Assembly (NCBI RefSeq): GCF_024372745.1
Contig: NZ_VOTZ01000015.1
Location: 1-58,503, forward strand
DNA length: 58,503 bases
DNA from: Methanocalculus taiwanensis
GTDB taxonomy: Archaea; Halobacteriota; Methanomicrobia; Methanomicrobiales; Methanocorpusculaceae
Reading direction: 5' to 3'
The notes below the pieces were generated by a model that did not search any database, was not told the origin of the DNA, and was given only the letters and a program-made list of their open reading frames with translations. Each line of letters begins with the position of its first letter. Position 1 is the stretch's first letter. Made by a program: the position numbers and the translations under genes. Positions 1-58,503 of the stretch are shown in pieces.

Positions 1-117
1 CGGGTAAGAGGGTATATCTCAACTGTGAAGAAGAATGAGGGGTCAGTACTTGCCGCCATCAAAGGAGCATTCAGGAGAGAACCCTTCATGCCCACTGTGG
101 CTTACAGGTATAGCTGA
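1..117 (+). CDS. C-terminal end of an unidentified protein (5' truncated by window edge)
   Basis: Reading frame 1 is open from the first base to TGA at 115-117 and gives 38 residues ending in PTVAYRYS. The stretch is basic and has no motif I recognise. A run of eight T follows 10 bases after the stop, which fits an archaeal terminator and supports a real gene end. The family cannot be named from so little sequence. Confidence 0.4.
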   Translation, partial: RVRGYISTVKKNEGSVLAAIKGAFRREPFMPTVAYRYS

Positions 118-127
118 CCAGTTACAA

Positions 128-135
128 TTTTTTTT
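128..135 (+). terminator. Poly-T terminator
   Basis: Eight consecutive T, 10 bases after the stop of the truncated upstream gene. Archaeal RNA polymerase ends transcription at such oligo-T tracts. Confidence 0.4.
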
Positions 136-273
136 GGGGTTCCTTCTCCCTTCAGCGGAGCTCTTCTTTCTCACTGATTCTATTATTCGATTTTTCACAT
201 AAGATCCCTATCGCAATCTATTATTGTCATCATCGTACTTCCGATTATTTTAAATACTGATGGAAGGAAATCT

Positions 274-282
274 CTTATAAAT
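274..282 (+). promoter_or_regulatory. TATA box of the glutamate-synthase-like gene
   Basis: The sequence CTTATAAAT lies about 75 bases before the chosen ATG at 354, with a purine-rich BRE-like stretch just before it. Transcription would start near 305. That leaves a leader of about 48 nt with an AAGGAG site and argues against the TTG at 309 as the start. Confidence 0.5.
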
Positions 283-353
283 GCCGGTGCATACAGGATA
301 CTGACGTTTTGGGAAAATCTCACCCCGAGGCGCCTTTTTCAAGGAGAAGTATT

Positions 354-1943
354 ATGAATCTTCGAAGGCCCAATGCAAGTGAAGCTCTTGGCACGTTCAA
401 TCGTTCACGGGATGTTGTCCCGATGTCGGGGATATGCAGCAGGTGTGTGGACGGCTGCAAAGGCGGCTGTGATATCTGGCTCTCAACATTCCGGAGCCGT
501 GAAGTTATCTATCCCGGACCTTTTGGTGAGATCACCGCAGGTGCAGATAAGAATTATCCGGTTGACTACTCCCACCTGAATATCCAGGGATATGCTGTCG
601 GTGCGAAAGGTCTGCCGGAAGGTGTTCCGATTAACTCAGATACCGCCCTTTTCTCATCTGTTGATACCACGACAGAGTATGGGTGGAATATCAAGGTCCC
701 GATGAGGGTACCCATCTTCACCGGCGCACTCGGCTCTACCGAAATTGCACGGGCAAACTGGGAACACTTTGCGATTGGTGCTGCAATCTCAGGTATCACT
801 CTCGTCTGCGGCGAAAATATCTGTGGTATCGATCCTGGACTTATCCGGGATGTCCATGGGAAGGTGAAGGAATGTCCCGAGATGGATCGTCGGATCAATA
901 TGTACCGCGAGTTCCATGATGGATATGGTGAGATTCTTGTACAGCTGAATGTCGAGGATACCCGTTTTGGAACAGCGGAATATGTCTCATCCAGGCATAA
1001 TCTTGAGACAATCGAGTTGAAATGGGGACAGGGAGCAAAATGCATAGGTGGAGAGATTAAGGTAAAGTCGATTGACTGTGCATCCGAGTTGAAAAAACGC
1101 GGCTATATCGTCCAGCCGGATCCAACACTGCCTGAAGTGAGAAAGGCATTTGAATCCGGTGCAATCAAGGAGATAGAACGGCATTCAAGGCTTGGTTTTG
1201 TCGCAAAAGAAGATTTCCTTGATGAAGTGGACAGGCTCCGCGATATCGGGTTCAAGCGGATCACTCTCAAGACCGGGGCCTATTCCGCTGTAGAACTGGC
1301 AATGGCGCTCCGCTATGGAGCAGAGGCGAAGATTGATCTCCTGACAATCGATGGTGCGCCTGGTGGCACCGGGATGTCCCCATGGCCGATGATGAATGAA
1401 TGGGGTATTCCGACTGTCTATATCCAGAGCCTTGCATACCAGTATGCCGAACTCCTGAAGAAGCGTGGAATCCGTGTTCCTGATCTTGCCATCGCCGGTG
1501 GTATTGCCGATGAAGCAAATGGCTTCAAGGCACTCTGCATGGGAGCACCCTACTTCAAGGCCGTCTGCATGGGCCGTGCCCTCATGATCCCCGGAATGGT
1601 CGGGAAGAATATTCAGAAGTGGCTTGATGCGGGAGATTTGCCAAAGAACGTATCGAAGTATGGCAACCGTGTAGAGGAGATCTTTGTCTGCTACGAGGAG
1701 CTGAAAGAGAAGTACGGGAACCGGATCCATGATATTCCGCTTGGTGCGATAGGTATCTACAGCTATGTCGAGCGCTATCGTCTCGGCATGCAGCAGATCA
1801 TGGCGGGAAGCCGGAACTTCAGCCTGAAATCCATCTCAAGGAACGATCTTATGGCACTTACTGAGGAGTCTGCCAAAGTAACCGGCATTCCATACGTGAT
1901 GGAAGCATATAGCGATGCTGCGGAAGCAATTCTCCTCAGCTGA
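354..1943 (+). CDS. FMN-binding glutamate synthase family protein (archaeal type)
   Basis: The 529-residue product matches the FMN/iron-sulfur barrel of glutamate synthase (COG0069) as found in archaeal stand-alone proteins. Visible features are an N-terminal Cys cluster CSRCVDGCKGGC, the barrel segment with KCIGGEIKV and DGAPGGTGMSPWP, and GGIADEANGFKALCMGA near the phosphate-binding end. In archaea this domain is separate from the glutaminase domain, and electron donors and exact substrates are poorly known, so the glutamate-forming role is family inference. The frame extends back to a TTG at 309, but ATG 354 has AAGGAG eight bases upstream and is preferred. It is a single gene with its own TATA box and poly-T terminator. 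Confidence 0.85.
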   Translation: MNLRRPNASEALGTFNRSRDVVPMSGICSRCVDGCKGGCDIWLSTFRSREVIYPGPFGEITAGADKNYPVDYSHLNIQGYAVGAKGLPEGVPINSDTALFSSVDTTTEYGWNIKVPMRVPIFTGALGSTEIARANWEHFAIGAAISGITLVCGENICGIDPGLIRDVHGKVKECPEMDRRINMYREFHDGYGEILVQLNVEDTRFGTAEYVSSRHNLETIELKWGQGAKCIGGEIKVKSIDCASELKKRGYIVQPDPTLPEVRKAFESGAIKEIERHSRLGFVAKEDFLDEVDRLRDIGFKRITLKTGAYSAVELAMALRYGAEAKIDLLTIDGAPGGTGMSPWPMMNEWGIPTVYIQSLAYQYAELLKKRGIRVPDLAIAGGIADEANGFKALCMGAPYFKAVCMGRALMIPGMVGKNIQKWLDAGDLPKNVSKYGNRVEEIFVCYEELKEKYGNRIHDIPLGAIGIYSYVERYRLGMQQIMAGSRNFSLKSISRNDLMALTEESAKVTGIPYVMEAYSDAAEAILLS

Positions 1944-1951
1944 TTTTTTTT
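1944..1951 (+). terminator. Poly-T terminator after the glutamate-synthase-like gene
   Basis: Eight T directly follow the TGA stop, then an A-rich stretch. The next gene is on the opposite strand, so this probably ends the transcript. Confidence 0.5.
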
Positions 1952-2009
1952 AAAAAATACCTTCAATCTTCTGGAAAATGAGGGGATATGATTCGCTCCT
2001 CCCCTCTAT

Positions 2010-2642
2010 TCAGGCAAGTTTCCAGACAGGCGCTTCCTCTTCCGGGAGGAAGATGCTGACATAGGTTTCAAACGGCGAGATTCCTTTTGGTACTTCGTAG
2101 ATGATGAACCCTTCTTTTGTCTCATGTATGTATAATTTGCCGCCGGTATACTCCATTTCCCGCACATCATTGATTGGGATGGTTGGATCTCTACCGGATT
2201 TGTACGAGTAGGCATTTCCGCTCGTATGCACGGTGATTATCGAGGGATATGGGGCGGATATCTCCTTTTTTGTCCCGATATGCCTGACCCGGACAAAGAT
2301 GATCAGAAACTCCTTCCCCTCGGGCGGACTGACCGGCTCCCAACGCCCCCAATCATGTGAATAAAACTCATATCCGTCCCTGATCAGATATTTATACACT
2401 GAAATCTCACGGGTGCTCTCCCCATCGCCAACTGATGCAATTGCTTTTAATGGCAGGGCGTTTGGAAACGGGGATGCTGCCTGTACTGGTGCAGCAGGGG
2501 AGGGAGTGGCGGTTGGCTCTGTCGTATGTACTGGTGTTTCAACAGCGCCTGGTTCAGGTGTCTGCGGTGATTCGGTGCATCCTGCAAAGAGCACCAGAAC
2601 GATAACAATGAAAGCTGCCGTAAGCAGCAGTGTCTTCTTCAT
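2010..2642 (-). CDS. Lipoprotein with DUF4352-like beta-sandwich domain
   Basis: The 210-residue product starts MKKTLLLTAAF with a hydrophobic stretch ending in a lipobox (LFAGC), so it is probably lipid-anchored outside the membrane. A Pro/Thr/Glu-rich linker follows (about residues 22-55). The rest resembles DUF4352 / telokin-like domains: the strand KEFLIIFVRVRHIGT is typical of them. The frame opens at 2699, but the start at 2642 places the signal peptide correctly. It is transcribed divergently from the transglutaminase-like lipoprotein gene at 2764, sharing about 120 bp of upstream DNA. Function is unknown. Confidence 0.7.
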   Translation of the reverse strand: MKKTLLLTAAFIVIVLVLFAGCTESPQTPEPGAVETPVHTTEPTATPSPAAPVQAASPFPNALPLKAIASVGDGESTREISVYKYLIRDGYEFYSHDWGRWEPVSPPEGKEFLIIFVRVRHIGTKKEISAPYPSIITVHTSGNAYSYKSGRDPTIPINDVREMEYTGGKLYIHETKEGFIIYEVPKGISPFETYVSIFLPEEEAPVWKLA

Positions 2643-2763
2643 AGACCGGAATATCATTTTATTGTATAATAAGGCTCCTGTGCCAATCCATTGTATCATC
2701 TCTATGTATGGATCGTCCCCTCCACAATCGATATCAGCGTATAATGCAGAGTAATTGCCTGAG

Positions 2764-3876
2764 ATGACTCATCGGTTCATTATATTTGGTTTGCTCCTCT
2801 TGTTCTGCACCACAACCGGGTGCGTCCAGCCCGATATGGTCCCTCCGTCCATATCACCGATCCGGACAGATGCACCGGCTCTGGTCATGAGCCATGAGTT
2901 CCTCTTTGAAGAGAGCCGGGTAACCCTCAGTGTCCCTCTCGATCAATCGGTCTATTACGGGGCAATGGATGCCGATAAGCAGATCTACCTCTATTCTGAT
3001 CTCTCCGATCAAAACTGGCTTCCGATATATTATACCGCATTCATCGATGATCCTAACCAGGAGGCTTTTTTTTCTGATCTGATCCGGGCACTTCGAACCC
3101 TCCGGTCAGATCTCAGCCTTGATGATGACCGCTACCTTGAACTCTGCACCGTCTTTATCCAGTCGCTCCCCTATGATGATGATACCACGCTGATAGAGCC
3201 GAAGTTTCCGATAGAGACATATGGGGATCTCACTGGTGACTGTGATGATAAAAGCCTTCTTCTTGCCGGTATCCTCTCACGCGAAGGCTTCTCTGTTGCC
3301 CTCCTCCTCTATTCAGAAGAGTCACATATGGCAGTCGGGATACATGCCGATGGGTGCCGGGATATCGGGGACGGGTACGCATATATCGAGACGACGAAGC
3401 ATCATTTTGTAGGAATTGTTCCCGACAGCCTCACCGGGGATGTTGTCCTCGCATCCAAACCGCTCATCATACCTATCGGGGATGGCACAATCGGGTATGG
3501 ACGATGCGATCAGACGATCGTGTTGTCAGATCTCCTCACATACTGCCGTGGTGAGATCGATCGGCTGAACCGCGATATGGAGCGTGAATTAGCTATCATT
3601 AGTGAGATGAATAGTGAGCTCGCCTCACTGAAAGATGAGATGGATGCCCTGATCCGGCAGGGAAGGTACAGTGAATATAACCAGCAGGTTCCCGTCTATA
3701 ATGGTATGATCGAACGGTACAACAGCCGTTTGGAGAGCTATAATCACCTTGTCCGTTCGACAGAGCGATATATAGCCATTCATAACCGAATTATCGGGAG
3801 AACCTATGATCGGCAGGGGCTCTATCACGAGATGCTGCAGGAAGGGGTGATTGCAGAGATGGGAGCCCGTATGTGA
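2764..3876 (+). CDS. Transglutaminase-like cysteine protease family lipoprotein
   Basis: The product has 370 residues from the ATG at 2764 (a TTG at 2755 is the alternative). It begins with a signal sequence and lipobox (TTTGC). Residues about 100-240 look like a transglutaminase/papain-like fold: catalytic Cys in GDCDDKS, His in ESHMAVG, and an acidic residue in YIETT, in the usual order. The last 110 residues are a predicted coiled coil (DRLNRDMERELAII, SELASLKDEMDAL). Archaeal homologues are surface proteins of unknown substrate; peptide or isopeptide cleavage is only inferred. The divergent neighbour is another lipoprotein. Confidence 0.75.
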   Translation: MTHRFIIFGLLLLFCTTTGCVQPDMVPPSISPIRTDAPALVMSHEFLFEESRVTLSVPLDQSVYYGAMDADKQIYLYSDLSDQNWLPIYYTAFIDDPNQEAFFSDLIRALRTLRSDLSLDDDRYLELCTVFIQSLPYDDDTTLIEPKFPIETYGDLTGDCDDKSLLLAGILSREGFSVALLLYSEESHMAVGIHADGCRDIGDGYAYIETTKHHFVGIVPDSLTGDVVLASKPLIIPIGDGTIGYGRCDQTIVLSDLLTYCRGEIDRLNRDMERELAIISEMNSELASLKDEMDALIRQGRYSEYNQQVPVYNGMIERYNSRLESYNHLVRSTERYIAIHNRIIGRTYDRQGLYHEMLQEGVIAEMGARM

Positions 3877-3978
3877 GACGGCAGATGCTTAGTTATGCCT
3901 TCCTCACCCTGGTAGATCGGCTATTGGTTATTTCTCTTTCTCAGGAATTGTTCAGAAATCACATAGCCTATTGAAAGG

Positions 3979-3986
3979 TATATAAG
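3979..3986 (+). promoter_or_regulatory. TATA box of the TPR gene
   Basis: TATATAAG preceded by GAAAG (BRE-like). A start about 25 bases downstream would give a leader of roughly 100 nt before ATG 4108, long for an archaeal mRNA. Confidence 0.5.
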
Positions 3987-4107
3987 ATTGCGGGTGGGAA
4001 GAGAATTAACTGAGAATTCGATAGATCCCTCTCTGATGGTTGCGCAGACTCTGGAGCTTTTCGTTCAGATGGATCATCTATCGGTAATGTAAATGTGAGG
4101 GTAAAAG

Positions 4108-7100
4108 ATGGGGTTGTTTGATCTTCTGAATAAGAATGCTACGTCAGTTCGTTCATTTACTGAAGAGGGTTTGCGTCTTCACGAGATCGGTCGTTATGCT
4201 GATGCAATAAAATCTTTTGAAAAGGCACTATCACTTGATTCTGGCGCATATGACGCATGGATCGGCCGCGGCTCTGCTCTCTTTTATCTTGATCGTTACT
4301 CTGATGCAATCACCTCATTTGATAAGGCCATTGAGATAAATCCCCGGAAGCCTGATGCCTGGAAGAACCGTGGCCGTGCCCTCCAGGATCTGGCCCGCCC
4401 ATCTGAAGCAGTCGAATCATATACCCGTTCACTGGATCTCAACCCAAAGGATACCGATACATTATATTATCGCGGGCTTGCACTCCAAAAGCTTGGCCGC
4501 CCATCTGAAGCGATCGAGTCATATGACCTCCTCCTCAAAATTGATCAGAATAATGCTGATTGCTGGTTCAGGCGTGGTGTCGCACTGGATGAGCTTGGCA
4601 GATATGCCGACTCTGTCAAATCTTATGACCGGGCACTGGCGATCGATCCCAGTAATGCTGTTGGCTGGTATAACCGGGGTGTTGCACTTGAAAGACTTAC
4701 GCGTCTCCAGGATGCCATTGAATCATATCAGCGTGCGCTTGAGATCGCTCCCAATCATCCCGGTGCAAAACGAAACCTTCCTGTTCTGCTTGATGAGATG
4801 AAAAGGGATAAAGCCGGACGTTCCGATGAAGCCATCTCAATATCTCCTGAAGATGGTTCTCAAAAAAAACCCGATTCATCACTGCCTCTCCCTGTTCCGG
4901 AGGCAGAGGCGGTTGAAACAGGATGGGAAAATGGTGAACCGCACATAGACGATACAGATGATGATAGCGGATCTAATGGAATAACTGTTGTACCCGCTCC
5001 TTCTTTTGAGGAGATGAAAGCAGATATGCATGATCAGAATGGGGAGAGAACAGAGGTAGACTGGGGTAAATCCGGTATGGAACTTGCGAGCGCCGGCAGG
5101 TTTGATGAGGCGCTTCTGGCATATGACCGGGCACTTGAGAACAATTCCGGGATAGCGTATCTCTGGGTTGGCAGAGGTCTGGCTCTCCAGAACCTTGAGC
5201 GGTATAATGATGCTGTTAATTCGTTTGATAAGGCAATTGACCTCGATCCGAATAACGCCAAAGTATGGTATAACCGGGGCCTTGCTCTTCAGCAGCTCAA
5301 ACGATATGATGATGCAATCGACTCCTATGACCGGGCGCTTGCAATTGATTCTCATCTCTCTGCTGTTAGAAAAAACAAGGATATTGCCCTGTCTGCAAAA
5401 CAGATGGAGGAGGGTCTTGCTGGAGCAGGTATTGTCAAAAAAGCCATTCCTCAATTATTCTCCTCCCCAATAATGCATCATCCCTCCCGGCCCGGAAAAC
5501 CGGTCTTTGATGAGGGCATGGAAATGGATGAGATTGAGCTTCCAGAGATGCCCAAATTGTCACCTGTTCATAATGAGACTGAGAAGGTTGATTCTGGAGG
5601 TGGCATGGCTGATGATCTCACTCTTTTGTCCAAAAAAGATGAAGCCCCCTTTAATCCTGAAGAAGAGTCGGAAAAAGGAGAAGAGGGTGATTCTGGTTCG
5701 ATGATTGAGGCTGCTGAACCTATTCGAATGGAATTCCATGAGTCTGAAGCCGGAGAGCCGGATGAGGCTTCATGGGTGGATGAAGATACTGCTTTGCCTC
5801 TGGGGGATAACGCTTATTCCAAGGCATTGGAACGTTCTGATCATGCTCTCTCCAAAAATCCTGATGATGAAACTGCATGGTATAACCGGGGTGTTGCACT
5901 CATCCATCTGGAACGGTACGAGGAAGCGGTTGAAGCATATGATCGTGCGCTGGCACGTGATCCTGGTATGGCTGATATATGGAATAACCGGGGTGTGGCA
6001 CTTGCGAGGCTCGGGCGTTATGAAGATGCCCTGAAATCATATGATCGTGCTTTGCTGCTTGATCCGGTTCATGGCAATTCCTGGATCAACCGGGCTCGAA
6101 CCTTAACAGAACTAGGCCGTTCCGCAGATGCAGTCGATTCATATGATCGGGCACTTGCAGTCGATCCGCGTGATGCCTGTGTATGGTATAGCAGGGGCGT
6201 GCTGCTTGCGGAAATTGGACGTGCCGAGGAAGCTGTCCAGTCGCTTGACAAGGCACTTGCAATCGGGTATAAAACCGGCAGGGAATGGTACACATCCGGT
6301 CACTCTCCCGGATATATAGATGGCTATGCGGGTCCTGTTGAAACTGACGATGAGTCGACTGCACCAGATCACGCTCTGGCTGATGCAGTTCTCACAGAAT
6401 CAGCCGGTGTTTTTGAAGGGGATAAAACAGATGCACTGATTGCCGATGATTCAGCTGATCTGTCTGAAGGTTCTGGTGCATTTGATCTCGCAGAAGAGTT
6501 CGATGAGACTGATTTGCCAAAGTCCGCAGATCTGCCAGATAAAGAGGAGGCAGTCGGGATATCTGGTACCGCGGATATCGTTCATGACCCTGATGATATT
6601 GATTTCTCCGCGTTTGAGAGTGAGGAGATCGATTGGGGCTATGATCACGATGCTCCTGGTACCGATCTCCTCTCGCCTGAGTTCCCTGAACCTTTTTCTG
6701 ATCTGACAGAAGCAGATCTCATTGAAGAAGCTGAGTCTCATGAGATGGGTGAAGGTGGCGAGATTGTTTCCGCTGGTTCAGCTGCTCTCACCGAAGCGTC
6801 TGGTCCATCTGATCTTATAGAAGATATCAGTGCTGCTAACAGTACTCATGTGGAAGATATTGCTGATGTGGCAGCCGGGTCAAACGGAGAAGCAGATGAT
6901 CCCGCCCTCCCTCGTGCTGATATCGAAGAGGGTGATTGGGGAGGGGATCTCCTCTATTCTGATTCTGATCTCCTCTCTCCAGAGCTTTCCCGGGCACTCT
7001 CTGATCTGGGCGATACAGAAGATGCTGGTGATCTATATGAAGAGGATAGAAAGGCTCCAATGGTCTCACGAGATAAATTTGAAGCAGTGAGTGTGCCTGA

Positions 7101-8829
7101 TATGGATGAAGAAGATATTCCGGATGCATATGATATGCCTGATGCGGATATGGGATCTGATGCCGCTCCTCTTTCCGGCGGTGCCAGTCTGGAGGAGGAA
7201 TCCTCATCAGGTGATGAAGCTGGCGGGCTTGAAGCCGGGGGAAGTTTTGCGGAGATCCTGAAATACTATGATCGGGCAATAACGCGCAATCCTGATGATG
7301 CTGATGTCTGGTATAACCGTGGCCTTGTTCTCTTTAATCTTAGCCGTTATCGGGATGCTGTTGAATCCTTTGAGAGGGCGGTTGTTCTTAATCCCGGGTA
7401 TGCCGAGGCCGAGAAGAACAGGCGCATTCTTGTTGAATTGATCAGGAAGAAGAGCGACGATTATGAGAGGAGAGGAACCGAGCTTGCCACTGAAGGGAGA
7501 TTTGAGGAGGCGGTTTTATTCTATGATCAGGTACTTGCACTCGATCCAAAAAACGTCTCGGTCTGGTATAACCGTGGTGTTGCGCTCCGTAATCTTGGAC
7601 GCCATGCAGATGCCGTTCTATCATATGATCATGCGCTGGCTCTGGCACCCGATGATCCCGGTACCTGGTATAACCGTGGTGTTGCGCTCCGAAATCTTGG
7701 CCGTTATGCAGATGCGATTGAATCATATGATCGTGCAATCGAGTTTGATTCCGATGATGCTGATACCTGGCACAATCGCGGAGTTGCCATGAGGAAACTC
7801 GGGCGGTTTGCAGATGCGGTTACTTCATTTGATCGTGCACTCCTGCTTGCCCCTGAGGATCCGGATATCTGGTATAACCGTGGTGTCGCCCTCCGTAAAC
7901 TCGGCCGCTATGAAGAGGCACTGGAATCATATGATCGGATGCTTACACTCGATCCCGAGAATCCCCTTGCCCTGAATAATCGTGGCTTTGTGCTCAATGA
8001 GATCGGCCGCTATGATGAAGCAGTCGAATCATACAACAAGTCGATCCTCCTCAACCCTGAGAGTGCAGGTGCCTGGGTCGGCCGCGGTTATGCAGAATTC
8101 AATTCAGAGAAGTATGCAGATGCAATCGAATCATTGAACAGGGCTCTTGGAATCGATCCTGACGATGGCTATTCATGGCAGGTTCATGGCCTTGCGCTCG
8201 CAAGGCTTGATCGGAATGCCGATGCCATCCATTCATTTGATCGTGCAATCGCTCTTGACCCTGGCGATGCGAGAATATGGCTGATCCGCGGCCTCTCCCT
8301 CGTGGAGCTTGGCATCTATCCTGAGGCGGTCCGGTCATTTGAACGAGCCCTTGAACTTGATCCTGATAATCCCGATATCCTCGCCCATCGTGATGAGGCG
8401 CTCAGGATGGAGACGCAAGAACAGGGTGTTGGATCTATCAAAGAAGAGGTTTTACCTCTGGAATATGAGACTTCTGCGTTCACAAACCGTGAGAGAGGGA
8501 GATCACACCTCCCTGCTGCCAGTTTCACCATAACACTTGATCACTCCCGCTTTATCAGGAATCAATGGCACCGGGTTCCGCTGACGATCCATAATGAGGG
8601 TTCGTCCACGCTCATCGACCTGAAGATCTCATTCTCTGAGGATTTTATTACGAAAAGACTCATTCCGGTAACCGTTTCTCCTAAGGATAGCGTTACTCTT
8701 GTTATTGGTGTGAGACCTCTCTCTCTTGGTATGGTGCCGCTGGATCTGTCAGCAGCGTACCTTGATGAGAAAGGAAATGAATATAGCCGGATCTTTGAGT
8801 TCTGGATAGAAGTTCTGCCGGGGGATTGA
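4108..8829 (+). CDS. Very large TPR-repeat protein with acidic linkers and a C-terminal beta-sandwich
   Basis: The 1573-residue protein is built from about 24 tetratricopeptide repeats of 34 residues (consensus AWYNRGVAL..LGRYEDAIESYDRAL..DP). They lie in four blocks at about residues 12-235, 324-430, 567-724 and 1044-1430. Between blocks are acidic, Ser-rich, repeat-free linkers; the longest, about 320 residues, contains many Asp/Glu and the recurring phrase DLLSPE. The last 105 residues form a non-TPR domain with alternating hydrophobic strands (RVPLTIHNEGSSTLIDLKISF), like CARDB/immunoglobulin-type modules. There is no signal peptide or membrane segment, so it is probably a cytoplasmic scaffold. 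The start ATG has GAGGGT just upstream. The partner is unknown. Confidence 0.85.
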   Translation: MGLFDLLNKNATSVRSFTEEGLRLHEIGRYADAIKSFEKALSLDSGAYDAWIGRGSALFYLDRYSDAITSFDKAIEINPRKPDAWKNRGRALQDLARPSEAVESYTRSLDLNPKDTDTLYYRGLALQKLGRPSEAIESYDLLLKIDQNNADCWFRRGVALDELGRYADSVKSYDRALAIDPSNAVGWYNRGVALERLTRLQDAIESYQRALEIAPNHPGAKRNLPVLLDEMKRDKAGRSDEAISISPEDGSQKKPDSSLPLPVPEAEAVETGWENGEPHIDDTDDDSGSNGITVVPAPSFEEMKADMHDQNGERTEVDWGKSGMELASAGRFDEALLAYDRALENNSGIAYLWVGRGLALQNLERYNDAVNSFDKAIDLDPNNAKVWYNRGLALQQLKRYDDAIDSYDRALAIDSHLSAVRKNKDIALSAKQMEEGLAGAGIVKKAIPQLFSSPIMHHPSRPGKPVFDEGMEMDEIELPEMPKLSPVHNETEKVDSGGGMADDLTLLSKKDEAPFNPEEESEKGEEGDSGSMIEAAEPIRMEFHESEAGEPDEASWVDEDTALPLGDNAYSKALERSDHALSKNPDDETAWYNRGVALIHLERYEEAVEAYDRALARDPGMADIWNNRGVALARLGRYEDALKSYDRALLLDPVHGNSWINRARTLTELGRSADAVDSYDRALAVDPRDACVWYSRGVLLAEIGRAEEAVQSLDKALAIGYKTGREWYTSGHSPGYIDGYAGPVETDDESTAPDHALADAVLTESAGVFEGDKTDALIADDSADLSEGSGAFDLAEEFDETDLPKSADLPDKEEAVGISGTADIVHDPDDIDFSAFESEEIDWGYDHDAPGTDLLSPEFPEPFSDLTEADLIEEAESHEMGEGGEIVSAGSAALTEASGPSDLIEDISAANSTHVEDIADVAAGSNGEADDPALPRADIEEGDWGGDLLYSDSDLLSPELSRALSDLGDTEDAGDLYEEDRKAPMVSRDKFEAVSVPDMDEEDIPDAYDMPDADMGSDAAPLSGGASLEEESSSGDEAGGLEAGGSFAEILKYYDRAITRNPDDADVWYNRGLVLFNLSRYRDAVESFERAVVLNPGYAEAEKNRRILVELIRKKSDDYERRGTELATEGRFEEAVLFYDQVLALDPKNVSVWYNRGVALRNLGRHADAVLSYDHALALAPDDPGTWYNRGVALRNLGRYADAIESYDRAIEFDSDDADTWHNRGVAMRKLGRFADAVTSFDRALLLAPEDPDIWYNRGVALRKLGRYEEALESYDRMLTLDPENPLALNNRGFVLNEIGRYDEAVESYNKSILLNPESAGAWVGRGYAEFNSEKYADAIESLNRALGIDPDDGYSWQVHGLALARLDRNADAIHSFDRAIALDPGDARIWLIRGLSLVELGIYPEAVRSFERALELDPDNPDILAHRDEALRMETQEQGVGSIKEEVLPLEYETSAFTNRERGRSHLPAASFTITLDHSRFIRNQWHRVPLTIHNEGSSTLIDLKISFSEDFITKRLIPVTVSPKDSVTLVIGVRPLSLGMVPLDLSAAYLDEKGNEYSRIFEFWIEVLPGD
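7555..8000 (+). repeat. 102-bp periodic DNA repeats encoding near-identical TPR units
   Basis: Inside the last TPR block the phrase TGGTATAACCGTGGTGTTGC recurs with little change at steps of 102 bp (34 codons), for example near 7564 and 7666, and diverged copies follow. This points to recent unit duplication within the gene. Confidence 0.7.
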
Positions 8830-9064
8830 TATACTCTCTCCTTTATTCAAAAGGAATTGGAAATTCTGTTTTATTTCCTCAATGCTTCTGGCTCTCCATC
8901 TATCCGGAAAGGTCTGGTGGTTATCTGGTGTCGTTATTTTATGTTATATTACCTGTATTTCTTCTTCTTCGGTTTCGCTGGTTTGAATTTTCAGATACTT
9001 ATATCTGAGGCGGGCACATATTCCAAAAAAAAACAATCAATTCCTCAAGGAGATCTGAGAGAGG
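8830..9064. other. Intergenic region, no gene seen
   Basis: AT-rich spacer after the TPR gene. Short open frames here have no credible start or codon pattern. It probably holds the promoter of the binding-protein gene at 9065; the ribosome site GGAGATCTGAGAGAGG lies at its end. Confidence 0.4.
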
Positions 9065-10045
9065 ATGGTACGAAAGAAGATGCTGATTGCAATCATCGTT
9101 CTCGCAATCATTGCTATTATGGTCTATAGTCTGCCTCCTCCATCTCCCATTCCGATTGATATCGCAATTGGAACCTCCCCATACGAGGTATCCGGTCTCA
9201 TCTACCTTGCAGAAGAGAAAGGTTTTTTTCGTGATTCCGGCCTTAATGTCACGATCAACAGGTACGATACCGGACTCTATGCAATTGCTGATCTAAATCA
9301 GGGAAGACTGGATGTGGCTACCGCTGCTGATTATGCCTTTGCCGGACGGGTACTTGCAGGGGATCCGATTGTGGTGGCCGGGTCTATTGGAACTGATGAT
9401 TTCCATTATCTGGTGATACGAAAAGAGAGCGGAATAGCAGATGGGCGGGATCTTCGCGGAAGAACAATTGGTGTGTCAAAAAGAACCAGCGGAGAATTCT
9501 TCCTTGGGAGGTATCTTGAGCTCCATGGACTACGCCATACGGATGTCGTACTCATCGATCTTGCGCCTGTCCAGATGAAGGAGGCGCTTGCCAGCGGTGC
9601 TGTTGATGCCGTCGTCACCTGGCCGCCAACTCTCTACGATATTGAAGATACGTTCGGTGAAGATCTTCTCATATGGCCTGTACAGGGCGGACAGAAGATG
9701 TACTGGCTGCTCATCGTTCCTGAAGAGGGGGATCAGACGGCAATCGAACGTCTTCTCCGGGCTTTACAGCAGGCAGAGGAGTTTGCACAGAGAAATCCGG
9801 AAGAATCACAGCGAATCGTGGATCAAAGGCTCGCCACACCTGCAGGGGAGCAGGTTCGTGCATGGGAGCGGACGAGACTGTTCCTCTCGCTTGAACAATC
9901 GCTATTAATCGCTCTTGAGGATGAGGCTCGATGGATGATTCGTGAGAATCTGACAGATAATATGGCGATGCCTGACTATCTTTCCCGCCTCAGATATGAA
10001 TGGCTGGATAGTATTAAGCCCGGCAGTGTCAGGATTATCAGGTGA
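9065..10045 (+). CDS. NitT/TauT (SsuA/THI5)-type substrate-binding protein, membrane-anchored
   Basis: The 326-residue product has one N-terminal membrane segment (residues 5-22) and then a periplasmic-binding fold of the NMT1/SsuA kind: YEVSGLIYLAEEKGFFRDSGLNV, a GRLDVATAADYAF segment, DLRGRTIGVS, and AVDAVVTWPPTLYDI. These are typical of binding proteins for nitrate, taurine or pyrimidine precursors. No ABC permease or ATPase gene adjoins it. Six bases downstream lies a HAMP-PAS membrane protein, so the more likely role is ligand sensing with that partner. The ligand is not predictable. Confidence 0.8.
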   Translation: MVRKKMLIAIIVLAIIAIMVYSLPPPSPIPIDIAIGTSPYEVSGLIYLAEEKGFFRDSGLNVTINRYDTGLYAIADLNQGRLDVATAADYAFAGRVLAGDPIVVAGSIGTDDFHYLVIRKESGIADGRDLRGRTIGVSKRTSGEFFLGRYLELHGLRHTDVVLIDLAPVQMKEALASGAVDAVVTWPPTLYDIEDTFGEDLLIWPVQGGQKMYWLLIVPEEGDQTAIERLLRALQQAEEFAQRNPEESQRIVDQRLATPAGEQVRAWERTRLFLSLEQSLLIALEDEARWMIRENLTDNMAMPDYLSRLRYEWLDSIKPGSVRIIR

Positions 10046-10051
10046 GATCAG

Positions 10052-11467
10052 ATGAAGATCCGTACTCGTTTTGCGCTGAATATTCTTCTCTTTATCGTGA
10101 TATTCAGCCTTGCTGCCGGATCCCTGCTCCTTCTCAACCAGGAGATCCGGGTGCTCCATGTACAGGAAGAGCATGCGTATTCAATTCAGCATGGCGCATA
10201 TGAGCTTGCACATCTCCAGAATGACTATCTCTTCAATGGTGGTGAGCGCCCGCTTATCCAATGGGAAAACCGGTATGAATCACTCGTACATGAGATTGAA
10301 GAGATTGATGTTGCAAGTCCTGATAAGGTAATTCTCGTTGAGAATCTCGCCCAGGATATTCTTCAGCTGAAGGAGCTCTTCGGCATGTATGTTGAACTGA
10401 GCGAATCTGGCGTTTATGGTTATGATCTTTACTCTCTCTACTGGAACCGGCTTGAGATTAAAAACCAGGCGATGATATTCGATGCATCTGAGCTTTCGTT
10501 ATTGATACGAACTGATCTGGAAAGGGTTCATGCATTACAGAATATTGTCCTTCTTCTCTCTGTTACAGCTATTCTGGTCGTATTCCTTGCAAACTATCTC
10601 CTGGTTGGAAAGGAGGTGATCCGGTCTCTTGGAACGCTTGAGCATGGCATCAACCAGATCACTTCCGGCGACCGAAGTGCAAGGGTTTTAGAAGAAGGAG
10701 ATGAAGAGTTCAGGTCTGTTGCTGCCTCTTTCAACCTGATGAACGATGCGATCCGAGATGTGGAATTTGAACTTCATAAACGGATAGAGGATTTGAATTC
10801 CGCATATGAAGAGATGACGGCAATTGAAGAGGAGCTCCGAAAACAGTTTGAAGATCTAACAAGTGCCCAGGTGGATCTTCGGCAGATGACTGAGTACCTG
10901 GATAAACTCCTCACTCATGCAAATGCAGGGATTGTTATCTGGGGAACAGATCTGCATATTATCCGGGTAAACCCGGCATTTGAACGGTTGATCGGAAAGA
11001 GAGCTGATGAGCTGATCGGGGAGCCGATTGGGTCTGTTCTTTCAGCTCCGAAGGAGGAACGCGTTTTCTTCAGCGAACACTGGGAATCTGTTGAGATCCC
11101 TATCATTGCCGCCGGTGGCCAGGAAAAGACGGTTCTCTGGAGTTCATCTGAGATCCAGAACCAGGATAGCGATGTCATTGCGATGGTCGCCCATGGAATT
11201 GATATTACCGAGCGAAAAATGCTTGAGGATCTCCGTCTGAATGCACTGGTACAGGTCGAAGAGCAGATCAGGAATCTTGCGATATTGAACGATTCTATCA
11301 GAAACCCCCTTGCGGTTATCGTCGCCCTCTGTTCGATGGAAGATGGTGAGAATGATAAACGGATCCTTGAACAGGCCTATGAGATCGACAACATCATCAC
11401 GCAGCTTGATCAGGGATGGCTTGAGTCGATGAAGATCAGGGAGTATATCAGGAAGCATCACCAGTGA
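10052..11467 (+). CDS. Membrane sensor protein: extracellular helix bundle, HAMP, PAS, degenerate kinase-type end
   Basis: The 471-residue product has membrane segments at about residues 7-27 and 165-187 enclosing a 135-residue external helical region. HAMP follows at about 188-240 (LGTLEHGINQITSGD), then a coiled coil (240-285), and a PAS domain at about 285-395 ending GIDITERK. The last 70 residues align with a dimerisation helix, but the phosphoacceptor His position is Asp (ILNDSIRNPLAVI versus SHELRTPL), and no ATPase domain follows. The end LESMKIREYIRKHH recurs in methanogen PAS proteins as far as I recall. It is probably a signal relay, not a kinase. It is coupled (6 bp) to the binding protein upstream. 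Confidence 0.8.
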   Translation: MKIRTRFALNILLFIVIFSLAAGSLLLLNQEIRVLHVQEEHAYSIQHGAYELAHLQNDYLFNGGERPLIQWENRYESLVHEIEEIDVASPDKVILVENLAQDILQLKELFGMYVELSESGVYGYDLYSLYWNRLEIKNQAMIFDASELSLLIRTDLERVHALQNIVLLLSVTAILVVFLANYLLVGKEVIRSLGTLEHGINQITSGDRSARVLEEGDEEFRSVAASFNLMNDAIRDVEFELHKRIEDLNSAYEEMTAIEEELRKQFEDLTSAQVDLRQMTEYLDKLLTHANAGIVIWGTDLHIIRVNPAFERLIGKRADELIGEPIGSVLSAPKEERVFFSEHWESVEIPIIAAGGQEKTVLWSSSEIQNQDSDVIAMVAHGIDITERKMLEDLRLNALVQVEEQIRNLAILNDSIRNPLAVIVALCSMEDGENDKRILEQAYEIDNIITQLDQGWLESMKIREYIRKHHQ

Positions 11468-11598
11468 TGAATCCATAAAAAAAATTGCGGGAAAACACCA
11501 AAGGATCATTCCAATGGATATTCCGCTCTCTTTGTTGTGATTGATTGCATCTCCGAAAAATCGCGAGATTTATGTCTTTATACGTGAGAATAACAGGA

Positions 11599-12276
11599 AT
11601 GCCTCCAAAGGTGATCATCCATTCCTCAGTGAGCCTGGATCATGCAATTTTCGGCTATGATATCGATATCGGGCTCCATTATTCAATTCTTGGGGAATAT
11701 GCCCCTGATGCTGTTCTCGTAGGGTCTAATACAGCAAGGCTCGGAGTAGAGATGTTTTCTGATAGTGCCCGGCCTGAGATGGCAGCTGATCTGGTACGGC
11801 CACATCAGGTTTGTGGAGATCCCCGTCCGATAGGTGTCTTTGTGGATAGCAGGGGTGTGCTCTCTGGCTTTCTTCATCTCTACCGGCAGATGGAGCATAT
11901 ACGGGATGTTGTTGTCCTCGTATCAGAACAAACACCGGATGCCTATCTTCAGTACCTGAGCGAGCGGGAGTACCCATATATCAGGTGCGGGAAGGATTAT
12001 GTGGATATCAGGGCCGCCCTGAAGGGGCTGGAACGTCACTACTCTGTCCAGGTAATTGTTTCGGACAGTGGAGCTGACCTGAATAATCACCTGATTAGAT
12101 CCGGTATTGCAGATGAGATCAGCCTGATTTTAGCGCCGGTGATCGCCGGGGATCAGGGCAAGCGGCTCTTTACCTCGTCAGGGGCATGCATGCTCGATCT
12201 GATCGCTTCAAGAAAGCTTGATTTGGGGCGGGTGCATCTCCGGTATGCGCTCAGGAAAGAAACGTCAGGTACATGA
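11599..12276 (+). CDS. RibD C-terminal / dihydrofolate-reductase-like family protein
   Basis: The 225-residue product starts MPPKVIIHSSVSLDH, matching the first strand of the RibD_C/DHFR fold (MxxSLDG). It later has APDAVLVGSNTARLG and IRSGIADEISLILAPVIAGD, the usual C-terminal signature. In riboflavin synthesis such enzymes reduce the ribosylaminopyrimidine with NADPH, but the Gly after SLD is His here and the usual substrate loop is altered, so the substrate is open. The frame could start at 11572 or 11545; 11599 agrees with family length. It converges on the histidine kinase gene at 12308. Confidence 0.7.
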   Translation: MPPKVIIHSSVSLDHAIFGYDIDIGLHYSILGEYAPDAVLVGSNTARLGVEMFSDSARPEMAADLVRPHQVCGDPRPIGVFVDSRGVLSGFLHLYRQMEHIRDVVVLVSEQTPDAYLQYLSEREYPYIRCGKDYVDIRAALKGLERHYSVQVIVSDSGADLNNHLIRSGIADEISLILAPVIAGDQGKRLFTSSGACMLDLIASRKLDLGRVHLRYALRKETSGT

Positions 12277-12307
12277 GATTATAAAAGCAGGTGGGTGGTG
12301 GGGAGTA

Positions 12308-15187
12308 TTATTGTATCCTTTGGCCGGAGGCACCATCTATACAGTATCCTCCTTTAGGCACATGTATCTCGAATCTTGCACCCTTCCCAGGTTCGCCATT
12401 CTCGGTGATGGTGATATTGGTGATGGTGAGTATCTCCCTCACCAGGAAGAGGCCGTACCCGGTATTCTTCCCAAAACCCCGGTAAAAGATCCGTTCCTTC
12501 TCTTTCTCCGGGATGCCGGAGCCGTTGTCCTCATAGGTGATCGCCAGTCCGGATTCTGTCTCCCTGCACCGGATCCGGATCTGATCTGCGCCTTCTCCAT
12601 GGCGGAGGGTATTGTCGATTAAGTTAGAGAAGACCTTCTGGATCATCGGGTCTGCCAGGATTCTTGCTTCCGGCCCGTCATAGCTGATCTGTATATCCTG
12701 GTCGTAATTCCTCTCGATTGTCTGTTTGATGGGTGTCCATACCGGCTCGCTGACGCCGAGTTGTTCATATTCCCGGGTGAAGATGATCTGCCCCTCTATG
12801 GCAGATACCGCATTCGTTACATTATCAAGATACTTTGCGAGGGCGGGGCTTGCATTTACTTCTGTTGTGAGATCGAGGTACCCCTGGGCGATCATGATCT
12901 TGTTTAGGATGTCGTGGCGGGTGATGCTTGAGAGCAGGTGGAGTTTATTGTTTGTCAGGCGGAGTGCCTCCTCCATCCGCTTCTTCTCAGTAATATCGCG
13001 TCCGACCGACTGGTATTCCCTGACATGCCCGTATTCGTCAAATATCGCCCGGTCATTCCATTGCTGCCACCTGACTTCGCCATCAGGCATGATGATCCGG
13101 TGTTCGATTGTACCTATCGGATGCTCTTCGATGAGGGATGCAAAGAAGTTCCTGACCCTCTCGTAATCGTCGGGGTGAATTTTCGGGGAGAAGTTCTCTC
13201 CTAAGAGCTGCTGCTTCGTTTTTCCGAAATATTTCGCATAGGCATCATTCACGAGAATGTGTGTGCCGTCCGGCCTGAAGCGGCATATGAACTCTGTCTG
13301 GTACTCAATGACAGCCTGGTACCGCTGCTCGCTCTCCCTGAGTGCCTGCTGTGTGGTGATGATCTCATCAAGCTGCTGGCGAATCTCCTCTTCGGTTGCG
13401 GCCAGCTGTTCGTATGCTGCATTCAGTTCCAGATTCTGTTCTTTGAGCGCTTCTTCTGCCTGTTTTCTCACGGTGATATCGCGTCCGACCGACTGGTATT
13501 CCCTGACATGTCCATATTCGTCAAAGAGTGCCCGGTCATTCCACTGCTGCCACCTGATCTCGCCATCAGGCATGACGATCCGATGCTCGATGGTCCCTTC
13601 CGGGTTCTGGTAGGTGAGTGATGCAAAGAACCTGCTGACCATCTCCTTGTCTTCAGGGTGGATATTGGGGGAGAACGTTTTTCCCATGATCTCGTGCCTG
13701 TCTCTCCCGAAGTAGCGTGCATAGGCATCATTCACGAGAATGTGCGTGCCGTCCGGCCTGAAGCGGCATATGAACTCTGTCTGGTACTCGATGACCGCCT
13801 GGTACCGCTGTTCGCTCTCCCTGAGTGCCGTCTGTGTGGTGATGATCTCATCGAGCTGCTGGCGTATCTCCTCCTCGGTTGCTGCCAGCTGTTCATATGC
13901 TGCATTCAGCTCAACATTCTGCTCTTTGAGTGCTTCTTCAGCCAGTTTTTTCTCAGTGATATCGCGTCCGACCGACTGGTATTCCCTGACATGTCCATAT
14001 TCGTCAAAGAGTGCCCGGTCATTCCACTGCTGCCACCTGACCTCGCCATCAGGCATGATGATCCGGTGCTCTATGGTGCCTTCAGGATTCTGATAGGTGA
14101 GTGATGAAAAGAACCTGCTGACCAGATCCTGATCATCGGGGTGGATATTGGGAGAGAATACTCTCCCCATAATCTCATGTTTGTCTTTTCTGAAGTATCG
14201 TGCATAGGCATCATTTACCAGGATATGTGTGCCATCCGGCTTGAACCTACAGATGAATTCTGTCTGGTACTCGATGACCGCCTGGTACCGCTGTTCGCTC
14301 TCCCTGAGTGCCGTCTGTGTGGAAACGATCTCATCAAGCTGCTGGCGAATCTCCTCCTCGGTTGCTGCCAGCTGTTCGTATGATGCCTGGAGCTCCATAT
14401 TCTTCTGCTGAAGCTCTGTTTCACGATCCATAACTTCTGTTATATCCCTGCCAACGGACTGATATTCTTTGAGTTTTCCTTTCTCATCAAAGATTGCCCG
14501 CGTATTCCATCGCTGCCAGACGATCCGGCCATCCGGCATAATAACCCGCTGCTCACTAAAGGCAGATGGGTTCTGCAGTGAAAGGGAGGCAAAGAGGCGG
14601 GTGACATTGTCACGATCATCAGGGTGAATTCGTGGCTTGAACTGAGTGCCGATGATTTCCGCCTCCTGCATCCCAAAGAAGGTGCTGTATGCCTCGTTCA
14701 CAAAGAGGTGGGTTCCATCAGGCTTGAACCTGCATATGAACTCGGTCTGGGCCTGGACAACATTCCTGTAACGCTCTTCACTCTCTCTGAGCGCTTTTTC
14801 AGCTTTTTTTCGCTCTATCGCATATTGTATCTTATTCTGGAGTTCGGCAAACTGGGATCTTGGATCGCCTCCTTTCTGCATATAGAAGTCAGCACCATTG
14901 TTGAATGCCTCAATCACCACGTCTTCACGGCTTTTTCCAGTGAAGATAATAAAGGGTGTTTCATCGCCATTTTGCCTGAGATGCTTGAGGAACTGTATTC
15001 CGTTCATACCGGGCATCTGGTAGTCCGAGATGATCGCATCAAATGGCTGATTGGAGAGGATATTTATTGCGTCCAATGCGCTCTCACAGGTAGAAACAGC
15101 CAATCCCTTGTTCCTCTCGAGAAAGAGCCGTCCTATCCTGAGTAGATCCGGCTCATCATCAATATAGAGGAGTGTGTGTGATGTCAT
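12308..15187 (-). CDS. Hybrid sensor: response receiver, four PAS domains, histidine kinase
   Basis: The 959-residue cytoplasmic protein begins with a CheY-like receiver (residues 1-125; DDEPD acidic pocket, phospho-Asp in DAIISDYQMPG, Lys in QKGGD). Four PAS/PAC units follow, each ending EYQSVGRDIT, at about residues 130-250, 295-410, 455-572 and 617-733. The kinase core is about 740-945: H-box SSITRHDILNKI, N-box KVFSNLIDNTLRHG, and DNGSGIPEKEKERIF. The H-box HDILNK is the form common in methanogen kinases. No membrane segment is present, so it senses inside the cell. PAS units 2-4 are nearly identical to each other. Confidence 0.9.
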   Translation of the reverse strand: MTSHTLLYIDDEPDLLRIGRLFLERNKGLAVSTCESALDAINILSNQPFDAIISDYQMPGMNGIQFLKHLRQNGDETPFIIFTGKSREDVVIEAFNNGADFYMQKGGDPRSQFAELQNKIQYAIERKKAEKALRESEERYRNVVQAQTEFICRFKPDGTHLFVNEAYSTFFGMQEAEIIGTQFKPRIHPDDRDNVTRLFASLSLQNPSAFSEQRVIMPDGRIVWQRWNTRAIFDEKGKLKEYQSVGRDITEVMDRETELQQKNMELQASYEQLAATEEEIRQQLDEIVSTQTALRESEQRYQAVIEYQTEFICRFKPDGTHILVNDAYARYFRKDKHEIMGRVFSPNIHPDDQDLVSRFFSSLTYQNPEGTIEHRIIMPDGEVRWQQWNDRALFDEYGHVREYQSVGRDITEKKLAEEALKEQNVELNAAYEQLAATEEEIRQQLDEIITTQTALRESEQRYQAVIEYQTEFICRFRPDGTHILVNDAYARYFGRDRHEIMGKTFSPNIHPEDKEMVSRFFASLTYQNPEGTIEHRIVMPDGEIRWQQWNDRALFDEYGHVREYQSVGRDITVRKQAEEALKEQNLELNAAYEQLAATEEEIRQQLDEIITTQQALRESEQRYQAVIEYQTEFICRFRPDGTHILVNDAYAKYFGKTKQQLLGENFSPKIHPDDYERVRNFFASLIEEHPIGTIEHRIIMPDGEVRWQQWNDRAIFDEYGHVREYQSVGRDITEKKRMEEALRLTNNKLHLLSSITRHDILNKIMIAQGYLDLTTEVNASPALAKYLDNVTNAVSAIEGQIIFTREYEQLGVSEPVWTPIKQTIERNYDQDIQISYDGPEARILADPMIQKVFSNLIDNTLRHGEGADQIRIRCRETESGLAITYEDNGSGIPEKEKERIFYRGFGKNTGYGLFLVREILTITNITITENGEPGKGARFEIHVPKGGYCIDGASGQRIQ
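12995..14443 (-). repeat. Three tandem 483-bp units encoding PAS domains
   Basis: The phrase ATCGCGTCCGACCGACTGG recurs at 12995, 13478 and 13961, exactly 483 bp (161 codons) apart. A diverged copy at 14444 keeps the same period. The three lower units are almost identical over most of their length, including the coiled-coil linker between PAS domains. This is a recent in-frame tandem amplification, and copy number could change by recombination. Confidence 0.85.
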
Positions 15188-15492
15188 TGTGTCAGATCCC
15201 GAAGGGATGCCGGATGGAAACAGAGTATAATATGTGCTCGGGAATCCCTTTTACAAAAAAATATTTATCTCAGCTGCTTATGAAGGTTTGTATGGTTATT
15301 TTTTAAAATATCGATGTTTTGGCCTTTGTTTTCAAAGTAAAACTCTCGATTTATGTTATATAGATTAAAAAGGTATCGGGTTATATTTATTCTTATGTTG
15401 TTTGATTGATATATAAATAATGTTTTTCTCATCTGAGTATCATTTTCGTGAGTAGTGATAAAAATACAGGGCATGCCTGCATTCTCGCCGCC
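15188..15492. other. AT-rich intergenic region with promoter of the kinase gene
   Basis: No credible gene. On the minus strand GATAAATAT at 15261-15269 is a likely TATA box for the kinase gene (start 15187). The stretch 15280-15440 is strongly AT-rich, and short open frames in it lack coding character. Confidence 0.45.
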
Positions 15493-17388
15493 TTAGTGTT
15501 TTGGATACCCCATCTCCATGAGTTTTTCTTTGATCTCGTCAAGGATTGCGGGATCATCAATAGTTGCCGGAACCGAATAGGGGGTGCCGTCTGCAATCTT
15601 TTTGATCGTGCCGCGCAGGATCTTTCCTGACCTCGTCTTTGGAAGGCGTTTTACTACAGCGACTTCTTTGAATGATGCAATAGGTCCTATCTTCTGCCGT
15701 ACAAGTGCAATGAGCTCTGTTTTGATGGTCGCTACTTCACGCTCCACGCCAGCCTTCAGGACAACAAAGCCGAGGGGAACCTCACCCTTGACCGGATCAA
15801 AGACGCCGGAGACTGCACATTCGGCGATATCCGGGTGGGATGCAAGCACTTCCTCCATGGCGCCTGTCGAGAGTCGGTGCCCCGCCACATTGATGATATC
15901 ATCTGTCCTCCCCATGATCCAGAGATATCCGTCTTCATCGATGAAGCCTGCATCGGATGTCAGGTAGTAGCCCGGATATGCCGAGAAGTAGGTGGTGATG
16001 AAATCTGCATCATTATTCCAGAGTGTTGTGAAACAGCCGGGTGGGAGCGGGAGCCGGACGACGACATTTCCTGTCACTCCTTTCGGGACGGTGTTGCCTT
16101 CGGTATCGAGCACCTCGATCTGATAGCCGGGAACCGGCATCGTGCATGATCCAGGCTTTATTGGGAGTAGTTCAAGCCCGGCACAGTTCGCTCCGATCGC
16201 CCAGCCTGTTTCTGTCTGCCACCAATGATCGATCACCGGCACGCCGAGGTGTTCTTCTGCAAAGATGAGTGTGTCAGGATCGCATCGCTCACCCGCTAAA
16301 AAGAGCGTCCTGAGTGATGAGAGATCATACTTCCTGATATATGATCCCGTGGGATCTTCTTTCCGGATGGCCCGGAAGGCGGTTGGTGCACAGAAGAGGA
16401 CCGCTACACCATGCTCGGCGATCACGCGCCAGAATGCCCCCGGATCCGGAGTGCCGACTGACTTTCCTTCATAGAGGATTGTTGTGCACCCGTGTAAAAG
16501 CGGCCCGTATACGATATAGGAATGACCGACCACCCAGCCGATATCCGAGGCTGCCCAGTATACTTCTCCTGGTTTCATTCCATAAATCTGCTCCATACTC
16601 CATGAGAGCGCCACCAGATGGCCGCCGGTATCCCTGACCACACCTTTTGGCTTGCCGGTGGTGCCGGAGGTATAGAGGAGGTACAGGGGATCGGTTGCCT
16701 TCACCGTGATGCAAGGTGCTGGCTCTGCGTTCATGAGCTGATCCCAGGATATCACCTGTTTGCCGGAAAGATCAACTTTGTGCTCTTTCCGCTGGACATA
16801 GACACACGCCGAAGGCTTGTGAGTACAGAGGGCAAGCGCTCCGTCAAGAAGGGGCTTATAGGGGATGATCCGGTCGACTTCGATCCCGCACGATGCCGTG
16901 ATGATGATCTTCGGCTCCGCATCCTCGATCCGCTTTGCAAGCTCGCGGGATGCAAACCCGCCAAAGACGACAGAGTGGATCGAACCGATCCGTGCAGAAG
17001 CGAGCATTGCGATGACCGCCTCTGGGATCATCGGCATATAGATGACGATCCGATCTCCTTTCTGCACGCCAAGCTTCCAAAGACCCCCGGCACAGCGGGC
17101 AACGAGATCACGCAGCTCAGTGTAGCTATATTTTTTGATCGTTTGAGTGACCGGGCTGTCATAGATGAGGGCTGTTCTGTCTCCGCACCCCTCCTCTATG
17201 TGCCGATCGAGGCAATTATAGCAGGTGTTGAGCTCACCTCCCTCAAACCAACGATAAATGGGGGGATCCTTAGCGGTAAGCACCCGGTCATAATCTTTAT
17301 ACCAGACAATTGTCTCTGCCGCAGTTCCCCAGAACTGTTCTGGATTCTTTATCGATTCACGGAACGCATCTTCATACTCTCCACTCAT
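15493..17388 (-). CDS. prpE: Propionyl-CoA / acetyl-CoA synthetase (AMP-forming)
   Basis: The 631-residue acyl-CoA synthetase has N-terminal ACAS signature residues, the P-loop YTSGTTGKPKGVVRDTGGH, the A5 motif WWQTETG, the A8 region YLTSDAGFIDEDGYLWIMGR, and the acetylatable Lys in KTRSGKILR. The RDTGG form of the loop, FGGFASRELA and the total length match PrpE/ACSS3 better than Acs. However, Trp precedes QTET as in acetate-specific enzymes, so both acetate and propionate are possible. The enzyme makes acyl-CoA for assimilation, with ATP going to AMP and PPi. The start has a strong GGGGAGAGGT site. The symbol reflects family, not proven specificity. Confidence 0.85.
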   Translation of the reverse strand: MSGEYEDAFRESIKNPEQFWGTAAETIVWYKDYDRVLTAKDPPIYRWFEGGELNTCYNCLDRHIEEGCGDRTALIYDSPVTQTIKKYSYTELRDLVARCAGGLWKLGVQKGDRIVIYMPMIPEAVIAMLASARIGSIHSVVFGGFASRELAKRIEDAEPKIIITASCGIEVDRIIPYKPLLDGALALCTHKPSACVYVQRKEHKVDLSGKQVISWDQLMNAEPAPCITVKATDPLYLLYTSGTTGKPKGVVRDTGGHLVALSWSMEQIYGMKPGEVYWAASDIGWVVGHSYIVYGPLLHGCTTILYEGKSVGTPDPGAFWRVIAEHGVAVLFCAPTAFRAIRKEDPTGSYIRKYDLSSLRTLFLAGERCDPDTLIFAEEHLGVPVIDHWWQTETGWAIGANCAGLELLPIKPGSCTMPVPGYQIEVLDTEGNTVPKGVTGNVVVRLPLPPGCFTTLWNNDADFITTYFSAYPGYYLTSDAGFIDEDGYLWIMGRTDDIINVAGHRLSTGAMEEVLASHPDIAECAVSGVFDPVKGEVPLGFVVLKAGVEREVATIKTELIALVRQKIGPIASFKEVAVVKRLPKTRSGKILRGTIKKIADGTPYSVPATIDDPAILDEIKEKLMEMGYPKH

Positions 17389-17516
17389 ACCTCTCCCCTT
17401 GCTACTGTAAAGTAGAAATGGGGGAAAAGTTCTTATTTGTTGCTGTTTTTACCGGCGATGGAGTGGGTGGGGGAGCGTGATGCTGGCTTGGGAGGTGATC
17501 TGTTCTGCAATGTCAA

Positions 17517-17792
17517 CTACCTGCATCTGAATGAACGGGTATTTGACCGGAGATAGAGATCCTTTCTGCTGCTATATCTCTTCTCTCCAAACCGGTATGT
17601 CTTCCTGATCAGTTCCAGAGCATCGGTTGCTATGGCTTCCTGTGTCTTTACGTGAATCCTGAGCTTCATCGCATCGGTTGCAGCTTCATCCAGGTCTCCT
17701 TTTCGCTCTCCAATAACCCTCCTGGCTGTGCTCCGAAATCGTCTTTCCTGATTCCCTTCTTTGTTTTCCTGCTCATTTCTCCTGTTAATCAT
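17517..17792 (-). CDS. Small basic protein of unknown function
   Basis: A 91-residue charged product (RRNEQENKEGNQERRFRSTA). Its ATG overlaps the end of the glycosylase gene upstream (ATG at 17790-17792, stop at 17785-17787), so translational coupling is possible. The central part DALELIRKTYRFGEKRYSS looks like a folded helical segment. I recognise no family, and it could be a spurious frame. Confidence 0.4.
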   Translation of the reverse strand: MINRRNEQENKEGNQERRFRSTARRVIGERKGDLDEAATDAMKLRIHVKTQEAIATDALELIRKTYRFGEKRYSSRKDLYLRSNTRSFRCR

Positions 17793-18324
17793 TGTATTTT
17801 TGACTCTCCCTTACCTGTATCTCAGTATAGATCTCCCCGATCCTGCCCCAGCACTCTTCCCCATGGCTCTTCCAGTCCTTAGCCGAGAGCCCTGAGGTTG
17901 ACGGAGCCACGAATACTGAGCTCTCTCCGATCATCCCGGATTGTAAGCCATATTTGATCTCTCTTCTCTTTAATGCGTGTCTGGCAGCTTCTTTTCCATT
18001 AAAGACGATACAGCGGGGTGTGTATTCCAGCATTTTCTGCAGGAAACTCTCAGTTTCGTACTGTTTTTTTGTCAGGGATCTGTCGGATCCCGATTCTGTC
18101 TTATTCAGATCGGTAAGCCCTATGCCGTATTCCAACACAATCCGGCAATCCTCAATGGAACGGGGGATTTTGTTCTCTGCGCCGGTGATTAGTGAGAACT
18201 GCGGCCAGAATTTATTCCCCGGTCCGCAATAGTAGCATCCCCTCTCTGCTGACTTTCTGCTGGCGGCAGATCCACAAAAGACGATTGCCAGGTTATGGGC
18301 TAAGATATCTTCAAGAATATGCAT
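17785..18324 (-). CDS. Uracil/mismatch-DNA glycosylase superfamily protein (Mug/TDG-like)
   Basis: The 179-residue product has the superfamily layout: an N-terminal motif IVFCGSAASRKSAERG, then YYCGPGNKFWP (Mug has HFARPGNRFWP), and a C-terminal VAPSTSGLSAKDW in place of the Mug NPSGLS motif. In Mug/TDG the first motif is GINPG with a catalytic Asn; here it is GSAAS. This matches a subfamily common in bacteria and archaea but leaves the catalytic residue unclear. Removal of deaminated bases is family inference. It lies upstream of, and overlaps, a small ORF. Confidence 0.7.
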   Translation of the reverse strand: MHILEDILAHNLAIVFCGSAASRKSAERGCYYCGPGNKFWPQFSLITGAENKIPRSIEDCRIVLEYGIGLTDLNKTESGSDRSLTKKQYETESFLQKMLEYTPRCIVFNGKEAARHALKRREIKYGLQSGMIGESSVFVAPSTSGLSAKDWKSHGEECWGRIGEIYTEIQVRESQKYND

Positions 18325-18437
18325 CAGATCGTGATTGTGAGGATGCCATATAATTTTTTTCGCATTGTTCTTTCCATGAGCGGGGTTTTGGAATAGAAAA
18401 AAGGGTATGATCTGTAGTTGTTTTGATTCTGACCGGA

Positions 18438-18671
18438 TTATCGGGTTCTATCTGCCAGGAACCTCTCTGACAGCAGCGTGATGTCATGAAGGTCAATGAC
18501 ATGGTATCCCTCATCCCGTAGTTGTTCTTTCCCGTCAATCTCCTTTGTGATCAGTGTATAGCGTTCTTTATGCTCACCATCTCTCCATCGCACACGTTCT
18601 GTCTTCTTCTGGAGGGCTGCAATGACTAAACGGGATTCTGCGAATGATAGCGATCCGGAAGGAACCGGAAC
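18438..18671 (-). pseudogene. Open but start-less frame, possible remnant of an archaeal ATPase C-terminus
   Basis: Between stops at 18672-18674 and 18438-18440 a 77-codon frame runs without an ATG before its first third; only an internal GTG is present. The segment ERVRWRDGEHKERYTLI followed by GYHVIDLHDI resembles the C-terminal PD-(D/E)XK part of archaeal DUF234 ATPases, as I recall it. If so, it is a decayed fragment. The rest of 18325-18850 shows no gene. Confidence 0.3.
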
Positions 18672-18851
18672 TCATCTACACAATCGAAGAAGATTTGTTG
18701 AGACATACGTAGACTACTTTGATGTCAACGTAACTGATTAAGGAGAGGGTGTGAGGTGGACACCTTGTAAGTGGCTATCAAAACGATCACCCTCTCTGGC
18801 TGATGGTCTCAGGTGGATCATTTTTTGATGAGCGAATACGAAATCTTGGAT

Positions 18852-18869
18852 CCTATACTTTCTTATAGG
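18852..18869 (+). promoter_or_regulatory. Inverted repeat operator before the toxin-antitoxin operon
   Basis: CCTATA-CTTTCT-TATAGG is a perfect 6-bp inverted repeat with a 6-nt centre, ending five bases before the antitoxin ATG. Type II antitoxins usually repress their own operon through such palindromes. Confidence 0.5.
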
Positions 18870-18874
18870 TTGCT

Positions 18875-19105
18875 ATGGCAACAACGATTCAACTTCAGCC
18901 AGAGACAAAATCCCGTCTCGAAGCCCTAAAAATACATCCCCGGGAGAGTTATGATGAGACGCTCAACCGCCTTCTGGATATGGCATATGACCCAGAGCCC
19001 CTCTCTGAAGAGACTTTGCAACAGATAGAGGCAGGGATTGCAGATATTCGGGCCGGTCGCTTGCGCTCACTTGAAGATATTGCTTGGGAACTGGGTCTGG
19101 AATGA
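18875..19105 (+). CDS. Antitoxin, ribbon-helix-helix-like (VapB/DUF7557 type)
   Basis: The 76-residue product starts MATTIQLQPETKSRLEAL, the strand-helix layout of RHH-like antitoxins (compare TVQVSEETRERL...SYDEVINRLL), with SYDETLNRLLDMA next. The C-terminal half is acidic and would wrap the toxin. The stop overlaps the toxin start (ATGA at 19102-19105). A palindrome lies just upstream. Confidence 0.75.
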   Translation: MATTIQLQPETKSRLEALKIHPRESYDETLNRLLDMAYDPEPLSEETLQQIEAGIADIRAGRLRSLEDIAWELGLE

Positions 19106-19440
19106 TCTGGCGAGTCGTCTTCACTCCGAAAGCGGAACGTGACTTGAAACGTTTTCCAATATCAGAGGAACAGCAGATAAAAGACGAATTAACTGCTCTT
19201 GCAGAAGCGCTTTATCCTTGCATAAACATAAAAAAACTGAAGGGACAGGAGAGTATTCCGATTTACTCTCATCGGATAGAGCGGTATCGGATTATACTCA
19301 CAATTGAGGATGATGTAATGGTCATCTTTGAGATTGGAGATCCAAGCAAAAATATCGATTTAACAACCTTAAAAGAGAGCCGCCGGAGGGAGTTGAACCC
19401 TCGACCTGCTGATTACGAATCAGCCGCTATGCCGGGCTAA
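19102..19440 (+). CDS. RelE/ParE-family toxin whose 3' end runs into tRNA-Thr
   Basis: The 112-residue product has the RelE/ParE core: WRVVFTPKAERDLKRFP, INIKKLKG, YSHRIERYRIILTIEDD and VMVIFEIGDPSK. Such toxins are usually ribosome-dependent mRNases or gyrase inhibitors. The start is the ATG overlapping the antitoxin stop. The frame passes the normal family end, and its last 20 or so residues are read from the antisense strand of the tRNA-Thr gene (19378-19451). This tail is probably accidental, either from loss of the original stop or from insertion beside the tRNA. Confidence 0.75.
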   Translation: MIWRVVFTPKAERDLKRFPISEEQQIKDELTALAEALYPCINIKKLKGQESIPIYSHRIERYRIILTIEDDVMVIFEIGDPSKNIDLTTLKESRRRELNPRPADYESAAMPG

Positions 19441-19451
19441 GCCACGGCGGC
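19378..19451 (-). tRNA. tRNA-Thr (anticodon CGT)
   Basis: Read on the minus strand: acceptor GCCGCCG pairs with CGGCGGC, the anticodon arm is GCTGA-TTCGTAA-TCAGC, and the T arm is GAGGG-TTCAACT-CCCTC. The anticodon CGT reads ACG. The discriminator is T (U73), as in archaeal tRNA-Thr. No CCA is encoded. Confidence 0.92.
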
Positions 19452-19558
19452 ACTGCGACCATTCTATTGGCTGTGAAAAGGTTAAAAGGTTCTGCTCTTT
19501 TGAGCATCGCGGTATCATTTCTGGTTTCAATCTCGTGCAACTATCTTTTTGACATCGC

Positions 19559-19852
19559 TTACGAGTATCCACGCATCGTCACCGAATCACCAGCCTGCTG
19601 CTCTTTTGGGGGCTCGATGGTGCCGAACTTGGATTCAAACTCAGCAACACTCTGCTGGAGCACCGCCAGGAACTTCTTTGCATGCTTTGGGCTGATGGTT
19701 ACGATGGACTTTGCTTTTGCCTGGTTGATGTTTGGGATCTGGTGGAGAAAGAGAAAGGTGAATTCGTCATCCCGGAAGGCAATCTGGATCATATTGCTGT
19801 AGACAGGATCAAGATCCTGCGGCACATTTACGGTTATTTCTTTGGAAGCCAT
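19559..19852 (-). CDS. DUF3467 family protein
   Basis: A 97-residue product with the family pattern: DLDPVYSNMIQIAFRDDEFTFLF, then a short strand pair, and SIVTISPKHAKKFLAVLQQSVAEFESKFG. The family is small and widespread in bacteria and archaea, and its function is unknown. The N-terminus is MASKEITVNV. It lies upstream of tRNA-Thr on the same strand. Confidence 0.75.
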   Translation of the reverse strand: MASKEITVNVPQDLDPVYSNMIQIAFRDDEFTFLFLHQIPNINQAKAKSIVTISPKHAKKFLAVLQQSVAEFESKFGTIEPPKEQQAGDSVTMRGYS

Positions 19853-19893
19853 GCAAATCTATTAGCAGAGTAAAAAGAAAAGGTTTCTTACGC

Positions 19894-20661
19894 ATGTCTG
19901 CGCCAGAAAGAGTTCCAGAGCACACAAACGAGGGAGATACACACAATACTGCAGGACAACGGTATATTCCAATATCAACACTCGTCCGCACCTCGGTCTG
20001 TCCGGTCCGTGTATATCTTGAGCGGTATGAGGTGATCATGGAGCCGCCGGAATATACCGTTGCAAAACAGGTCGGATACCATCTCAATGGTTTGTCTGAT
20101 GCCGACACAGAGACGATCTGGGAGGAGATCCGACTCGTCCGTCCGGATATCGACGATTCAATGAAAGAGTACCTCAAAGGGTGCATCGCCGCCTGCCGGG
20201 GGCTTGCCTGGGAGGAGCCTGTCGCAGCCGATGTTTCCTGTACGAACAGTAAGTACGGCATATCAGGGAGGATCGACTGGATCTTCAGCAGCAAACCCCT
20301 AATTGGCATACTGAGGGCAACCCGGGCCCCGACCTATGGGGTCTGGAAGCAGGATCGGATCCGGGCGGCCGCATACCTGCTTGCAGCCGAAGAGATGGCG
20401 GAGCTGAATTCCGTGTGGCGCAGCCCTCCGTCTGAAGTCCGGATCGCCTATATTCCATCCGGAGTCGTCCGCACGGTCGCCCCCACCGCCTCGGACAGGC
20501 GGAGCCTCCTTGCCGCCCTCAGGAAAGCAGAGGCGATCTATTGCGGCAAAACCCCTCAGCCCCCTCCGGATGCACCCTGCGACCGCTGCCCGAAAAGAGA
20601 ATCCTGCACCCGGGGCGCCCGCGAGCCGCAGACGCTCTTTGACCGGTTCTTCAGGAAGTGA
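19894..20661 (+). CDS. Cas4/RecB-like Fe-S nuclease-fold protein with degenerate active site
   Basis: The 255-residue product has the Cas4 layout: an N-terminal Cys in TSVCPVRVYLERY, a nuclease core GISGRIDWIF, and a C-terminal triple-Cys cluster CDRCPKRESCTRG, giving the four Cys of a 4Fe-4S cluster. In active enzymes the core is GxxDxx followed by E-x-K and TGRAP. Here the second part reads IGILRATRAP, so E and K are replaced (I and R), while the later QxxxY-like helix (DRIRAAAYLLAAEE) remains with R for Q. The fold is likely kept but cleavage is doubtful. There is no CRISPR array or other cas gene in the window. Confidence 0.75.
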   Translation: MSAPERVPEHTNEGDTHNTAGQRYIPISTLVRTSVCPVRVYLERYEVIMEPPEYTVAKQVGYHLNGLSDADTETIWEEIRLVRPDIDDSMKEYLKGCIAACRGLAWEEPVAADVSCTNSKYGISGRIDWIFSSKPLIGILRATRAPTYGVWKQDRIRAAAYLLAAEEMAELNSVWRSPPSEVRIAYIPSGVVRTVAPTASDRRSLLAALRKAEAIYCGKTPQPPPDAPCDRCPKRESCTRGAREPQTLFDRFFRK

Positions 20662-20739
20662 ATTCAGGAGAGGGTACATTGAAAAAGTGGGTGGAAACAG
20701 ATATGCAGAGATGGAAGAGAGATCTGCTGAAAAAGCCGC

Positions 20740-21681
20740 TCAACGATTCAGCAGCGTTCTTGAGAGGATATACTCGCCTCGTGCCTCGCGAGTGGTGCCT
20801 ATAATCAGCCATTTTTCATCCCCGTGATCTTCTATAACACCTGCTGCCTCGATCATCTCTCCTGCGAGGGCCTGACCGGCATAGGTATGGGTGAAGGAGA
20901 GGACATAGCTGATCTCCTCGTGGTCGATTGCATAGACAGACGGGTTGTCAAATGCAAGGGAGGCATCGGTCACGGTAGCTTCAATCACATCCCGGCCGGT
21001 TGGAACTCCTTTTTTGATCGGAACGGCGTTCTGTTCTGTATATCCACGTGAAAAGAGGAGATCGAAGTAGGTGCCTTCATATTCGCCCCGGTTGTATTTC
21101 CGGGCTTCATGGGCGATGAAGTCATCAAAACTGATCTCAGGAACACGCTTCCTGTAGACCTTCCTCCACATCTCTTCACTCATCTCCGGGATCAATCCTT
21201 TCGAAACTGCATCGGCAAGCTGCCGCTGTGCTGAGAACCAGTGCTCTCCATAGATGACGAGATCGATATCGGATGCCTCGTTCTCAAGCCCGCAGAGGAG
21301 TGAGCCGGTGCAGCCGAAACTCTTCTCAGGGAGATTGAAGAGGCTCGCGAGATTCCGGACACGGGAATCCCGCCTGATGATCTCCTGTATCTTCTCTTCA
21401 GGCTTCAGAACTGTTGCTATCTGATCCAGTGGGATCCGGTGGACAGTATCATTCCATTCGGGATGGTGCTCACGAATCCAGGCGAATGCCTCGTCAAACT
21501 CGATCTTCCTGTACCGCTGTCCGTTTCCACAGGCTCGCTCGCCGTCAGGATCGGGGAGGTATCTCAGGACGCAGCCCGCCCGCTCGTCATTGTCATAGAC
21601 GGAGACCGCGTATATGCCGCCATCCTGGTCAATTAAAAAATCACGAAGCCGGATCGGCTTCCTGTCCTGTCCTCTTTCCAT
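20740..21681 (-). CDS. Archaeal nucleotidyltransferase-domain protein (COG2413-like)
   Basis: In the 313-residue product, residues about 120-140 carry the polymerase-beta-type nucleotidyltransferase signature GCTGSLLCGLENEASDIDLVIYG (GSxxxG and DxD). The N-terminal 110 residues and the C-terminal 120 are specific to this archaeal family. The substrate is unknown. It is the last gene of a run that starts with the ACT protein at 23066, with five bases separating it from sua5; the context with a tRNA-modification gene hints at RNA metabolism but is weak. Confidence 0.7.
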   Translation of the reverse strand: MERGQDRKPIRLRDFLIDQDGGIYAVSVYDNDERAGCVLRYLPDPDGERACGNGQRYRKIEFDEAFAWIREHHPEWNDTVHRIPLDQIATVLKPEEKIQEIIRRDSRVRNLASLFNLPEKSFGCTGSLLCGLENEASDIDLVIYGEHWFSAQRQLADAVSKGLIPEMSEEMWRKVYRKRVPEISFDDFIAHEARKYNRGEYEGTYFDLLFSRGYTEQNAVPIKKGVPTGRDVIEATVTDASLAFDNPSVYAIDHEEISYVLSFTHTYAGQALAGEMIEAAGVIEDHGDEKWLIIGTTREARGEYILSRTLLNR

Positions 21682-21686
21682 TCTGC

Positions 21687-22274
21687 TCAGTCCATGTCGA
21701 TGAGGAACCTGACGACCTCATCCAGCTGTGAGCCCGGTCTGATGATCTCCTTTTTTTGAAGATCCACAACGGTGCTTGGGGTTCCCGGCAGCTCCCCCCC
21801 ATCGACGAAGAGCTCATGCCTGACATTCACCTCATTCCGTGTCCTCGGTGAGATGTCGCCTGAAAGATTTGCGCTGGTTGCTGTGATCGGGGCATCAAGC
21901 TCTCTTATGATCGAAAGTGCAATCTTATGATCCGGCCAGCGGATACCAATCATCCCGGTGCCGCCGGTCAGCTCTGCCGGGACACAGCTCTTTGCCTTTA
22001 GGATAACCGTCACGGGGCCTGGGAGGAACCGGTTAATGAATGCTTCTGCGGCAGGATCAAGATAGGCGACACAGGCGAGCATCTCGATATCAGATACCGC
22101 AATTGAGATTGGTTTTCCTCTGAGACGGTTCTTTGCTTCATAGACACGCTCGATTGCAATATCAGAGAAGGCATCGCCGCCAAGGCCATACACCGTCTCG
22201 GTCGGGTAGACAATTAAACCGTCATGCCGGAGGATGGACACTGCCTGTTGTATTATATCATCCATTTCTTTCAT
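21687..22274 (-). CDS. sua5: Threonylcarbamoyl-AMP synthase (Sua5/YrdC family, short form)
   Basis: The 195-residue product has the YrdC signature: GLIVYPTETVYGLGGDAF, KNRLRGKPISIAVSD, RFLPGPVTVILKA, GIRWPDHKIA and PITATSANLSG. It makes L-threonylcarbamoyl-AMP from Thr, bicarbonate and ATP for t6A37 of ANN-decoding tRNAs, acting with the KEOPS complex. Length fits the short form without the C-terminal Sua5 domain. Start is either the first ATG or the ATG three codons on (22265). Confidence 0.92.
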   Translation of the reverse strand: MKEMDDIIQQAVSILRHDGLIVYPTETVYGLGGDAFSDIAIERVYEAKNRLRGKPISIAVSDIEMLACVAYLDPAAEAFINRFLPGPVTVILKAKSCVPAELTGGTGMIGIRWPDHKIALSIIRELDAPITATSANLSGDISPRTRNEVNVRHELFVDGGELPGTPSTVVDLQKKEIIRPGSQLDEVVRFLIDMD

Positions 22275-22310
22275 GCTATCAGCTATACTGTTAAGAACTA
22301 CTCTCTCTGT

Positions 22311-23066
22311 TCAGAACTCACGGCCTTTTACCTTGTTAATGTCAAACACTGCCTTTTCAGAAACGTGCATCACGGCAAAGACTCCTGCCTGGATTGGGTC
22401 CGTGACGACGAGATCTGCATGCTTTGTGACGCTCCCTGCCATCTTCAGTGCAATCACCGGTATTCCTTCTGCTTTCACGTTCTCGACGGCACGGCTGATC
22501 TTTCCACCCATGATCGATCCGGCAAGTACCAGGATAGAGGCACGGGGCAGCCGTGTCACCGCATCAACTGCGAGTGCCAGCGTATCTTCCCCGACAAGCG
22601 GGATGGTATCGACCGAGATCCGCTCGCCACGGATATTATGGCGATCCGCCTCATTGACGGCACCCATTGCTACCTGTGCAACCTGTGCACCGCCGCCGAT
22701 GATGATCACCCGCTGGCCGAAAATCTTCGAAAACGTCTCATGGGTCTCGACCTCAACGATTTGGGGAAGGGCAGTCAAAGCAGCAACGATTGACCCGAAG
22801 TTGTCATCGACCTCGATCTCGAGATCGACCCAGGCAAGCCCCGCCTCAGGTCCGCGTTTTATTATCTCCTGCTGGATTGTCAGGATATTTCCATTCTGTT
22901 CGGCAAGAGTTGTTGCAATATCGCGGAGAACGCCTTTTTTATTCTCAGTTATCAGGCTGATTGCATAGCTTTGAGAAGAGTCCATGTACCTTAATAAATT
23001 GGGGATGAGTGCGAGATCCCAATCCCTATGATATTCACGAGCAATTCCCTGTACTTCATCGTACAC
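22311..23066 (-). CDS. ACT domain protein with DUF5612-like C-terminal domain
   Basis: The 251-residue product has an ACT domain at about residues 32-105 (AISLITENKKGVLRDIATTLAEQNGNIL), an amino-acid-binding regulatory module. The second half (RVIIIGGGAQVAQVAMGAVNEADRHNIRGERI) is the conserved archaeal DUF5612-type domain, with a nucleotide-binding look (IIGGGAQVA). A shorter start at 22985 (MDSSQSYAIS) has AAGGT upstream and remains possible. It probably regulates amino-acid metabolism; its partner is unknown. Confidence 0.75.
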   Translation of the reverse strand: MYDEVQGIAREYHRDWDLALIPNLLRYMDSSQSYAISLITENKKGVLRDIATTLAEQNGNILTIQQEIIKRGPEAGLAWVDLEIEVDDNFGSIVAALTALPQIVEVETHETFSKIFGQRVIIIGGGAQVAQVAMGAVNEADRHNIRGERISVDTIPLVGEDTLALAVDAVTRLPRASILVLAGSIMGGKISRAVENVKAEGIPVIALKMAGSVTKHADLVVTDPIQAGVFAVMHVSEKAVFDINKVKGREF

Positions 23067-23230
23067 AATTCTCTTAATCTGTTTACACTATTACTCGCAG
23101 AAGGAACAAAATGGTATCGGAATGATACCAAAAGATGCTGCTATGATTTCGATCAGGAGGCAGGATAACTAAAAATTCAGGTTTATGTAAATATCCATTG
23201 TTATCACGAAAACAGATGATCCAAACTGCA

Positions 23231-24010
23231 TTATTGATTCAGGGCACGTGTTTTAACGAAGTTCTCCTCTAATTTGATCATATAACCAATTATCGTGTTA
23301 TGTGTATCTTTTCGAGGGCGTGCATTCAGCTCCAGTACCTTTCTCTTACCTGACTTAACTGTTTTAATTACAATATCAAGCGGCCGACCGATCGCAGCTA
23401 CTTCACGGATTGTTTCGAGGAGCGATGGATTTTGATATCCAATGGCTGATTTATGATCGTACTCAATGACTTTCTGAATATTCATAAAAAATGCTCTCTT
23501 GTAGGGAATCCCCGTCAGGTGTTCAGAATAAGGATTGTAATAGATAATTCGTCCTGAAGTGTCAAGAAACATGATACTCAGATCCAGATTGACAAGATCA
23601 TGTAATTCAGTTGAAGTCATGTTGTTTGGCTTGTATGAATCATGTGCATTCAGGGAAAATTCAATTGCATTAAAGAGATCCTTGTCATTGAAAGGCTTTA
23701 CAATAAAGCCAAGTGGCATCGCCTGTTTTGCATTTTCGACCACTTTGCTTCCTGAGTGGGCAGTGCAGAATACTATTGGTTTTGAGAAGAAATGGTAGAG
23801 ATATTTCCCCGCAATGATACCATTTGCCCTCCCTTCAAGCCCGATGTCCATTATGATTAGATCCGGATTTTCCTCAATAGCCATAATAAAGGCGGCATCT
23901 GCAGAAGTGGCATTTCCCAAAACAGTATATCCAAGTTTGTGAAGTCTGAGACTCAGGATCTTCGCGATTACGGGATCATCCTCAACAGTGAGTATTGTTT
24001 TTGCAGCCAT
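23231..24010 (-). CDS. Response regulator with PAS output domain
   Basis: The 259-residue product has a receiver at residues 1-120 (VEDDP acidic pair, phospho-Asp in DLIIMDIGLEG, Thr in FCTAHS, Lys in IVKPFND), then a PAS domain at about 135-250 (LDLSIMFLDTSGRIIYYNPYSEHLTG). There is no DNA-binding or kinase output; such REC-PAS proteins are common in methanogens and probably act through protein contacts. No kinase gene is adjacent. Confidence 0.85.
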   Translation of the reverse strand: MAAKTILTVEDDPVIAKILSLRLHKLGYTVLGNATSADAAFIMAIEENPDLIIMDIGLEGRANGIIAGKYLYHFFSKPIVFCTAHSGSKVVENAKQAMPLGFIVKPFNDKDLFNAIEFSLNAHDSYKPNNMTSTELHDLVNLDLSIMFLDTSGRIIYYNPYSEHLTGIPYKRAFFMNIQKVIEYDHKSAIGYQNPSLLETIREVAAIGRPLDIVIKTVKSGKRKVLELNARPRKDTHNTIIGYMIKLEENFVKTRALNQ

Positions 24011-24874
24011 CCTGTATCAGAACCACATTTCTCACTAAGTCGCCTTCATATCATCCTCTTGTTTTATCTGGAAAACGGTGCGGAATATTGAATGAAATGT
24101 GTTTATTTATGGTGAAATAATCATACTCATTTCAATAATGGGTTTTCCTGCATATCCGTTTATTGATGTATTGTTTTATTTAACATTGACTATAACGTTG
24201 ATAAACGATAAAGTTTTCGAATATAAAATTTTCAGTCTTTTATTCAAGGTAATAGCAGCTGATTCTTGCTATTTGACTGAATGAATATTTCATATTTCAC
24301 CATGGTCTTTGGTGAAATTATCCACTAATCGGAATTTTCCTGTTATAGCCAGGAGAAATACTGAACCAAAACAGAATGATTGAGGGATCGTAATTATAAT
24401 GGAGAGAATTGGCTGCCCGGAATAATGAATTAGTGATGATCGATTTCCTGCACTTATCCATTGTGGAATCAGAAGTAATGACCCGGGGCGGGCTTTATGG
24501 CACGCGGAATCTTTGCCCTCATCATCGGCATCCTATGTTTCAAAAATCCCGATTGCGATTGAGGTGTTATTTGCCTATTTTATTGGAATCTACCTCCTTA
24601 TCATGGGCATCCTGAGCCTGATCACCGGCCTTTTGTGGCGGAAAGTTGAAGTGATTGTATAGGTCTTAGAAATCACCAAATCACAGAATGGTCTGATCGT
24701 CTGGAAGCCCAAACGCCCCTGAGAAGGATCAGATCCTGCCCTGGGGGGGATTTTGGTAAGGAAATATAGGAAGGGAATCTGAAGGGAAATGAACTCCCCT
24801 TCCAAAATTGTACGTAATATTCTCACGATGGATATGATATTTGGAATTTAAAAACAGTGATGTGAGAAAAGTGA
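24011..24874. other. Long intergenic region, mostly without genes
   Basis: The part up to 24400 is AT-rich with no coding pattern on either strand. It repeats TTTGGTGAAAT-like words (around 24106 and 24308) and probably holds the promoter of the REC-PAS gene. An HdeD-like remnant lies at 24497-24662. The end leads into tRNA-Gly. Confidence 0.4.
24497..24662 (+). pseudogene. Frameshifted, truncated HdeD/DUF308-like membrane protein remnant
   Basis: Two frames together give MARGIFALIIGILCFKNP and then IAIEVLFAYFIGIYLLIMGI, SLITGLLWRKVEVIV. This is the hydrophobic repeat of HdeD (DUF308) proteins (RGIFALIIGI, FGIYLLIxGI). One extra base in the CCC at about 24551-24553 breaks the frame and brings an early TGA. 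Only about 55 of the usual 180 residues remain, and no start context is good, so it is decayed. Confidence 0.5.
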
Positions 24875-24945
24875 TGCGATAACCGGGATTCGAACCCGGG
24901 CTAGAGGCTTGGGAAGCCCCTGTCCTACCACTAGACTATTATCGC
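24875..24945 (-). tRNA. tRNA-Gly (anticodon CCC)
   Basis: Read on the minus strand: acceptor GCGATAA pairs with TTATCGC, the D arm contains TAGTGGTAGGA, the anticodon arm is GGGGC-TTCCCAA-GCCTC, and the T arm is CCCGG-GTTCGAAT-CCCGG. The anticodon CCC reads GGG. Discriminator A; no encoded CCA. Confidence 0.93.
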
Positions 24946-25056
24946 GCTTCCTCATTTTATCTGTCTGATCACTTATAGAAGTTATCGTTTGTCTGCCAAA
25001 AAGTACTCCCGTATAGAGAGAGAAAAGAGGGGTTATTTCTTTTAGTTGGTTTGTTT

Positions 25057-25332
25057 TCACTCTTCCTGTGGCTCTTCCGGGGGTTCTTCCGGCGGCTTTT
25101 CAAATATCTGAAGCATCGAGAGCGCGATCTTTCTGAATTTATCAGCTTTAACGATCGCAATTCCACGATCCTCATCCCCGAGCACCATCAGTGTGTCCCC
25201 GGGTTTGATGTCAAATATGTCCCGCGCCTCTTTTGGAATTACGATCTGGCCACGATCACCCACCTTTACCGTACCAAAGATATGCTTCTTCTCATCTGCG
25301 TGGGAATGATTACAGTGGTGACGATGAAACAT
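25057..25332 (-). CDS. AbrB/SpoVT-type transcription regulator with His-rich N-terminus
   Basis: In the 91-residue product, residues about 18-65 form a swapped-hairpin DNA-binding domain (GTVKVGDRGQIVIPKEARDIFDIKPGDTLMVLGD), typical of archaeal AbrB-like regulators. The first 15 residues contain five His and a Cys (MFHRHHCNHSHADEKKH), which could bind a metal. The end is Pro/Glu-rich (EKPPEEPPEEPQEE). Its ATG overlaps the stop of the methyltransferase gene by one base, so the two are co-expressed and it may regulate its own operon. Confidence 0.8.
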   Translation of the reverse strand: MFHRHHCNHSHADEKKHIFGTVKVGDRGQIVIPKEARDIFDIKPGDTLMVLGDEDRGIAIVKADKFRKIALSMLQIFEKPPEEPPEEPQEE

Positions 25333-25919
25333 CAGCTCCTCTCCTTTCGTTTCTCTCTATTTTTCGGGCTGCATCTCAGGAGATCTTTCTCCTCGGAGAT
25401 AATCTCAAAGAGTCCTGAGCCGGAGATGAGTTGCCTCGTCCTGTCACGGGGCTGGTGGCCATCGTCGATAATCAGTATGCCATCTGATTTTGTGATCCGC
25501 AGCAGCTCTTTAAGAAAGGCAGCGGTATCCGGAACCATATGGAACATATCCAGGGCATAGACGAGATCTGCTGATCCTGTTGCCAGACCAGAGTTGTATC
25601 CTTCTGCCAGAACGGGAATGATTGTTTTCTGTCTGGTCTTTGTGATCAATTGTGAGACGGATTCAATTGCACGCTCATGGATATCGACTGCATACACAAT
25701 GCCATCCGGACCGGCGAGCCCGGCTGCACTCTCTAGATAACCTCCAGGACCGCACCCGTAATCAACAACCGTCATACCAGGCCTGATGCCAAAACGGGAT
25801 ACTTTCTTCTCAGGCGGATTGATTCTGTCCCTGATACGGAAGATGAATGCCATTGCAGAGAATGCCACATTCGGTATCCGATAGACGGAATCCTGGGATT
25901 TATGGCTATTGCCGGTCAT
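25332..25919 (-). CDS. Class I SAM-dependent methyltransferase
   Basis: The 195-residue product has the Rossmann methyltransferase motifs: motif I VVDYGCGPGGYLESAA, motif II VYAVDIHERAIE, and motif IV ADLVYALDMFHMV, all of the UbiE/ArsM-like class. The N-terminal FIFRIRDRINPPEKKVSRFGIRPG is a common leader in these enzymes. Substrate is unknown. The first gene of a two-gene operon with the AbrB regulator; repeats around its promoter suggest control. Confidence 0.8.
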   Translation of the reverse strand: MTGNSHKSQDSVYRIPNVAFSAMAFIFRIRDRINPPEKKVSRFGIRPGMTVVDYGCGPGGYLESAAGLAGPDGIVYAVDIHERAIESVSQLITKTRQKTIIPVLAEGYNSGLATGSADLVYALDMFHMVPDTAAFLKELLRITKSDGILIIDDGHQPRDRTRQLISGSGLFEIISEEKDLLRCSPKNREKRKERS

Positions 25920-26003
25920 CTCTCCATCACCTTGGCATGATGGAGTACAGGGCTCAATACATCCCGGTTTGGGATCTGAAGTGTCCGGTTCGTTTTCATG
26001 TAA

Positions 26004-26042
26004 TTCATACTTTTCATACTAATATGAAGTTTCATACTTTAT
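26004..26042 (-). promoter_or_regulatory. Promoter with repeated TTCATACT operator-like elements
   Basis: TTCATAC occurs at 26004, 26013 and 26031 (spacing 9 and 18), with an inverted ATATGAA at 26022. On the minus strand TATAAAG at 26036-26042 is a likely TATA box, overlapped by one copy. The methyltransferase start lies about 90 bases downstream. This arrangement suggests cooperative binding of a repressor or activator. Confidence 0.5.
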
Positions 26043-26314
26043 ACCCTTTGTGGTGACAGACTGTAGCGGTTCTGGAAGACAGCGTCGCCACCCCGGTTGT
26101 TGATGGCGATATATTCGGTTCCATTGATCTCACCGACGCCCGCCTCGGCTGGGATGAATGCTGACTTCTCAAGCCTTCCGGGAATCCCGTTGATGAAGGC
26201 GTACACGATGATCGCAATGAGTGCGGCGAGGAGCACGAGTAGTATGACGCTGATTGTGGGGCTGACTGCGTCATCTAAGTTGATTGGTATCCTCGTCTTG
26301 TTCAAATCGTTCAT
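26039..26314 (-). pseudogene. Truncated copy of a type IV pilin-like gene
   Basis: The 91-residue product has the archaeal pilin N-terminus DDAVSPTISVILLVLLAA and continues as a close relative of the first 80 residues of the protein encoded at 26332-27792 (IPGxLEKSAFIxAEAGVxEINGTEY, NRGGDAVFQN). It then ends in an unrelated tail, RYSLSPQRV. It lacks the globular part found in its neighbours. It is either a decayed duplicate or a minimal pilin; the abrupt loss favours decay. It lies 17 bp after the full copy. Confidence 0.6.
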
Positions 26315-26331
26315 CTCATAGTTTTTGATAA

Positions 26332-27792
26332 TCAGGCAGGAAAGGCACTATTAAGCTCCTGAATCTCTGCAGAGGTGAGCGTTTCCTGGAATATCATGAC
26401 ATCATTCAAAAGACCGCGGTAATAGAATGGATAATAACGACCATTCCAGAACATCTGTTGCTTTCCAACGAAGAGGGTTTCGCTGTTTGGTTTGAGGCTT
26501 CCTATCATTGGTCTTGTGTCAAAGAGAGCCCCATTTCGATAAAATGCAACAGTAGTGCCATCGGCAACAGTGGCAATTGATTGCCATGTATTTTGTACAA
26601 TCAGATCGCTTGCACTCGTTGCACTTCTGCTGTCCCCAAATGTATCATGGTACTCAAAGAGTATCCTTCCTCCGGAAGAAATGATCCATTCATAATTATC
26701 GGGTTGGTCATTTGCGCCTTTGCCAATAATAAAGTAGTAATTTCCTACATGAGAAGGATTCGTCCAGAGGAAGATGGTGCCTCCTGGTGAGAGATCAAGT
26801 ACCGGGCTATGGGGAACTCTGATATAAGTACGGGCATCGAAGCTCAATGCCAGTCCTCTTTTCCCTGGAACCCATGTCCCGGTTATCACATTATCATGAG
26901 TGCCTGACCCATAAGGGGGGTTTGGACTTGGGTTTGGATCGCGGAGGATCGTTCCGTGGTTTCCGTGTCCGGAGACATCTTCAGCATTCCCATCAAGGAG
27001 CCACCATCCGATTGGTCTGGGAATTACCCTGATTTCTTTTGTTATTATCTCTGCGTGAGCATTGTTGCTTGCATTCAGAGTGATTGTATATACTCCGCGA
27101 TTGAATGTGTGTGTCGGATCTTGGGCCGAACTCATGCTCCCATCTCCAAAATCCCATGACCAACTGGTTGCATTGGTTGTATTTGCTGTTAAGTGGACAG
27201 GCCATCCGGTGAAATATACAGTGGTTGAGAGGGGGTTTGCCTGGGTTGCATTGAAATCAGCTCTGATAGGTGGATCGTCCGGCCCAGGCTCTTCGCCAGA
27301 GATCGTAAGAATTGATCCAAATATCCGCACCTCGGCTTGTGTATCGATGATCACAAGTTCAAGAGGCCCTGCAGGAAAGCCGGTGCCCGCCCCGGCAGCC
27401 GTTTTGTCTTTGGTGATCTTATGCCCCTCCTGTGTATTGATGAGATACAGGATCTCTCCAGGAGTCCATGTGACAGGAGCATCCGCTCCCGCGAGAACCG
27501 GCCCGCCCCCGGCTGCCGTTGCCCTGATATCGATTGGGATGCCACGGGCGGCGCCTGATCCGTTCAGGAAGACATCGTCGCCGCCGCGGTGCTGAATAGT
27601 GACATATTCCGTTCCATTGATCTCAACAACACCCGCCTCAGCTGCGATGAATGCCGACTTCTCAAGCCCGCCGGGGATGCCATACATGAAGGCATAGATG
27701 ATGATCGCGATGAGTGCGGCGAGGAGGACGAGCAGCATGACGCTAATTGCGGGGCTGACTGCGTCCTGATCACTTCTCTTTACTCTCTCCAC
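26332..27792 (-). CDS. Type IV pilin-like surface protein with PKD and LamG domains
   Basis: The 486-residue product starts at GTG. Residues 8-37 are a PF07790-type pilin signal and helix (DQDAVSPAISVMLLVLLAA). A pilin body follows to about 170. A PKD domain is at about 172-262 (TSWSWDFGDGSMSSAQDPTHTF), and a concanavalin-like LamG domain at about 268-480 (GWWLLDGNAEDVSGHGNHGTI, GGTIFLWTNPS, YRGLLNDVMIFQETLTSAEI). PKD and LamG are extracellular binding folds, so an adhesin at a pilus tip or cell surface is likely. A TATA box within a perfect inverted repeat lies just upstream. Confidence 0.8.
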   Translation of the reverse strand: MERVKRSDQDAVSPAISVMLLVLLAALIAIIIYAFMYGIPGGLEKSAFIAAEAGVVEINGTEYVTIQHRGGDDVFLNGSGAARGIPIDIRATAAGGGPVLAGADAPVTWTPGEILYLINTQEGHKITKDKTAAGAGTGFPAGPLELVIIDTQAEVRIFGSILTISGEEPGPDDPPIRADFNATQANPLSTTVYFTGWPVHLTANTTNATSWSWDFGDGSMSSAQDPTHTFNRGVYTITLNASNNAHAEIITKEIRVIPRPIGWWLLDGNAEDVSGHGNHGTILRDPNPSPNPPYGSGTHDNVITGTWVPGKRGLALSFDARTYIRVPHSPVLDLSPGGTIFLWTNPSHVGNYYFIIGKGANDQPDNYEWIISSGGRILFEYHDTFGDSRSATSASDLIVQNTWQSIATVADGTTVAFYRNGALFDTRPMIGSLKPNSETLFVGKQQMFWNGRYYPFYYRGLLNDVMIFQETLTSAEIQELNSAFPA

Positions 27793-27811
27793 CTCCAGAC
27801 AATTCTTTCTG

Positions 27812-27830
27812 AAAACCTATTATAGGTTTT
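27812..27830 (-). promoter_or_regulatory. Perfect inverted repeat containing the TATA box of the PKD/LamG pilin gene
   Basis: AAAACCTATTATAGGTTTT has 8-bp arms and a 3-nt centre. On the minus strand its centre CTATAATA serves as a TATA box about 25 bases before the GTG at 27792, implying an almost leaderless mRNA. A protein bound here would compete with TBP. Confidence 0.5.
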
Positions 27831-27912
27831 ATTCGGGTATGCATCACAACCTGCGCTTCATACCTAATGCATTGTATATCCCGATAATGCTAATCATCAA
27901 ATTATGACCATA

Positions 27913-28908
27913 TTATGGAGCCAGTACCACATTCTGGAGCCGGTTCTGGTTGAGCTGTAGTTGTATCTGTAACCTGATCTCTCTTGTCCCATCTGTTGAC
28001 TCGATGATGATTGGCGAAACAGTTGCAGTGCCGACACCGGCAAAATTCCGGTTTGTATATGTCAGGGTTGCGATCCCATTACTGTCGATATTTGGGCTCC
28101 AGACAGCATCTGCTGAAATGACGACTGCCTGATCAACAAGGGCATTTCCCGCCCGCTCACGAAGTGAGACGGCACCGGGCTGATTCCCATCATATGGGGT
28201 GCCATCCGGGTTATTGACCTGGAAGGATATTGATGTCTGGGTAAAGCCAACAAGCTCAATTGCCCCAGGTACTGGTGCAGGTGTCGGAGTAGGCGTTGGT
28301 GTAGGGGTAGCTGTTGGGGTTGGGGTAGTAGTGGGCGTTGGCGTTGGCTCTGGAGTTGGTGTGGCAGTAGGTTCCGGTGTTGGTGTAGGTGCTGGTGTTG
28401 GAACAGGTCCATGCAACATGCTCTGAACAGTCATCTGCTCCATAAATACCAGCAGCTGGGATGTAATGTCAACTGCGGTGATCGATCGCTCGCCTGTGGC
28501 GCAGCCGATACCAGAGCTGATCGCAACACTCCTGTCCTTTGTGAGGCGGGGACCCTCAGCAGTGTTGAACATGAAGATGCTCTCGCCCGGCCTCCAGTTC
28601 ATGGGGGCAAGCGGAACCGCCCGGACTGTCTGCGCCTGCACGGTGACGAATAGATCAAGCACTTTCCCCTGTTCTGCTCCGGTTGTGTTCAGGGAAATGG
28701 TATCCCCGCCCTTATGCCGGAGTTCGATGTAGGGGGTGCCATCAGGATCATGGAGTTCGCTCTCAATGGCGATGTACGGCGGCTGGACGATTGTGGGGGT
28801 GAGCCCGAAGACTGAGCCATAAATTACGATCGCAAAGACTGAGACGAGGGCGATCATCAGGAGTACGCCGATTACAGGGGAGACGGCATCGTTATGTTTG
28901 GATTTCAT
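27913..28908 (-). CDS. Type IV pilin-like protein with Thr-Pro stalk
   Basis: The 331-residue product has residues 5-30 as a pilin N-terminus (HNDAVSPVIGVLLMIALVSVFAI), a pilin-type body to about 165, a low-complexity Thr/Pro/Glu stalk at about 168-215, and then a 115-residue beta-rich end (SFQVNNPDGTPYDGNQPGAVSLRERAG) like Big/invasin modules. The stalk would carry a distal domain away from the cell and is a likely O-glycosylation zone. SD AGAAGGA precedes ATG 28908, and TTTTAAAAGG at 28943-28952 is a likely TATA box. Confidence 0.75.
   Translation of the reverse strand: MKSKHNDAVSPVIGVLLMIALVSVFAIVIYGSVFGLTPTIVQPPYIAIESELHDPDGTPYIELRHKGGDTISLNTTGAEQGKVLDLFVTVQAQTVRAVPLAPMNWRPGESIFMFNTAEGPRLTKDRSVAISSGIGCATGERSITAVDITSQLLVFMEQMTVQSMLHGPVPTPAPTPTPEPTATPTPEPTPTPTTTPTPTATPTPTPTPTPAPVPGAIELVGFTQTSISFQVNNPDGTPYDGNQPGAVSLRERAGNALVDQAVVISADAVWSPNIDSNGIATLTYTNRNFAGVGTATVSPIIIESTDGTREIRLQIQLQLNQNRLQNVVLAP
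28262..28412 (-). repeat. Low-complexity repeat encoding a Thr-Pro stalk
   Basis: A hexamer-like run of GGTGTTGG / GGTGTAGG variants on the plus strand encodes alternating Thr-Pro on the minus strand. Such tracts can change length by slippage in steps of six bases, keeping the frame. Confidence 0.7.
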
Positions 28909-28980
28909 ATCTGTTCCTTCTGTGTTCTATTCTGTATTGTCCTTTTAAAATTGGGTTCAGCGGGTTCAAATACCTCTTAA

Positions 28981-29850
28981 TCAGAACGGATAATCATTTG
29001 GATCTCCGATATAATGGTCAAGGTTTTTGAAGGTAACCTGTGTTCCACCACTCTCAACAAAGAATCCATCTCGTGCAATGACCAGTCCTTCAAATGAATT
29101 GCCGACGAATGTCACTTTACCTTTTGGGGCGAAGAGAACACCTGTAACACTCCCTCCTAAGCGTTTGAGCGTAATGTCTCCATCACCTGCGATGATGATG
29201 ACGTTTTGTGCATTCATGCTACCCGTTGGTTCAAATGAGTAACTGTCAGCAAATACCTTCATATTACTCGTCAAAGTTCCCCCGGATACATACCCGCGTG
29301 CTGCGTACCAGTCAACAGATTTCACAGGCGGGATTTCCTGACCCGGCATGTCAAAACCGGGGACAGTTGGCTGGTGGATGCACTTATCCAGAATATCTGT
29401 ACTCATTGTTGGAGGATGTGTGAAACTGCCTGTATAGTATATCCGTGCATCATCTGCAAGCCAGGGTGTCCAATCAAGAGTCAGGTCGCCATCAACATAC
29501 ACATTCCCATGGATGCGGGCATCTTTAAGATCAAAGTTGCCATTCACATAGACATCGCCATAGATATTTCGACCCCCGTTTCCGAAACGCAGGTTCCCAT
29601 TAACATAGATATCTCCGGGATTGGTAGCGGATCCAAGACCGGCACTCCCTGATAACAGATTGACATTACCATCGATATAGATGGTTGTGACATTGATTGT
29701 TGCTCCGAGATTGGTTTCATCTGTACTCATCCCACCAGTGACAACCACGGTTGCATCAGGACCATTAACATTACCTCCCTGGAAATTCAGGACATTTCCG
29801 TATACAAAGACTCCTTCTTCTATGACGTAATCGACAAACCCCTTTGCGTG
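28981..29850 (-). repeat. Copy 1 of a duplicated C-terminal cassette
   Basis: About 870 bp encoding the beta-rich cassette are clearly similar at DNA level to 31019-31885, for example the shared end ATAATCATTTGGATCTCCGA. A duplication followed by some divergence is the simplest reading. Confidence 0.75.
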
Positions 29851-30858
29851 TATGAAGTTGCTCTTTGTTATTGAATTATTTCCAGCTACATTTGTCGCCA
29901 TTAGCGTGACATTATAATAGCCAGCTGTGGTGTAGGTATGGGTTGGATGTTGTTCAACTGATGTTGTTCCGTCTCCAAAGTTCCAATCCCATGCATCAGG
30001 GTCGCCGGCGGAGGTATCGGTAAACTGCACGGTTAATGGTATCACTCCTTCGGTGGTGTTTGCAACAAAGTCAGCTACAGGCAGTGGATCAATCGGGCTT
30101 ATAACGATGATGTAATGCTCTTTTGTTACAATGCCACTCCCATTCGGGTTGGATGCCGTCAGGGTTACGGTAAATGAGCCGATACTACCGTATGTATGTA
30201 TCGGGTTTTCTATGGCGGATATATTCCCGTCACCAAAGTTCCAGCTCCATATCGTCGGCAGCCCGGTTGACTGATCAAAGAACTGAACGGTGAGTGGAGG
30301 ATATCCCGATGTCGTGTTCGCAGAGAAATTTGCTGCCGGCACCTCGGATGGATCCGGTTTCCATCCTCCACCGGCTATTGTTTTTCCAAACACCAGAACC
30401 TCAGCATCCGTATCAATGATCACAAGATCGATTGTTTGTCCACCAAAACCCAGGGATGTTTCGGCCAATATTCTATTGGTTGTAATCATCGGGCCTGTGG
30501 GTGTAGTATAGATATATAGCGTCTGTCCTGGACCCCAGATAATTGGATCATCTGGTTGCGAGCGTATCTGTTTTCCTCCAGAAAGAGAAAGTGTAACATC
30601 GACCTGTGGGCTTCGTTCCGCACCAGACCCATTTAAAGCGACTGTATCTCCGCTTTTGTGATATAGTGAGATAAATTCTGATTCATTTATTGTTTCGATC
30701 TTTGCCTCAGCTGCAATAAAGGCTGATTTTTTTAGTTCACCGGGAATTCCATATATCAGGGAATAGACAATTACACCAAGTGCTACCACCATAAATATTA
30801 TCAGTATAGCACTGACAACCGGACTAACTGCCTTATCCCCTAATGCAGATTTCATAGC
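28981..30858 (-). CDS. Type IV pilin-like protein with two PKD domains and repetitive beta-rich C-terminal cassette
   Basis: The product has 625 residues from ATG 30858 (AAGGAAAGAG just upstream; the frame reaches 30936). The N-terminus GDKAVSPVVSAILIIFMVV is a pilin signal. PKD domains are near residues 175-260 (WSWNFGDGNISA) and 262-345 (WDWNFGDGTTSVEQ). Residues about 345-625 form a cassette with periodic NVYVDGD / DIYVNGN phrases, a YYTGSF segment and an end DHYIGDPNDYPF, suggesting a beta-helix or bactofilin-like stack. The same cassette ends the next gene (31019). Confidence 0.8.
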   Translation of the reverse strand, partial: AMKSALGDKAVSPVVSAILIIFMVVALGVIVYSLIYGIPGELKKSAFIAAEAKIETINESEFISLYHKSGDTVALNGSGAERSPQVDVTLSLSGGKQIRSQPDDPIIWGPGQTLYIYTTPTGPMITTNRILAETSLGFGGQTIDLVIIDTDAEVLVFGKTIAGGGWKPDPSEVPAANFSANTTSGYPPLTVQFFDQSTGLPTIWSWNFGDGNISAIENPIHTYGSIGSFTVTLTASNPNGSGIVTKEHYIIVISPIDPLPVADFVANTTEGVIPLTVQFTDTSAGDPDAWDWNFGDGTTSVEQHPTHTYTTAGYYNVTLMATNVAGNNSITKSNFIHAKGFVDYVIEEGVFVYGNVLNFQGGNVNGPDATVVVTGGMSTDETNLGATINVTTIYIDGNVNLLSGSAGLGSATNPGDIYVNGNLRFGNGGRNIYGDVYVNGNFDLKDARIHGNVYVDGDLTLDWTPWLADDARIYYTGSFTHPPTMSTDILDKCIHQPTVPGFDMPGQEIPPVKSVDWYAARGYVSGGTLTSNMKVFADSYSFEPTGSMNAQNVIIIAGDGDITLKRLGGSVTGVLFAPKGKVTFVGNSFEGLVIARDGFFVESGGTQVTFKNLDHYIGDPNDYPF

Positions 30859-31018
30859 TCTTTCCTTGTCGGCTTTTATATTGAATGGGTGATAGGTGAT
30901 GTATAGATAATTTGGTGAGTTTAATAATATTTTCATTCAATCATTAAAGTATGATGTATGCTTGATTTGACTCTCTATAAGAAATAATTCTCTTTATATA
31001 TTATTGGTGTCCTCCTCC

Positions 31019-31885
31019 TCAGAATGGATAATCATTTGGATCTCCGATATATTGGTCAATATTCCTGAAGGTAACCTGTGTCCCGCCACTCGTCACATAG
31101 AACCCGTCTCGGGCGATGACGACACCTTCGAGGAATGCTCCTCCAAATGTCACTCTGCCGTTTGGTGCAAAGAAGACGCCGGTCACGCCACTTCCACCTA
31201 TTCCAGTGATTGTTATATCACCCGTACGAGCGATGATGATCACATTTGTTGCTGTGGGTCGCCAGCTTGTGGATGAGTAACTGTCAGCAAATACCTTCAT
31301 ATTGCTTGTCAAAGCTCCGCCGGAGACGTACCCGCGTGCTGCATACCAGTCAGCTGGTTTTGCAGGCGGGATTTCCTGATCCGGCATATCGAACCCGGGG
31401 ACAGTTGCCTGGGGGATGCATTTTGCAAGAATGTCGGCAGGATAACTTGCCGGATGAATAATTGTCCCGGTATAGTATATCCGTGCATCATCTGCAAGCC
31501 ATGGCGTCCATCCTAATTCAAGATCTCCATCAACATAGACGTTATTATGGATGCGTGCATCCTTTAATCTGAAATTACCTGCGACATAGACGTCGCCATA
31601 GATGTTTCTTGATCCAGTCCATAAATCCAGATTTCCGTTGATATAGATATTACCTGGGTGACTCTGAGATCCAAGGCCTGCAGATCCACCGCTCAGGGTG
31701 ACATCTCCATCTATGTAGATGGTGGTCACATCAATAGAGGCTCCCAGGTTTGTACTTGCCGTATCCAGATCTCCTGTTATCACAATCGTAGCTCCTGGTC
31801 CTGTTACACCACTTCCACTGAAACTGAGCACATTCCCATACACAAAGACATTCTCGTCGATGACGAAGTCAACAAACGACTTTCC
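31019..31885 (-). repeat. Copy 2 of a duplicated C-terminal cassette
   Basis: Partner of 28981-29850; encodes the last 285 residues of the 1075-residue pilin-like protein. Confidence 0.75.
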
Positions 31886-34246
31886 TTCGACCGTTATATA
31901 ATCAATCTTCGTCCCGGTCACGTTTGCATCTAAATTATTCACATCCTTCTTCGTAACTGTCAGGCTGACAGTATAGTTCCCCTGAGCCAGATAGGTATGT
32001 GTGGGGTTCTGGAGTGTCGATGTGCCTCCATCCCCAAAGTCCCAAGCCCACGCAGTCGGTGAATGCGAGGTTAGATCGTTAAACTGCACCGCAAGCGGGG
32101 CAGTGCCACTGGTAACATTGGCAGTTATGTTGACCACTGGCGGGCATCCGGCATTGTATTTATCCAGGATCTCCTGTGGGGTGAATGCCCGTTCATGTGT
32201 CTGGAGGCAGAGGATGTTGCCGTCAAACTTTCGCAGCTGTGCTGATGGTGGTGGACTGGGCCAGTTTATACCGGCAGGACCGCCGACCTGATATAAACCG
32301 GGTGAGGGAATGAGACCCACGGCAGAAGCCGTCCCACTTCTCTCCTCAATGCCGTTAACATAGATCCGGATCCGCTGGTTCTCAGGATCATGGACGCCCA
32401 CCACATAGTACCATACTCCCTCAACAGGGGATGTGGTAGAGAGGAGAGTACGTCGTGTAGTATCCCTGAATGCAATCTCAAAGTTCACATTATTCTGATT
32501 ATGCTGAAGATGGTAGCGGCTGTTGGAATCTGCGTTCCCATCGACGACGATCGTTGCCCATCGCTGATCATTATTATCCGGGGTTGGATTCCTGTTCCAC
32601 CTGACCCATGATTCAACCGTGAACCCTATTCCAGAGCTGGTGACCGTGATATAACCGGTCTTCGTCTCAACCCCTGATCCCTCATCTCCGGATGTGGACA
32701 GAATGACCGTATAATTGCCCGGACTGTTGTAGGTATAGGTTGGATTCTGGTGTGTTGAAGTACCGCCATCGCCAAACGTCCATGACCATGATCGATTCCC
32801 TGATAATCCTGTTGTGAGATCGTTGAAGCTGACGAGGAGTGGCGCATCTCCACTTAATGGAGTGGCAGCAAAATCAATCTGGTATTCCAACGGATCGGTG
32901 CAGAAGCTTTCGATAACCTGCTCTGTCATGTTTGGAGACTCCCAACGCAGCTGAAGGCAGGCAGCCCCTGTTCTCTCAAACATCTTTAACCGTACCGGAT
33001 GATATCCTGCTGCTAAGTACGTTGTCCCAGTTACTGTCAGCGGAGCATGTAATCCCCAGTTATCAATAAATGGCGGATCACTCTCCCCGATACTCCCTAG
33101 CCAGAGGCGTGAGCCATCATCTGAGCGGAGCGAGATTGTGTATGTATCTGCCGTTTCTACAACCAGATAACCCTCGTAGATGATGCTGAAGTCATCCTGT
33201 TTCCCAAGTGTTGCCTGTGGCCAGCTCACTTCATCGGTCGGCTCTCCATATTGGCTGACTGCCTGGGCATCGGCAAACCGGATGCGCTGGTCGATCCGGA
33301 TGACCGGGATCCCGGTAAAGTCTTCTCTCGGATAGTAGAATCCGCGAATACCCGGGAAGCAGGGCTGTTGCCCGAAGTTCGCCACAAGGGTTACATCTTC
33401 TGCAGGCATCGTGAAAGTGAATGCTGAGGTATTGGCTATCTCCACGCCATTTCGTGTCCAGTTGATGAACTGGTGGCTTGCATTGGGCTGTGCAGATATG
33501 AGAACTTCTTCTCCCGCCTCATATAGGCCTGAGCCATTGACTGTTCCACCCATTAACGGATCGGCAACAAGTGTGAGAGTATATCTAACTGTTGGATCTA
33601 TCTCGAAGTTCGCCACCAGCGCCACACTTTCTTCAGACATCATATAAGTGAAACCTGGTGATGCACTGACCAATACGCCGTTTCGTGTCCAGTTGCTGAA
33701 GGTCCACCCCGGATTAGCAAGAGCATTGACCGGCACTCCTGTTCCAGCTTCATAAAATCCTGCTCCTGTCAGCGTCCCCGCTCCAGCGGATGAGGCAGTC
33801 AGAGTAAGTTGGTAGGTATCCGGCCACGGCCCTGGTGGTACCCCGATATCCCCGATTGTGAAGAGGAGTGCCTGGATATCAGGTGCGGTATGGACGATCT
33901 GCACACTTACATCCTCTCTGAACATTCCGGGAAGGACAAGCCAGTCCCCGGCACCATATTCCACCCAGCTCTCACCGTCAAGAGTAAAATTTGCGGTCCG
34001 ATCAACGCCATTCACAAAGATCCTGGTTTTCTCCCGGAAGAGTGTATCACCTCCCCGGTTGATCAGAACCAGTGCACCTGAATCATTATGGATATCCACC
34101 CGGAGCGCCGGCACCTCCGCTGGCGGCCCCTGGGAGAGAAGGGTCACCGCGACGATCCCGATGACGAGGACGATTAAAGCAGAGAGGATCAGCGTGCCGA
34201 CTAGTTCTGAGGCGGCAAGAGTTTTTGGATCTTTTATGGGCTGCAT
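31019..34246 (-). CDS. Giant type IV pilin-like adhesin: beta repeats, PA14, PKD, LamG, PKD, C-terminal cassette
   Basis: The 1075-residue product begins with a pilin-like N-terminus (ASELVGTLILSALIVLVIGI), then two 70-residue repeats of the InlB/Listeria type (GAGFYEAGTGVPVNALANPG, FSNWTRNGVLV) at about 150-290. A PA14 domain is at about 299-450 (FYYPREDFTG, YTISLRSDDGSRLWLG). PKD follows at 455-540, LamG at 540-700 (VESWVRWNRN, VVGVHDPENQRIRIYVNG), a second PKD at 700-785, and the beta cassette at 790-1075. PA14 and LamG usually bind carbohydrate. SD GAAGGATG precedes ATG. It is 19 bp after the gene at 34265. Confidence 0.8.
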   Translation of the reverse strand: MQPIKDPKTLAASELVGTLILSALIVLVIGIVAVTLLSQGPPAEVPALRVDIHNDSGALVLINRGGDTLFREKTRIFVNGVDRTANFTLDGESWVEYGAGDWLVLPGMFREDVSVQIVHTAPDIQALLFTIGDIGVPPGPWPDTYQLTLTASSAGAGTLTGAGFYEAGTGVPVNALANPGWTFSNWTRNGVLVSASPGFTYMMSEESVALVANFEIDPTVRYTLTLVADPLMGGTVNGSGLYEAGEEVLISAQPNASHQFINWTRNGVEIANTSAFTFTMPAEDVTLVANFGQQPCFPGIRGFYYPREDFTGIPVIRIDQRIRFADAQAVSQYGEPTDEVSWPQATLGKQDDFSIIYEGYLVVETADTYTISLRSDDGSRLWLGSIGESDPPFIDNWGLHAPLTVTGTTYLAAGYHPVRLKMFERTGAACLQLRWESPNMTEQVIESFCTDPLEYQIDFAATPLSGDAPLLVSFNDLTTGLSGNRSWSWTFGDGGTSTHQNPTYTYNSPGNYTVILSTSGDEGSGVETKTGYITVTSSGIGFTVESWVRWNRNPTPDNNDQRWATIVVDGNADSNSRYHLQHNQNNVNFEIAFRDTTRRTLLSTTSPVEGVWYYVVGVHDPENQRIRIYVNGIEERSGTASAVGLIPSPGLYQVGGPAGINWPSPPPSAQLRKFDGNILCLQTHERAFTPQEILDKYNAGCPPVVNITANVTSGTAPLAVQFNDLTSHSPTAWAWDFGDGGTSTLQNPTHTYLAQGNYTVSLTVTKKDVNNLDANVTGTKIDYITVEGKSFVDFVIDENVFVYGNVLSFSGSGVTGPGATIVITGDLDTASTNLGASIDVTTIYIDGDVTLSGGSAGLGSQSHPGNIYINGNLDLWTGSRNIYGDVYVAGNFRLKDARIHNNVYVDGDLELGWTPWLADDARIYYTGTIIHPASYPADILAKCIPQATVPGFDMPDQEIPPAKPADWYAARGYVSGGALTSNMKVFADSYSSTSWRPTATNVIIIARTGDITITGIGGSGVTGVFFAPNGRVTFGGAFLEGVVIARDGFYVTSGGTQVTFRNIDQYIGDPNDYPF

Positions 34247-34264
34247 TGTATCATCCTTCGTTGA

Positions 34265-35338
34265 TTAAGGGTAAATTATCGTTGTACCTTGTTTGATCTG
34301 ATCTACCTTTCCAATAAATCGAATAGGCTTTCCCTGTTCAGAGGGAAAGTTCAGGATCAATAATGTTGGCTCAGCAGGTCTGATATTAATCAATTCATAA
34401 TTATTATTATTTACCTGATCTACCAATGTTTGGTTTTCAACAATCAATCTGGTCTGTACCCCACCACCAGATCCAACTGATTTAAACTCAAGTGTAGATT
34501 GAAAGTTATTAAATGACGTGATCCAGCTATCCACCAAATTTCCTGAGTATAGCACGTTATTTACATAGATATTTGTTACATCTCCAGAGAATGACCATCC
34601 TTTATTGCCAACTGAGAATATATCTGCAGTTCCGCTGTTGCTATCTACATACCGTATCGATAATAAATCTCCCAGGTTCAGATTCATTTTCCCTGTTGTA
34701 CTTCGAATAATGTATGAATCAGTACTATTAATTGTAAGATTAACCCAGCCCCTCACATATGTCTGTCCCGTTGGACCACGTGTCAGGCGCGTAAAATAAA
34801 CCGCATCGTTATCGAGTTTTTCAGAGAAATATTCCACATAATTATCCTCCAGATATTCTTCGGCATACTCATCCAGCTCCTCCTGGGTACACTGGCCCCC
34901 CGGCCCTGGAGTCGGCGCAGGCCCTGGTGTGATTGGCACACCGCCTCCCGTCACCTGCCCGATACTGATTTCACGGATAAGATTCTGCTGCCCGCCGCGT
35001 AGCGAGACGATCTGAATGCGTTGTGGCGTTGTAGTTATCGGTACTTCGAGGACTTCACCAATCTCCCACGGCCATCCCCCGGATGGCGCCGGGATCGGAT
35101 CAACTGGATTTCCATCAAGAAGAAGGGCAAATTCCCCGGGAACCATCGAATCTCCACCATCATGATAAATAAAAAGCGTGGTTGTTGTATTGCCGGCAAT
35201 TACATTCAGATCCTGTGTCTGCACGGGCGGTGGCTGAGAGAGGAACCCTACGCCAATAATGATGACTGCAAGTATGACCAGTGATATGAGGAGGATCGAT
35301 CCAATAACCTCTGAAACTGCCGAATTCTGCTGCATCAT
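34265..35338 (-). CDS. Type IV pilin-like protein
   Basis: The 357-residue product has residues 5-32 as a pilin N-terminus (SAVSEVIGSILLISLVILAVI). A beta-rich part with TTTLFIYHDGGDSM (the GGD motif shared by the cluster) follows, then a Pro/Gly linker, an acidic helix (EELDEYAEEYLEDN) and a 200-residue C-terminal beta domain of unknown fold. Its ATG overlaps the stop of the gene at 35335, so the pair is translationally coupled. Probably a pilus or surface subunit. Confidence 0.7.
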   Translation of the reverse strand: MMQQNSAVSEVIGSILLISLVILAVIIIGVGFLSQPPPVQTQDLNVIAGNTTTTLFIYHDGGDSMVPGEFALLLDGNPVDPIPAPSGGWPWEIGEVLEVPITTTPQRIQIVSLRGGQQNLIREISIGQVTGGGVPITPGPAPTPGPGGQCTQEELDEYAEEYLEDNYVEYFSEKLDNDAVYFTRLTRGPTGQTYVRGWVNLTINSTDSYIIRSTTGKMNLNLGDLLSIRYVDSNSGTADIFSVGNKGWSFSGDVTNIYVNNVLYSGNLVDSWITSFNNFQSTLEFKSVGSGGGVQTRLIVENQTLVDQVNNNNYELINIRPAEPTLLILNFPSEQGKPIRFIGKVDQIKQGTTIIYP

Positions 35339-36318
35339 GTAGCTCCTGTTGCAATTGACTGCACCGAGATAGTGTAATATATATATCTGTACTGTATTTT
35401 TTCAGGGCCACCCTGGAGGTCGATTCTGACCACGTCTGTGGGATTGCGATAAATATTACATGCACCTGATGAAACTCCAGACTGGAATCGCAACTCCTTC
35501 AGGGCATTCTCCCACCCCCGTGCAACACTTTCGTCCTCGAGGTAGATGGTAATATTTGAATAAGGTGTAGCTGGTGCAGGTATCAGGGAATAGCTCTCTG
35601 TCCGGTTCGTCATCTTTGTATCGACACGAACAGGACCCTGACCGGAAAGTCCAATCTGACCGGCTCCTGCCAGCTCTAAAAGGGCAATAAATGTGCCTGA
35701 TGTCTCAAAATTTATCAACGGAGAAACACGTGCCACCGTGCCGGATGGCTGTTTGAGGAAGACGCCCCCCATCTGGTAATAGTATGACTGAGGGATCCAG
35801 TAATGATTTGTTGCATCATACTCAAGTCTGCCCATCTGGAAATCTATATCGGGATTCGGATTGCCATCCTTTCTTATCTCAATTCTCTCCACACCACCGG
35901 ATGCGGCTTGCTGATTTGCCACTGCAACTGCCCCGGTAGATCCGATCGGGCTCATCACCGGCAGGAACAATCCCCCTGCCTGTGTTGCACCACCCTGTGA
36001 TCCAAGTGTGAGCGAATTCGAGAAGGTTACACCGGTAAGTGATTTATAGGGGTCATTTGGTTCATGATTCACCCACAACGAATCCGCTGTGATCTTATAC
36101 TGCGTGAACCAGTTCCGGACATAGTTCATATGCTCGATCTCCTGCTGGCGCCCCTCCGCAGGAACCACATAGACCATCCAGAGGGAGAGGAAGATCATGA
36201 GAATGGCAATAATCAGGATGAACCCGATCACTTCAGACAGGGCATCATCTGATTGTGTACGATCTGATCGTGCAGCATCAGATCCTTTCGTCCGTGACCG
36301 GTTCAATCGCCTCGGCAT
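35335..36318 (-). CDS. Type IV pilin-like protein (DUF7289-like), first gene of the cluster
   Basis: The product has 327 residues from the ATG at 36318; the frame opens at 36384, but the extra part is basic and unlike a pilin leader. A long charged leader ends at SDDALSEVIGFILIIAILMIF, the processing site and helix of archaeal pilins. The segment VVPAEGRQQEIEHMNYVRNWFTQYKITADSL is typical of the archaeal DUF7289-like group. Start assignment is uncertain because no clear ribosome site is seen. Confidence 0.65.
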   Translation of the reverse strand: MPRRLNRSRTKGSDAARSDRTQSDDALSEVIGFILIIAILMIFLSLWMVYVVPAEGRQQEIEHMNYVRNWFTQYKITADSLWVNHEPNDPYKSLTGVTFSNSLTLGSQGGATQAGGLFLPVMSPIGSTGAVAVANQQAASGGVERIEIRKDGNPNPDIDFQMGRLEYDATNHYWIPQSYYYQMGGVFLKQPSGTVARVSPLINFETSGTFIALLELAGAGQIGLSGQGPVRVDTKMTNRTESYSLIPAPATPYSNITIYLEDESVARGWENALKELRFQSGVSSGACNIYRNPTDVVRIDLQGGPEKIQYRYIYYTISVQSIATGAT

Positions 36319-36524
36319 GATGATGAATAGCATCGTTACAATTAAAAAGCTACTCCTCCGGAAACCTCTATGAATCCCCCGCAATCACCCTTTCGCAACT
36401 CCGCCGCAGCTGCGCCGCATACAGTTTTACTCTCCCATAACCAATAGAGAAGCAGAGATCCAAATGACACTTCCCACTCACATCTCAACACAGATACAAA
36501 ACACAACCCCGGCGAGGCGACCCT

Positions 36525-37562
36525 ATGGACTATGATGAACTGGTATCCGGCCTCATGGAGCGGGCCGAAAACCTTCGGCCGGACAACTTAAGCGACGGCT
36601 GCATCCTCTGCTACCAGGGCGCAAAGCTCGTCCTCTTCGTCACCGGCCTCTGTGACCGCACCTGCTGGTACTGCCCGCTATCGGTCGAGCGGAAGGATCT
36701 CGATGTCGTCTTCGCAAATGAAAAGCCCGTTCATTCCGATGCCGACCTCATCGCCGAGGCAGAGGCGATGGATGCCCTTGGAACAGGCGTCACCGGCGGC
36801 GAGCCCCTCCTCGTCATTGACCGGACGGCTCGCTACTGCAAGCTGTTAAAAGATCACTTCGGCAGCAAACACCAGATCCATCTCTACACCGGCCGGGCCC
36901 CGACAGTGGCAGATTTAGCCGCACTTCAAGGGCTCGTTGACGAGATCCGGATGCATCCGCCGTATGAAGTATGGGATCACATTATGGAGACAGAATATCC
37001 GCAATCCGCACGGCGTGCAAAAGAGATGGGCTTTGACATCGGGATCGAGGTGCCCTCCCTCCCCGGGATCGGGAACCTCAGGCCGATGCTTCCGCTCCTC
37101 GACTTCTTCAACATCAACGAACTCGAGTGGGGCGAGACCTGTGCAGACGAGATGCGGAGGCGCGGCATGGAACCGGCAGAAGGGCTCTATAACGCAATTA
37201 AAGGGGCAAAGCAATGGGCTGAAGAGATCACCGATGATCCGAAGGTGCATTTCTGTTCTTCAGGCTTCAAGGATGCAGTCCAGCTGCGGGAGCGGCTGAT
37301 CAGAATTGCCACCATGACTGCCCGTAACTTCGATGAGATCACCGATGACGGCACCATCGTCTATGGCAGGATCAGATCCACTACCGATCTCAGTGATCTC
37401 CTCGTCACATTCGAAGAAGGGAGCTTTGAGATCCAGCCGGATGGCAGCGTCGAGTGCGAATGGTGGCTCCTTGATGATCTGAAAGGAAAACCTGGCCTTG
37501 AACTTGAGATCATCGAACGGTACCCAAATAACGGCATGATCGTGGAGGTAGAACCGCTATGA
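36525..37562 (+). CDS. Radical SAM protein (COG2108, PFL-activase related)
   Basis: The 345-residue product has the radical SAM cluster CDRTCWYC (CX3CX2C) at about residue 43 and GTGVTGGEPLL as the SAM-binding GGE motif. Archaeal COG2108 proteins are of unknown substrate. The C-terminal half includes Cys in WGETCADEM and FCSSGF, possible extra ligands. Its stop overlaps the start of the cis-prenyltransferase gene (ATGA at 37559), so the two are co-expressed, which may tie the enzyme to polyprenol metabolism (inference). Confidence 0.8.
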   Translation: MDYDELVSGLMERAENLRPDNLSDGCILCYQGAKLVLFVTGLCDRTCWYCPLSVERKDLDVVFANEKPVHSDADLIAEAEAMDALGTGVTGGEPLLVIDRTARYCKLLKDHFGSKHQIHLYTGRAPTVADLAALQGLVDEIRMHPPYEVWDHIMETEYPQSARRAKEMGFDIGIEVPSLPGIGNLRPMLPLLDFFNINELEWGETCADEMRRRGMEPAEGLYNAIKGAKQWAEEITDDPKVHFCSSGFKDAVQLRERLIRIATMTARNFDEITDDGTIVYGRIRSTTDLSDLLVTFEEGSFEIQPDGSVECEWWLLDDLKGKPGLELEIIERYPNNGMIVEVEPL

Positions 37563-38338
37563 CACTCAGGTCTCTCCTTGAACCCCTGTATATCCAGATC
37601 CTCAGATCGACCATCACCCATATCCCGACCCATATCGCCATCATCCAGGATGGCAACCGGCGGTATGCAAAAGAGATGGGGCAGAAGACGGGGTTCGGGC
37701 ACCGGCAGGGTGCCAACACCACCGAGACGATGCTCGAATGGGCGCGGGAGTTTGGGATCAAGCACATTACCCTCTATGCCTTCTCGACTGAAAACTTCCG
37801 GCGGAGCGATGAAGAGCTTAAAGAACTCTTCGATCTCTTCAAAGATCGGTTCCTTAAAGTCTTAACAGACGAGCGGGTACACAGAAACAAGATCCGTGTC
37901 AGGATGGTAGGCGACAAGACCCTTCTTCCTGAAGATGTCCTTACCTGTGTTGAAGAAGCAGAAGAAGCAACAAAACAGTACAGCAACCACTACCTCAATG
38001 TCGCCATCGCCTACGGGGGGAGGAACGAGATCGTCCATGCCGCCCGCCGCCTCATCGCCAGAGTTAAAGCCGGCACCCTCAGGCCCGACGAAATCACCCC
38101 GGCTATGGTCGAGGAGAACCTCTACGGCGGCCTTGGCCTCCCGCCGGTTGACCTGATTATTCGAACCGGGAACGAATATCGGACCTCGAACTTCCTTCCA
38201 TGGCTCGCAAACGGGAACGAATCCTCAGTGTACTTCTGCGCACCATACTGGCCGCAGTTCCGGAAAATTGATCTGCTGAGGGCGATCCGGGTCTATGATC
38301 AGAGAAGGAGATCAGGCCCCAAACCGTCGTGCCCGTGA
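37559..38338 (+). CDS. uppS: Cis-prenyltransferase (polyprenyl diphosphate synthase, UppS family)
   Basis: The 259-residue product has all catalytic regions: HIAIIQDGNRRYAK (catalytic Asp), YAFSTENFRRS, VAIAYGGRNEI, VDLIIRTGNEYRTSNFLPW and SSVYFCAPYWPQF, with a C-terminal RSG (RxG type). It makes long cis-polyprenyl diphosphate from IPP for dolichol-like carriers in N-glycosylation. It is coupled to the COG2108 radical SAM gene and overlaps a degenerate paralogue tail to tail by 27 bp. Confidence 0.9.
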   Translation: MTLRSLLEPLYIQILRSTITHIPTHIAIIQDGNRRYAKEMGQKTGFGHRQGANTTETMLEWAREFGIKHITLYAFSTENFRRSDEELKELFDLFKDRFLKVLTDERVHRNKIRVRMVGDKTLLPEDVLTCVEEAEEATKQYSNHYLNVAIAYGGRNEIVHAARRLIARVKAGTLRPDEITPAMVEENLYGGLGLPPVDLIIRTGNEYRTSNFLPWLANGNESSVYFCAPYWPQFRKIDLLRAIRVYDQRRRSGPKPSCP

Positions 38339-38905
38339 CTGGAAGTCCCGAATCGCACGGAGCAGATCGGTCTTTCTGAAGAACTCCCAGTTTACATCAA
38401 GGAAGAAGAGCTCGGAATAGACCGATTGCCAGATGAGAAAATCAGTGAGGTAACTCCCCCCGGTCTTGATGATCAGATCGGGTGCTGACCTGAAGGTAAG
38501 ATGCGACTCAATCATCTCTTCTGTAAGATCACAAGCATCAACTCCCTCTTCAGCAATCTTTTGAATGCTCTCTGTGATCTCCTCCCGGCCGCTTCTTCCA
38601 ACAACGATCAGCACAGAAAGCCCTTTCCCTGTCTTAACAATTTCATCCCCCAGATGCAGCTCGAGATGGGCATGCCGGGAGACCTCTTTCAATTCGTCAA
38701 TAAACGGGCTCACGCAGGAGAGATCATCGGTATCAATATGGAATGTCAGCATCCCGATCCCCGGCACATCCTCTGCCCACCGTACGACATCGTTGATCCT
38801 CTCAGGTGCGGAACGGAGATCAGAGATCGTGAGCATAAAACAGATCTCGCGGGGAGGGTTTGAGATCTCCCGCAAAAGCAGGTATTCATAGAGCTTGTGT
38901 ATCAT
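38312..38905 (-). CDS. Degenerate cis-prenyltransferase paralogue (NgBR/Nus1-like candidate subunit)
   Basis: The 197-residue product aligns with UppS. The first strand reads EICFMLTISDLRS where UppS has AIIQDGNRR, so the catalytic Asp is lost. The later region is kept: APDLIIKTGGSYLTDFLIWQ (Lys for Arg) and YSELFFLDVNWEFFRKTDLL, ending RRFG, an RxG motif. This loss of activity with a kept dimer end is what non-catalytic subunits of heteromeric cis-prenyltransferases look like. It overlaps polX at its start (ATGA) and uppS at its end. Confidence 0.75.
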   Translation of the reverse strand: MIHKLYEYLLLREISNPPREICFMLTISDLRSAPERINDVVRWAEDVPGIGMLTFHIDTDDLSCVSPFIDELKEVSRHAHLELHLGDEIVKTGKGLSVLIVVGRSGREEITESIQKIAEEGVDACDLTEEMIESHLTFRSAPDLIIKTGGSYLTDFLIWQSVYSELFFLDVNWEFFRKTDLLRAIRDFQSRARRFGA

Positions 38906-40593
38906 CGGAAGAAATCCAGCAGTTTAGATAGTGAATAGGTATTCAGAATATCGCGGGCTCCGCACCAGCCACGCCGGGCTGTCGTTACGCCATATCTCAT
39001 CGCGGCAAAATCTCCCGGCCCATGGGAGTCGGTCCCGATTGCAATCTTCACTCCTAGTTCTTTTGCCGTCTTCAAATAAATATCATCAAGGTCGAGCCGG
39101 TATGGTGAAGCATTCAGTTCAACTGCCACCCCTGCCTCTCGTGCTGCCTCAAGAATCCGTGGAATATCAATTGCAGACGGCTCCCTTCTGCCGATCAGCC
39201 GCCCGGTCGGGTGGCCGATGATATCGACATGCTCGTTTTCTATTGCTGTTATCACCCTTCTTGTGATCTGATCGCCTTCCTGGTGAAGCGAGGAATGAAC
39301 CGAGGCGATGACGAGATCGAGATCGGCGAGTACAGAATCAGGCAGCCCGAGACTCCCGTCGGTCATGATATCCACCTCGATACCGGCGATTGTCTGACAT
39401 TCATGGTTTCGGTTTGCGATCTCGATCTCATGTGCCTGTTCGAAAAGCCCCTCAGGTGTGAGGCCCCGTGCAACCCCGAGTGAGGCGGAATGGTCAGAAC
39501 AGAGGATATAGTCATATCCAAGCGCATCTGCGGTTGCCGCCAGCTCATCAACCGAGAGCGATCCATCTGATCCGGTTGTGTGGGCATGGAGATCCCCCTT
39601 GATATCTGATAGCTCAACCAGCTGTGGCAGCGTTCCGGCTTCTGCGGCAGCAACCTCGCCACGATCCTCCCGGAGCTCAGGGGGAATAAAATGGAGGCCA
39701 AGAAGCGAAAAGACCTCATCCTCGGTTGCGCATCGGGTTATCTCGCCGTTCTGTTTATTCAGGAGTCCGTATTCATTCAGCTGCATCCCGCGTGAGATTG
39801 CCCGTTCACGGAGCTTGATATTGAACTCCTTTGATCCGGTGAGGTACAGAAGCGTCGCCCCAAACTCATTGTTATCTGCAAACCGGATATCGATCCTCTT
39901 CCCGCGATAGAAGAATGAGGTCTTCTTCATCCCCTCGTCGATCATCTCAGTTGCAATCTCCCTGATCCTTGGATTGACCGATTGCGCAGGCTCGGTCGTC
40001 ACAATATCGATATCACCGACCGTGCTCCTTCCCCGCCTGAGTGACCCTGCATACGAAAAAGTCCCCGGAACAAGTGTGGCGGCAACCTCCCCGGCAATCT
40101 CCTCTGCCTCCGAGATGAGCATCCTGCCGGATCTGTTCTTATAGATCCTGACTGCCCTGAGTATCTCCTCCTCCTTCTTCTCACCAAACCCCCGCAGCCC
40201 CCGGATCCGCCGTCCCCGGGCTGCTGCTTCGAGCTCTGCAAGCGACGTGATATTCAGGTGGCTCCAGAGCTTCTGCACCGTCTTTGGCCCGACACCATCC
40301 AGCTCAAGCAGCTCCGGCAGGTCAGCCGGTACCTTCTCCATCAGTGATTCAAGCTCTGAGCAGGTCCCGGTCTCGGCGATTGCCAGAATGGCCTCGGATG
40401 TCCCCTTCCCGATGCCATCCAGTTCCATCAGTTCAGAGCGGCTCATCCCCGCAACCACATACGGACTCCGCCGCACAGCCTCTGCTGCGCGCTGATATGC
40501 ACGGATTTTGAATGGATTTTCACCGAGTACAAGAAGAAGATCGGCTATCCTGAGAAGCACCCCTGCAACCTCTGCGTTCACCCCGCTTCCCAT
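38902..40593 (-). CDS. polX: DNA polymerase X family protein with PHP domain
   Basis: The 563-residue product has the PolX layout: an N-terminal 8-kDa-like domain with helix-hairpin-helix motifs (LDGIGKGTSEAI, LDGVGPKTVQKL, LRGFGEKKEEEI), the nucleotidyltransferase palm with YAGSLRRGRSTVGDIDIV (GS and DxD), and a C-terminal PHP metal-dependent domain with GDLHAHTTGSDG, CSDHS, VDIIGHPTGR and GTDSHGPGD. It fills gaps in base-excision repair; the PHP part supplies 3'-5' exonuclease or AP activity. It is the first gene of a coupled pair with the degenerate prenyltransferase. Confidence 0.92.
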   Translation of the reverse strand: MGSGVNAEVAGVLLRIADLLLVLGENPFKIRAYQRAAEAVRRSPYVVAGMSRSELMELDGIGKGTSEAILAIAETGTCSELESLMEKVPADLPELLELDGVGPKTVQKLWSHLNITSLAELEAAARGRRIRGLRGFGEKKEEEILRAVRIYKNRSGRMLISEAEEIAGEVAATLVPGTFSYAGSLRRGRSTVGDIDIVTTEPAQSVNPRIREIATEMIDEGMKKTSFFYRGKRIDIRFADNNEFGATLLYLTGSKEFNIKLRERAISRGMQLNEYGLLNKQNGEITRCATEDEVFSLLGLHFIPPELREDRGEVAAAEAGTLPQLVELSDIKGDLHAHTTGSDGSLSVDELAATADALGYDYILCSDHSASLGVARGLTPEGLFEQAHEIEIANRNHECQTIAGIEVDIMTDGSLGLPDSVLADLDLVIASVHSSLHQEGDQITRRVITAIENEHVDIIGHPTGRLIGRREPSAIDIPRILEAAREAGVAVELNASPYRLDLDDIYLKTAKELGVKIAIGTDSHGPGDFAAMRYGVTTARRGWCGARDILNTYSLSKLLDFFR

Positions 40594-40648
40594 AATCGGG
40601 TAATTGTATCCGGCTCCTTATAGATGCACGCATTTTATCCATATGGCA

Positions 40649-40658
40649 TAGTATATCA
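40649..40658 (+). promoter_or_regulatory. Likely TATA box of the fe-regulator/feoB operon
   Basis: TAGTATATCA lies 25 to 30 bases before the ATG at 40682, so the mRNA would be nearly leaderless. It sits between divergent polX and the regulator gene. Confidence 0.4.
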
Positions 40659-40681
40659 TTTGTCACTCAGATACTCTGTAT

Positions 40682-41320
40682 ATGCAGACCTCTCTTGAGG
40701 AAGATATTCTTGAAGATATTCTGGCGATTCAGAAGGATGGCGATACACCTACGCTGGAGAAGATCGCTTCCCGCCTCTCTCTTCCTGTAGAAACGATCTT
40801 ACCTGCACTTGAGCGATGCAGGGATTCAGGTCTTATCTCATCCAACTCTCCCTCACTGTGGACGCTCACAAAAGAAGGAAGGAAAACTGCTGAGGTGATC
40901 GCACGAAGGCATGCCGTCCTCGCATGTTTCCTCACTGAAAAACTCGGGCTTGAAGCAGAGGCTGCGTCCCGGGAGGCATGCCTCCTTGAACACGATATTT
41001 CAGAGGAGACAATCGATGCCCTTGATTCATTCATGCAATCCCCGGACAGGCAGTGCCGGGGGCATGGCAGGCGCCATTGCGCCCACTATTCTGAATCTGC
41101 CCCTTTGATCAACTTTTCGGAAGGTGAAACCCTGATCGTCACCTTCGTCCGCTGCCCGGGCCGCCACCGTAGGCTGATTGATCTCGGTGTCATCGAAGGC
41201 GAACCGATCATTATCAGGAGAAAGCTCCATAATGAAGCAGTCGTCATCTCGGTGAAAGGATGCGATATTGCACTCTCCCCGGAGATAGCATCCGAGATCA
41301 ATGCCCGGAGAAGAATATGA
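40682..41320 (+). CDS. DtxR/MntR-type metal-dependent regulator fused to FeoA domain
   Basis: The 212-residue product has a winged helix at residues 1-65 (TLEKIASRLSLPVETILPALERC), a DtxR dimer and metal-binding region at 70-130 (RRHAVLACFLTEKLG, EACLLEHDISEETIDAL), a Cys/His patch (QCRGHGRRHCAHY), and a FeoA SH3-like domain at about 142-212 (IDLGVIEGEPIIIRRK). It probably senses Fe(II) and represses the operon. It overlaps feoB by ATGA, so it is both regulator and partner of the ferrous iron transporter. Confidence 0.88.
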   Translation: MQTSLEEDILEDILAIQKDGDTPTLEKIASRLSLPVETILPALERCRDSGLISSNSPSLWTLTKEGRKTAEVIARRHAVLACFLTEKLGLEAEAASREACLLEHDISEETIDALDSFMQSPDRQCRGHGRRHCAHYSESAPLINFSEGETLIVTFVRCPGRHRRLIDLGVIEGEPIIIRRKLHNEAVVISVKGCDIALSPEIASEINARRRI

Positions 41321-43179
41321 CCGGACGCCTATCCTGCGCGCTCATCGGAAACCCGAGTGTGGGAAAATCACTCATCTTTAATCACTTAACAGGGCTTGGT
41401 GTCGAAGTCAGCAATTACCCCGGAACCACTGTCGATCTGATGCGTGGAAATGTCTGTTTCCAGCGTGAGATAATTGAGCTTGTCGATCTCCCCGGCATCT
41501 ACTCCCTTGAAGGGGAATCCGAAGAGGAGACGCTTGTCAGAGGAATTCTGAATCGGAAGGAGGTGGATATCCTCATCGCCGTTTTGGATGCCACTCACCT
41601 TGAACGGAACCTCTATCTCCTCCTCCAGGTTGCAGAATATAAAATCCCGATGGTCGTCGTCCTGAATATGGTCGATGAGGCTGAGAAGTTCGGGATAGAG
41701 ATCAATTACGATCTCCTCTCTGAGAGGATTGGATCACCTGTTATCCCGACGGTTGCCTCTGAGGGAAAGAACATGGAGGCGATCATCGATGCAGCACGGG
41801 CAAACCCCGCAATTCCATCCATATCTGTTCCCTACGATCATCATGTCGAGGCAGCAGCGCGGAGCCTTTCCAAGATTTATGGTATCGAGAGAAGCTCCTC
41901 TCTTCAGGCCCTCGTACGGCCGGAGGGATCTGATGATCTGGCTGATTCAGCACAGGGGCTTGGATCTGAGATCGAAAAACGTCATAATATGACGCCGCAC
42001 CAGATCATTGCAACCAACCGGCACAACTTCTCCCGTGCGCTTGCAGAGGAGGTAACCGAGCTGCACTCCCGTCCTCCGAGATTTGATCTTGATACCATTC
42101 TGACGCGGAGCTTTCCTGGTATCCCTATCCTGATAGCCATTATCATCGGTATCCTTCTCCTCGTCTTCACCGCAGGCGCTTTTTTTGAGGAGCTGATCGT
42201 CACACTCATCGACACCTATGCAATCGAGCCCTTCCTCGCCCTTGATCTCCCCGGACTTGCATCGGCTGTTGGCCTCTCTCTCATCATTGCTATTCAGGCA
42301 GGCATGGGGATTGCGTTTCCCTATGTCTTCATCTTTTACCTGGTCATCTCAATCATCGAGGACTCCGGGTATCTCACCCGTGCAGCATTCCTCGCAGATC
42401 GCTCGATGCATCGGTTCGGGATGCATGGGCAGGGGATCATCCCGATGGTCCTTGGGTTTGGATGCAGTGTCCCGGCACTGATGAGCGTCCGCCTCCTCGC
42501 CACAAGGAGAGAGCGGATCATCGCCTCGATCCTCGTGACGATGATCCCCTGTTCTGCCAGAACTGTTGTCATATCAGGGATCGTCGCCTCTTTCATCGGC
42601 CTTGCCGCTGCATTCTCCGTCTATGCAATCGTCTTCCTCCTCGTTTTTGCAACCGGGATAGTACTCTCAAAAGTGACGCCCGGCCAGCAGTTCGGGATGA
42701 TCCTCGAGATGTCGGCACTCCGGGTTCCCCGACCCGATATGGTTGTAAAGAAGGCATGGATGCGGCTATCGGAGTTTCTATTCATTGCGATGCCGCTCCT
42801 CCTCATATCCAGTGTCTTCCTTGGGATCTTTGAATATATCGGACTTGTCTCAGCATTCCAGGATATTATCACCCCCTATTCAGAGAGTGTTCTCGGACTT
42901 CCGGGATTTGCCGCTACTGCTCTTCTCTTCGGAATCCTCAGAAAAGAGATGGCATTTGAGACGCTGGCCGTTCTTGCGGGGACTGCCGATCTTGGATCTG
43001 TCCTCTCAAATCTTCAGCTATATATATTCGCTGTCGTCTGTGTCCTCTTTATCCCCTGTATATCGACAATTGCTGTATTAATACGGGAGATAGGGAAAAA
43101 ATGGGCGATACTGGTGTCGTTGTACACAGTCGCCCTCGGTATCATTGTGGGGGCATTGTTAAAAATAGGAATGACATAA
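41317..43179 (+). CDS. feoB: Ferrous iron transporter FeoB
   Basis: The 620-residue product starts at the ATG overlapping the regulator stop. The N-terminal G domain shows G1 GNPSVGKS, G2 region YPGTTVDL, G3 DLPG, and G4 NMVD. A helical GDI-like part follows, then a membrane part of about 8-10 segments containing the gate regions (GFGCSVPALMS, TMIPCSARTVV). It imports Fe(II) across the membrane. The short C-terminus ends shortly after the last membrane helix. Confidence 0.95.
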   Translation: MTGRLSCALIGNPSVGKSLIFNHLTGLGVEVSNYPGTTVDLMRGNVCFQREIIELVDLPGIYSLEGESEEETLVRGILNRKEVDILIAVLDATHLERNLYLLLQVAEYKIPMVVVLNMVDEAEKFGIEINYDLLSERIGSPVIPTVASEGKNMEAIIDAARANPAIPSISVPYDHHVEAAARSLSKIYGIERSSSLQALVRPEGSDDLADSAQGLGSEIEKRHNMTPHQIIATNRHNFSRALAEEVTELHSRPPRFDLDTILTRSFPGIPILIAIIIGILLLVFTAGAFFEELIVTLIDTYAIEPFLALDLPGLASAVGLSLIIAIQAGMGIAFPYVFIFYLVISIIEDSGYLTRAAFLADRSMHRFGMHGQGIIPMVLGFGCSVPALMSVRLLATRRERIIASILVTMIPCSARTVVISGIVASFIGLAAAFSVYAIVFLLVFATGIVLSKVTPGQQFGMILEMSALRVPRPDMVVKKAWMRLSEFLFIAMPLLLISSVFLGIFEYIGLVSAFQDIITPYSESVLGLPGFAATALLFGILRKEMAFETLAVLAGTADLGSVLSNLQLYIFAVVCVLFIPCISTIAVLIREIGKKWAILVSLYTVALGIIVGALLKIGMT

Positions 43180-43192
43180 CACGTAGTATACC

Positions 43193-43903
43193 ATGTACAG
43201 CTACCAGTTCGGTATCCCTGCACTTGACGCTCAGCTCGGCGGGTTGACATCGGGTGCGAATGTACTTATTCTGGCACCCCCGCTCTCAGGTGCCGAGCGG
43301 ATTGCATACAATCTGACCTTTCCGGCAGAAGGTGAGTATTCAGTCCTCCTCTCCACTGATGAACGGGCATCTGAGATATTGAATTTCTTTAAACTGAACG
43401 GAACCGAGAGGAGATCACTTGCAATCATCGATGCGATTACAAAAAGCGATCTGCCGAATGTCCCTGATACCGACCGGATGAAGTTTATTGCAAGCCCGGT
43501 TGACTTAACCGGGATCAGTATCAAGATGAGCAAAATGTTTGCAGGAATCGTAGATGAGAGCCTGAAGAATCCAAAACCAGGCATCTTCCCGCCCCCGATT
43601 CGGTTCTGTGTGAATTCGCTCTCAACATTCCTCATGTACCGGAAACTGGAGGTGATGTACCAGTTCGTCCATGTCATGTCTGCAAAGATCAAGAAGAACG
43701 AGTGGATCGGGCTGTATACCTTAAACAACGAGTCATTTGATGCCCGGACTGTATCTGTTATTAAACAGCTTATGAACGGGGTGGTTGAGGTGAGAGAGGG
43801 GAAAGAGAGTTTTGAAATGCGTGTTGTCGGACTTGGGGGCCGGATGACTCCATGGCTTCCGTATTCATTTGATCTGAATGGGAAACTGGTGGTGGAAGGA
43901 TGA
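43193..43903 (+). CDS. RecA/KaiC-like superfamily protein with degenerate ATP site
   Basis: The 236-residue product starts FGIPALDAQLGGLTSGANVLILAPPLSGAERIAYNL, the layout of RAD55/KaiC-type ATPases (GIPxLDxLLGGGI...GPPGSGKT), but the Lys-Thr of Walker A is missing. The Walker B strand reads RFCVNSLSTFL with Asn in place of Asp. ATP hydrolysis is unlikely, so it may act as a binding or regulatory subunit. It starts 14 bp after feoB and overlaps the next gene by ATGA. Confidence 0.75.
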   Translation: MYSYQFGIPALDAQLGGLTSGANVLILAPPLSGAERIAYNLTFPAEGEYSVLLSTDERASEILNFFKLNGTERRSLAIIDAITKSDLPNVPDTDRMKFIASPVDLTGISIKMSKMFAGIVDESLKNPKPGIFPPPIRFCVNSLSTFLMYRKLEVMYQFVHVMSAKIKKNEWIGLYTLNNESFDARTVSVIKQLMNGVVEVREGKESFEMRVVGLGGRMTPWLPYSFDLNGKLVVEG

Positions 43904-45066
43904 TTTATACTGGAATAGATGCGCTGGACGGATTGCTTGACGGCGGGGTGCCGGATGGAAGCCGGATGCTCTTTGCGATCGAGCCTGAAGCTGATGGGCA
44001 GCATTTCCTGATCACGCTGCTCCATACGGCTGTTGTATCAGGGAAGAAAACACTGGTGATAGCACCTTTCACCAGCAAAGATGCATACTTTGTCGATGTT
44101 GCCTCTCAGAGCCACTACCATCTGGACTGTTATCTCGATCTGATCAGCTTCATCGATCAATCTGATTGCGAAGCGATCACCGCCGCACATCAAAATCGGG
44201 AAGCATGCAGGGCAGCCTGGCAGGATCGGATCAAGGGCATTATCAAAGATGAAGGGATTGACGTGGTCGTTGCATATCTCGATCTCCTCTCGGATTACTT
44301 CGAATTTGCCGGTGCTGTATCTCTCTTTGCGGATCTTAAATCTGAAAAGCCGGTTACTGTTGCATTTGAATTCTTCAACCTCTATGGTGAAGAGATGCTT
44401 CAGGAGCTTCTGAAGGAGACGCCCTTTGATCTCGTCATTAACCTTCAGTCCGGATCCGGTGTCGTCTCATTCTTCAATTATTTCACCGTCCACACAGTAT
44501 CCTGGCTCCCGCTTCCCTCCCGTTCCCTCCCCTATATTGTTACCGAAGGCCATATCGTCCCCTATATCCCAAAGATTGTTGTCACAGGCCCCTCAAACTC
44601 CGGGAAAACAACATTTGTCAAGAACATCTCCGAGAGCGGGATGTCGGTTGACCGGCTCGGCCTTCTTGGCACGCCCACAACCGTTGCCCTTGATATAGGG
44701 CATATGGCAAGCAAGGGCTTTGATATCAATATCTATGGAACACCCGGACAGGAACGGTTCGATCCGATCATACCACAACTTGCACGCAATGCAATGGGCG
44801 TCATCCTGATGGTGGATGTCACCCGCCCTGATCTGATGTCCCGTGCATTGAAGCTGAAGAAAATTGTGGAAGGAAATACTGTTGTTCCGATCATAGTTGT
44901 TGCCAACAAAGCAGATCTCGCCTATTCGGTTACAAAGGAGGAGATTCGTGCTGCTCTCGAAGTCAGGGCAGATACGCCGGTCTACTTCATCTCCGCATTT
45001 GAACGCAGACAATGCCGTGATGTCATCGATTCTATGGTCGATCAGATCACCCGCTTTGAATACTAG
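43900..45066 (+). CDS. RecA/KaiC-like domain fused to MglA/COG2229-type small GTPase
   Basis: In the 388-residue product, residues 1-220 resemble the upstream protein (IYTGIDALDGLLDGGVPDGSRMLFAIEPEAD), again without a Walker A lysine. Residues 222-388 are a Ras-like GTPase: G1 VTGPSNSGKTTFVKN, switch I Thr in GTPTTVALD, G3 YGTPGQERF (no Asp, as in MglA and COG2229), G4 VANKADL and G5 ISAFE. The fusion plus the coupled paralogue suggests a small membrane or filament-associated switch. Function is unknown. Confidence 0.8.
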   Translation: MIYTGIDALDGLLDGGVPDGSRMLFAIEPEADGQHFLITLLHTAVVSGKKTLVIAPFTSKDAYFVDVASQSHYHLDCYLDLISFIDQSDCEAITAAHQNREACRAAWQDRIKGIIKDEGIDVVVAYLDLLSDYFEFAGAVSLFADLKSEKPVTVAFEFFNLYGEEMLQELLKETPFDLVINLQSGSGVVSFFNYFTVHTVSWLPLPSRSLPYIVTEGHIVPYIPKIVVTGPSNSGKTTFVKNISESGMSVDRLGLLGTPTTVALDIGHMASKGFDINIYGTPGQERFDPIIPQLARNAMGVILMVDVTRPDLMSRALKLKKIVEGNTVVPIIVVANKADLAYSVTKEEIRAALEVRADTPVYFISAFERRQCRDVIDSMVDQITRFEY

Positions 45067-45072
45067 ATAACC

Positions 45073-45846
45073 ATGCTGACATTTATTGGACTTGGACTCT
45101 TTGATGAGACCGATATATCATTAAAAGGCCTCTCTATCATCCGTGAAGCTGATGCGGTCTTTCTGGAAACCTACACCTCAAGGCTGATGGGTGCGGATAT
45201 ACCAGCGCTTGAATCACTCTATGGAAAACCTCTCCGTCTCCTCTCCCGCGAGGATGTTGAACAGCACCCCGATCCCATTCTTGATGCCGCTGAGATCGGA
45301 TCTGCTGTCTTCCTTACAGCCGGCGATACGATGGTATCGACTACTCACGCGGATCTCAGAATCCGTGCATCCGAGCGGGGTATTCGTACTGAGATTGTCC
45401 ATGCCGCCTCGATTGCAAGTGCGGTTTGCGGTCTCTCCGGCCTTCAGAATTACCGTTTTGGCAAATCGTGCTCGCTCCCGTACCCGGAAGCCAGATGGAT
45501 GCCCACCACCCCGGTGGAGGTGATCGCAGCCAACCTCTCCCAGAACCTCCACACTCTCGTCTATCTGGATATCCAGAATGAACGGTATATGCGGGTGCCT
45601 GAGGCGATTTGGATCATCGAGGAGATCTGCCTAAAACTGGATGTGACAATCCCTCTCTATGTTGGGATCGCACGGGCTGGTTCTAAGAATCCAATTGTGT
45701 ATGCGGGATCTGCAGACGATCTGAAGTTCGTTGATTTTGGTCCGCCGCTCCATATCCTGATCGTGCCAGCTGCACTCCATATGATGGAGCGGGAGTACCT
45801 GGAGCGTTTTGCTAATCTGACGCCGGGGAATTATCCGATATCATGA
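45073..45846 (+). CDS. dphB: Diphthine synthase
   Basis: The 257-residue product matches the tetrapyrrole-methylase fold of DphB/Dph5: [43 protein letters not shown] and [21 protein letters not shown]. It transfers methyl groups from SAM to the modified His of elongation factor 2 during diphthamide synthesis. It overlaps the DUF357 gene by ATGA and lies 6 bp after the GTPase gene. Confidence 0.95.
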
Positions 45847-46424
45847 TATCATCTCTTGGCGATCTATGCCGATCCTTCACGGATTCGCTTGAGGATGCAA
45901 TTGTGGTATTGAATACGAAATCCCCTTTCCTTGAGGTTGGTGACCAGATTCTGGAGATGGCTTTTGCATATCTTGAGGATGGTGTTGTCTTTTACAAAAA
46001 GGATGATCCCGTCAATGCAATGGCTGCCTGGTGCTATGGATATGGATGGCTGGATGCTGGTATACATCTTGGACTGATCACCACATCATCATCATCGTTT
46101 CCGGATATGATCGATCTGCGTGGCACGATACCAACAGATTGTATCGAAAAACTTGAGGAGAAGACAATAAGGTACCGGATGATGCTATCAGATGCCTTTT
46201 TGGCTGTGGATGATGCACCGGATGCATCCAGCCCCCTCTATCCTCATTGTGGTCTAATCCGGGAGGTAGTGGCAAAATGGAAAGGGAGTGCAGAGGCGTT
46301 TTACATACAGAGTGATGCTGCATCAGCACTTGGATCATATAGTTATGCATATGGCTGGCTTGATGCGGGTGTGAGGTCAGGACTCTTCAGGATCACAGGA
46401 GATCGGCATCTCTTCACGGCATAA
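45843..46424 (+). CDS. Duplicated DUF357 family protein
   Basis: The 193-residue product has two copies of the helical DUF357 unit: residues about 40-85 ([30 protein letters not shown]) and 138-185 ([30 protein letters not shown]). The shared YGWLDAG motif is diagnostic. The family occurs in archaea next to dphB and is of unknown function. Single-domain members are about half this length. Confidence 0.8.
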
Positions 46425-46493
46425 TTTCCAGAAGACGTTTTAATCATACAGGATAACCTTTGATGACAGAATAGCTGATCTATTGGAACTGCA

Positions 46494-47552
46494 ATGAATC
46501 AAGAACATAAGAAATGGATCTGGATCTCAGTTGGTCTGAGTACGCTCTTTTTGATCGGGTTGCTCTACTTCACCTTCGACGAGTCGACGATCACCGCCCT
46601 GAAAAACCTCAGCCCCTCTATCATCATCCTGGCACTTGCTATCCATGTTTTGGCCCTTGTCTGCTGGGCTCTCCGGATCAAGGTCATGGCATACTCACTC
46701 GGGTACCATGTCGGCCTGTTTCATTGCATCAATCTTGTCTTCGCCAATCTCTTTCTCGCTGCTATCACTCCCTCCCAGGCAGGTGGTGAACCAGTACGGG
46801 TGCATGAACTGTATCGTGCGAATGTTAAGGTTGGGGATGCAACCGCTATAGTGATCATGGAACGGGTGCTGGATGGTATCATCTTCGGCCTGGGGGGAGC
46901 AATAACCCTCTTCCTCCTTGGAACCGCCTGGCAGGATGTTAATATCCCTGGGGTCGTCACTACCGTAATCTATCTCACCTGGGCAGTCGTTACGATCGGT
47001 GTTGTTCTCTTTGCTTTCTCTGTCCGGAATCCCCTTATCTTAAAGCGGTTGATGAGAACCATCTCTGGCTTTGTGACAAAGAAATGGGAGTTGGCCAGAG
47101 TTGAGCGGTTCATGGAGAAAGTCGATCGTGAGGTGGATAACTTTCATTTCAGCCTCGGCAAGTTCATCGGCAGGGGTAAGCTTGGTCTTTTCCTTGGGCT
47201 TATATTCACCGGATTCTTCTGGTTCCTCGAGTTTTTAATCGCCTCTGTCCTTTTGATAGGTCTTGGGCAGGGTCCGAATTTCCTGGAATCATTTGTATCC
47301 CAGCTGATTATTGCGATCATCATGATGATTCCCCTAACCCCCGGCGGTGCAGGTGTGGCAGAGATCTCAATCAGTTCGATCTATGGGCTCTTCATCAGCA
47401 CATCGGTGATCGGCGTCTTTGTGCTACTCTGGCGTATCATCCTCTATTACTTTAATATCGCTGTCGGCGTTGTATCCAGTATTCTGATCGTCAGGAGGGA
47501 AGTCGGATCAGTAGATAATGACCAACACCTTCATAATCTTGAAGATACCTGA
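46494..47552 (+). CDS. Lysylphosphatidylglycerol-synthase-like TM / flippase-like protein (UPF0104)
   Basis: The 352-residue membrane protein has about 8 segments. Family motifs visible are NLFLAAITPSQAGGEPVRVHELYR, MERVLDGIIFGLGG, a helix with SVRNPLILKRLMRTISG, and PLTPGGAGVAEISISSIYG near the end. Relatives move or transfer lipids; in archaea similar proteins sit near N-glycosylation genes. There is no cytosolic synthase domain. The gap to DUF357 is 70 bp. Confidence 0.85.
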   Translation: MNQEHKKWIWISVGLSTLFLIGLLYFTFDESTITALKNLSPSIIILALAIHVLALVCWALRIKVMAYSLGYHVGLFHCINLVFANLFLAAITPSQAGGEPVRVHELYRANVKVGDATAIVIMERVLDGIIFGLGGAITLFLLGTAWQDVNIPGVVTTVIYLTWAVVTIGVVLFAFSVRNPLILKRLMRTISGFVTKKWELARVERFMEKVDREVDNFHFSLGKFIGRGKLGLFLGLIFTGFFWFLEFLIASVLLIGLGQGPNFLESFVSQLIIAIIMMIPLTPGGAGVAEISISSIYGLFISTSVIGVFVLLWRIILYYFNIAVGVVSSILIVRREVGSVDNDQHLHNLEDT

Positions 47553-47561
47553 TGAACCATT

Positions 47562-48011
47562 ATGGAGCTGATCACCTGTGAGGTCGCCGGAGTCTACCTG
47601 GTGATACATGATTTGGGTGCAGCCCCGGTCGTTCTGCTGAAAACTCCGGATGAACTCTATATTCCCATATTTATCGGCCTGTACGAGGCGGTTTCCATAC
47701 ATAATGCTCTCGATGGCCCAAGTCCGTCACGGCCGATGACACATGATCTCTTCAGTGATGCGCTCCTCTCTCTTGGAGCGCACGTAAGAGAGGTCAGGGT
47801 CGACTCGATTGACGATGGTGTATACTATGCAGCATTGTCTCTTGATACGCAGTCCGGCGAACTCTCTATTGATTGCCGCCCAAGCGATGGGATTGCATTG
47901 GCTGTCCGGCAGAAGTCGCCCGTTCTCCTGGATCTGAATCTGATGAGAGAATCAGCAGTCGCCCGCGATCAGCTCCCCGAACTCAGGGATTTTGCAGGCT
48001 ATATGGTATGA
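47562..48011 (+). CDS. Bifunctional nuclease family protein (DUF151)
   Basis: The 149-residue product has the DUF151 layout: CEVAGVYLVIHDLGAAPVVLLKTPDELYIPIFIGLYEAVSI, then GPSPSRPMTHDLF, and IDCRPSDGIALAVRQKSPV. Plant members degrade DNA and RNA; the archaeal function is not shown. It starts 9 bp after the flippase-like gene and converges on hisE. Confidence 0.88.
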   Translation: MELITCEVAGVYLVIHDLGAAPVVLLKTPDELYIPIFIGLYEAVSIHNALDGPSPSRPMTHDLFSDALLSLGAHVREVRVDSIDDGVYYAALSLDTQSGELSIDCRPSDGIALAVRQKSPVLLDLNLMRESAVARDQLPELRDFAGYMV

Positions 48012-48015
48012 CACA

Positions 48016-48327
48016 TTAATCGTGGAGGTTCATTCCAGCTCTCCTGGCAATGAGTTCCTCTTTCACTGAATTAAAGCTTATACCAGCTTTTTTTAAGCTC
48101 ACCATCAGGTGGAAGATCAGATCCGCTGCTTCAGAGGTGATTCGGTCGGCTTCTCCCCCTTTTACGGCAAGAATATACTCAACTGCCTCCTCACCGACTT
48201 TTTCAAGGGATTTGTCTATTCCTTTCTGATGGTAGAGGAGCGATCTGACATAGGATTTCTTCCCGCTCGTATCATCTGCCCGTTGCTCAATGACTTCCCA
48301 GAGGGTATCGAAGATATCAGGCTCCAT
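48016..48327 (-). CDS. hisE: Phosphoribosyl-ATP pyrophosphatase
   Basis: The 103-residue MazG-fold enzyme has FDTLWEVIEQRADDTSGKKSYVRSLLYHQKG, EKVGEEAVEYILAVKGG and EAADLIFHLMVSLKKAG. It hydrolyses phosphoribosyl-ATP in the second step of histidine synthesis. Its ATG overlaps the end of the NusA-like gene by 11 bp. Confidence 0.92.
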   Translation of the reverse strand: MEPDIFDTLWEVIEQRADDTSGKKSYVRSLLYHQKGIDKSLEKVGEEAVEYILAVKGGEADRITSEAADLIFHLMVSLKKAGISFNSVKEELIARRAGMNLHD

Positions 48328-48766
48328 GCTCTTCCTCTACGATGATATCTCCGCTCTCCAGTCCAAAGAAGCGGCGCACGATCATCCGTGCCTTCTCGAT
48401 GGTGCAGCCACCTTTTCCGATGGCGATCCCAACCTCACTCTTATTCCTGACCGTCACCCTGATGCTGCCCGTCTCACCTGTTGGGAAAAAGACATGTATT
48501 ACCTCCGCAGGTTTGAAGATGTTCCTGAGAAACTGCTCGCGATCCTCTGCATACTCGACCATTTCAATCCGCTTTCCAAGAACTTTCTGCATTTTTTTGA
48601 TATTGTCACCGCTTTTCCCAATGGCAATGCCCATGTCGCCTGGAGTTATTATATAGATCAGGCGGTCAAAGCGGTCGTCGATGATACAGTCGATTGCGGT
48701 AGATTTGGTGAGGATACGGAGCTCTTCTATATACCTGCGTTCCTTAAAACTTATTGTTCGCTCCAT
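48317..48766 (-). CDS. nusA: Archaeal NusA-like transcription factor (two KH domains)
   Basis: The product has 149 residues from the ATG at 48766 (MERTISFKERRYIEEL, the usual archaeal start; the frame extends to 48790). Two KH motifs are present: DMGIAIGKSGDNIKKM and EVGIAIGKGGCTIEKA. It binds RNA and takes part in transcription termination or antitermination. It is usually near RNA polymerase genes, but here it is paired with hisE. Confidence 0.88.
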   Translation of the reverse strand: MERTISFKERRYIEELRILTKSTAIDCIIDDRFDRLIYIITPGDMGIAIGKSGDNIKKMQKVLGKRIEMVEYAEDREQFLRNIFKPAEVIHVFFPTGETGSIRVTVRNKSEVGIAIGKGGCTIEKARMIVRRFFGLESGDIIVEEEHGA

Positions 48767-48866
48767 TGTACTATCCCGAGATGATATCATTCATTCTCTG
48801 CAGGAGGAATATTGTCAATATTCCCCATTAAGCATATGTATTCTCAAATTCTGATCTGGTAATGCT

Positions 48867-48873
48867 AAAAAAA
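48867..48873 (-). terminator. Poly-T terminator after the SIMPL gene
   Basis: Seven A on the plus strand (oligo-T on the minus) about 30 bp after the stop of the gene at 48902. Confidence 0.4.
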
Positions 48874-48901
48874 CAGAAAAGAGGGGATGAATGCAGATTC
48901 T

Positions 48902-49630
48902 TCAGCAGAGGTAGGTGATAGAGACGGTGGCGCTGACTGTTACCTCACCTGCTTCAATCGGGGTTGCGGCTTTCTCCATGCCTGCTGCATACATCATTGA
49001 GTCATACCTTGCCGATGTAGGATAATAACCGCCGCCGATTGTGACCTCCTTCACATCACGGACAGAGAGGCCAAGGGATGCAGCGACCACATCGGCGTCG
49101 CTACGGGATTGTGCAACCGCTTCTTTGAGCGCTTCTGCCCGGAAGCTTGCCTGTTTCTCGTCACTGAGGGTGAATGAGATGTAATTGACGTTATTTGCCC
49201 CGTTTTCAATTGCGATATCGATGATATCGCCTGCTTTTGTCGTGTCTTTGAGGGTGATCATAAGGGTGTTTGTAACCCGGTAGACCTGCGCCTGCCTTTC
49301 GGTCGGGAAGACACTGGATCCGTCTTTTGTCACCTGATAGATCGAGTATCCCGTGGTCTTTATGTCATCCGAGGTAATCCCGGCGTTCTTCAGAGCATTC
49401 ATGACAGTGTTCATCTTCACAGCATTCTCCCGCTGTGCAGCTCTCACATCGGCATGTTCAGTCATAACAGCAACCGAGATCTCGACGCGATCCGGGGTTG
49501 TAGTAATTGTTCCGGTTCCCTGAGTGTTGATCACCCGTTCATTCGAGGTGGTTTCCGCAGATACCGGCAAAACGATTAAACTGAACACAAGAAGCAGTGC
49601 CAGCAGTGGTGTAAGTATGTGTTTGCGCAT
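48902..49630 (-). CDS. Secreted SIMPL-domain protein (DUF541)
   Basis: The product has 242 residues from ATG 49630 (MRKHILTPLLALLLVFSLIV, ending VSAET). The mature part has the SIMPL pattern: GTGTITTTPDRVEISVAV, ALKNAGITSDDIKTTGYSIYQ, RVTNTLMITLKDTTKAGDIID and ALKEAVAQSRSDADVVAASLGL. Homologues (BP26, SIMPL) form channel-like oligomers at the cell surface, with unknown function. The extra MIA before the start is probably not used. Confidence 0.85.
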   Translation of the reverse strand: MRKHILTPLLALLLVFSLIVLPVSAETTSNERVINTQGTGTITTTPDRVEISVAVMTEHADVRAAQRENAVKMNTVMNALKNAGITSDDIKTTGYSIYQVTKDGSSVFPTERQAQVYRVTNTLMITLKDTTKAGDIIDIAIENGANNVNYISFTLSDEKQASFRAEALKEAVAQSRSDADVVAASLGLSVRDVKEVTIGGGYYPTSARYDSMMYAAGMEKAATPIEAGEVTVSATVSITYLC

Positions 49631-49800
49631 AGCAATCATACTATCAAGGGAGTGTATATATCTTATAGTTTATCTTGACTGCGAACTTATTTGCAGTCTA
49701 ATTTTGAAAATACGTAAAATTAACGATTTATTCAACCGACTTCGAATTAACTGCACCTTTCATCAGGCATACCGACAATTGAATATACACGGATACGTGC

Positions 49801-50415
49801 ATGTTGGATCTCATCACCATTTTAGTCATCGGGGGTGCAATTGGTCTCACTGGAGCGCTTGCGCCAGGTCCCACCCTGATAGCAACCATCAATGCATCTG
49901 TCAGATCGGGATGGCGTGCCGGACCCCTCGTCAGCATCGGCCATATGGCAGCAGAGATTGGGATCATCCTCTTAATCATCGCAGGGCTTGGCACCCTGAT
50001 CGGATCTGCGACCTGGCTAATCAGCCTTGTTGGTGGGATAGCCCTTGTACTCTTTGGTATCCTGACTCTCTCCTCGGCCCGTGGGGCTCTTCTTCCGAAA
50101 GGAGATGATACCATAGATGCAAAAAGGCCGGTTGCAGCAGGCCTTCTCACAAGTGTCGCAAACCCTTACTTCTGGATATGGTGGTTTACCGTTGGGGCCG
50201 CTCTTCTCTGGAGCTATCTTGAAGGGGGTATCTTAGCAGGAGGTGCTTTTATGGCTGGCCACTGGGCAGCAGATATCGGGTGGCTGACACTGGTGTCAGC
50301 AAGCCTACACCGTGGCAGGTTTTTCCTCTCGGATCAGGGCTACAGGCTTGTTCTCGGTGTATGTGGTATCTTTTTAATCGGATTTGGGTGCTGGTTTGTC
50401 TCAGGTTCATTGTAA
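49801..50415 (+). CDS. LysE family transporter
   Basis: The 204-residue product has six hydrophobic segments. It begins with the family pattern GAIGLTGALAPGPTLIATINASVRSGWRAGPLVSIGHM and later has TSVANPYFWIWWFTVG. Members export amino acids or similar compounds. The mRNA may be leaderless, as no ribosome site is seen before the ATG. It is convergent with the lipoprotein gene at 50477. Confidence 0.85.
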   Translation: MLDLITILVIGGAIGLTGALAPGPTLIATINASVRSGWRAGPLVSIGHMAAEIGIILLIIAGLGTLIGSATWLISLVGGIALVLFGILTLSSARGALLPKGDDTIDAKRPVAAGLLTSVANPYFWIWWFTVGAALLWSYLEGGILAGGAFMAGHWAADIGWLTLVSASLHRGRFFLSDQGYRLVLGVCGIFLIGFGCWFVSGSL

Positions 50416-50420
50416 AAAAA
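50414..50420 (-). terminator. Poly-T terminator of the DUF333 lipoprotein gene
   Basis: Seven A on the plus strand, overlapping the stop of the LysE gene, act as oligo-T for the minus-strand lipoprotein transcript ending at 50477. Confidence 0.35.
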
Positions 50421-50476
50421 GGAGGTGGCAGCGGTTCGCCAGGCAGCCCTGACCCAGGAGGTCCCGCTCCAATCAA

Positions 50477-51184
50477 TCAGGCTCCGCTATGGTATTGCCT
50501 GTAGAGTTCCCATTCCTCAATCTCGGTACCATTCGGGAGAATCGCAACGCCATACTCCCCGTTTGGGCCGGATCTGATCTCATAGTCATATCCAAGGTCT
50601 TTGACAAAAACGGCAGCGGGATTAGCCATACCGGCTATCGAAGATTTGGATTCGGTGATTGATATGATCGTAACCGGCTGTCCCCACTGCTGGATCGTCA
50701 TGACATCCTCAGGAGTTGCTGTGAAGGAGACAGAGAGCCCGTCTATTTTGAATTCTTCTGCCAGATTCAGCGGGAGATATCGTGTACCTGCGCCGGATAT
50801 GATCCCATAGAATCCACCTTCAAGATCGATATGGGTGATAACCCCGGTGCCCGAGATCGGAGGCTCGGCATGATCAACCCGGATCTCAGTGATCCGGATC
50901 GGGGTGCCCCACATGTACATTGTGACACTATCATCTTCCGGCACCCCTGTAAATGTGACTGCTGTTCCATCGACTTTGAGCTCTTCTGCAAGGTTCACTG
51001 GTAGGTACTGTTCGCCTGTATCGCTTACGATTCCATAGAACCCTCCTTCAAGATCAAAGTAGTGAATTGTTCCAATCCCTGACACCTCCGTTACTGCCGG
51101 AGGCTCCTCAGTGACACATCCGGCTGCAAAGAAGAAGCAGGCAGATGATGCCATGAGGGCTAGTATGATCAGTTTTGCTTTCAT
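50477..51184 (-). CDS. Lipoprotein with two repeat modules and a DUF333 domain
   Basis: The 235-residue product starts with a signal peptide and lipobox (FFAAGC). Two about 60-residue modules follow (residues 36-102 and 108-168), both containing DLEGGFYGI, YLPxNLAEE, KxDG and a final WG. Residues 180-235 match DUF333, a short hemolysin-like region (NPAAVFVKDLGYDYEIRSG, YGVAILPNGTEIEEWELYRQ). The repeats are also strongly similar in DNA. Role is unknown; probably cell-surface. Confidence 0.75.
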   Translation of the reverse strand: MKAKLIILALMASSACFFFAAGCVTEEPPAVTEVSGIGTIHYFDLEGGFYGIVSDTGEQYLPVNLAEELKVDGTAVTFTGVPEDDSVTMYMWGTPIRITEIRVDHAEPPISGTGVITHIDLEGGFYGIISGAGTRYLPLNLAEEFKIDGLSVSFTATPEDVMTIQQWGQPVTIISITESKSSIAGMANPAAVFVKDLGYDYEIRSGPNGEYGVAILPNGTEIEEWELYRQYHSGA

Positions 51185-51255
51185 TGGTATCGGGGAGATA
51201 GTAGGTAGTATAATAATAAATATTTTCCTTTAACTGCGAGGAATTCTGCAGTAAT

Positions 51256-52197
51256 CTATTCAAGATCTCTGAAAAGCCCATATCTCTGTGCAATTGCGAT
51301 TGCATCATCGAATTCTGCCTTTGTGATCCTTCGCTTGAGAACATCAAACCCAATCGTCATCTCTGATACCTTCCATGCAGGACGGTACTGCGGCATGATA
51401 TTCACGTAACTTGAGGTCGACAGCTCTTCTGCAATGAACTGCATCACCTCATCTGTTCCGGCAAGGCCTCCTGGGATCACCAGGTGCCGGATAATCATCC
51501 CCCTTTCTGCGACCCCGTCCTGTATTATGAGGTCCCCGACCTGCCGGTGCATCTCATGAAGCGCTTCTTTCATCCGATTTACATAGTCCGGGGCACCTGA
51601 AAGGGCATGAGCGATCCCGTTGCTCCCATACTTCACATCCGGCATGTAGATGTCAATCACCCCATCAAGCAGCCGCAGGGTATCAACTGAATCATAACCT
51701 CCGGTATTATAGACGATCGGGATACGAAGCCCTCTTCCTGTTGCGATATCTATTGCCCTGAGAATCCCGGGCACCTGGTGGGAAGGGGAGACCAGGTTGA
51801 TATTGTGGCACCCTCTCTCCTGGAGCCTGAGCATGATCTCTGCCAGATCTTCTGCCTGTACCTGGAAGCCTCTCCCGCACTGGCTGATCTCATAGTTCTG
51901 GCAGAAGATGCATCTGAGATTGCAGTTGGTGAAGAAGATTGTCCCGGATCCTCTTCTCCCGACAAGCGGTGCTTCTTCACCGAAGTGGGGGGCAAAGCTC
52001 GATACTATAAGCTCACTGCCTGTCCTGCAGAATCCGGTTTCACCAACGGTTCTGTCAACATGGCAACGGTGTGGGCAGAGTGTGCAGTCGCTCAGGATCT
52101 TATTGGCTGCATCTGCACGATCCAGCAATATGTCCTCTGCATGGAGATCCGGATACCGGGGAACAATCTGTTCCTGAGTTGGTTTTGTGTTCGGCAT
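51256..52197 (-). CDS. Radical SAM protein (COG1313, PFL-activase-like)
   Basis: The 313-residue product has an N-terminal Cys set (CTLCPHRCHVDRTVGETGFC) and the radical SAM motif CNLRCIFC. INLVSPSHQVPGILRAI and IYMPDVKYG follow. The COG1313 group is common in methanogens and of unknown substrate; many act as glycyl-radical activases or on unidentified proteins. It is divergent from the nitroreductase gene. Confidence 0.85.
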   Translation of the reverse strand: MPNTKPTQEQIVPRYPDLHAEDILLDRADAANKILSDCTLCPHRCHVDRTVGETGFCRTGSELIVSSFAPHFGEEAPLVGRRGSGTIFFTNCNLRCIFCQNYEISQCGRGFQVQAEDLAEIMLRLQERGCHNINLVSPSHQVPGILRAIDIATGRGLRIPIVYNTGGYDSVDTLRLLDGVIDIYMPDVKYGSNGIAHALSGAPDYVNRMKEALHEMHRQVGDLIIQDGVAERGMIIRHLVIPGGLAGTDEVMQFIAEELSTSSYVNIMPQYRPAWKVSEMTIGFDVLKRRITKAEFDDAIAIAQRYGLFRDLE

Positions 52198-52284
52198 ATC
52201 CCTTGCAGTGCCGTATTGGCAGAGCGAACCATAATACTATCATCCACCCTGCTGATGAATTTCCATATAGCAGGGATGATCGTA

Positions 52285-52869
52285 ATGGATAACTGTATAC
52301 AAACTCTCACACGAAAGAGCAGAAGTACGCGGCGTTTTAAAGAGTATAAAACCATCTCAGAGGATCTGATCGTTGGCTTGATCGAAATCGCCCGGCTCTG
52401 CCCCTCTGCTCGGAACCGCCAGCCCCTGAAATATATCATCTCGGTTAATCCCGAGGAGACAGCCCGGATCAGGTATGCCCTCCTCTGGGCACTCGATCTC
52501 CCGGACTGGGACGGACCATCTGTTGGAGAACGACCACCGGCCTATATTACTATCGTGGCTCCGGAGAACTGCAGCCCGGATCCTGCACTCGATCTCGGGA
52601 TCGCTGCCCAGACGATTCTGCTGGCTGCGGCCGAACAGGGGATCTCCGGGTGTATGTTCGGGTCCATTAAACGGGAAGAGCTGAAACTGATCCTACCGGT
52701 TCCGGAAGGCTATGCGATCCTCCTCGTGATTGCACTTGGCTATTCAGATGAGGAGATCAGGCTTGAGCCCCTTTCAGAAGATGGAGATACACGGTACTGG
52801 CGGACATCTGAAGGCATCCACCATGTGCCAAAACGTTCCCTGAAGGATTGTATTATCCAGAGGCAGTAA
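52285..52869 (+). CDS. Nitroreductase family protein
   Basis: The product has 194 residues from ATG 52285, which has GGATGAT upstream; the frame reaches far back to 51778, but that part is antisense to the radical SAM gene. Family features are KSRSTRRFKEYKTISEDLIVGLIEIARLCPSARNRQPLKYIIS (FMN binding), LDLGIAAQTILLAAAEQGISGCMFGS and YAILLVIALGYSDE. It is an FMN-dependent NAD(P)H oxidoreductase; substrate unknown. Confidence 0.88.
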   Translation: MDNCIQTLTRKSRSTRRFKEYKTISEDLIVGLIEIARLCPSARNRQPLKYIISVNPEETARIRYALLWALDLPDWDGPSVGERPPAYITIVAPENCSPDPALDLGIAAQTILLAAAEQGISGCMFGSIKREELKLILPVPEGYAILLVIALGYSDEEIRLEPLSEDGDTRYWRTSEGIHHVPKRSLKDCIIQRQ

Positions 52870-52926
52870 CCGCTTCCCTTATCGGGAAAAGGTGGGGTGG
52901 GAAACGGGTTATCTTGTTCTCCTTTG

Positions 52927-54006
52927 CTATCCGGGCTCTTGTATCTCCCCGGTCTGCCCCTCTGCAATCTCCTCGAAGATCTGATCCACTCCAACCAGCG
53001 TATTGATCCACCGTGTCTCATCATTTGACTGGAGTACGATCATGATGAGGAGGGTAAATGGCACAGCAAAGACCAGTCCCACGACACCCAGCGTCCAGCT
53101 CCAGAAGATGAGCGAGATAATAACAACGAGTGCGGGCATTTCAAACCGCTTTGATGCGAGATGGGCATAGACAGGGTTCTCGACAACGATATTTAAGAGG
53201 ATGACGGCTACGATCACCGCAACAGCCCCCCAGATACCAAACTGAAGCCAGGCAAAGAAGATCGCGGGTAGTGCAGCGATGATCAGGCCGATATAGGGGA
53301 TGTAGCCGAGAATGATAGTCATAATTCCCCAGAGGATAGCGGAATGCACCCCCATTACATAGAGGAAGGCTCCGAAGAGAACACCATGGACGATATTTGT
53401 CTCGGTTCTGACAACCACAAAATCCACCATGAACCTGCTCATCCGGGCGAACTGGCTGAGGGATTTGTTCTCCGCGCTACCATAAATCTTCCGGATACGG
53501 GCAGGGATCTTTGGTGCTTCAAGGAGGGCAAAGAAGGTGGTGATCGCAATGAAGAAGATATATAATAAAGCCTCACTCAACCCGAGCATTGACTGGGAGA
53601 TGATCATGGCAGTTGACTGGAGATTTATTGTAGGATGGGTGACTGATGTCCGCTCGATCCCGAGCCTGTCAAAGAGTGTGAATATATCAGCAAGACGTTC
53701 CTGAAGCTCTGCCTGGAAAAATGGGATGTCGGCAATAAGCTGACCTAATGACGCAAGTATCAGGAGGACCAGTCCAATGATGATCAGCACCGCTCCCCCA
53801 GTGATGATTGCGACTGCTGCAAGGTCGGGAATGCCTTTCTGCTTCATCCACCGGACGCATGGGTAGATGAGCATGGTGAGGACGAGCGAAAGGAGGAGGA
53901 TGTTGATGATATACGAGGTGATCTGAATTCCAATCACAAATACGATCAAAAGTGAGAGAAATGCGAGTGTCGCATAGGTTATCGGGATTGTCCGTGTGTC
54001 AATCAT
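52927..54006 (-). CDS. AI-2E family membrane transporter-like protein
   Basis: The 359-residue membrane protein has about 8 segments. Typical family stretches are MKQKGIPDLAAVAIITGGAVLIIIGLVL near the start and VVRTETNIVHGVLFGAFLYVMGVHSAILWGIMTIILGYIPYIGLIIAALPAIFFAW in the core. Members transport small molecules or ions in bacteria; the autoinducer name is misleading here. Its ATG overlaps the ftr stop by 4 bases, so it is expressed with C1 genes. Confidence 0.85.
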   Translation of the reverse strand: MIDTRTIPITYATLAFLSLLIVFVIGIQITSYIINILLLSLVLTMLIYPCVRWMKQKGIPDLAAVAIITGGAVLIIIGLVLLILASLGQLIADIPFFQAELQERLADIFTLFDRLGIERTSVTHPTINLQSTAMIISQSMLGLSEALLYIFFIAITTFFALLEAPKIPARIRKIYGSAENKSLSQFARMSRFMVDFVVVRTETNIVHGVLFGAFLYVMGVHSAILWGIMTIILGYIPYIGLIIAALPAIFFAWLQFGIWGAVAVIVAVILLNIVVENPVYAHLASKRFEMPALVVIISLIFWSWTLGVVGLVFAVPFTLLIMIVLQSNDETRWINTLVGVDQIFEEIAEGQTGEIQEPG

Positions 54007-54905
54007 TGTTCACTTCCTTTCTCTTCAAAAAGATCATACAGCCGGAACCTGTGCGGTCCAAGTCTGCCTTCAAAGTTCGATGCACCGATTGCGAGGATGC
54101 CGCCATGAGCAGTTGCCGCCTCTATCCCGGCTCTCATCGCCGATCGGATCGCATCTTCTCCAATACCGTTGATCACCACTTCATAGATAGTACGTACACT
54201 GTCTGGTACCACAGATCCCTCCACTTTTCCTTTCAACGTCGGGCAGAGGAGATGATTTGTGCTTGCGGGCATGGGAAAACGGTAATTCCTGCATCCGACT
54301 TTTGATCCGCTACCGACAATGCCGCCTGCAAAACTTGTGATCACACCCGGTATGGGATCAATTGCTTGTACTCCCGCCTGTGCGGCGGCGAGTGTCTGGT
54401 GGCGATCCCTCCCCATGACGAGGAAGTTGCCTCCCGCAATCCCTTTAACGGTACCATACCGCTCTTCTCCGACATACTCACCTTCCATGACCGGTATCCG
54501 CCAGCATTGCCTGGTGCCGATGGTGCACCGCTCCTCGTACCCGTCCCCGAAGTAATGCATCCGGGTATAGAAGCGATCGTCTGCATCGGGGAGTCCGTCA
54601 TAGGCTGAAGCCGTTGGCGCCGGGAGGATACATTGGGAGATCCGATCCGAGACGTTCGTTCGCATCTGCTTCTTCTCAGCACATATGAGAATCGAGACGC
54701 CGGGCCTGCCATCCGGGGTATCTTTCCAGATGCCTTCTATCCCGGCTTCGCAGGGGCAATATATCTTTGACGTGGCAAAACCTGTTGCTTCTGTTGCTGC
54801 TGCATATGCCAGATCATGTGTGTCTGCTGTTACAATCACCCTGGATATCCAGACAGGGAATGCCTCTGCAAAGGTATCGAGTATGATGATCCCGTTTCGT
54901 TCCAT
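54003..54905 (-). CDS. ftr: Formylmethanofuran-tetrahydromethanopterin formyltransferase
   Basis: The 300-residue product matches Ftr: NGIIILDTFAEAFPVWISRVIVTA, SKIYCPCEAGIEG, DDRFYTRMHYFGDGYE, GNFLVMGRDRHQTL, GGIVGSGSKVGCRNYRF and GASNFEGRLGPHRF. It moves the formyl group from formylmethanofuran to tetrahydromethanopterin (N5 position) in CO2 reduction to methane. Length is normal. It lies 6 bp after the cyclo-ligase-like gene and overlaps the AI-2E-like gene. Confidence 0.95.
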   Translation of the reverse strand: MERNGIIILDTFAEAFPVWISRVIVTADTHDLAYAAATEATGFATSKIYCPCEAGIEGIWKDTPDGRPGVSILICAEKKQMRTNVSDRISQCILPAPTASAYDGLPDADDRFYTRMHYFGDGYEERCTIGTRQCWRIPVMEGEYVGEERYGTVKGIAGGNFLVMGRDRHQTLAAAQAGVQAIDPIPGVITSFAGGIVGSGSKVGCRNYRFPMPASTNHLLCPTLKGKVEGSVVPDSVRTIYEVVINGIGEDAIRSAMRAGIEAATAHGGILAIGASNFEGRLGPHRFRLYDLFEEKGSEQ

Positions 54906-54911
54906 CCGGGA

Positions 54912-55478
54912 TCACTCTCTCTTGAATATGATTCCGTCCTCGGTTACGATCGCATCCATCGGAATGTCATGCGGGTCAAGCGGAAGTGCTTCCATCTCCT
55001 GGCATGCAAATGCGATCCCTATCTTCCTCATCGACGGATACTTCTCAAGGAAGCGGTCATAATAGCCTGCCCCATAGCCGATACGCCCGCCCCGTCGGTC
55101 GAATCCGAGCATAGGGAGTATGATCGTATCGATATCAGCACCGTCTGCTGGGATCTCATTTCCAATCGGTTCAGGTACTCCGAAGGTGCTTGGGATTAGA
55201 ACGCCCATATTCTCAATATAAGATAGGCGAAGGCTGTAATCCTCTTTCTGGATTATCGGGACAATGACCGGATTTTTGTATGCAAGGAGCATCGTGATGA
55301 GCGGGACCGTGTTCACCTCTTTCTCCTTTGAGGTGTAGACCATCACTGTCTCATTTGGCTGTATCATCTTCATCAGGTGGGCGCAGATCTTCTTGCTCCT
55401 TTCAAACCGCTCTTCCGGTGTCTGCATCTCTTTTCTGTGCCTGAGTATGTTCCGAATTGTCTCCTTATCCTGACCCAT
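54912..55478 (-). CDS. 5-formyltetrahydrofolate cyclo-ligase family protein
   Basis: The product has 188 residues from ATG 55478 (GGGTG nine bases upstream; the frame opens at 55490). Family features are an N-terminal RHRKEMQTPEERFERSKKIC, the phosphate-binding YTSKEKEVNT, and the C-terminal FDRRGGRIGYGAGYYDRFL. The bacterial enzyme turns 5-formyl-THF into 5,10-methenyl-THF with ATP. This methanogen makes 5-formyl-H4MPT by Ftr, encoded next in the operon, so action on that coenzyme is plausible but unproven. Confidence 0.85.
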   Translation of the reverse strand: MGQDKETIRNILRHRKEMQTPEERFERSKKICAHLMKMIQPNETVMVYTSKEKEVNTVPLITMLLAYKNPVIVPIIQKEDYSLRLSYIENMGVLIPSTFGVPEPIGNEIPADGADIDTIILPMLGFDRRGGRIGYGAGYYDRFLEKYPSMRKIGIAFACQEMEALPLDPHDIPMDAIVTEDGIIFKRE

Positions 55479-55516
55479 AGGTATCATCACCCAATGGCAG
55501 TAGTAGAGCAGGAAGG

Positions 55517-55524
55517 TATATAAG
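55517..55524 (-). promoter_or_regulatory. TATA box of the cyclo-ligase/ftr operon
   Basis: Minus-strand CTTATATA lies about 40 bases before the ATG at 55478, so the leader is short (about 14-20 nt). It sits between the MOT1 gene end and the operon, so this operon has its own promoter. Confidence 0.5.
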
Positions 55525-55526
55525 AT

Positions 55527-56660
55527 TCATCCTACCAGCAGAGCTGCCTTCTCGTTCTTTTTCCTGAGGATGTATGCCAGAATCATCCCGATCAGAAATG
55601 CAGGAGTGATGCCGCCGATGAGAGCAACAATTCCCATTATAATCGTAACCGGATAGGAGTCGGTCTTCATGCCATGTTTTCCAAGTTCAAGGGCAACAAA
55701 GACAAGAAGCCCTCCGAAGATGCCATAGGGGATAAGGGTAAGCACTTCAGGGGGGGCAAACGCAATCGCAAAACCTATGATGATGAGTCCGGCGATGATG
55801 TTAGCACCTCCGGTTCGTGCACCGAACCGAAACATAGCGGCGAGCCCCCCGGCCCCGTGGCACATCGGAAATCCACCGAGCGGGGCTGATATCAGATTCA
55901 TCACTCCGATCGTCTTTGCCAGCCGATCAGGTTTGATCTCATGCCTGAAAAGGTCAAGTGTGAGGAGCGATGTGGCAAGGATCGCGTTGCCGATAGTGAG
56001 TGGGATCTGCGGGATTGCAAGGTGTACTGCTGCAAAGAGCCAGTCAGCGGATGCTGGAATGATAAGCTCCGGGATAGGGATCAGGCGGAATGGAGGCAGG
56101 CCGGTCATATATATGCCTGTACCAAGCCCGATTCCAATCACAAGAAGTGAGGAGATATCGGGGATCTGTTTAACATACCTGGCAATGAAGAAGGCGACGA
56201 TGATCAAAATTGCCAGTCCGGCAAATAACGGATCTTCGATGATAAAACCAAAGGAAGTTCTGAGAAGGATAAGAGCCAGACCGACCTGAATTCCCCGGAT
56301 CACACTTGCCGGGATATTTTTCTGGATCCACTCCATTCCTTTCAGATACCCAAGAATCAAAAGAAATAGACCGATAATGATCCCTGAAGCGGCGATCTCT
56401 CCGGCACTCAGACCTTCAGCGATGGCAATGGCGCCTATTGCCTTCATAGGCTCGATCGGAATCGGGAACTTGTAATAGATCCCGGTAATAATGAACCAGA
56501 GCCCGACTCCAAGGAATGCATAGCTGACATTGACCCCGGCGGCAATTCCAGCACCAAGGATGATCGGAAAGATCGTCCCATAATCGCCAACTGATCCTGC
56601 AAGTTCCCCAAGGGAGAACCGGATGCCGGGTACTATTTTTGGCAATTGTTCTTGATCCAT
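55527..56660 (-). CDS. MOT1-type molybdate/sulfate transporter
   Basis: The 377-residue product has about 10-12 membrane segments and MOT1-family motifs: SLGELAGSVGDYGTIFPIILGAG at the start, PIPIEPMKAIGAIAIAEGLS, the PQIPLTIGNAILATSLL segment, and GGFPMCHGAGGLAAMFRFGARTGG. The family imports molybdate (plants, algae) or related oxyanions. Methanogens need Mo or W for formylmethanofuran dehydrogenase, so molybdate or tungstate uptake is likely. Confidence 0.85.
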   Translation of the reverse strand: MDQEQLPKIVPGIRFSLGELAGSVGDYGTIFPIILGAGIAAGVNVSYAFLGVGLWFIITGIYYKFPIPIEPMKAIGAIAIAEGLSAGEIAASGIIIGLFLLILGYLKGMEWIQKNIPASVIRGIQVGLALILLRTSFGFIIEDPLFAGLAILIIVAFFIARYVKQIPDISSLLVIGIGLGTGIYMTGLPPFRLIPIPELIIPASADWLFAAVHLAIPQIPLTIGNAILATSLLTLDLFRHEIKPDRLAKTIGVMNLISAPLGGFPMCHGAGGLAAMFRFGARTGGANIIAGLIIIGFAIAFAPPEVLTLIPYGIFGGLLVFVALELGKHGMKTDSYPVTIIMGIVALIGGITPAFLIGMILAYILRKKNEKAALLVG

Positions 56661-56742
56661 CCCGCCTCACTCTTCTGGTAAGAGGGATAGGAAGTGTTCA
56701 TTGATAAAGAACATGGATGAGGCCGGTATTTTGGTCCGACTA

Positions 56743-57081
56743 TTATCCGGTCTCTCTCAGGAGATCGATGATTTTTTTGGGGAATTTCCCGGATAATTCT
56801 TCCGGATACCGCTCCAGAAGTTTGGAAGCGATTACTTCGGTGCCTTTTCTGGTGGTTGATATCCCTACCCTTTCAGCTCTCCGGATCAGCCCGTCCTTCT
56901 CCATGGCGGCAAAGTGCGGCAGGACATAATAGTGGGGAATGCCAAGGTGTTCGGCAAGGCGCCGTGTCCTGGGTAGGGAGATTGAGATCTCATCCGCTGT
57001 TACACTGATGGTGATGCGGCCCTCATCAAGGATGAGCCGTATGGCCGCATCAAGCATTTCGTGGTGTTCATTTGCGTTCAT
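56743..57081 (-). CDS. Small winged-helix-like protein
   Basis: The 112-residue product has a helix-turn-helix-like stretch LPRTRRLAEHLGIPHYYVLPHFAAMEKDGLIRRAERVGIST, a typical recognition helix plus wing. The N-terminus is acidic. It lies upstream of the MOT1 gene (82 bp), so it may regulate oxyanion uptake (inference). The family is not recognised. Confidence 0.6.
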   Translation of the reverse strand: MNANEHHEMLDAAIRLILDEGRITISVTADEISISLPRTRRLAEHLGIPHYYVLPHFAAMEKDGLIRRAERVGISTTRKGTEVIASKLLERYPEELSGKFPKKIIDLLRETG

Positions 57082-57156
57082 TTGAATGCTCTCACTTTTC
57101 TGCTCTCTTCGTAAGAGCGGTTCAGTTCAGATGGCAGACAGTGCCTGTTTGCTGGC

Positions 57157-57384
57157 TTATTTTGATTTCTTCTTGCCGTGCTGGTCTTCAGGCATATCCT
57201 GGAGATACACGATCTCGGCACCGGCATCAGCGGCAATCTGTTCAAGTTCGGTCTTCCTGAAGTGGGTTCCCTCTACCTTCAGCTGGCCTTTCTCCTCCGC
57301 ACCTGCTGTAACAGCAACAACCCTGAAGCGTGGCTGTTTCACGCCGGTGCCTACCTTCTGGCGTTCTCGTACATAGATCTTCAT
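57157..57384 (-). CDS. Small conserved protein of unknown function
   Basis: The product has 75 residues from ATG 57384, which has GAGGTGA seven bases upstream (the ATG at 57393 abuts that site). It is a basic protein with a beta-rich front (MKIYVRERQKVGTGVKQPRFRVVAV) and a helical part KTELEQIAADAGAEIVYLQD, ending in Lys. I recall similar short proteins in methanogens but no function. A palindrome overlaps its transcription start. Confidence 0.65.
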   Translation of the reverse strand: MKIYVRERQKVGTGVKQPRFRVVAVTAGAEEKGQLKVEGTHFRKTELEQIAADAGAEIVYLQDMPEDQHGKKKSK

Positions 57385-57406
57385 ACCATTCACCTCATTT
57401 CAGTTG

Positions 57407-57424
57407 GTATATCAATTGATATAC
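57407..57424 (-). promoter_or_regulatory. Perfect 18-bp palindrome at the start of transcription
   Basis: GTATATCAATTGATATAC is self-complementary. On the minus strand the likely TATA box CTATATATC is at 57431-57439, so the start site would fall in the palindrome. A dimeric repressor bound here would block initiation. Confidence 0.55.
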
Positions 57425-57521
57425 TCTCATGATATATAGAATTTTGCTATGATCCATTCTTTAGAGGTGAGTGTTGCATTGGTATTCCAGCATGAAAAAG
57501 TTCATTGTGTCAATTTAACTT

Positions 57522-57537
57522 ATTAAATGTATTTAAT
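57522..57537 (+). promoter_or_regulatory. TATA region with inverted repeat, promoter of the TiaS-like gene
   Basis: ATTAAAT-GT-ATTTAAT is a 7-bp inverted repeat with a TATA-like centre, about 70 bases before GTG 57606. Transcription would start near 57558, so a short leader carries the small ORF at 57568. Confidence 0.4.
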
Positions 57538-57567
57538 CAACAATACATTATTCATGCCTGTGGGCGT

Positions 57568-57609
57568 ATGATTATGCAGGTACAGATGAACGAGGAGAAG
57601 GGATCGTGA
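57568..57609 (+). CDS. Possible 13-residue leader ORF
   Basis: ATG at 57568 opens a frame MIMQVQMNEEKGS ending at TGA 57607-57609, which overlaps the downstream GTG start (GTGA). The layout would allow translational coupling. It may equally be chance. Confidence 0.25.
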   Translation: MIMQVQMNEEKGS

Positions 57610-58304
57610 CCATCTATCTTGGTATTGATGATACAGACACACAGGAATCGCGGGGAACCGGAAGGCTTGCCCGTTTTATTGCAGATGAACTCTCATCTGA
57701 GTACACAGTCCTTGGTGTGACACGCCACCAGCTCTATGTTCATGATGAGATCCCCTATACATCCCATAACAGCTCCGCTGTTCTTCATATTGATGGGAAT
57801 GGAAATGGATCAATTGCGAAGATATTCAGGAGAGCCCGTGAGCTGATGCTCTCTGACTTTATCGTTGGGAGTGATCCGGGGATATGCATCGCAGCGTCGG
57901 ATACTGTTTCTGCTTCGGTTGTCGCATTTGGAATGAGCGCAAAGAACACTGTTCTGACACAGGAAGCAGCACATCATCATGCACAAGCAAGCGGCATCAT
58001 GCTTGAAGGGCTCGGAGGCACAAACGGGGGTGTCATAGGTGCTCTTGCCGGTGTCGGGCTTGCAGCTTCTGGAGACGATGGCAGGTTCATCATCCGCGGC
58101 AGTTCCCGTATGATGACCGGATGCCGGAGTGTTGACGAACTCCTTGCGTCAGGGATCGACCTGATTAAAACCCGTGACAATGAGCCGGTTCTTGAAGGTG
58201 AGGTTGAGATCCGGAAGTTCCCAAAACCTGCACTTGAGGGCGGCAGGGCAGTCCTGTACGTATCCGGGACCAATGGAAATTACCAGGATCTTGTGGTTGG
58301 ATAG
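57606..58304 (+). CDS. Short TiaS-like protein (COG1571-type N-terminal domain)
   Basis: The product has 232 residues from GTG 57606, with AAGGGATC upstream. It starts TIYLGIDDTDTQESRGTGRLAR, the nucleotide-binding signature of tRNA-Ile2 agmatidine synthetase (TiaS), and has GSDPGICIAAS later. TiaS normally has about 400 residues with an OB fold and a zinc ribbon. This protein lacks both and ends near SGTNGNYQDLVVG, so it may be a partial-function relative. Substrate is unknown. Confidence 0.7.
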   Translation: MTIYLGIDDTDTQESRGTGRLARFIADELSSEYTVLGVTRHQLYVHDEIPYTSHNSSAVLHIDGNGNGSIAKIFRRARELMLSDFIVGSDPGICIAASDTVSASVVAFGMSAKNTVLTQEAAHHHAQASGIMLEGLGGTNGGVIGALAGVGLAASGDDGRFIIRGSSRMMTGCRSVDELLASGIDLIKTRDNEPVLEGEVEIRKFPKPALEGGRAVLYVSGTNGNYQDLVVG

Positions 58305-58470
58305 CTTCATCCTGTTATTCATTCAAAAAAAGCGCTGAATGCCATGGCAATTGCCTGGTTTGGTATGAATGAGAGATTGTAACAGGTCAGCACCCCCTCT
58401 CCTGACCTCTCCTTAACTCACATCACACACCCCCACTTTTCGGAAAATACGCCCGTATGACCGATAGATC

Positions 58471-58480
58471 CTTATATAAT
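58471..58480 (+). promoter_or_regulatory. TATA box for a gene beyond the window
   Basis: CTTATATAAT close to the window edge suggests a promoter for the next gene to the right. The interval 58305-58470 shows no gene. Confidence 0.35.
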
Positions 58481-58503
58481 GAGAGATTAATAGATATTTG
58501 GGA

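Follow-up and report, generated by a model that had tools for sequence, protein, structure and literature searches.

Within the MglA family of Ras-like GTPases, the polarity proteins of group 1 combine a TVPGQ motif with an intrinsic arginine finger, whereas groups 2-5 possess GTPGQ and a threonine instead of the arginine, group 4 being nearly exclusive to methanogens (Wuichet and Sogaard-Andersen, 2014; PMC4316618). This classification was limited to proteins of at most 240 amino acyl residues (488 in the MglA clade, 449 of them small), so that fusions of the type described below would fall outside it (PMC4316618). In Myxococcus, Roadblock dimers act on MglA both as GAP and as GEF (PMC11016934). 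The actinobacterial conservons (CvnA-D) likewise encode a GTPGQ-type GTPase and a Roadblock protein in company with a signalling platform, which is there a histidine-kinase-like protein and not a KaiC-like pair as in the present case. KaiC-like ATPases of archaea, in turn, occur as fusions with signalling domains, ATP-site residues being lost in some members, and inactivated KaiC-like (iKaiC) domains are known in archaeal signalling proteins, the fusion partners named being HalOD1 or REC (PMC5847659).

Here we describe a locus at which such elements are joined. It is located on the window, i.e., the whole stretch of 58,503 nucleotides (contig NZ_VOTZ01000015.1) that was analyzed, from the 2.34-Mb and 99.9% complete genome of Methanocalculus taiwanensis. 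Two adjacent genes, called P1 and P2, code for KaiC-like proteins, the second of which is fused to a GTPase domain. In the reading that we prefer, and to which we assign a probability of about one half, their products would constitute a GTP switch on a KaiC-like platform devoid of ATPase function, derived from an ancient cassette of a RecA-like pair, an MglA-type GTPase, and a Roadblock protein, the latter now acting in trans. The features of the locus are as follows.

41260..43179, + strand: feoB, upstream neighbour of P1 (context only)
43193..43903, + strand: P1, KaiC/RecA-like protein of 236 amino acids, Pfam DUF7504, without Walker A lysine
43274..43300, + strand: degenerate Walker A of P1, APPLSGAER; lysine replaced by Ala34 (43292-43294) in the alignment with GPPMSGKE orthologues
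43604..43627, + strand: Walker B region of P1, FCVNSLST; aspartate replaced by Asn141, the position being N or D in relatives inside and outside Methanomicrobiales
43900..45066, + strand: P2, fusion of 388 amino acids consisting of a pseudo-KaiC domain and an MglA-family GTPase
43900..44559, + strand: N-terminal KaiC-like domain of P2, about residues 1-220, without Walker A lysine and Walker B aspartate
43978..44007, + strand: converted P-loop of P2, IEPEADGQHF (family consensus xxPGVEGxxF), no lysine at the Walker A position
44563..45063, + strand: C-terminal Ras/MglA-family GTPase domain of P2, residues 222-388 (Pfam Ras, 48.5 bits; small_GTP TIGR00231, 52.4 bits)
44587..44613, + strand: G1/P-loop GPSNSGKTT, fitting GxxxxGK[ST]; lysine in 108 of 108 aligned homologues
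44674..44694, + strand: G2 PTTVALD, with Thr-Thr and no arginine finger; second threonine in 106 of 108
44734..44751, + strand: G3 YGTPGQ; glycine at the position of Ras Asp57 in 108 of 108, glutamine in 104 of 108
44905..44916, + strand: G4 NKAD, fitting [NT]KxD; asparagine in 108 of 108, aspartate in 103 of 108
45073..45846, + strand: dphB-like tetrapyrrole/diphthine methylase, downstream neighbour of P2 (Pfam TP_methylase, 63.5 bits; context only)

A coupled pair of KaiC-like proteins

P1 and P2 overlap by four bases in an ATGA, with exactly those ORFs that had been claimed in an earlier inspection of the letters alone (the sequence-only reading), which had also placed the pair correctly between feoB and dphB. 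Genes on the same strand follow each other in the order DtxR/FeoA - feoB - P1 - P2 - dphB - DUF357, the first of them (40682-41320), directly 5' of feoB, coding for a DtxR-type repressor and a FeoA domain in one protein. As feoB, P1, P2, and dphB share the + strand and are spaced by -4 to +13 nt, they probably form one operon; a scan of this region for promoters and terminators gave no more candidates than shuffled sequences. The pair and its ATGA overlap are kept in all 30 homologous loci of Methanomicrobiales, with intact ORFs at identities of 37-84%. This conservation, together with the strong constraint on GTP-site residues, already contradicts the notion of decaying genes without function, which we consider extremely improbable even though in one genome that lacks P2 (G113) the P1 gene (L047:5054-5632) looks truncated and frame-shifted, as if decaying after the loss of P2.

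The RAD55/KaiC-type fold that had been proposed for both proteins is borne out by AlphaFold (AF2) models with pLDDT values of 92 for P1 and 90 for P2, RecA-superfamily and KaiC structures being the top Foldseek matches; the poorly modelled stretch of P2 comprises residues 251-260, just before G2. For the P1 model, the best PDB matches are the RecA-superfamily ATPase PH0284 (E 6e-12, TM 0.73) and then KaiC, and a profile of the P1 family finds SSO2452, KaiC, and FlaH, while a PDB search with the single P1 sequence returned a chance match only. P1 belongs to Pfam DUF7504 (PF24336; 75.5 bits, above the gathering cut-off of 27) but is tied to P2, and the three further paralogues of DUF7504 detected in the genome display only distant similarity to it. 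For the P2 model, KaiC is the top fold (E 1.1e-13), and the P2 family profile matches KaiC over residues 2-229 (2.5e-22) and Rab/Arf over about residues 230-386. The P2 sequence of the window alone matches KaiC weakly (E 0.004), whereas P2 homologues reach 2.8e-20. The RecA-like nature of the N-terminal part of P2, on which the proposal of a platform depends, is therefore upheld.

Neither protein possesses the Walker A lysine, as had been noticed before. In P1 of the window, APPLSGAE takes the place of the GPPMSGKE found in orthologues outside Methanomicrobiales, and in P2 EPEADGQHF stands where KaiC has PGTGKT-x-F. The absence of the Walker B aspartate had been attributed to P1 alone; P1 indeed has Asn141, but the contrast was wrong, as in the alignment P2 has Tyr126 at this position (Gly, Glu, or another residue in most relatives). 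Since none of the aligned P2 homologues, from Methanocalculus to DPANN, has a Walker A lysine, the alignments indicate that the KaiC domain of P2 lost its ATP site long ago, whereas P1 appears to be devoid of the lysine only in Methanomicrobiales, the lysine being present in 47 of 49 P1 orthologues outside this order versus 0 of 55 inside, where about ten of the 55 rows are duplicate genomes. Outside Methanomicrobiales, the Walker A of most P1s reads GK followed by Glu/Asp and not by Ser/Thr, so that these proteins may not hydrolyze ATP despite the lysine.

One might argue that the KaiC-like domains bind ATP through a non-canonical site, which would make the complex a dual sensor for ATP and GTP instead of one built on a dead scaffold. 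P1 outside Methanomicrobiales retains its lysine, some P1s of Methanomicrobiales retain the Walker B aspartate, and the converted loop xPGVEGxxF is itself conserved across the P2 family, which under this explanation implies that it has a function. However, the lysine is absent from both window proteins and from every Methanomicrobiales homologue, and the Walker B aspartate is absent from both window proteins as well; we regard such a sensor as quite improbable.

The MglA-type GTPase domain of P2

That the second protein carries a complete Ras-like domain was recognized correctly from the letters, as GPSNSGKTT, PTT, GTPGQ, and NKAD are all present. At G3, GTPGQ occurs in all 53 P2 homologues outside Methanomicrobiales and in most of those inside, and among the 108 aligned homologues the exceptions are four without the G3 glutamine and four with NKRE at G4. 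Most of the invariant and near-invariant residues of P2 fall into the GTPase domain, which, judged by its motifs, is predicted to be active as a GTP switch.

The comparison of its G3 with that of the polarity protein MglA has to be abandoned, since the TVPGQ and arginine finger of group 1 contrast with YGTPGQ and PTT in P2. The MglA-MglB systems of Myxococcus and Thermus (group 1) share with P2 a Ras-like GTPase and, in the wider P2 family, presumably the control by Roadblock proteins; they have no KaiC-like partner, and there is no evidence for a role of P2 in polarity. G1, the Thr-Thr of G2, GTPGQ, and NKxD are common to P2 and to MglA groups 2-5, especially group 4 of the methanogens, and by these motifs P2 may be placed in the MglA family as a protein of the groups 2-5 type. 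It differs from these groups by the additional N-terminal pseudo-KaiC domain; with 388 residues and two domains, as opposed to a single domain of at most 240, it is a multidomain relative and not a small GTPase in the sense of PMC4316618. The Roadblock partner known from groups 2-5 is also found in the cassettes of archaea other than Methanomicrobiales, but no Roadblock gene adjoins P2 at the window locus, and while no conserved neighbours were reported for group 4 (PMC4316618), P2 is always accompanied by P1. Standalone GTPGQ MglA-like GTPases exist in other Methanomicrobiales families (L140-L147), and neither Roadblock nor P1 adjoins these orphans at the eight Methanomicrobiales loci examined.

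Distribution of the fusion and its Roadblock cassette

Full-length P2 is encoded in 33 of 120 Methanomicrobiales genomes, and P1 is present in all 33. Among named relatives with the locus, Methanocalculus chunghsingensis is the nearest, its P2 being 74% identical. A sister genus (17 genomes, apparently Methanocorpusculum) yielded neither P1 nor full-length P2 nor a Roadblock match; as these genomes are small, this joint absence is no more than suggestive. Outside Methanomicrobiales, the full-length fusion is found in Methanosarcinales, ANME-2, Methanoperedens, Archaeoglobi, Methanobacteriales, and Thermoplasmata, and on DPANN and other contigs (Altiarchaeota, Undinarchaeales, Micrarchaeota, and Nanoarchaeota), although many contigs outside Methanomicrobiales are metagenome bins, for some of which the taxon assignment may be wrong. 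The fusion is thus not a peculiarity of one genome but real and widespread, and it is apparently unstudied. Each of the components, namely KaiC-like hubs, inactivated KaiC domains, MglA-type GTPases, and Roadblock partners, is known by itself, whereas we found no paper on their joining in one cassette. The sequence-only reading had considered a GTP switch on a dead ATPase scaffold as undescribed; this is too broad for the scaffold, given the known iKaiC domains (PMC5847659), and seems to hold for the GTPase fusion, as neither fusion nor cassette is described in those parts of the literature on KaiC, Roadblock, and GTPases in archaea that we consulted, which do not include the main KaiC review (mBio 2017, e01959-17).

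Profile searches place P1 beside P2 in 50 of 53 loci outside Methanomicrobiales and a Roadblock gene, identified as such by Pfam, within 1.7 kb in 52 of 53, mostly overlapping or adjoining P2. At the Methanomicrobiales loci the same searches find P1 in 27 of 27 and Roadblock in 0 of 27. The view that a RecA-like platform stands in place of Roadblock is therefore not tenable in general: other archaea have the fusion, P1, and a Roadblock gene, and the Methanomicrobiales locus alone is without the latter. In the P2 tree, the root of which is arbitrary, Methanomicrobiales form a fully supported group on a long stem, apart from all others, a grouping compatible with a single transition. Because all other lineages have Roadblock and the P1 lysine, a loss of both in Methanomicrobiales is the simpler reading, though the arbitrary root proves no older state. 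Distances of P1 and P2 correlate with r = 0.93 inside and 0.90 outside Methanomicrobiales, where shared descent alone would also give high values. In two Methanobacteriaceae bins (L095 and L128), Roadblock-P2 precedes two genes for KaiC-like proteins that have canonical GKS P-loops.

Since P1, P2, and Roadblock are the only genes that remain associated across lineages, the feoB/dphB context carries little functional meaning, and a functional reading of this neighbourhood was discarded, as the neighbours change with the lineage. For the same reason, the housekeeping role in membrane or surface organization that had been suggested is possible, but nothing in the sequence speaks for it. In 12 Methanoculleaceae-like genomes and a few others, P1 is encoded but P2 is not, whereas P2 never occurs without P1 in the 33 Methanomicrobiales genomes. 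At the Methanoculleaceae-like loci L041-L044 and L052, the lone P1 lies between feoB and dphB and is devoid of the Walker A lysine.

These observations bear on another explanation, according to which the work is done by the KaiC-like platform, as part of an RNA or protein modification complex, and the GTPase is an accessory. Elp4-5-6 of Elongator is a ring of catalytically dead RecA folds. A resemblance to it is hinted at by dphB, by neighbours that on inspection of their sequences resemble translation genes in several lineages, by the P1 genes kept without P2, and by a weak match of P1 to PAXNEB/Elp4 (E 6e-4). This match is below the cut-off, however, the best folds being KaiC and archaeal RecA ATPases; the constant neighbours are P1, P2, and Roadblock only, and the GTPase domain, which would be a mere accessory, holds most of the constrained residues of P2. 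A complex of this type therefore seems improbable to us.

If Roadblock has left the cassette, the question arises whether the switch still employs one. Methanomicrobiales genomes with the fusion encode at least one Roadblock protein elsewhere, and in M. taiwanensis there is a single such gene (G000:C20:22865-23203; L138:4851-5225, - strand). The ORF shares one base with a gene for a REC-MetOD2 response regulator (L138:4228-4851, - strand), and this two-gene unit may link phosphorylation to a GTPase. Against the profile of cassette Roadblocks, hhalign gives the protein a probability of 98.8% at 30% identity, a result that any Roadblock might yield. As P2 has the only MglA-type G domain found by searching the genome, this Roadblock protein is a natural candidate and may be the trans partner of P2, although Roadblock genes are also encoded in Methanomicrobiales without P2 and are hence not specific for it.

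Alternatively, the switch might be self-contained and dispense with Roadblock, the fused GTPase having P1 or the pseudo-KaiC domain as its GAP/GEF. The perfect coupling of P1 and P2 at loci that all lack Roadblock would fit, and the loss of the P1 lysine in the same clade is compatible with a changed role. Yet the Roadblock genes are retained elsewhere in the fusion-bearing genomes, that of the window's genome has no other MglA-type partner, and no catalytic residue for a GAP/GEF role was identified in P1, which leaves a self-contained switch unlikely.

A putative GTP switch in archaea

In the preferred reading of a GTP switch with Roadblock in trans, the homologous KaiC/RecA-like domains of P1 and P2 would hold the two proteins together in a stable complex. 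By homology, KaiC-like domains are expected to assemble with each other, and a mixed assembly of P1 and P2 is likely because their domains are homologous and their genes adjacent and translationally coupled. Having lost ATPase work, these domains would now serve as an assembly platform, from which the GTPase, a switch of the GTPGQ type, would recruit or release an effector upon GTP binding and a change of conformation. The pair would have descended vertically from a three-gene cassette consisting of a P1 with Walker A lysine, a P2 whose KaiC domain was already dead, and, as regulator of the GAP/GEF type, a Roadblock protein. In the branch of Methanomicrobiales, the cassette would have lost the Roadblock gene and P1 its lysine, leaving the GTPase as the only nucleotide switch in the version of the window, with the sole Roadblock protein of the genome, encoded beside REC-MetOD2, as candidate regulator in trans. 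By analogy to MglA and KaiC-like proteins, the output might be that a surface or assembly machine is controlled in response to signals, which is a guess. Some weight against this model comes from the P1 genes that persist alone between feoB and dphB, as they imply some role for P1 that is independent of the fused GTPase.

More broadly, and with more reserve, we suggest an ancient archaeal complex, extending from DPANN to ANME, in which a KaiC-like pair, one member having a P-loop that was early converted to a conserved non-ATP motif, would form a ring or dimer displaying MglA-type heads under Roadblock control and which in Methanomicrobiales would be purely GTP-driven. KaiC-like proteins have been proposed as archaeal signalling hubs, and Roadblock proteins and Ras-like GTPases have a central part in how eukaryotic membrane traffic evolved. 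A cassette in which these two kinds of system are physically linked provides a concrete and testable complex for archaeal proteins of no assigned function, and the branch of Methanomicrobiales, which has retained the GTPase but has neither the P1 lysine nor the adjacent Roadblock gene, represents a natural experiment. Comparing the form of Methanomicrobiales with that of other archaea would tell which part drives the switch. If the existence of an ancient complex under Roadblock control proves to be true, KaiC and Ras/Roadblock signalling would be joined in one machine.
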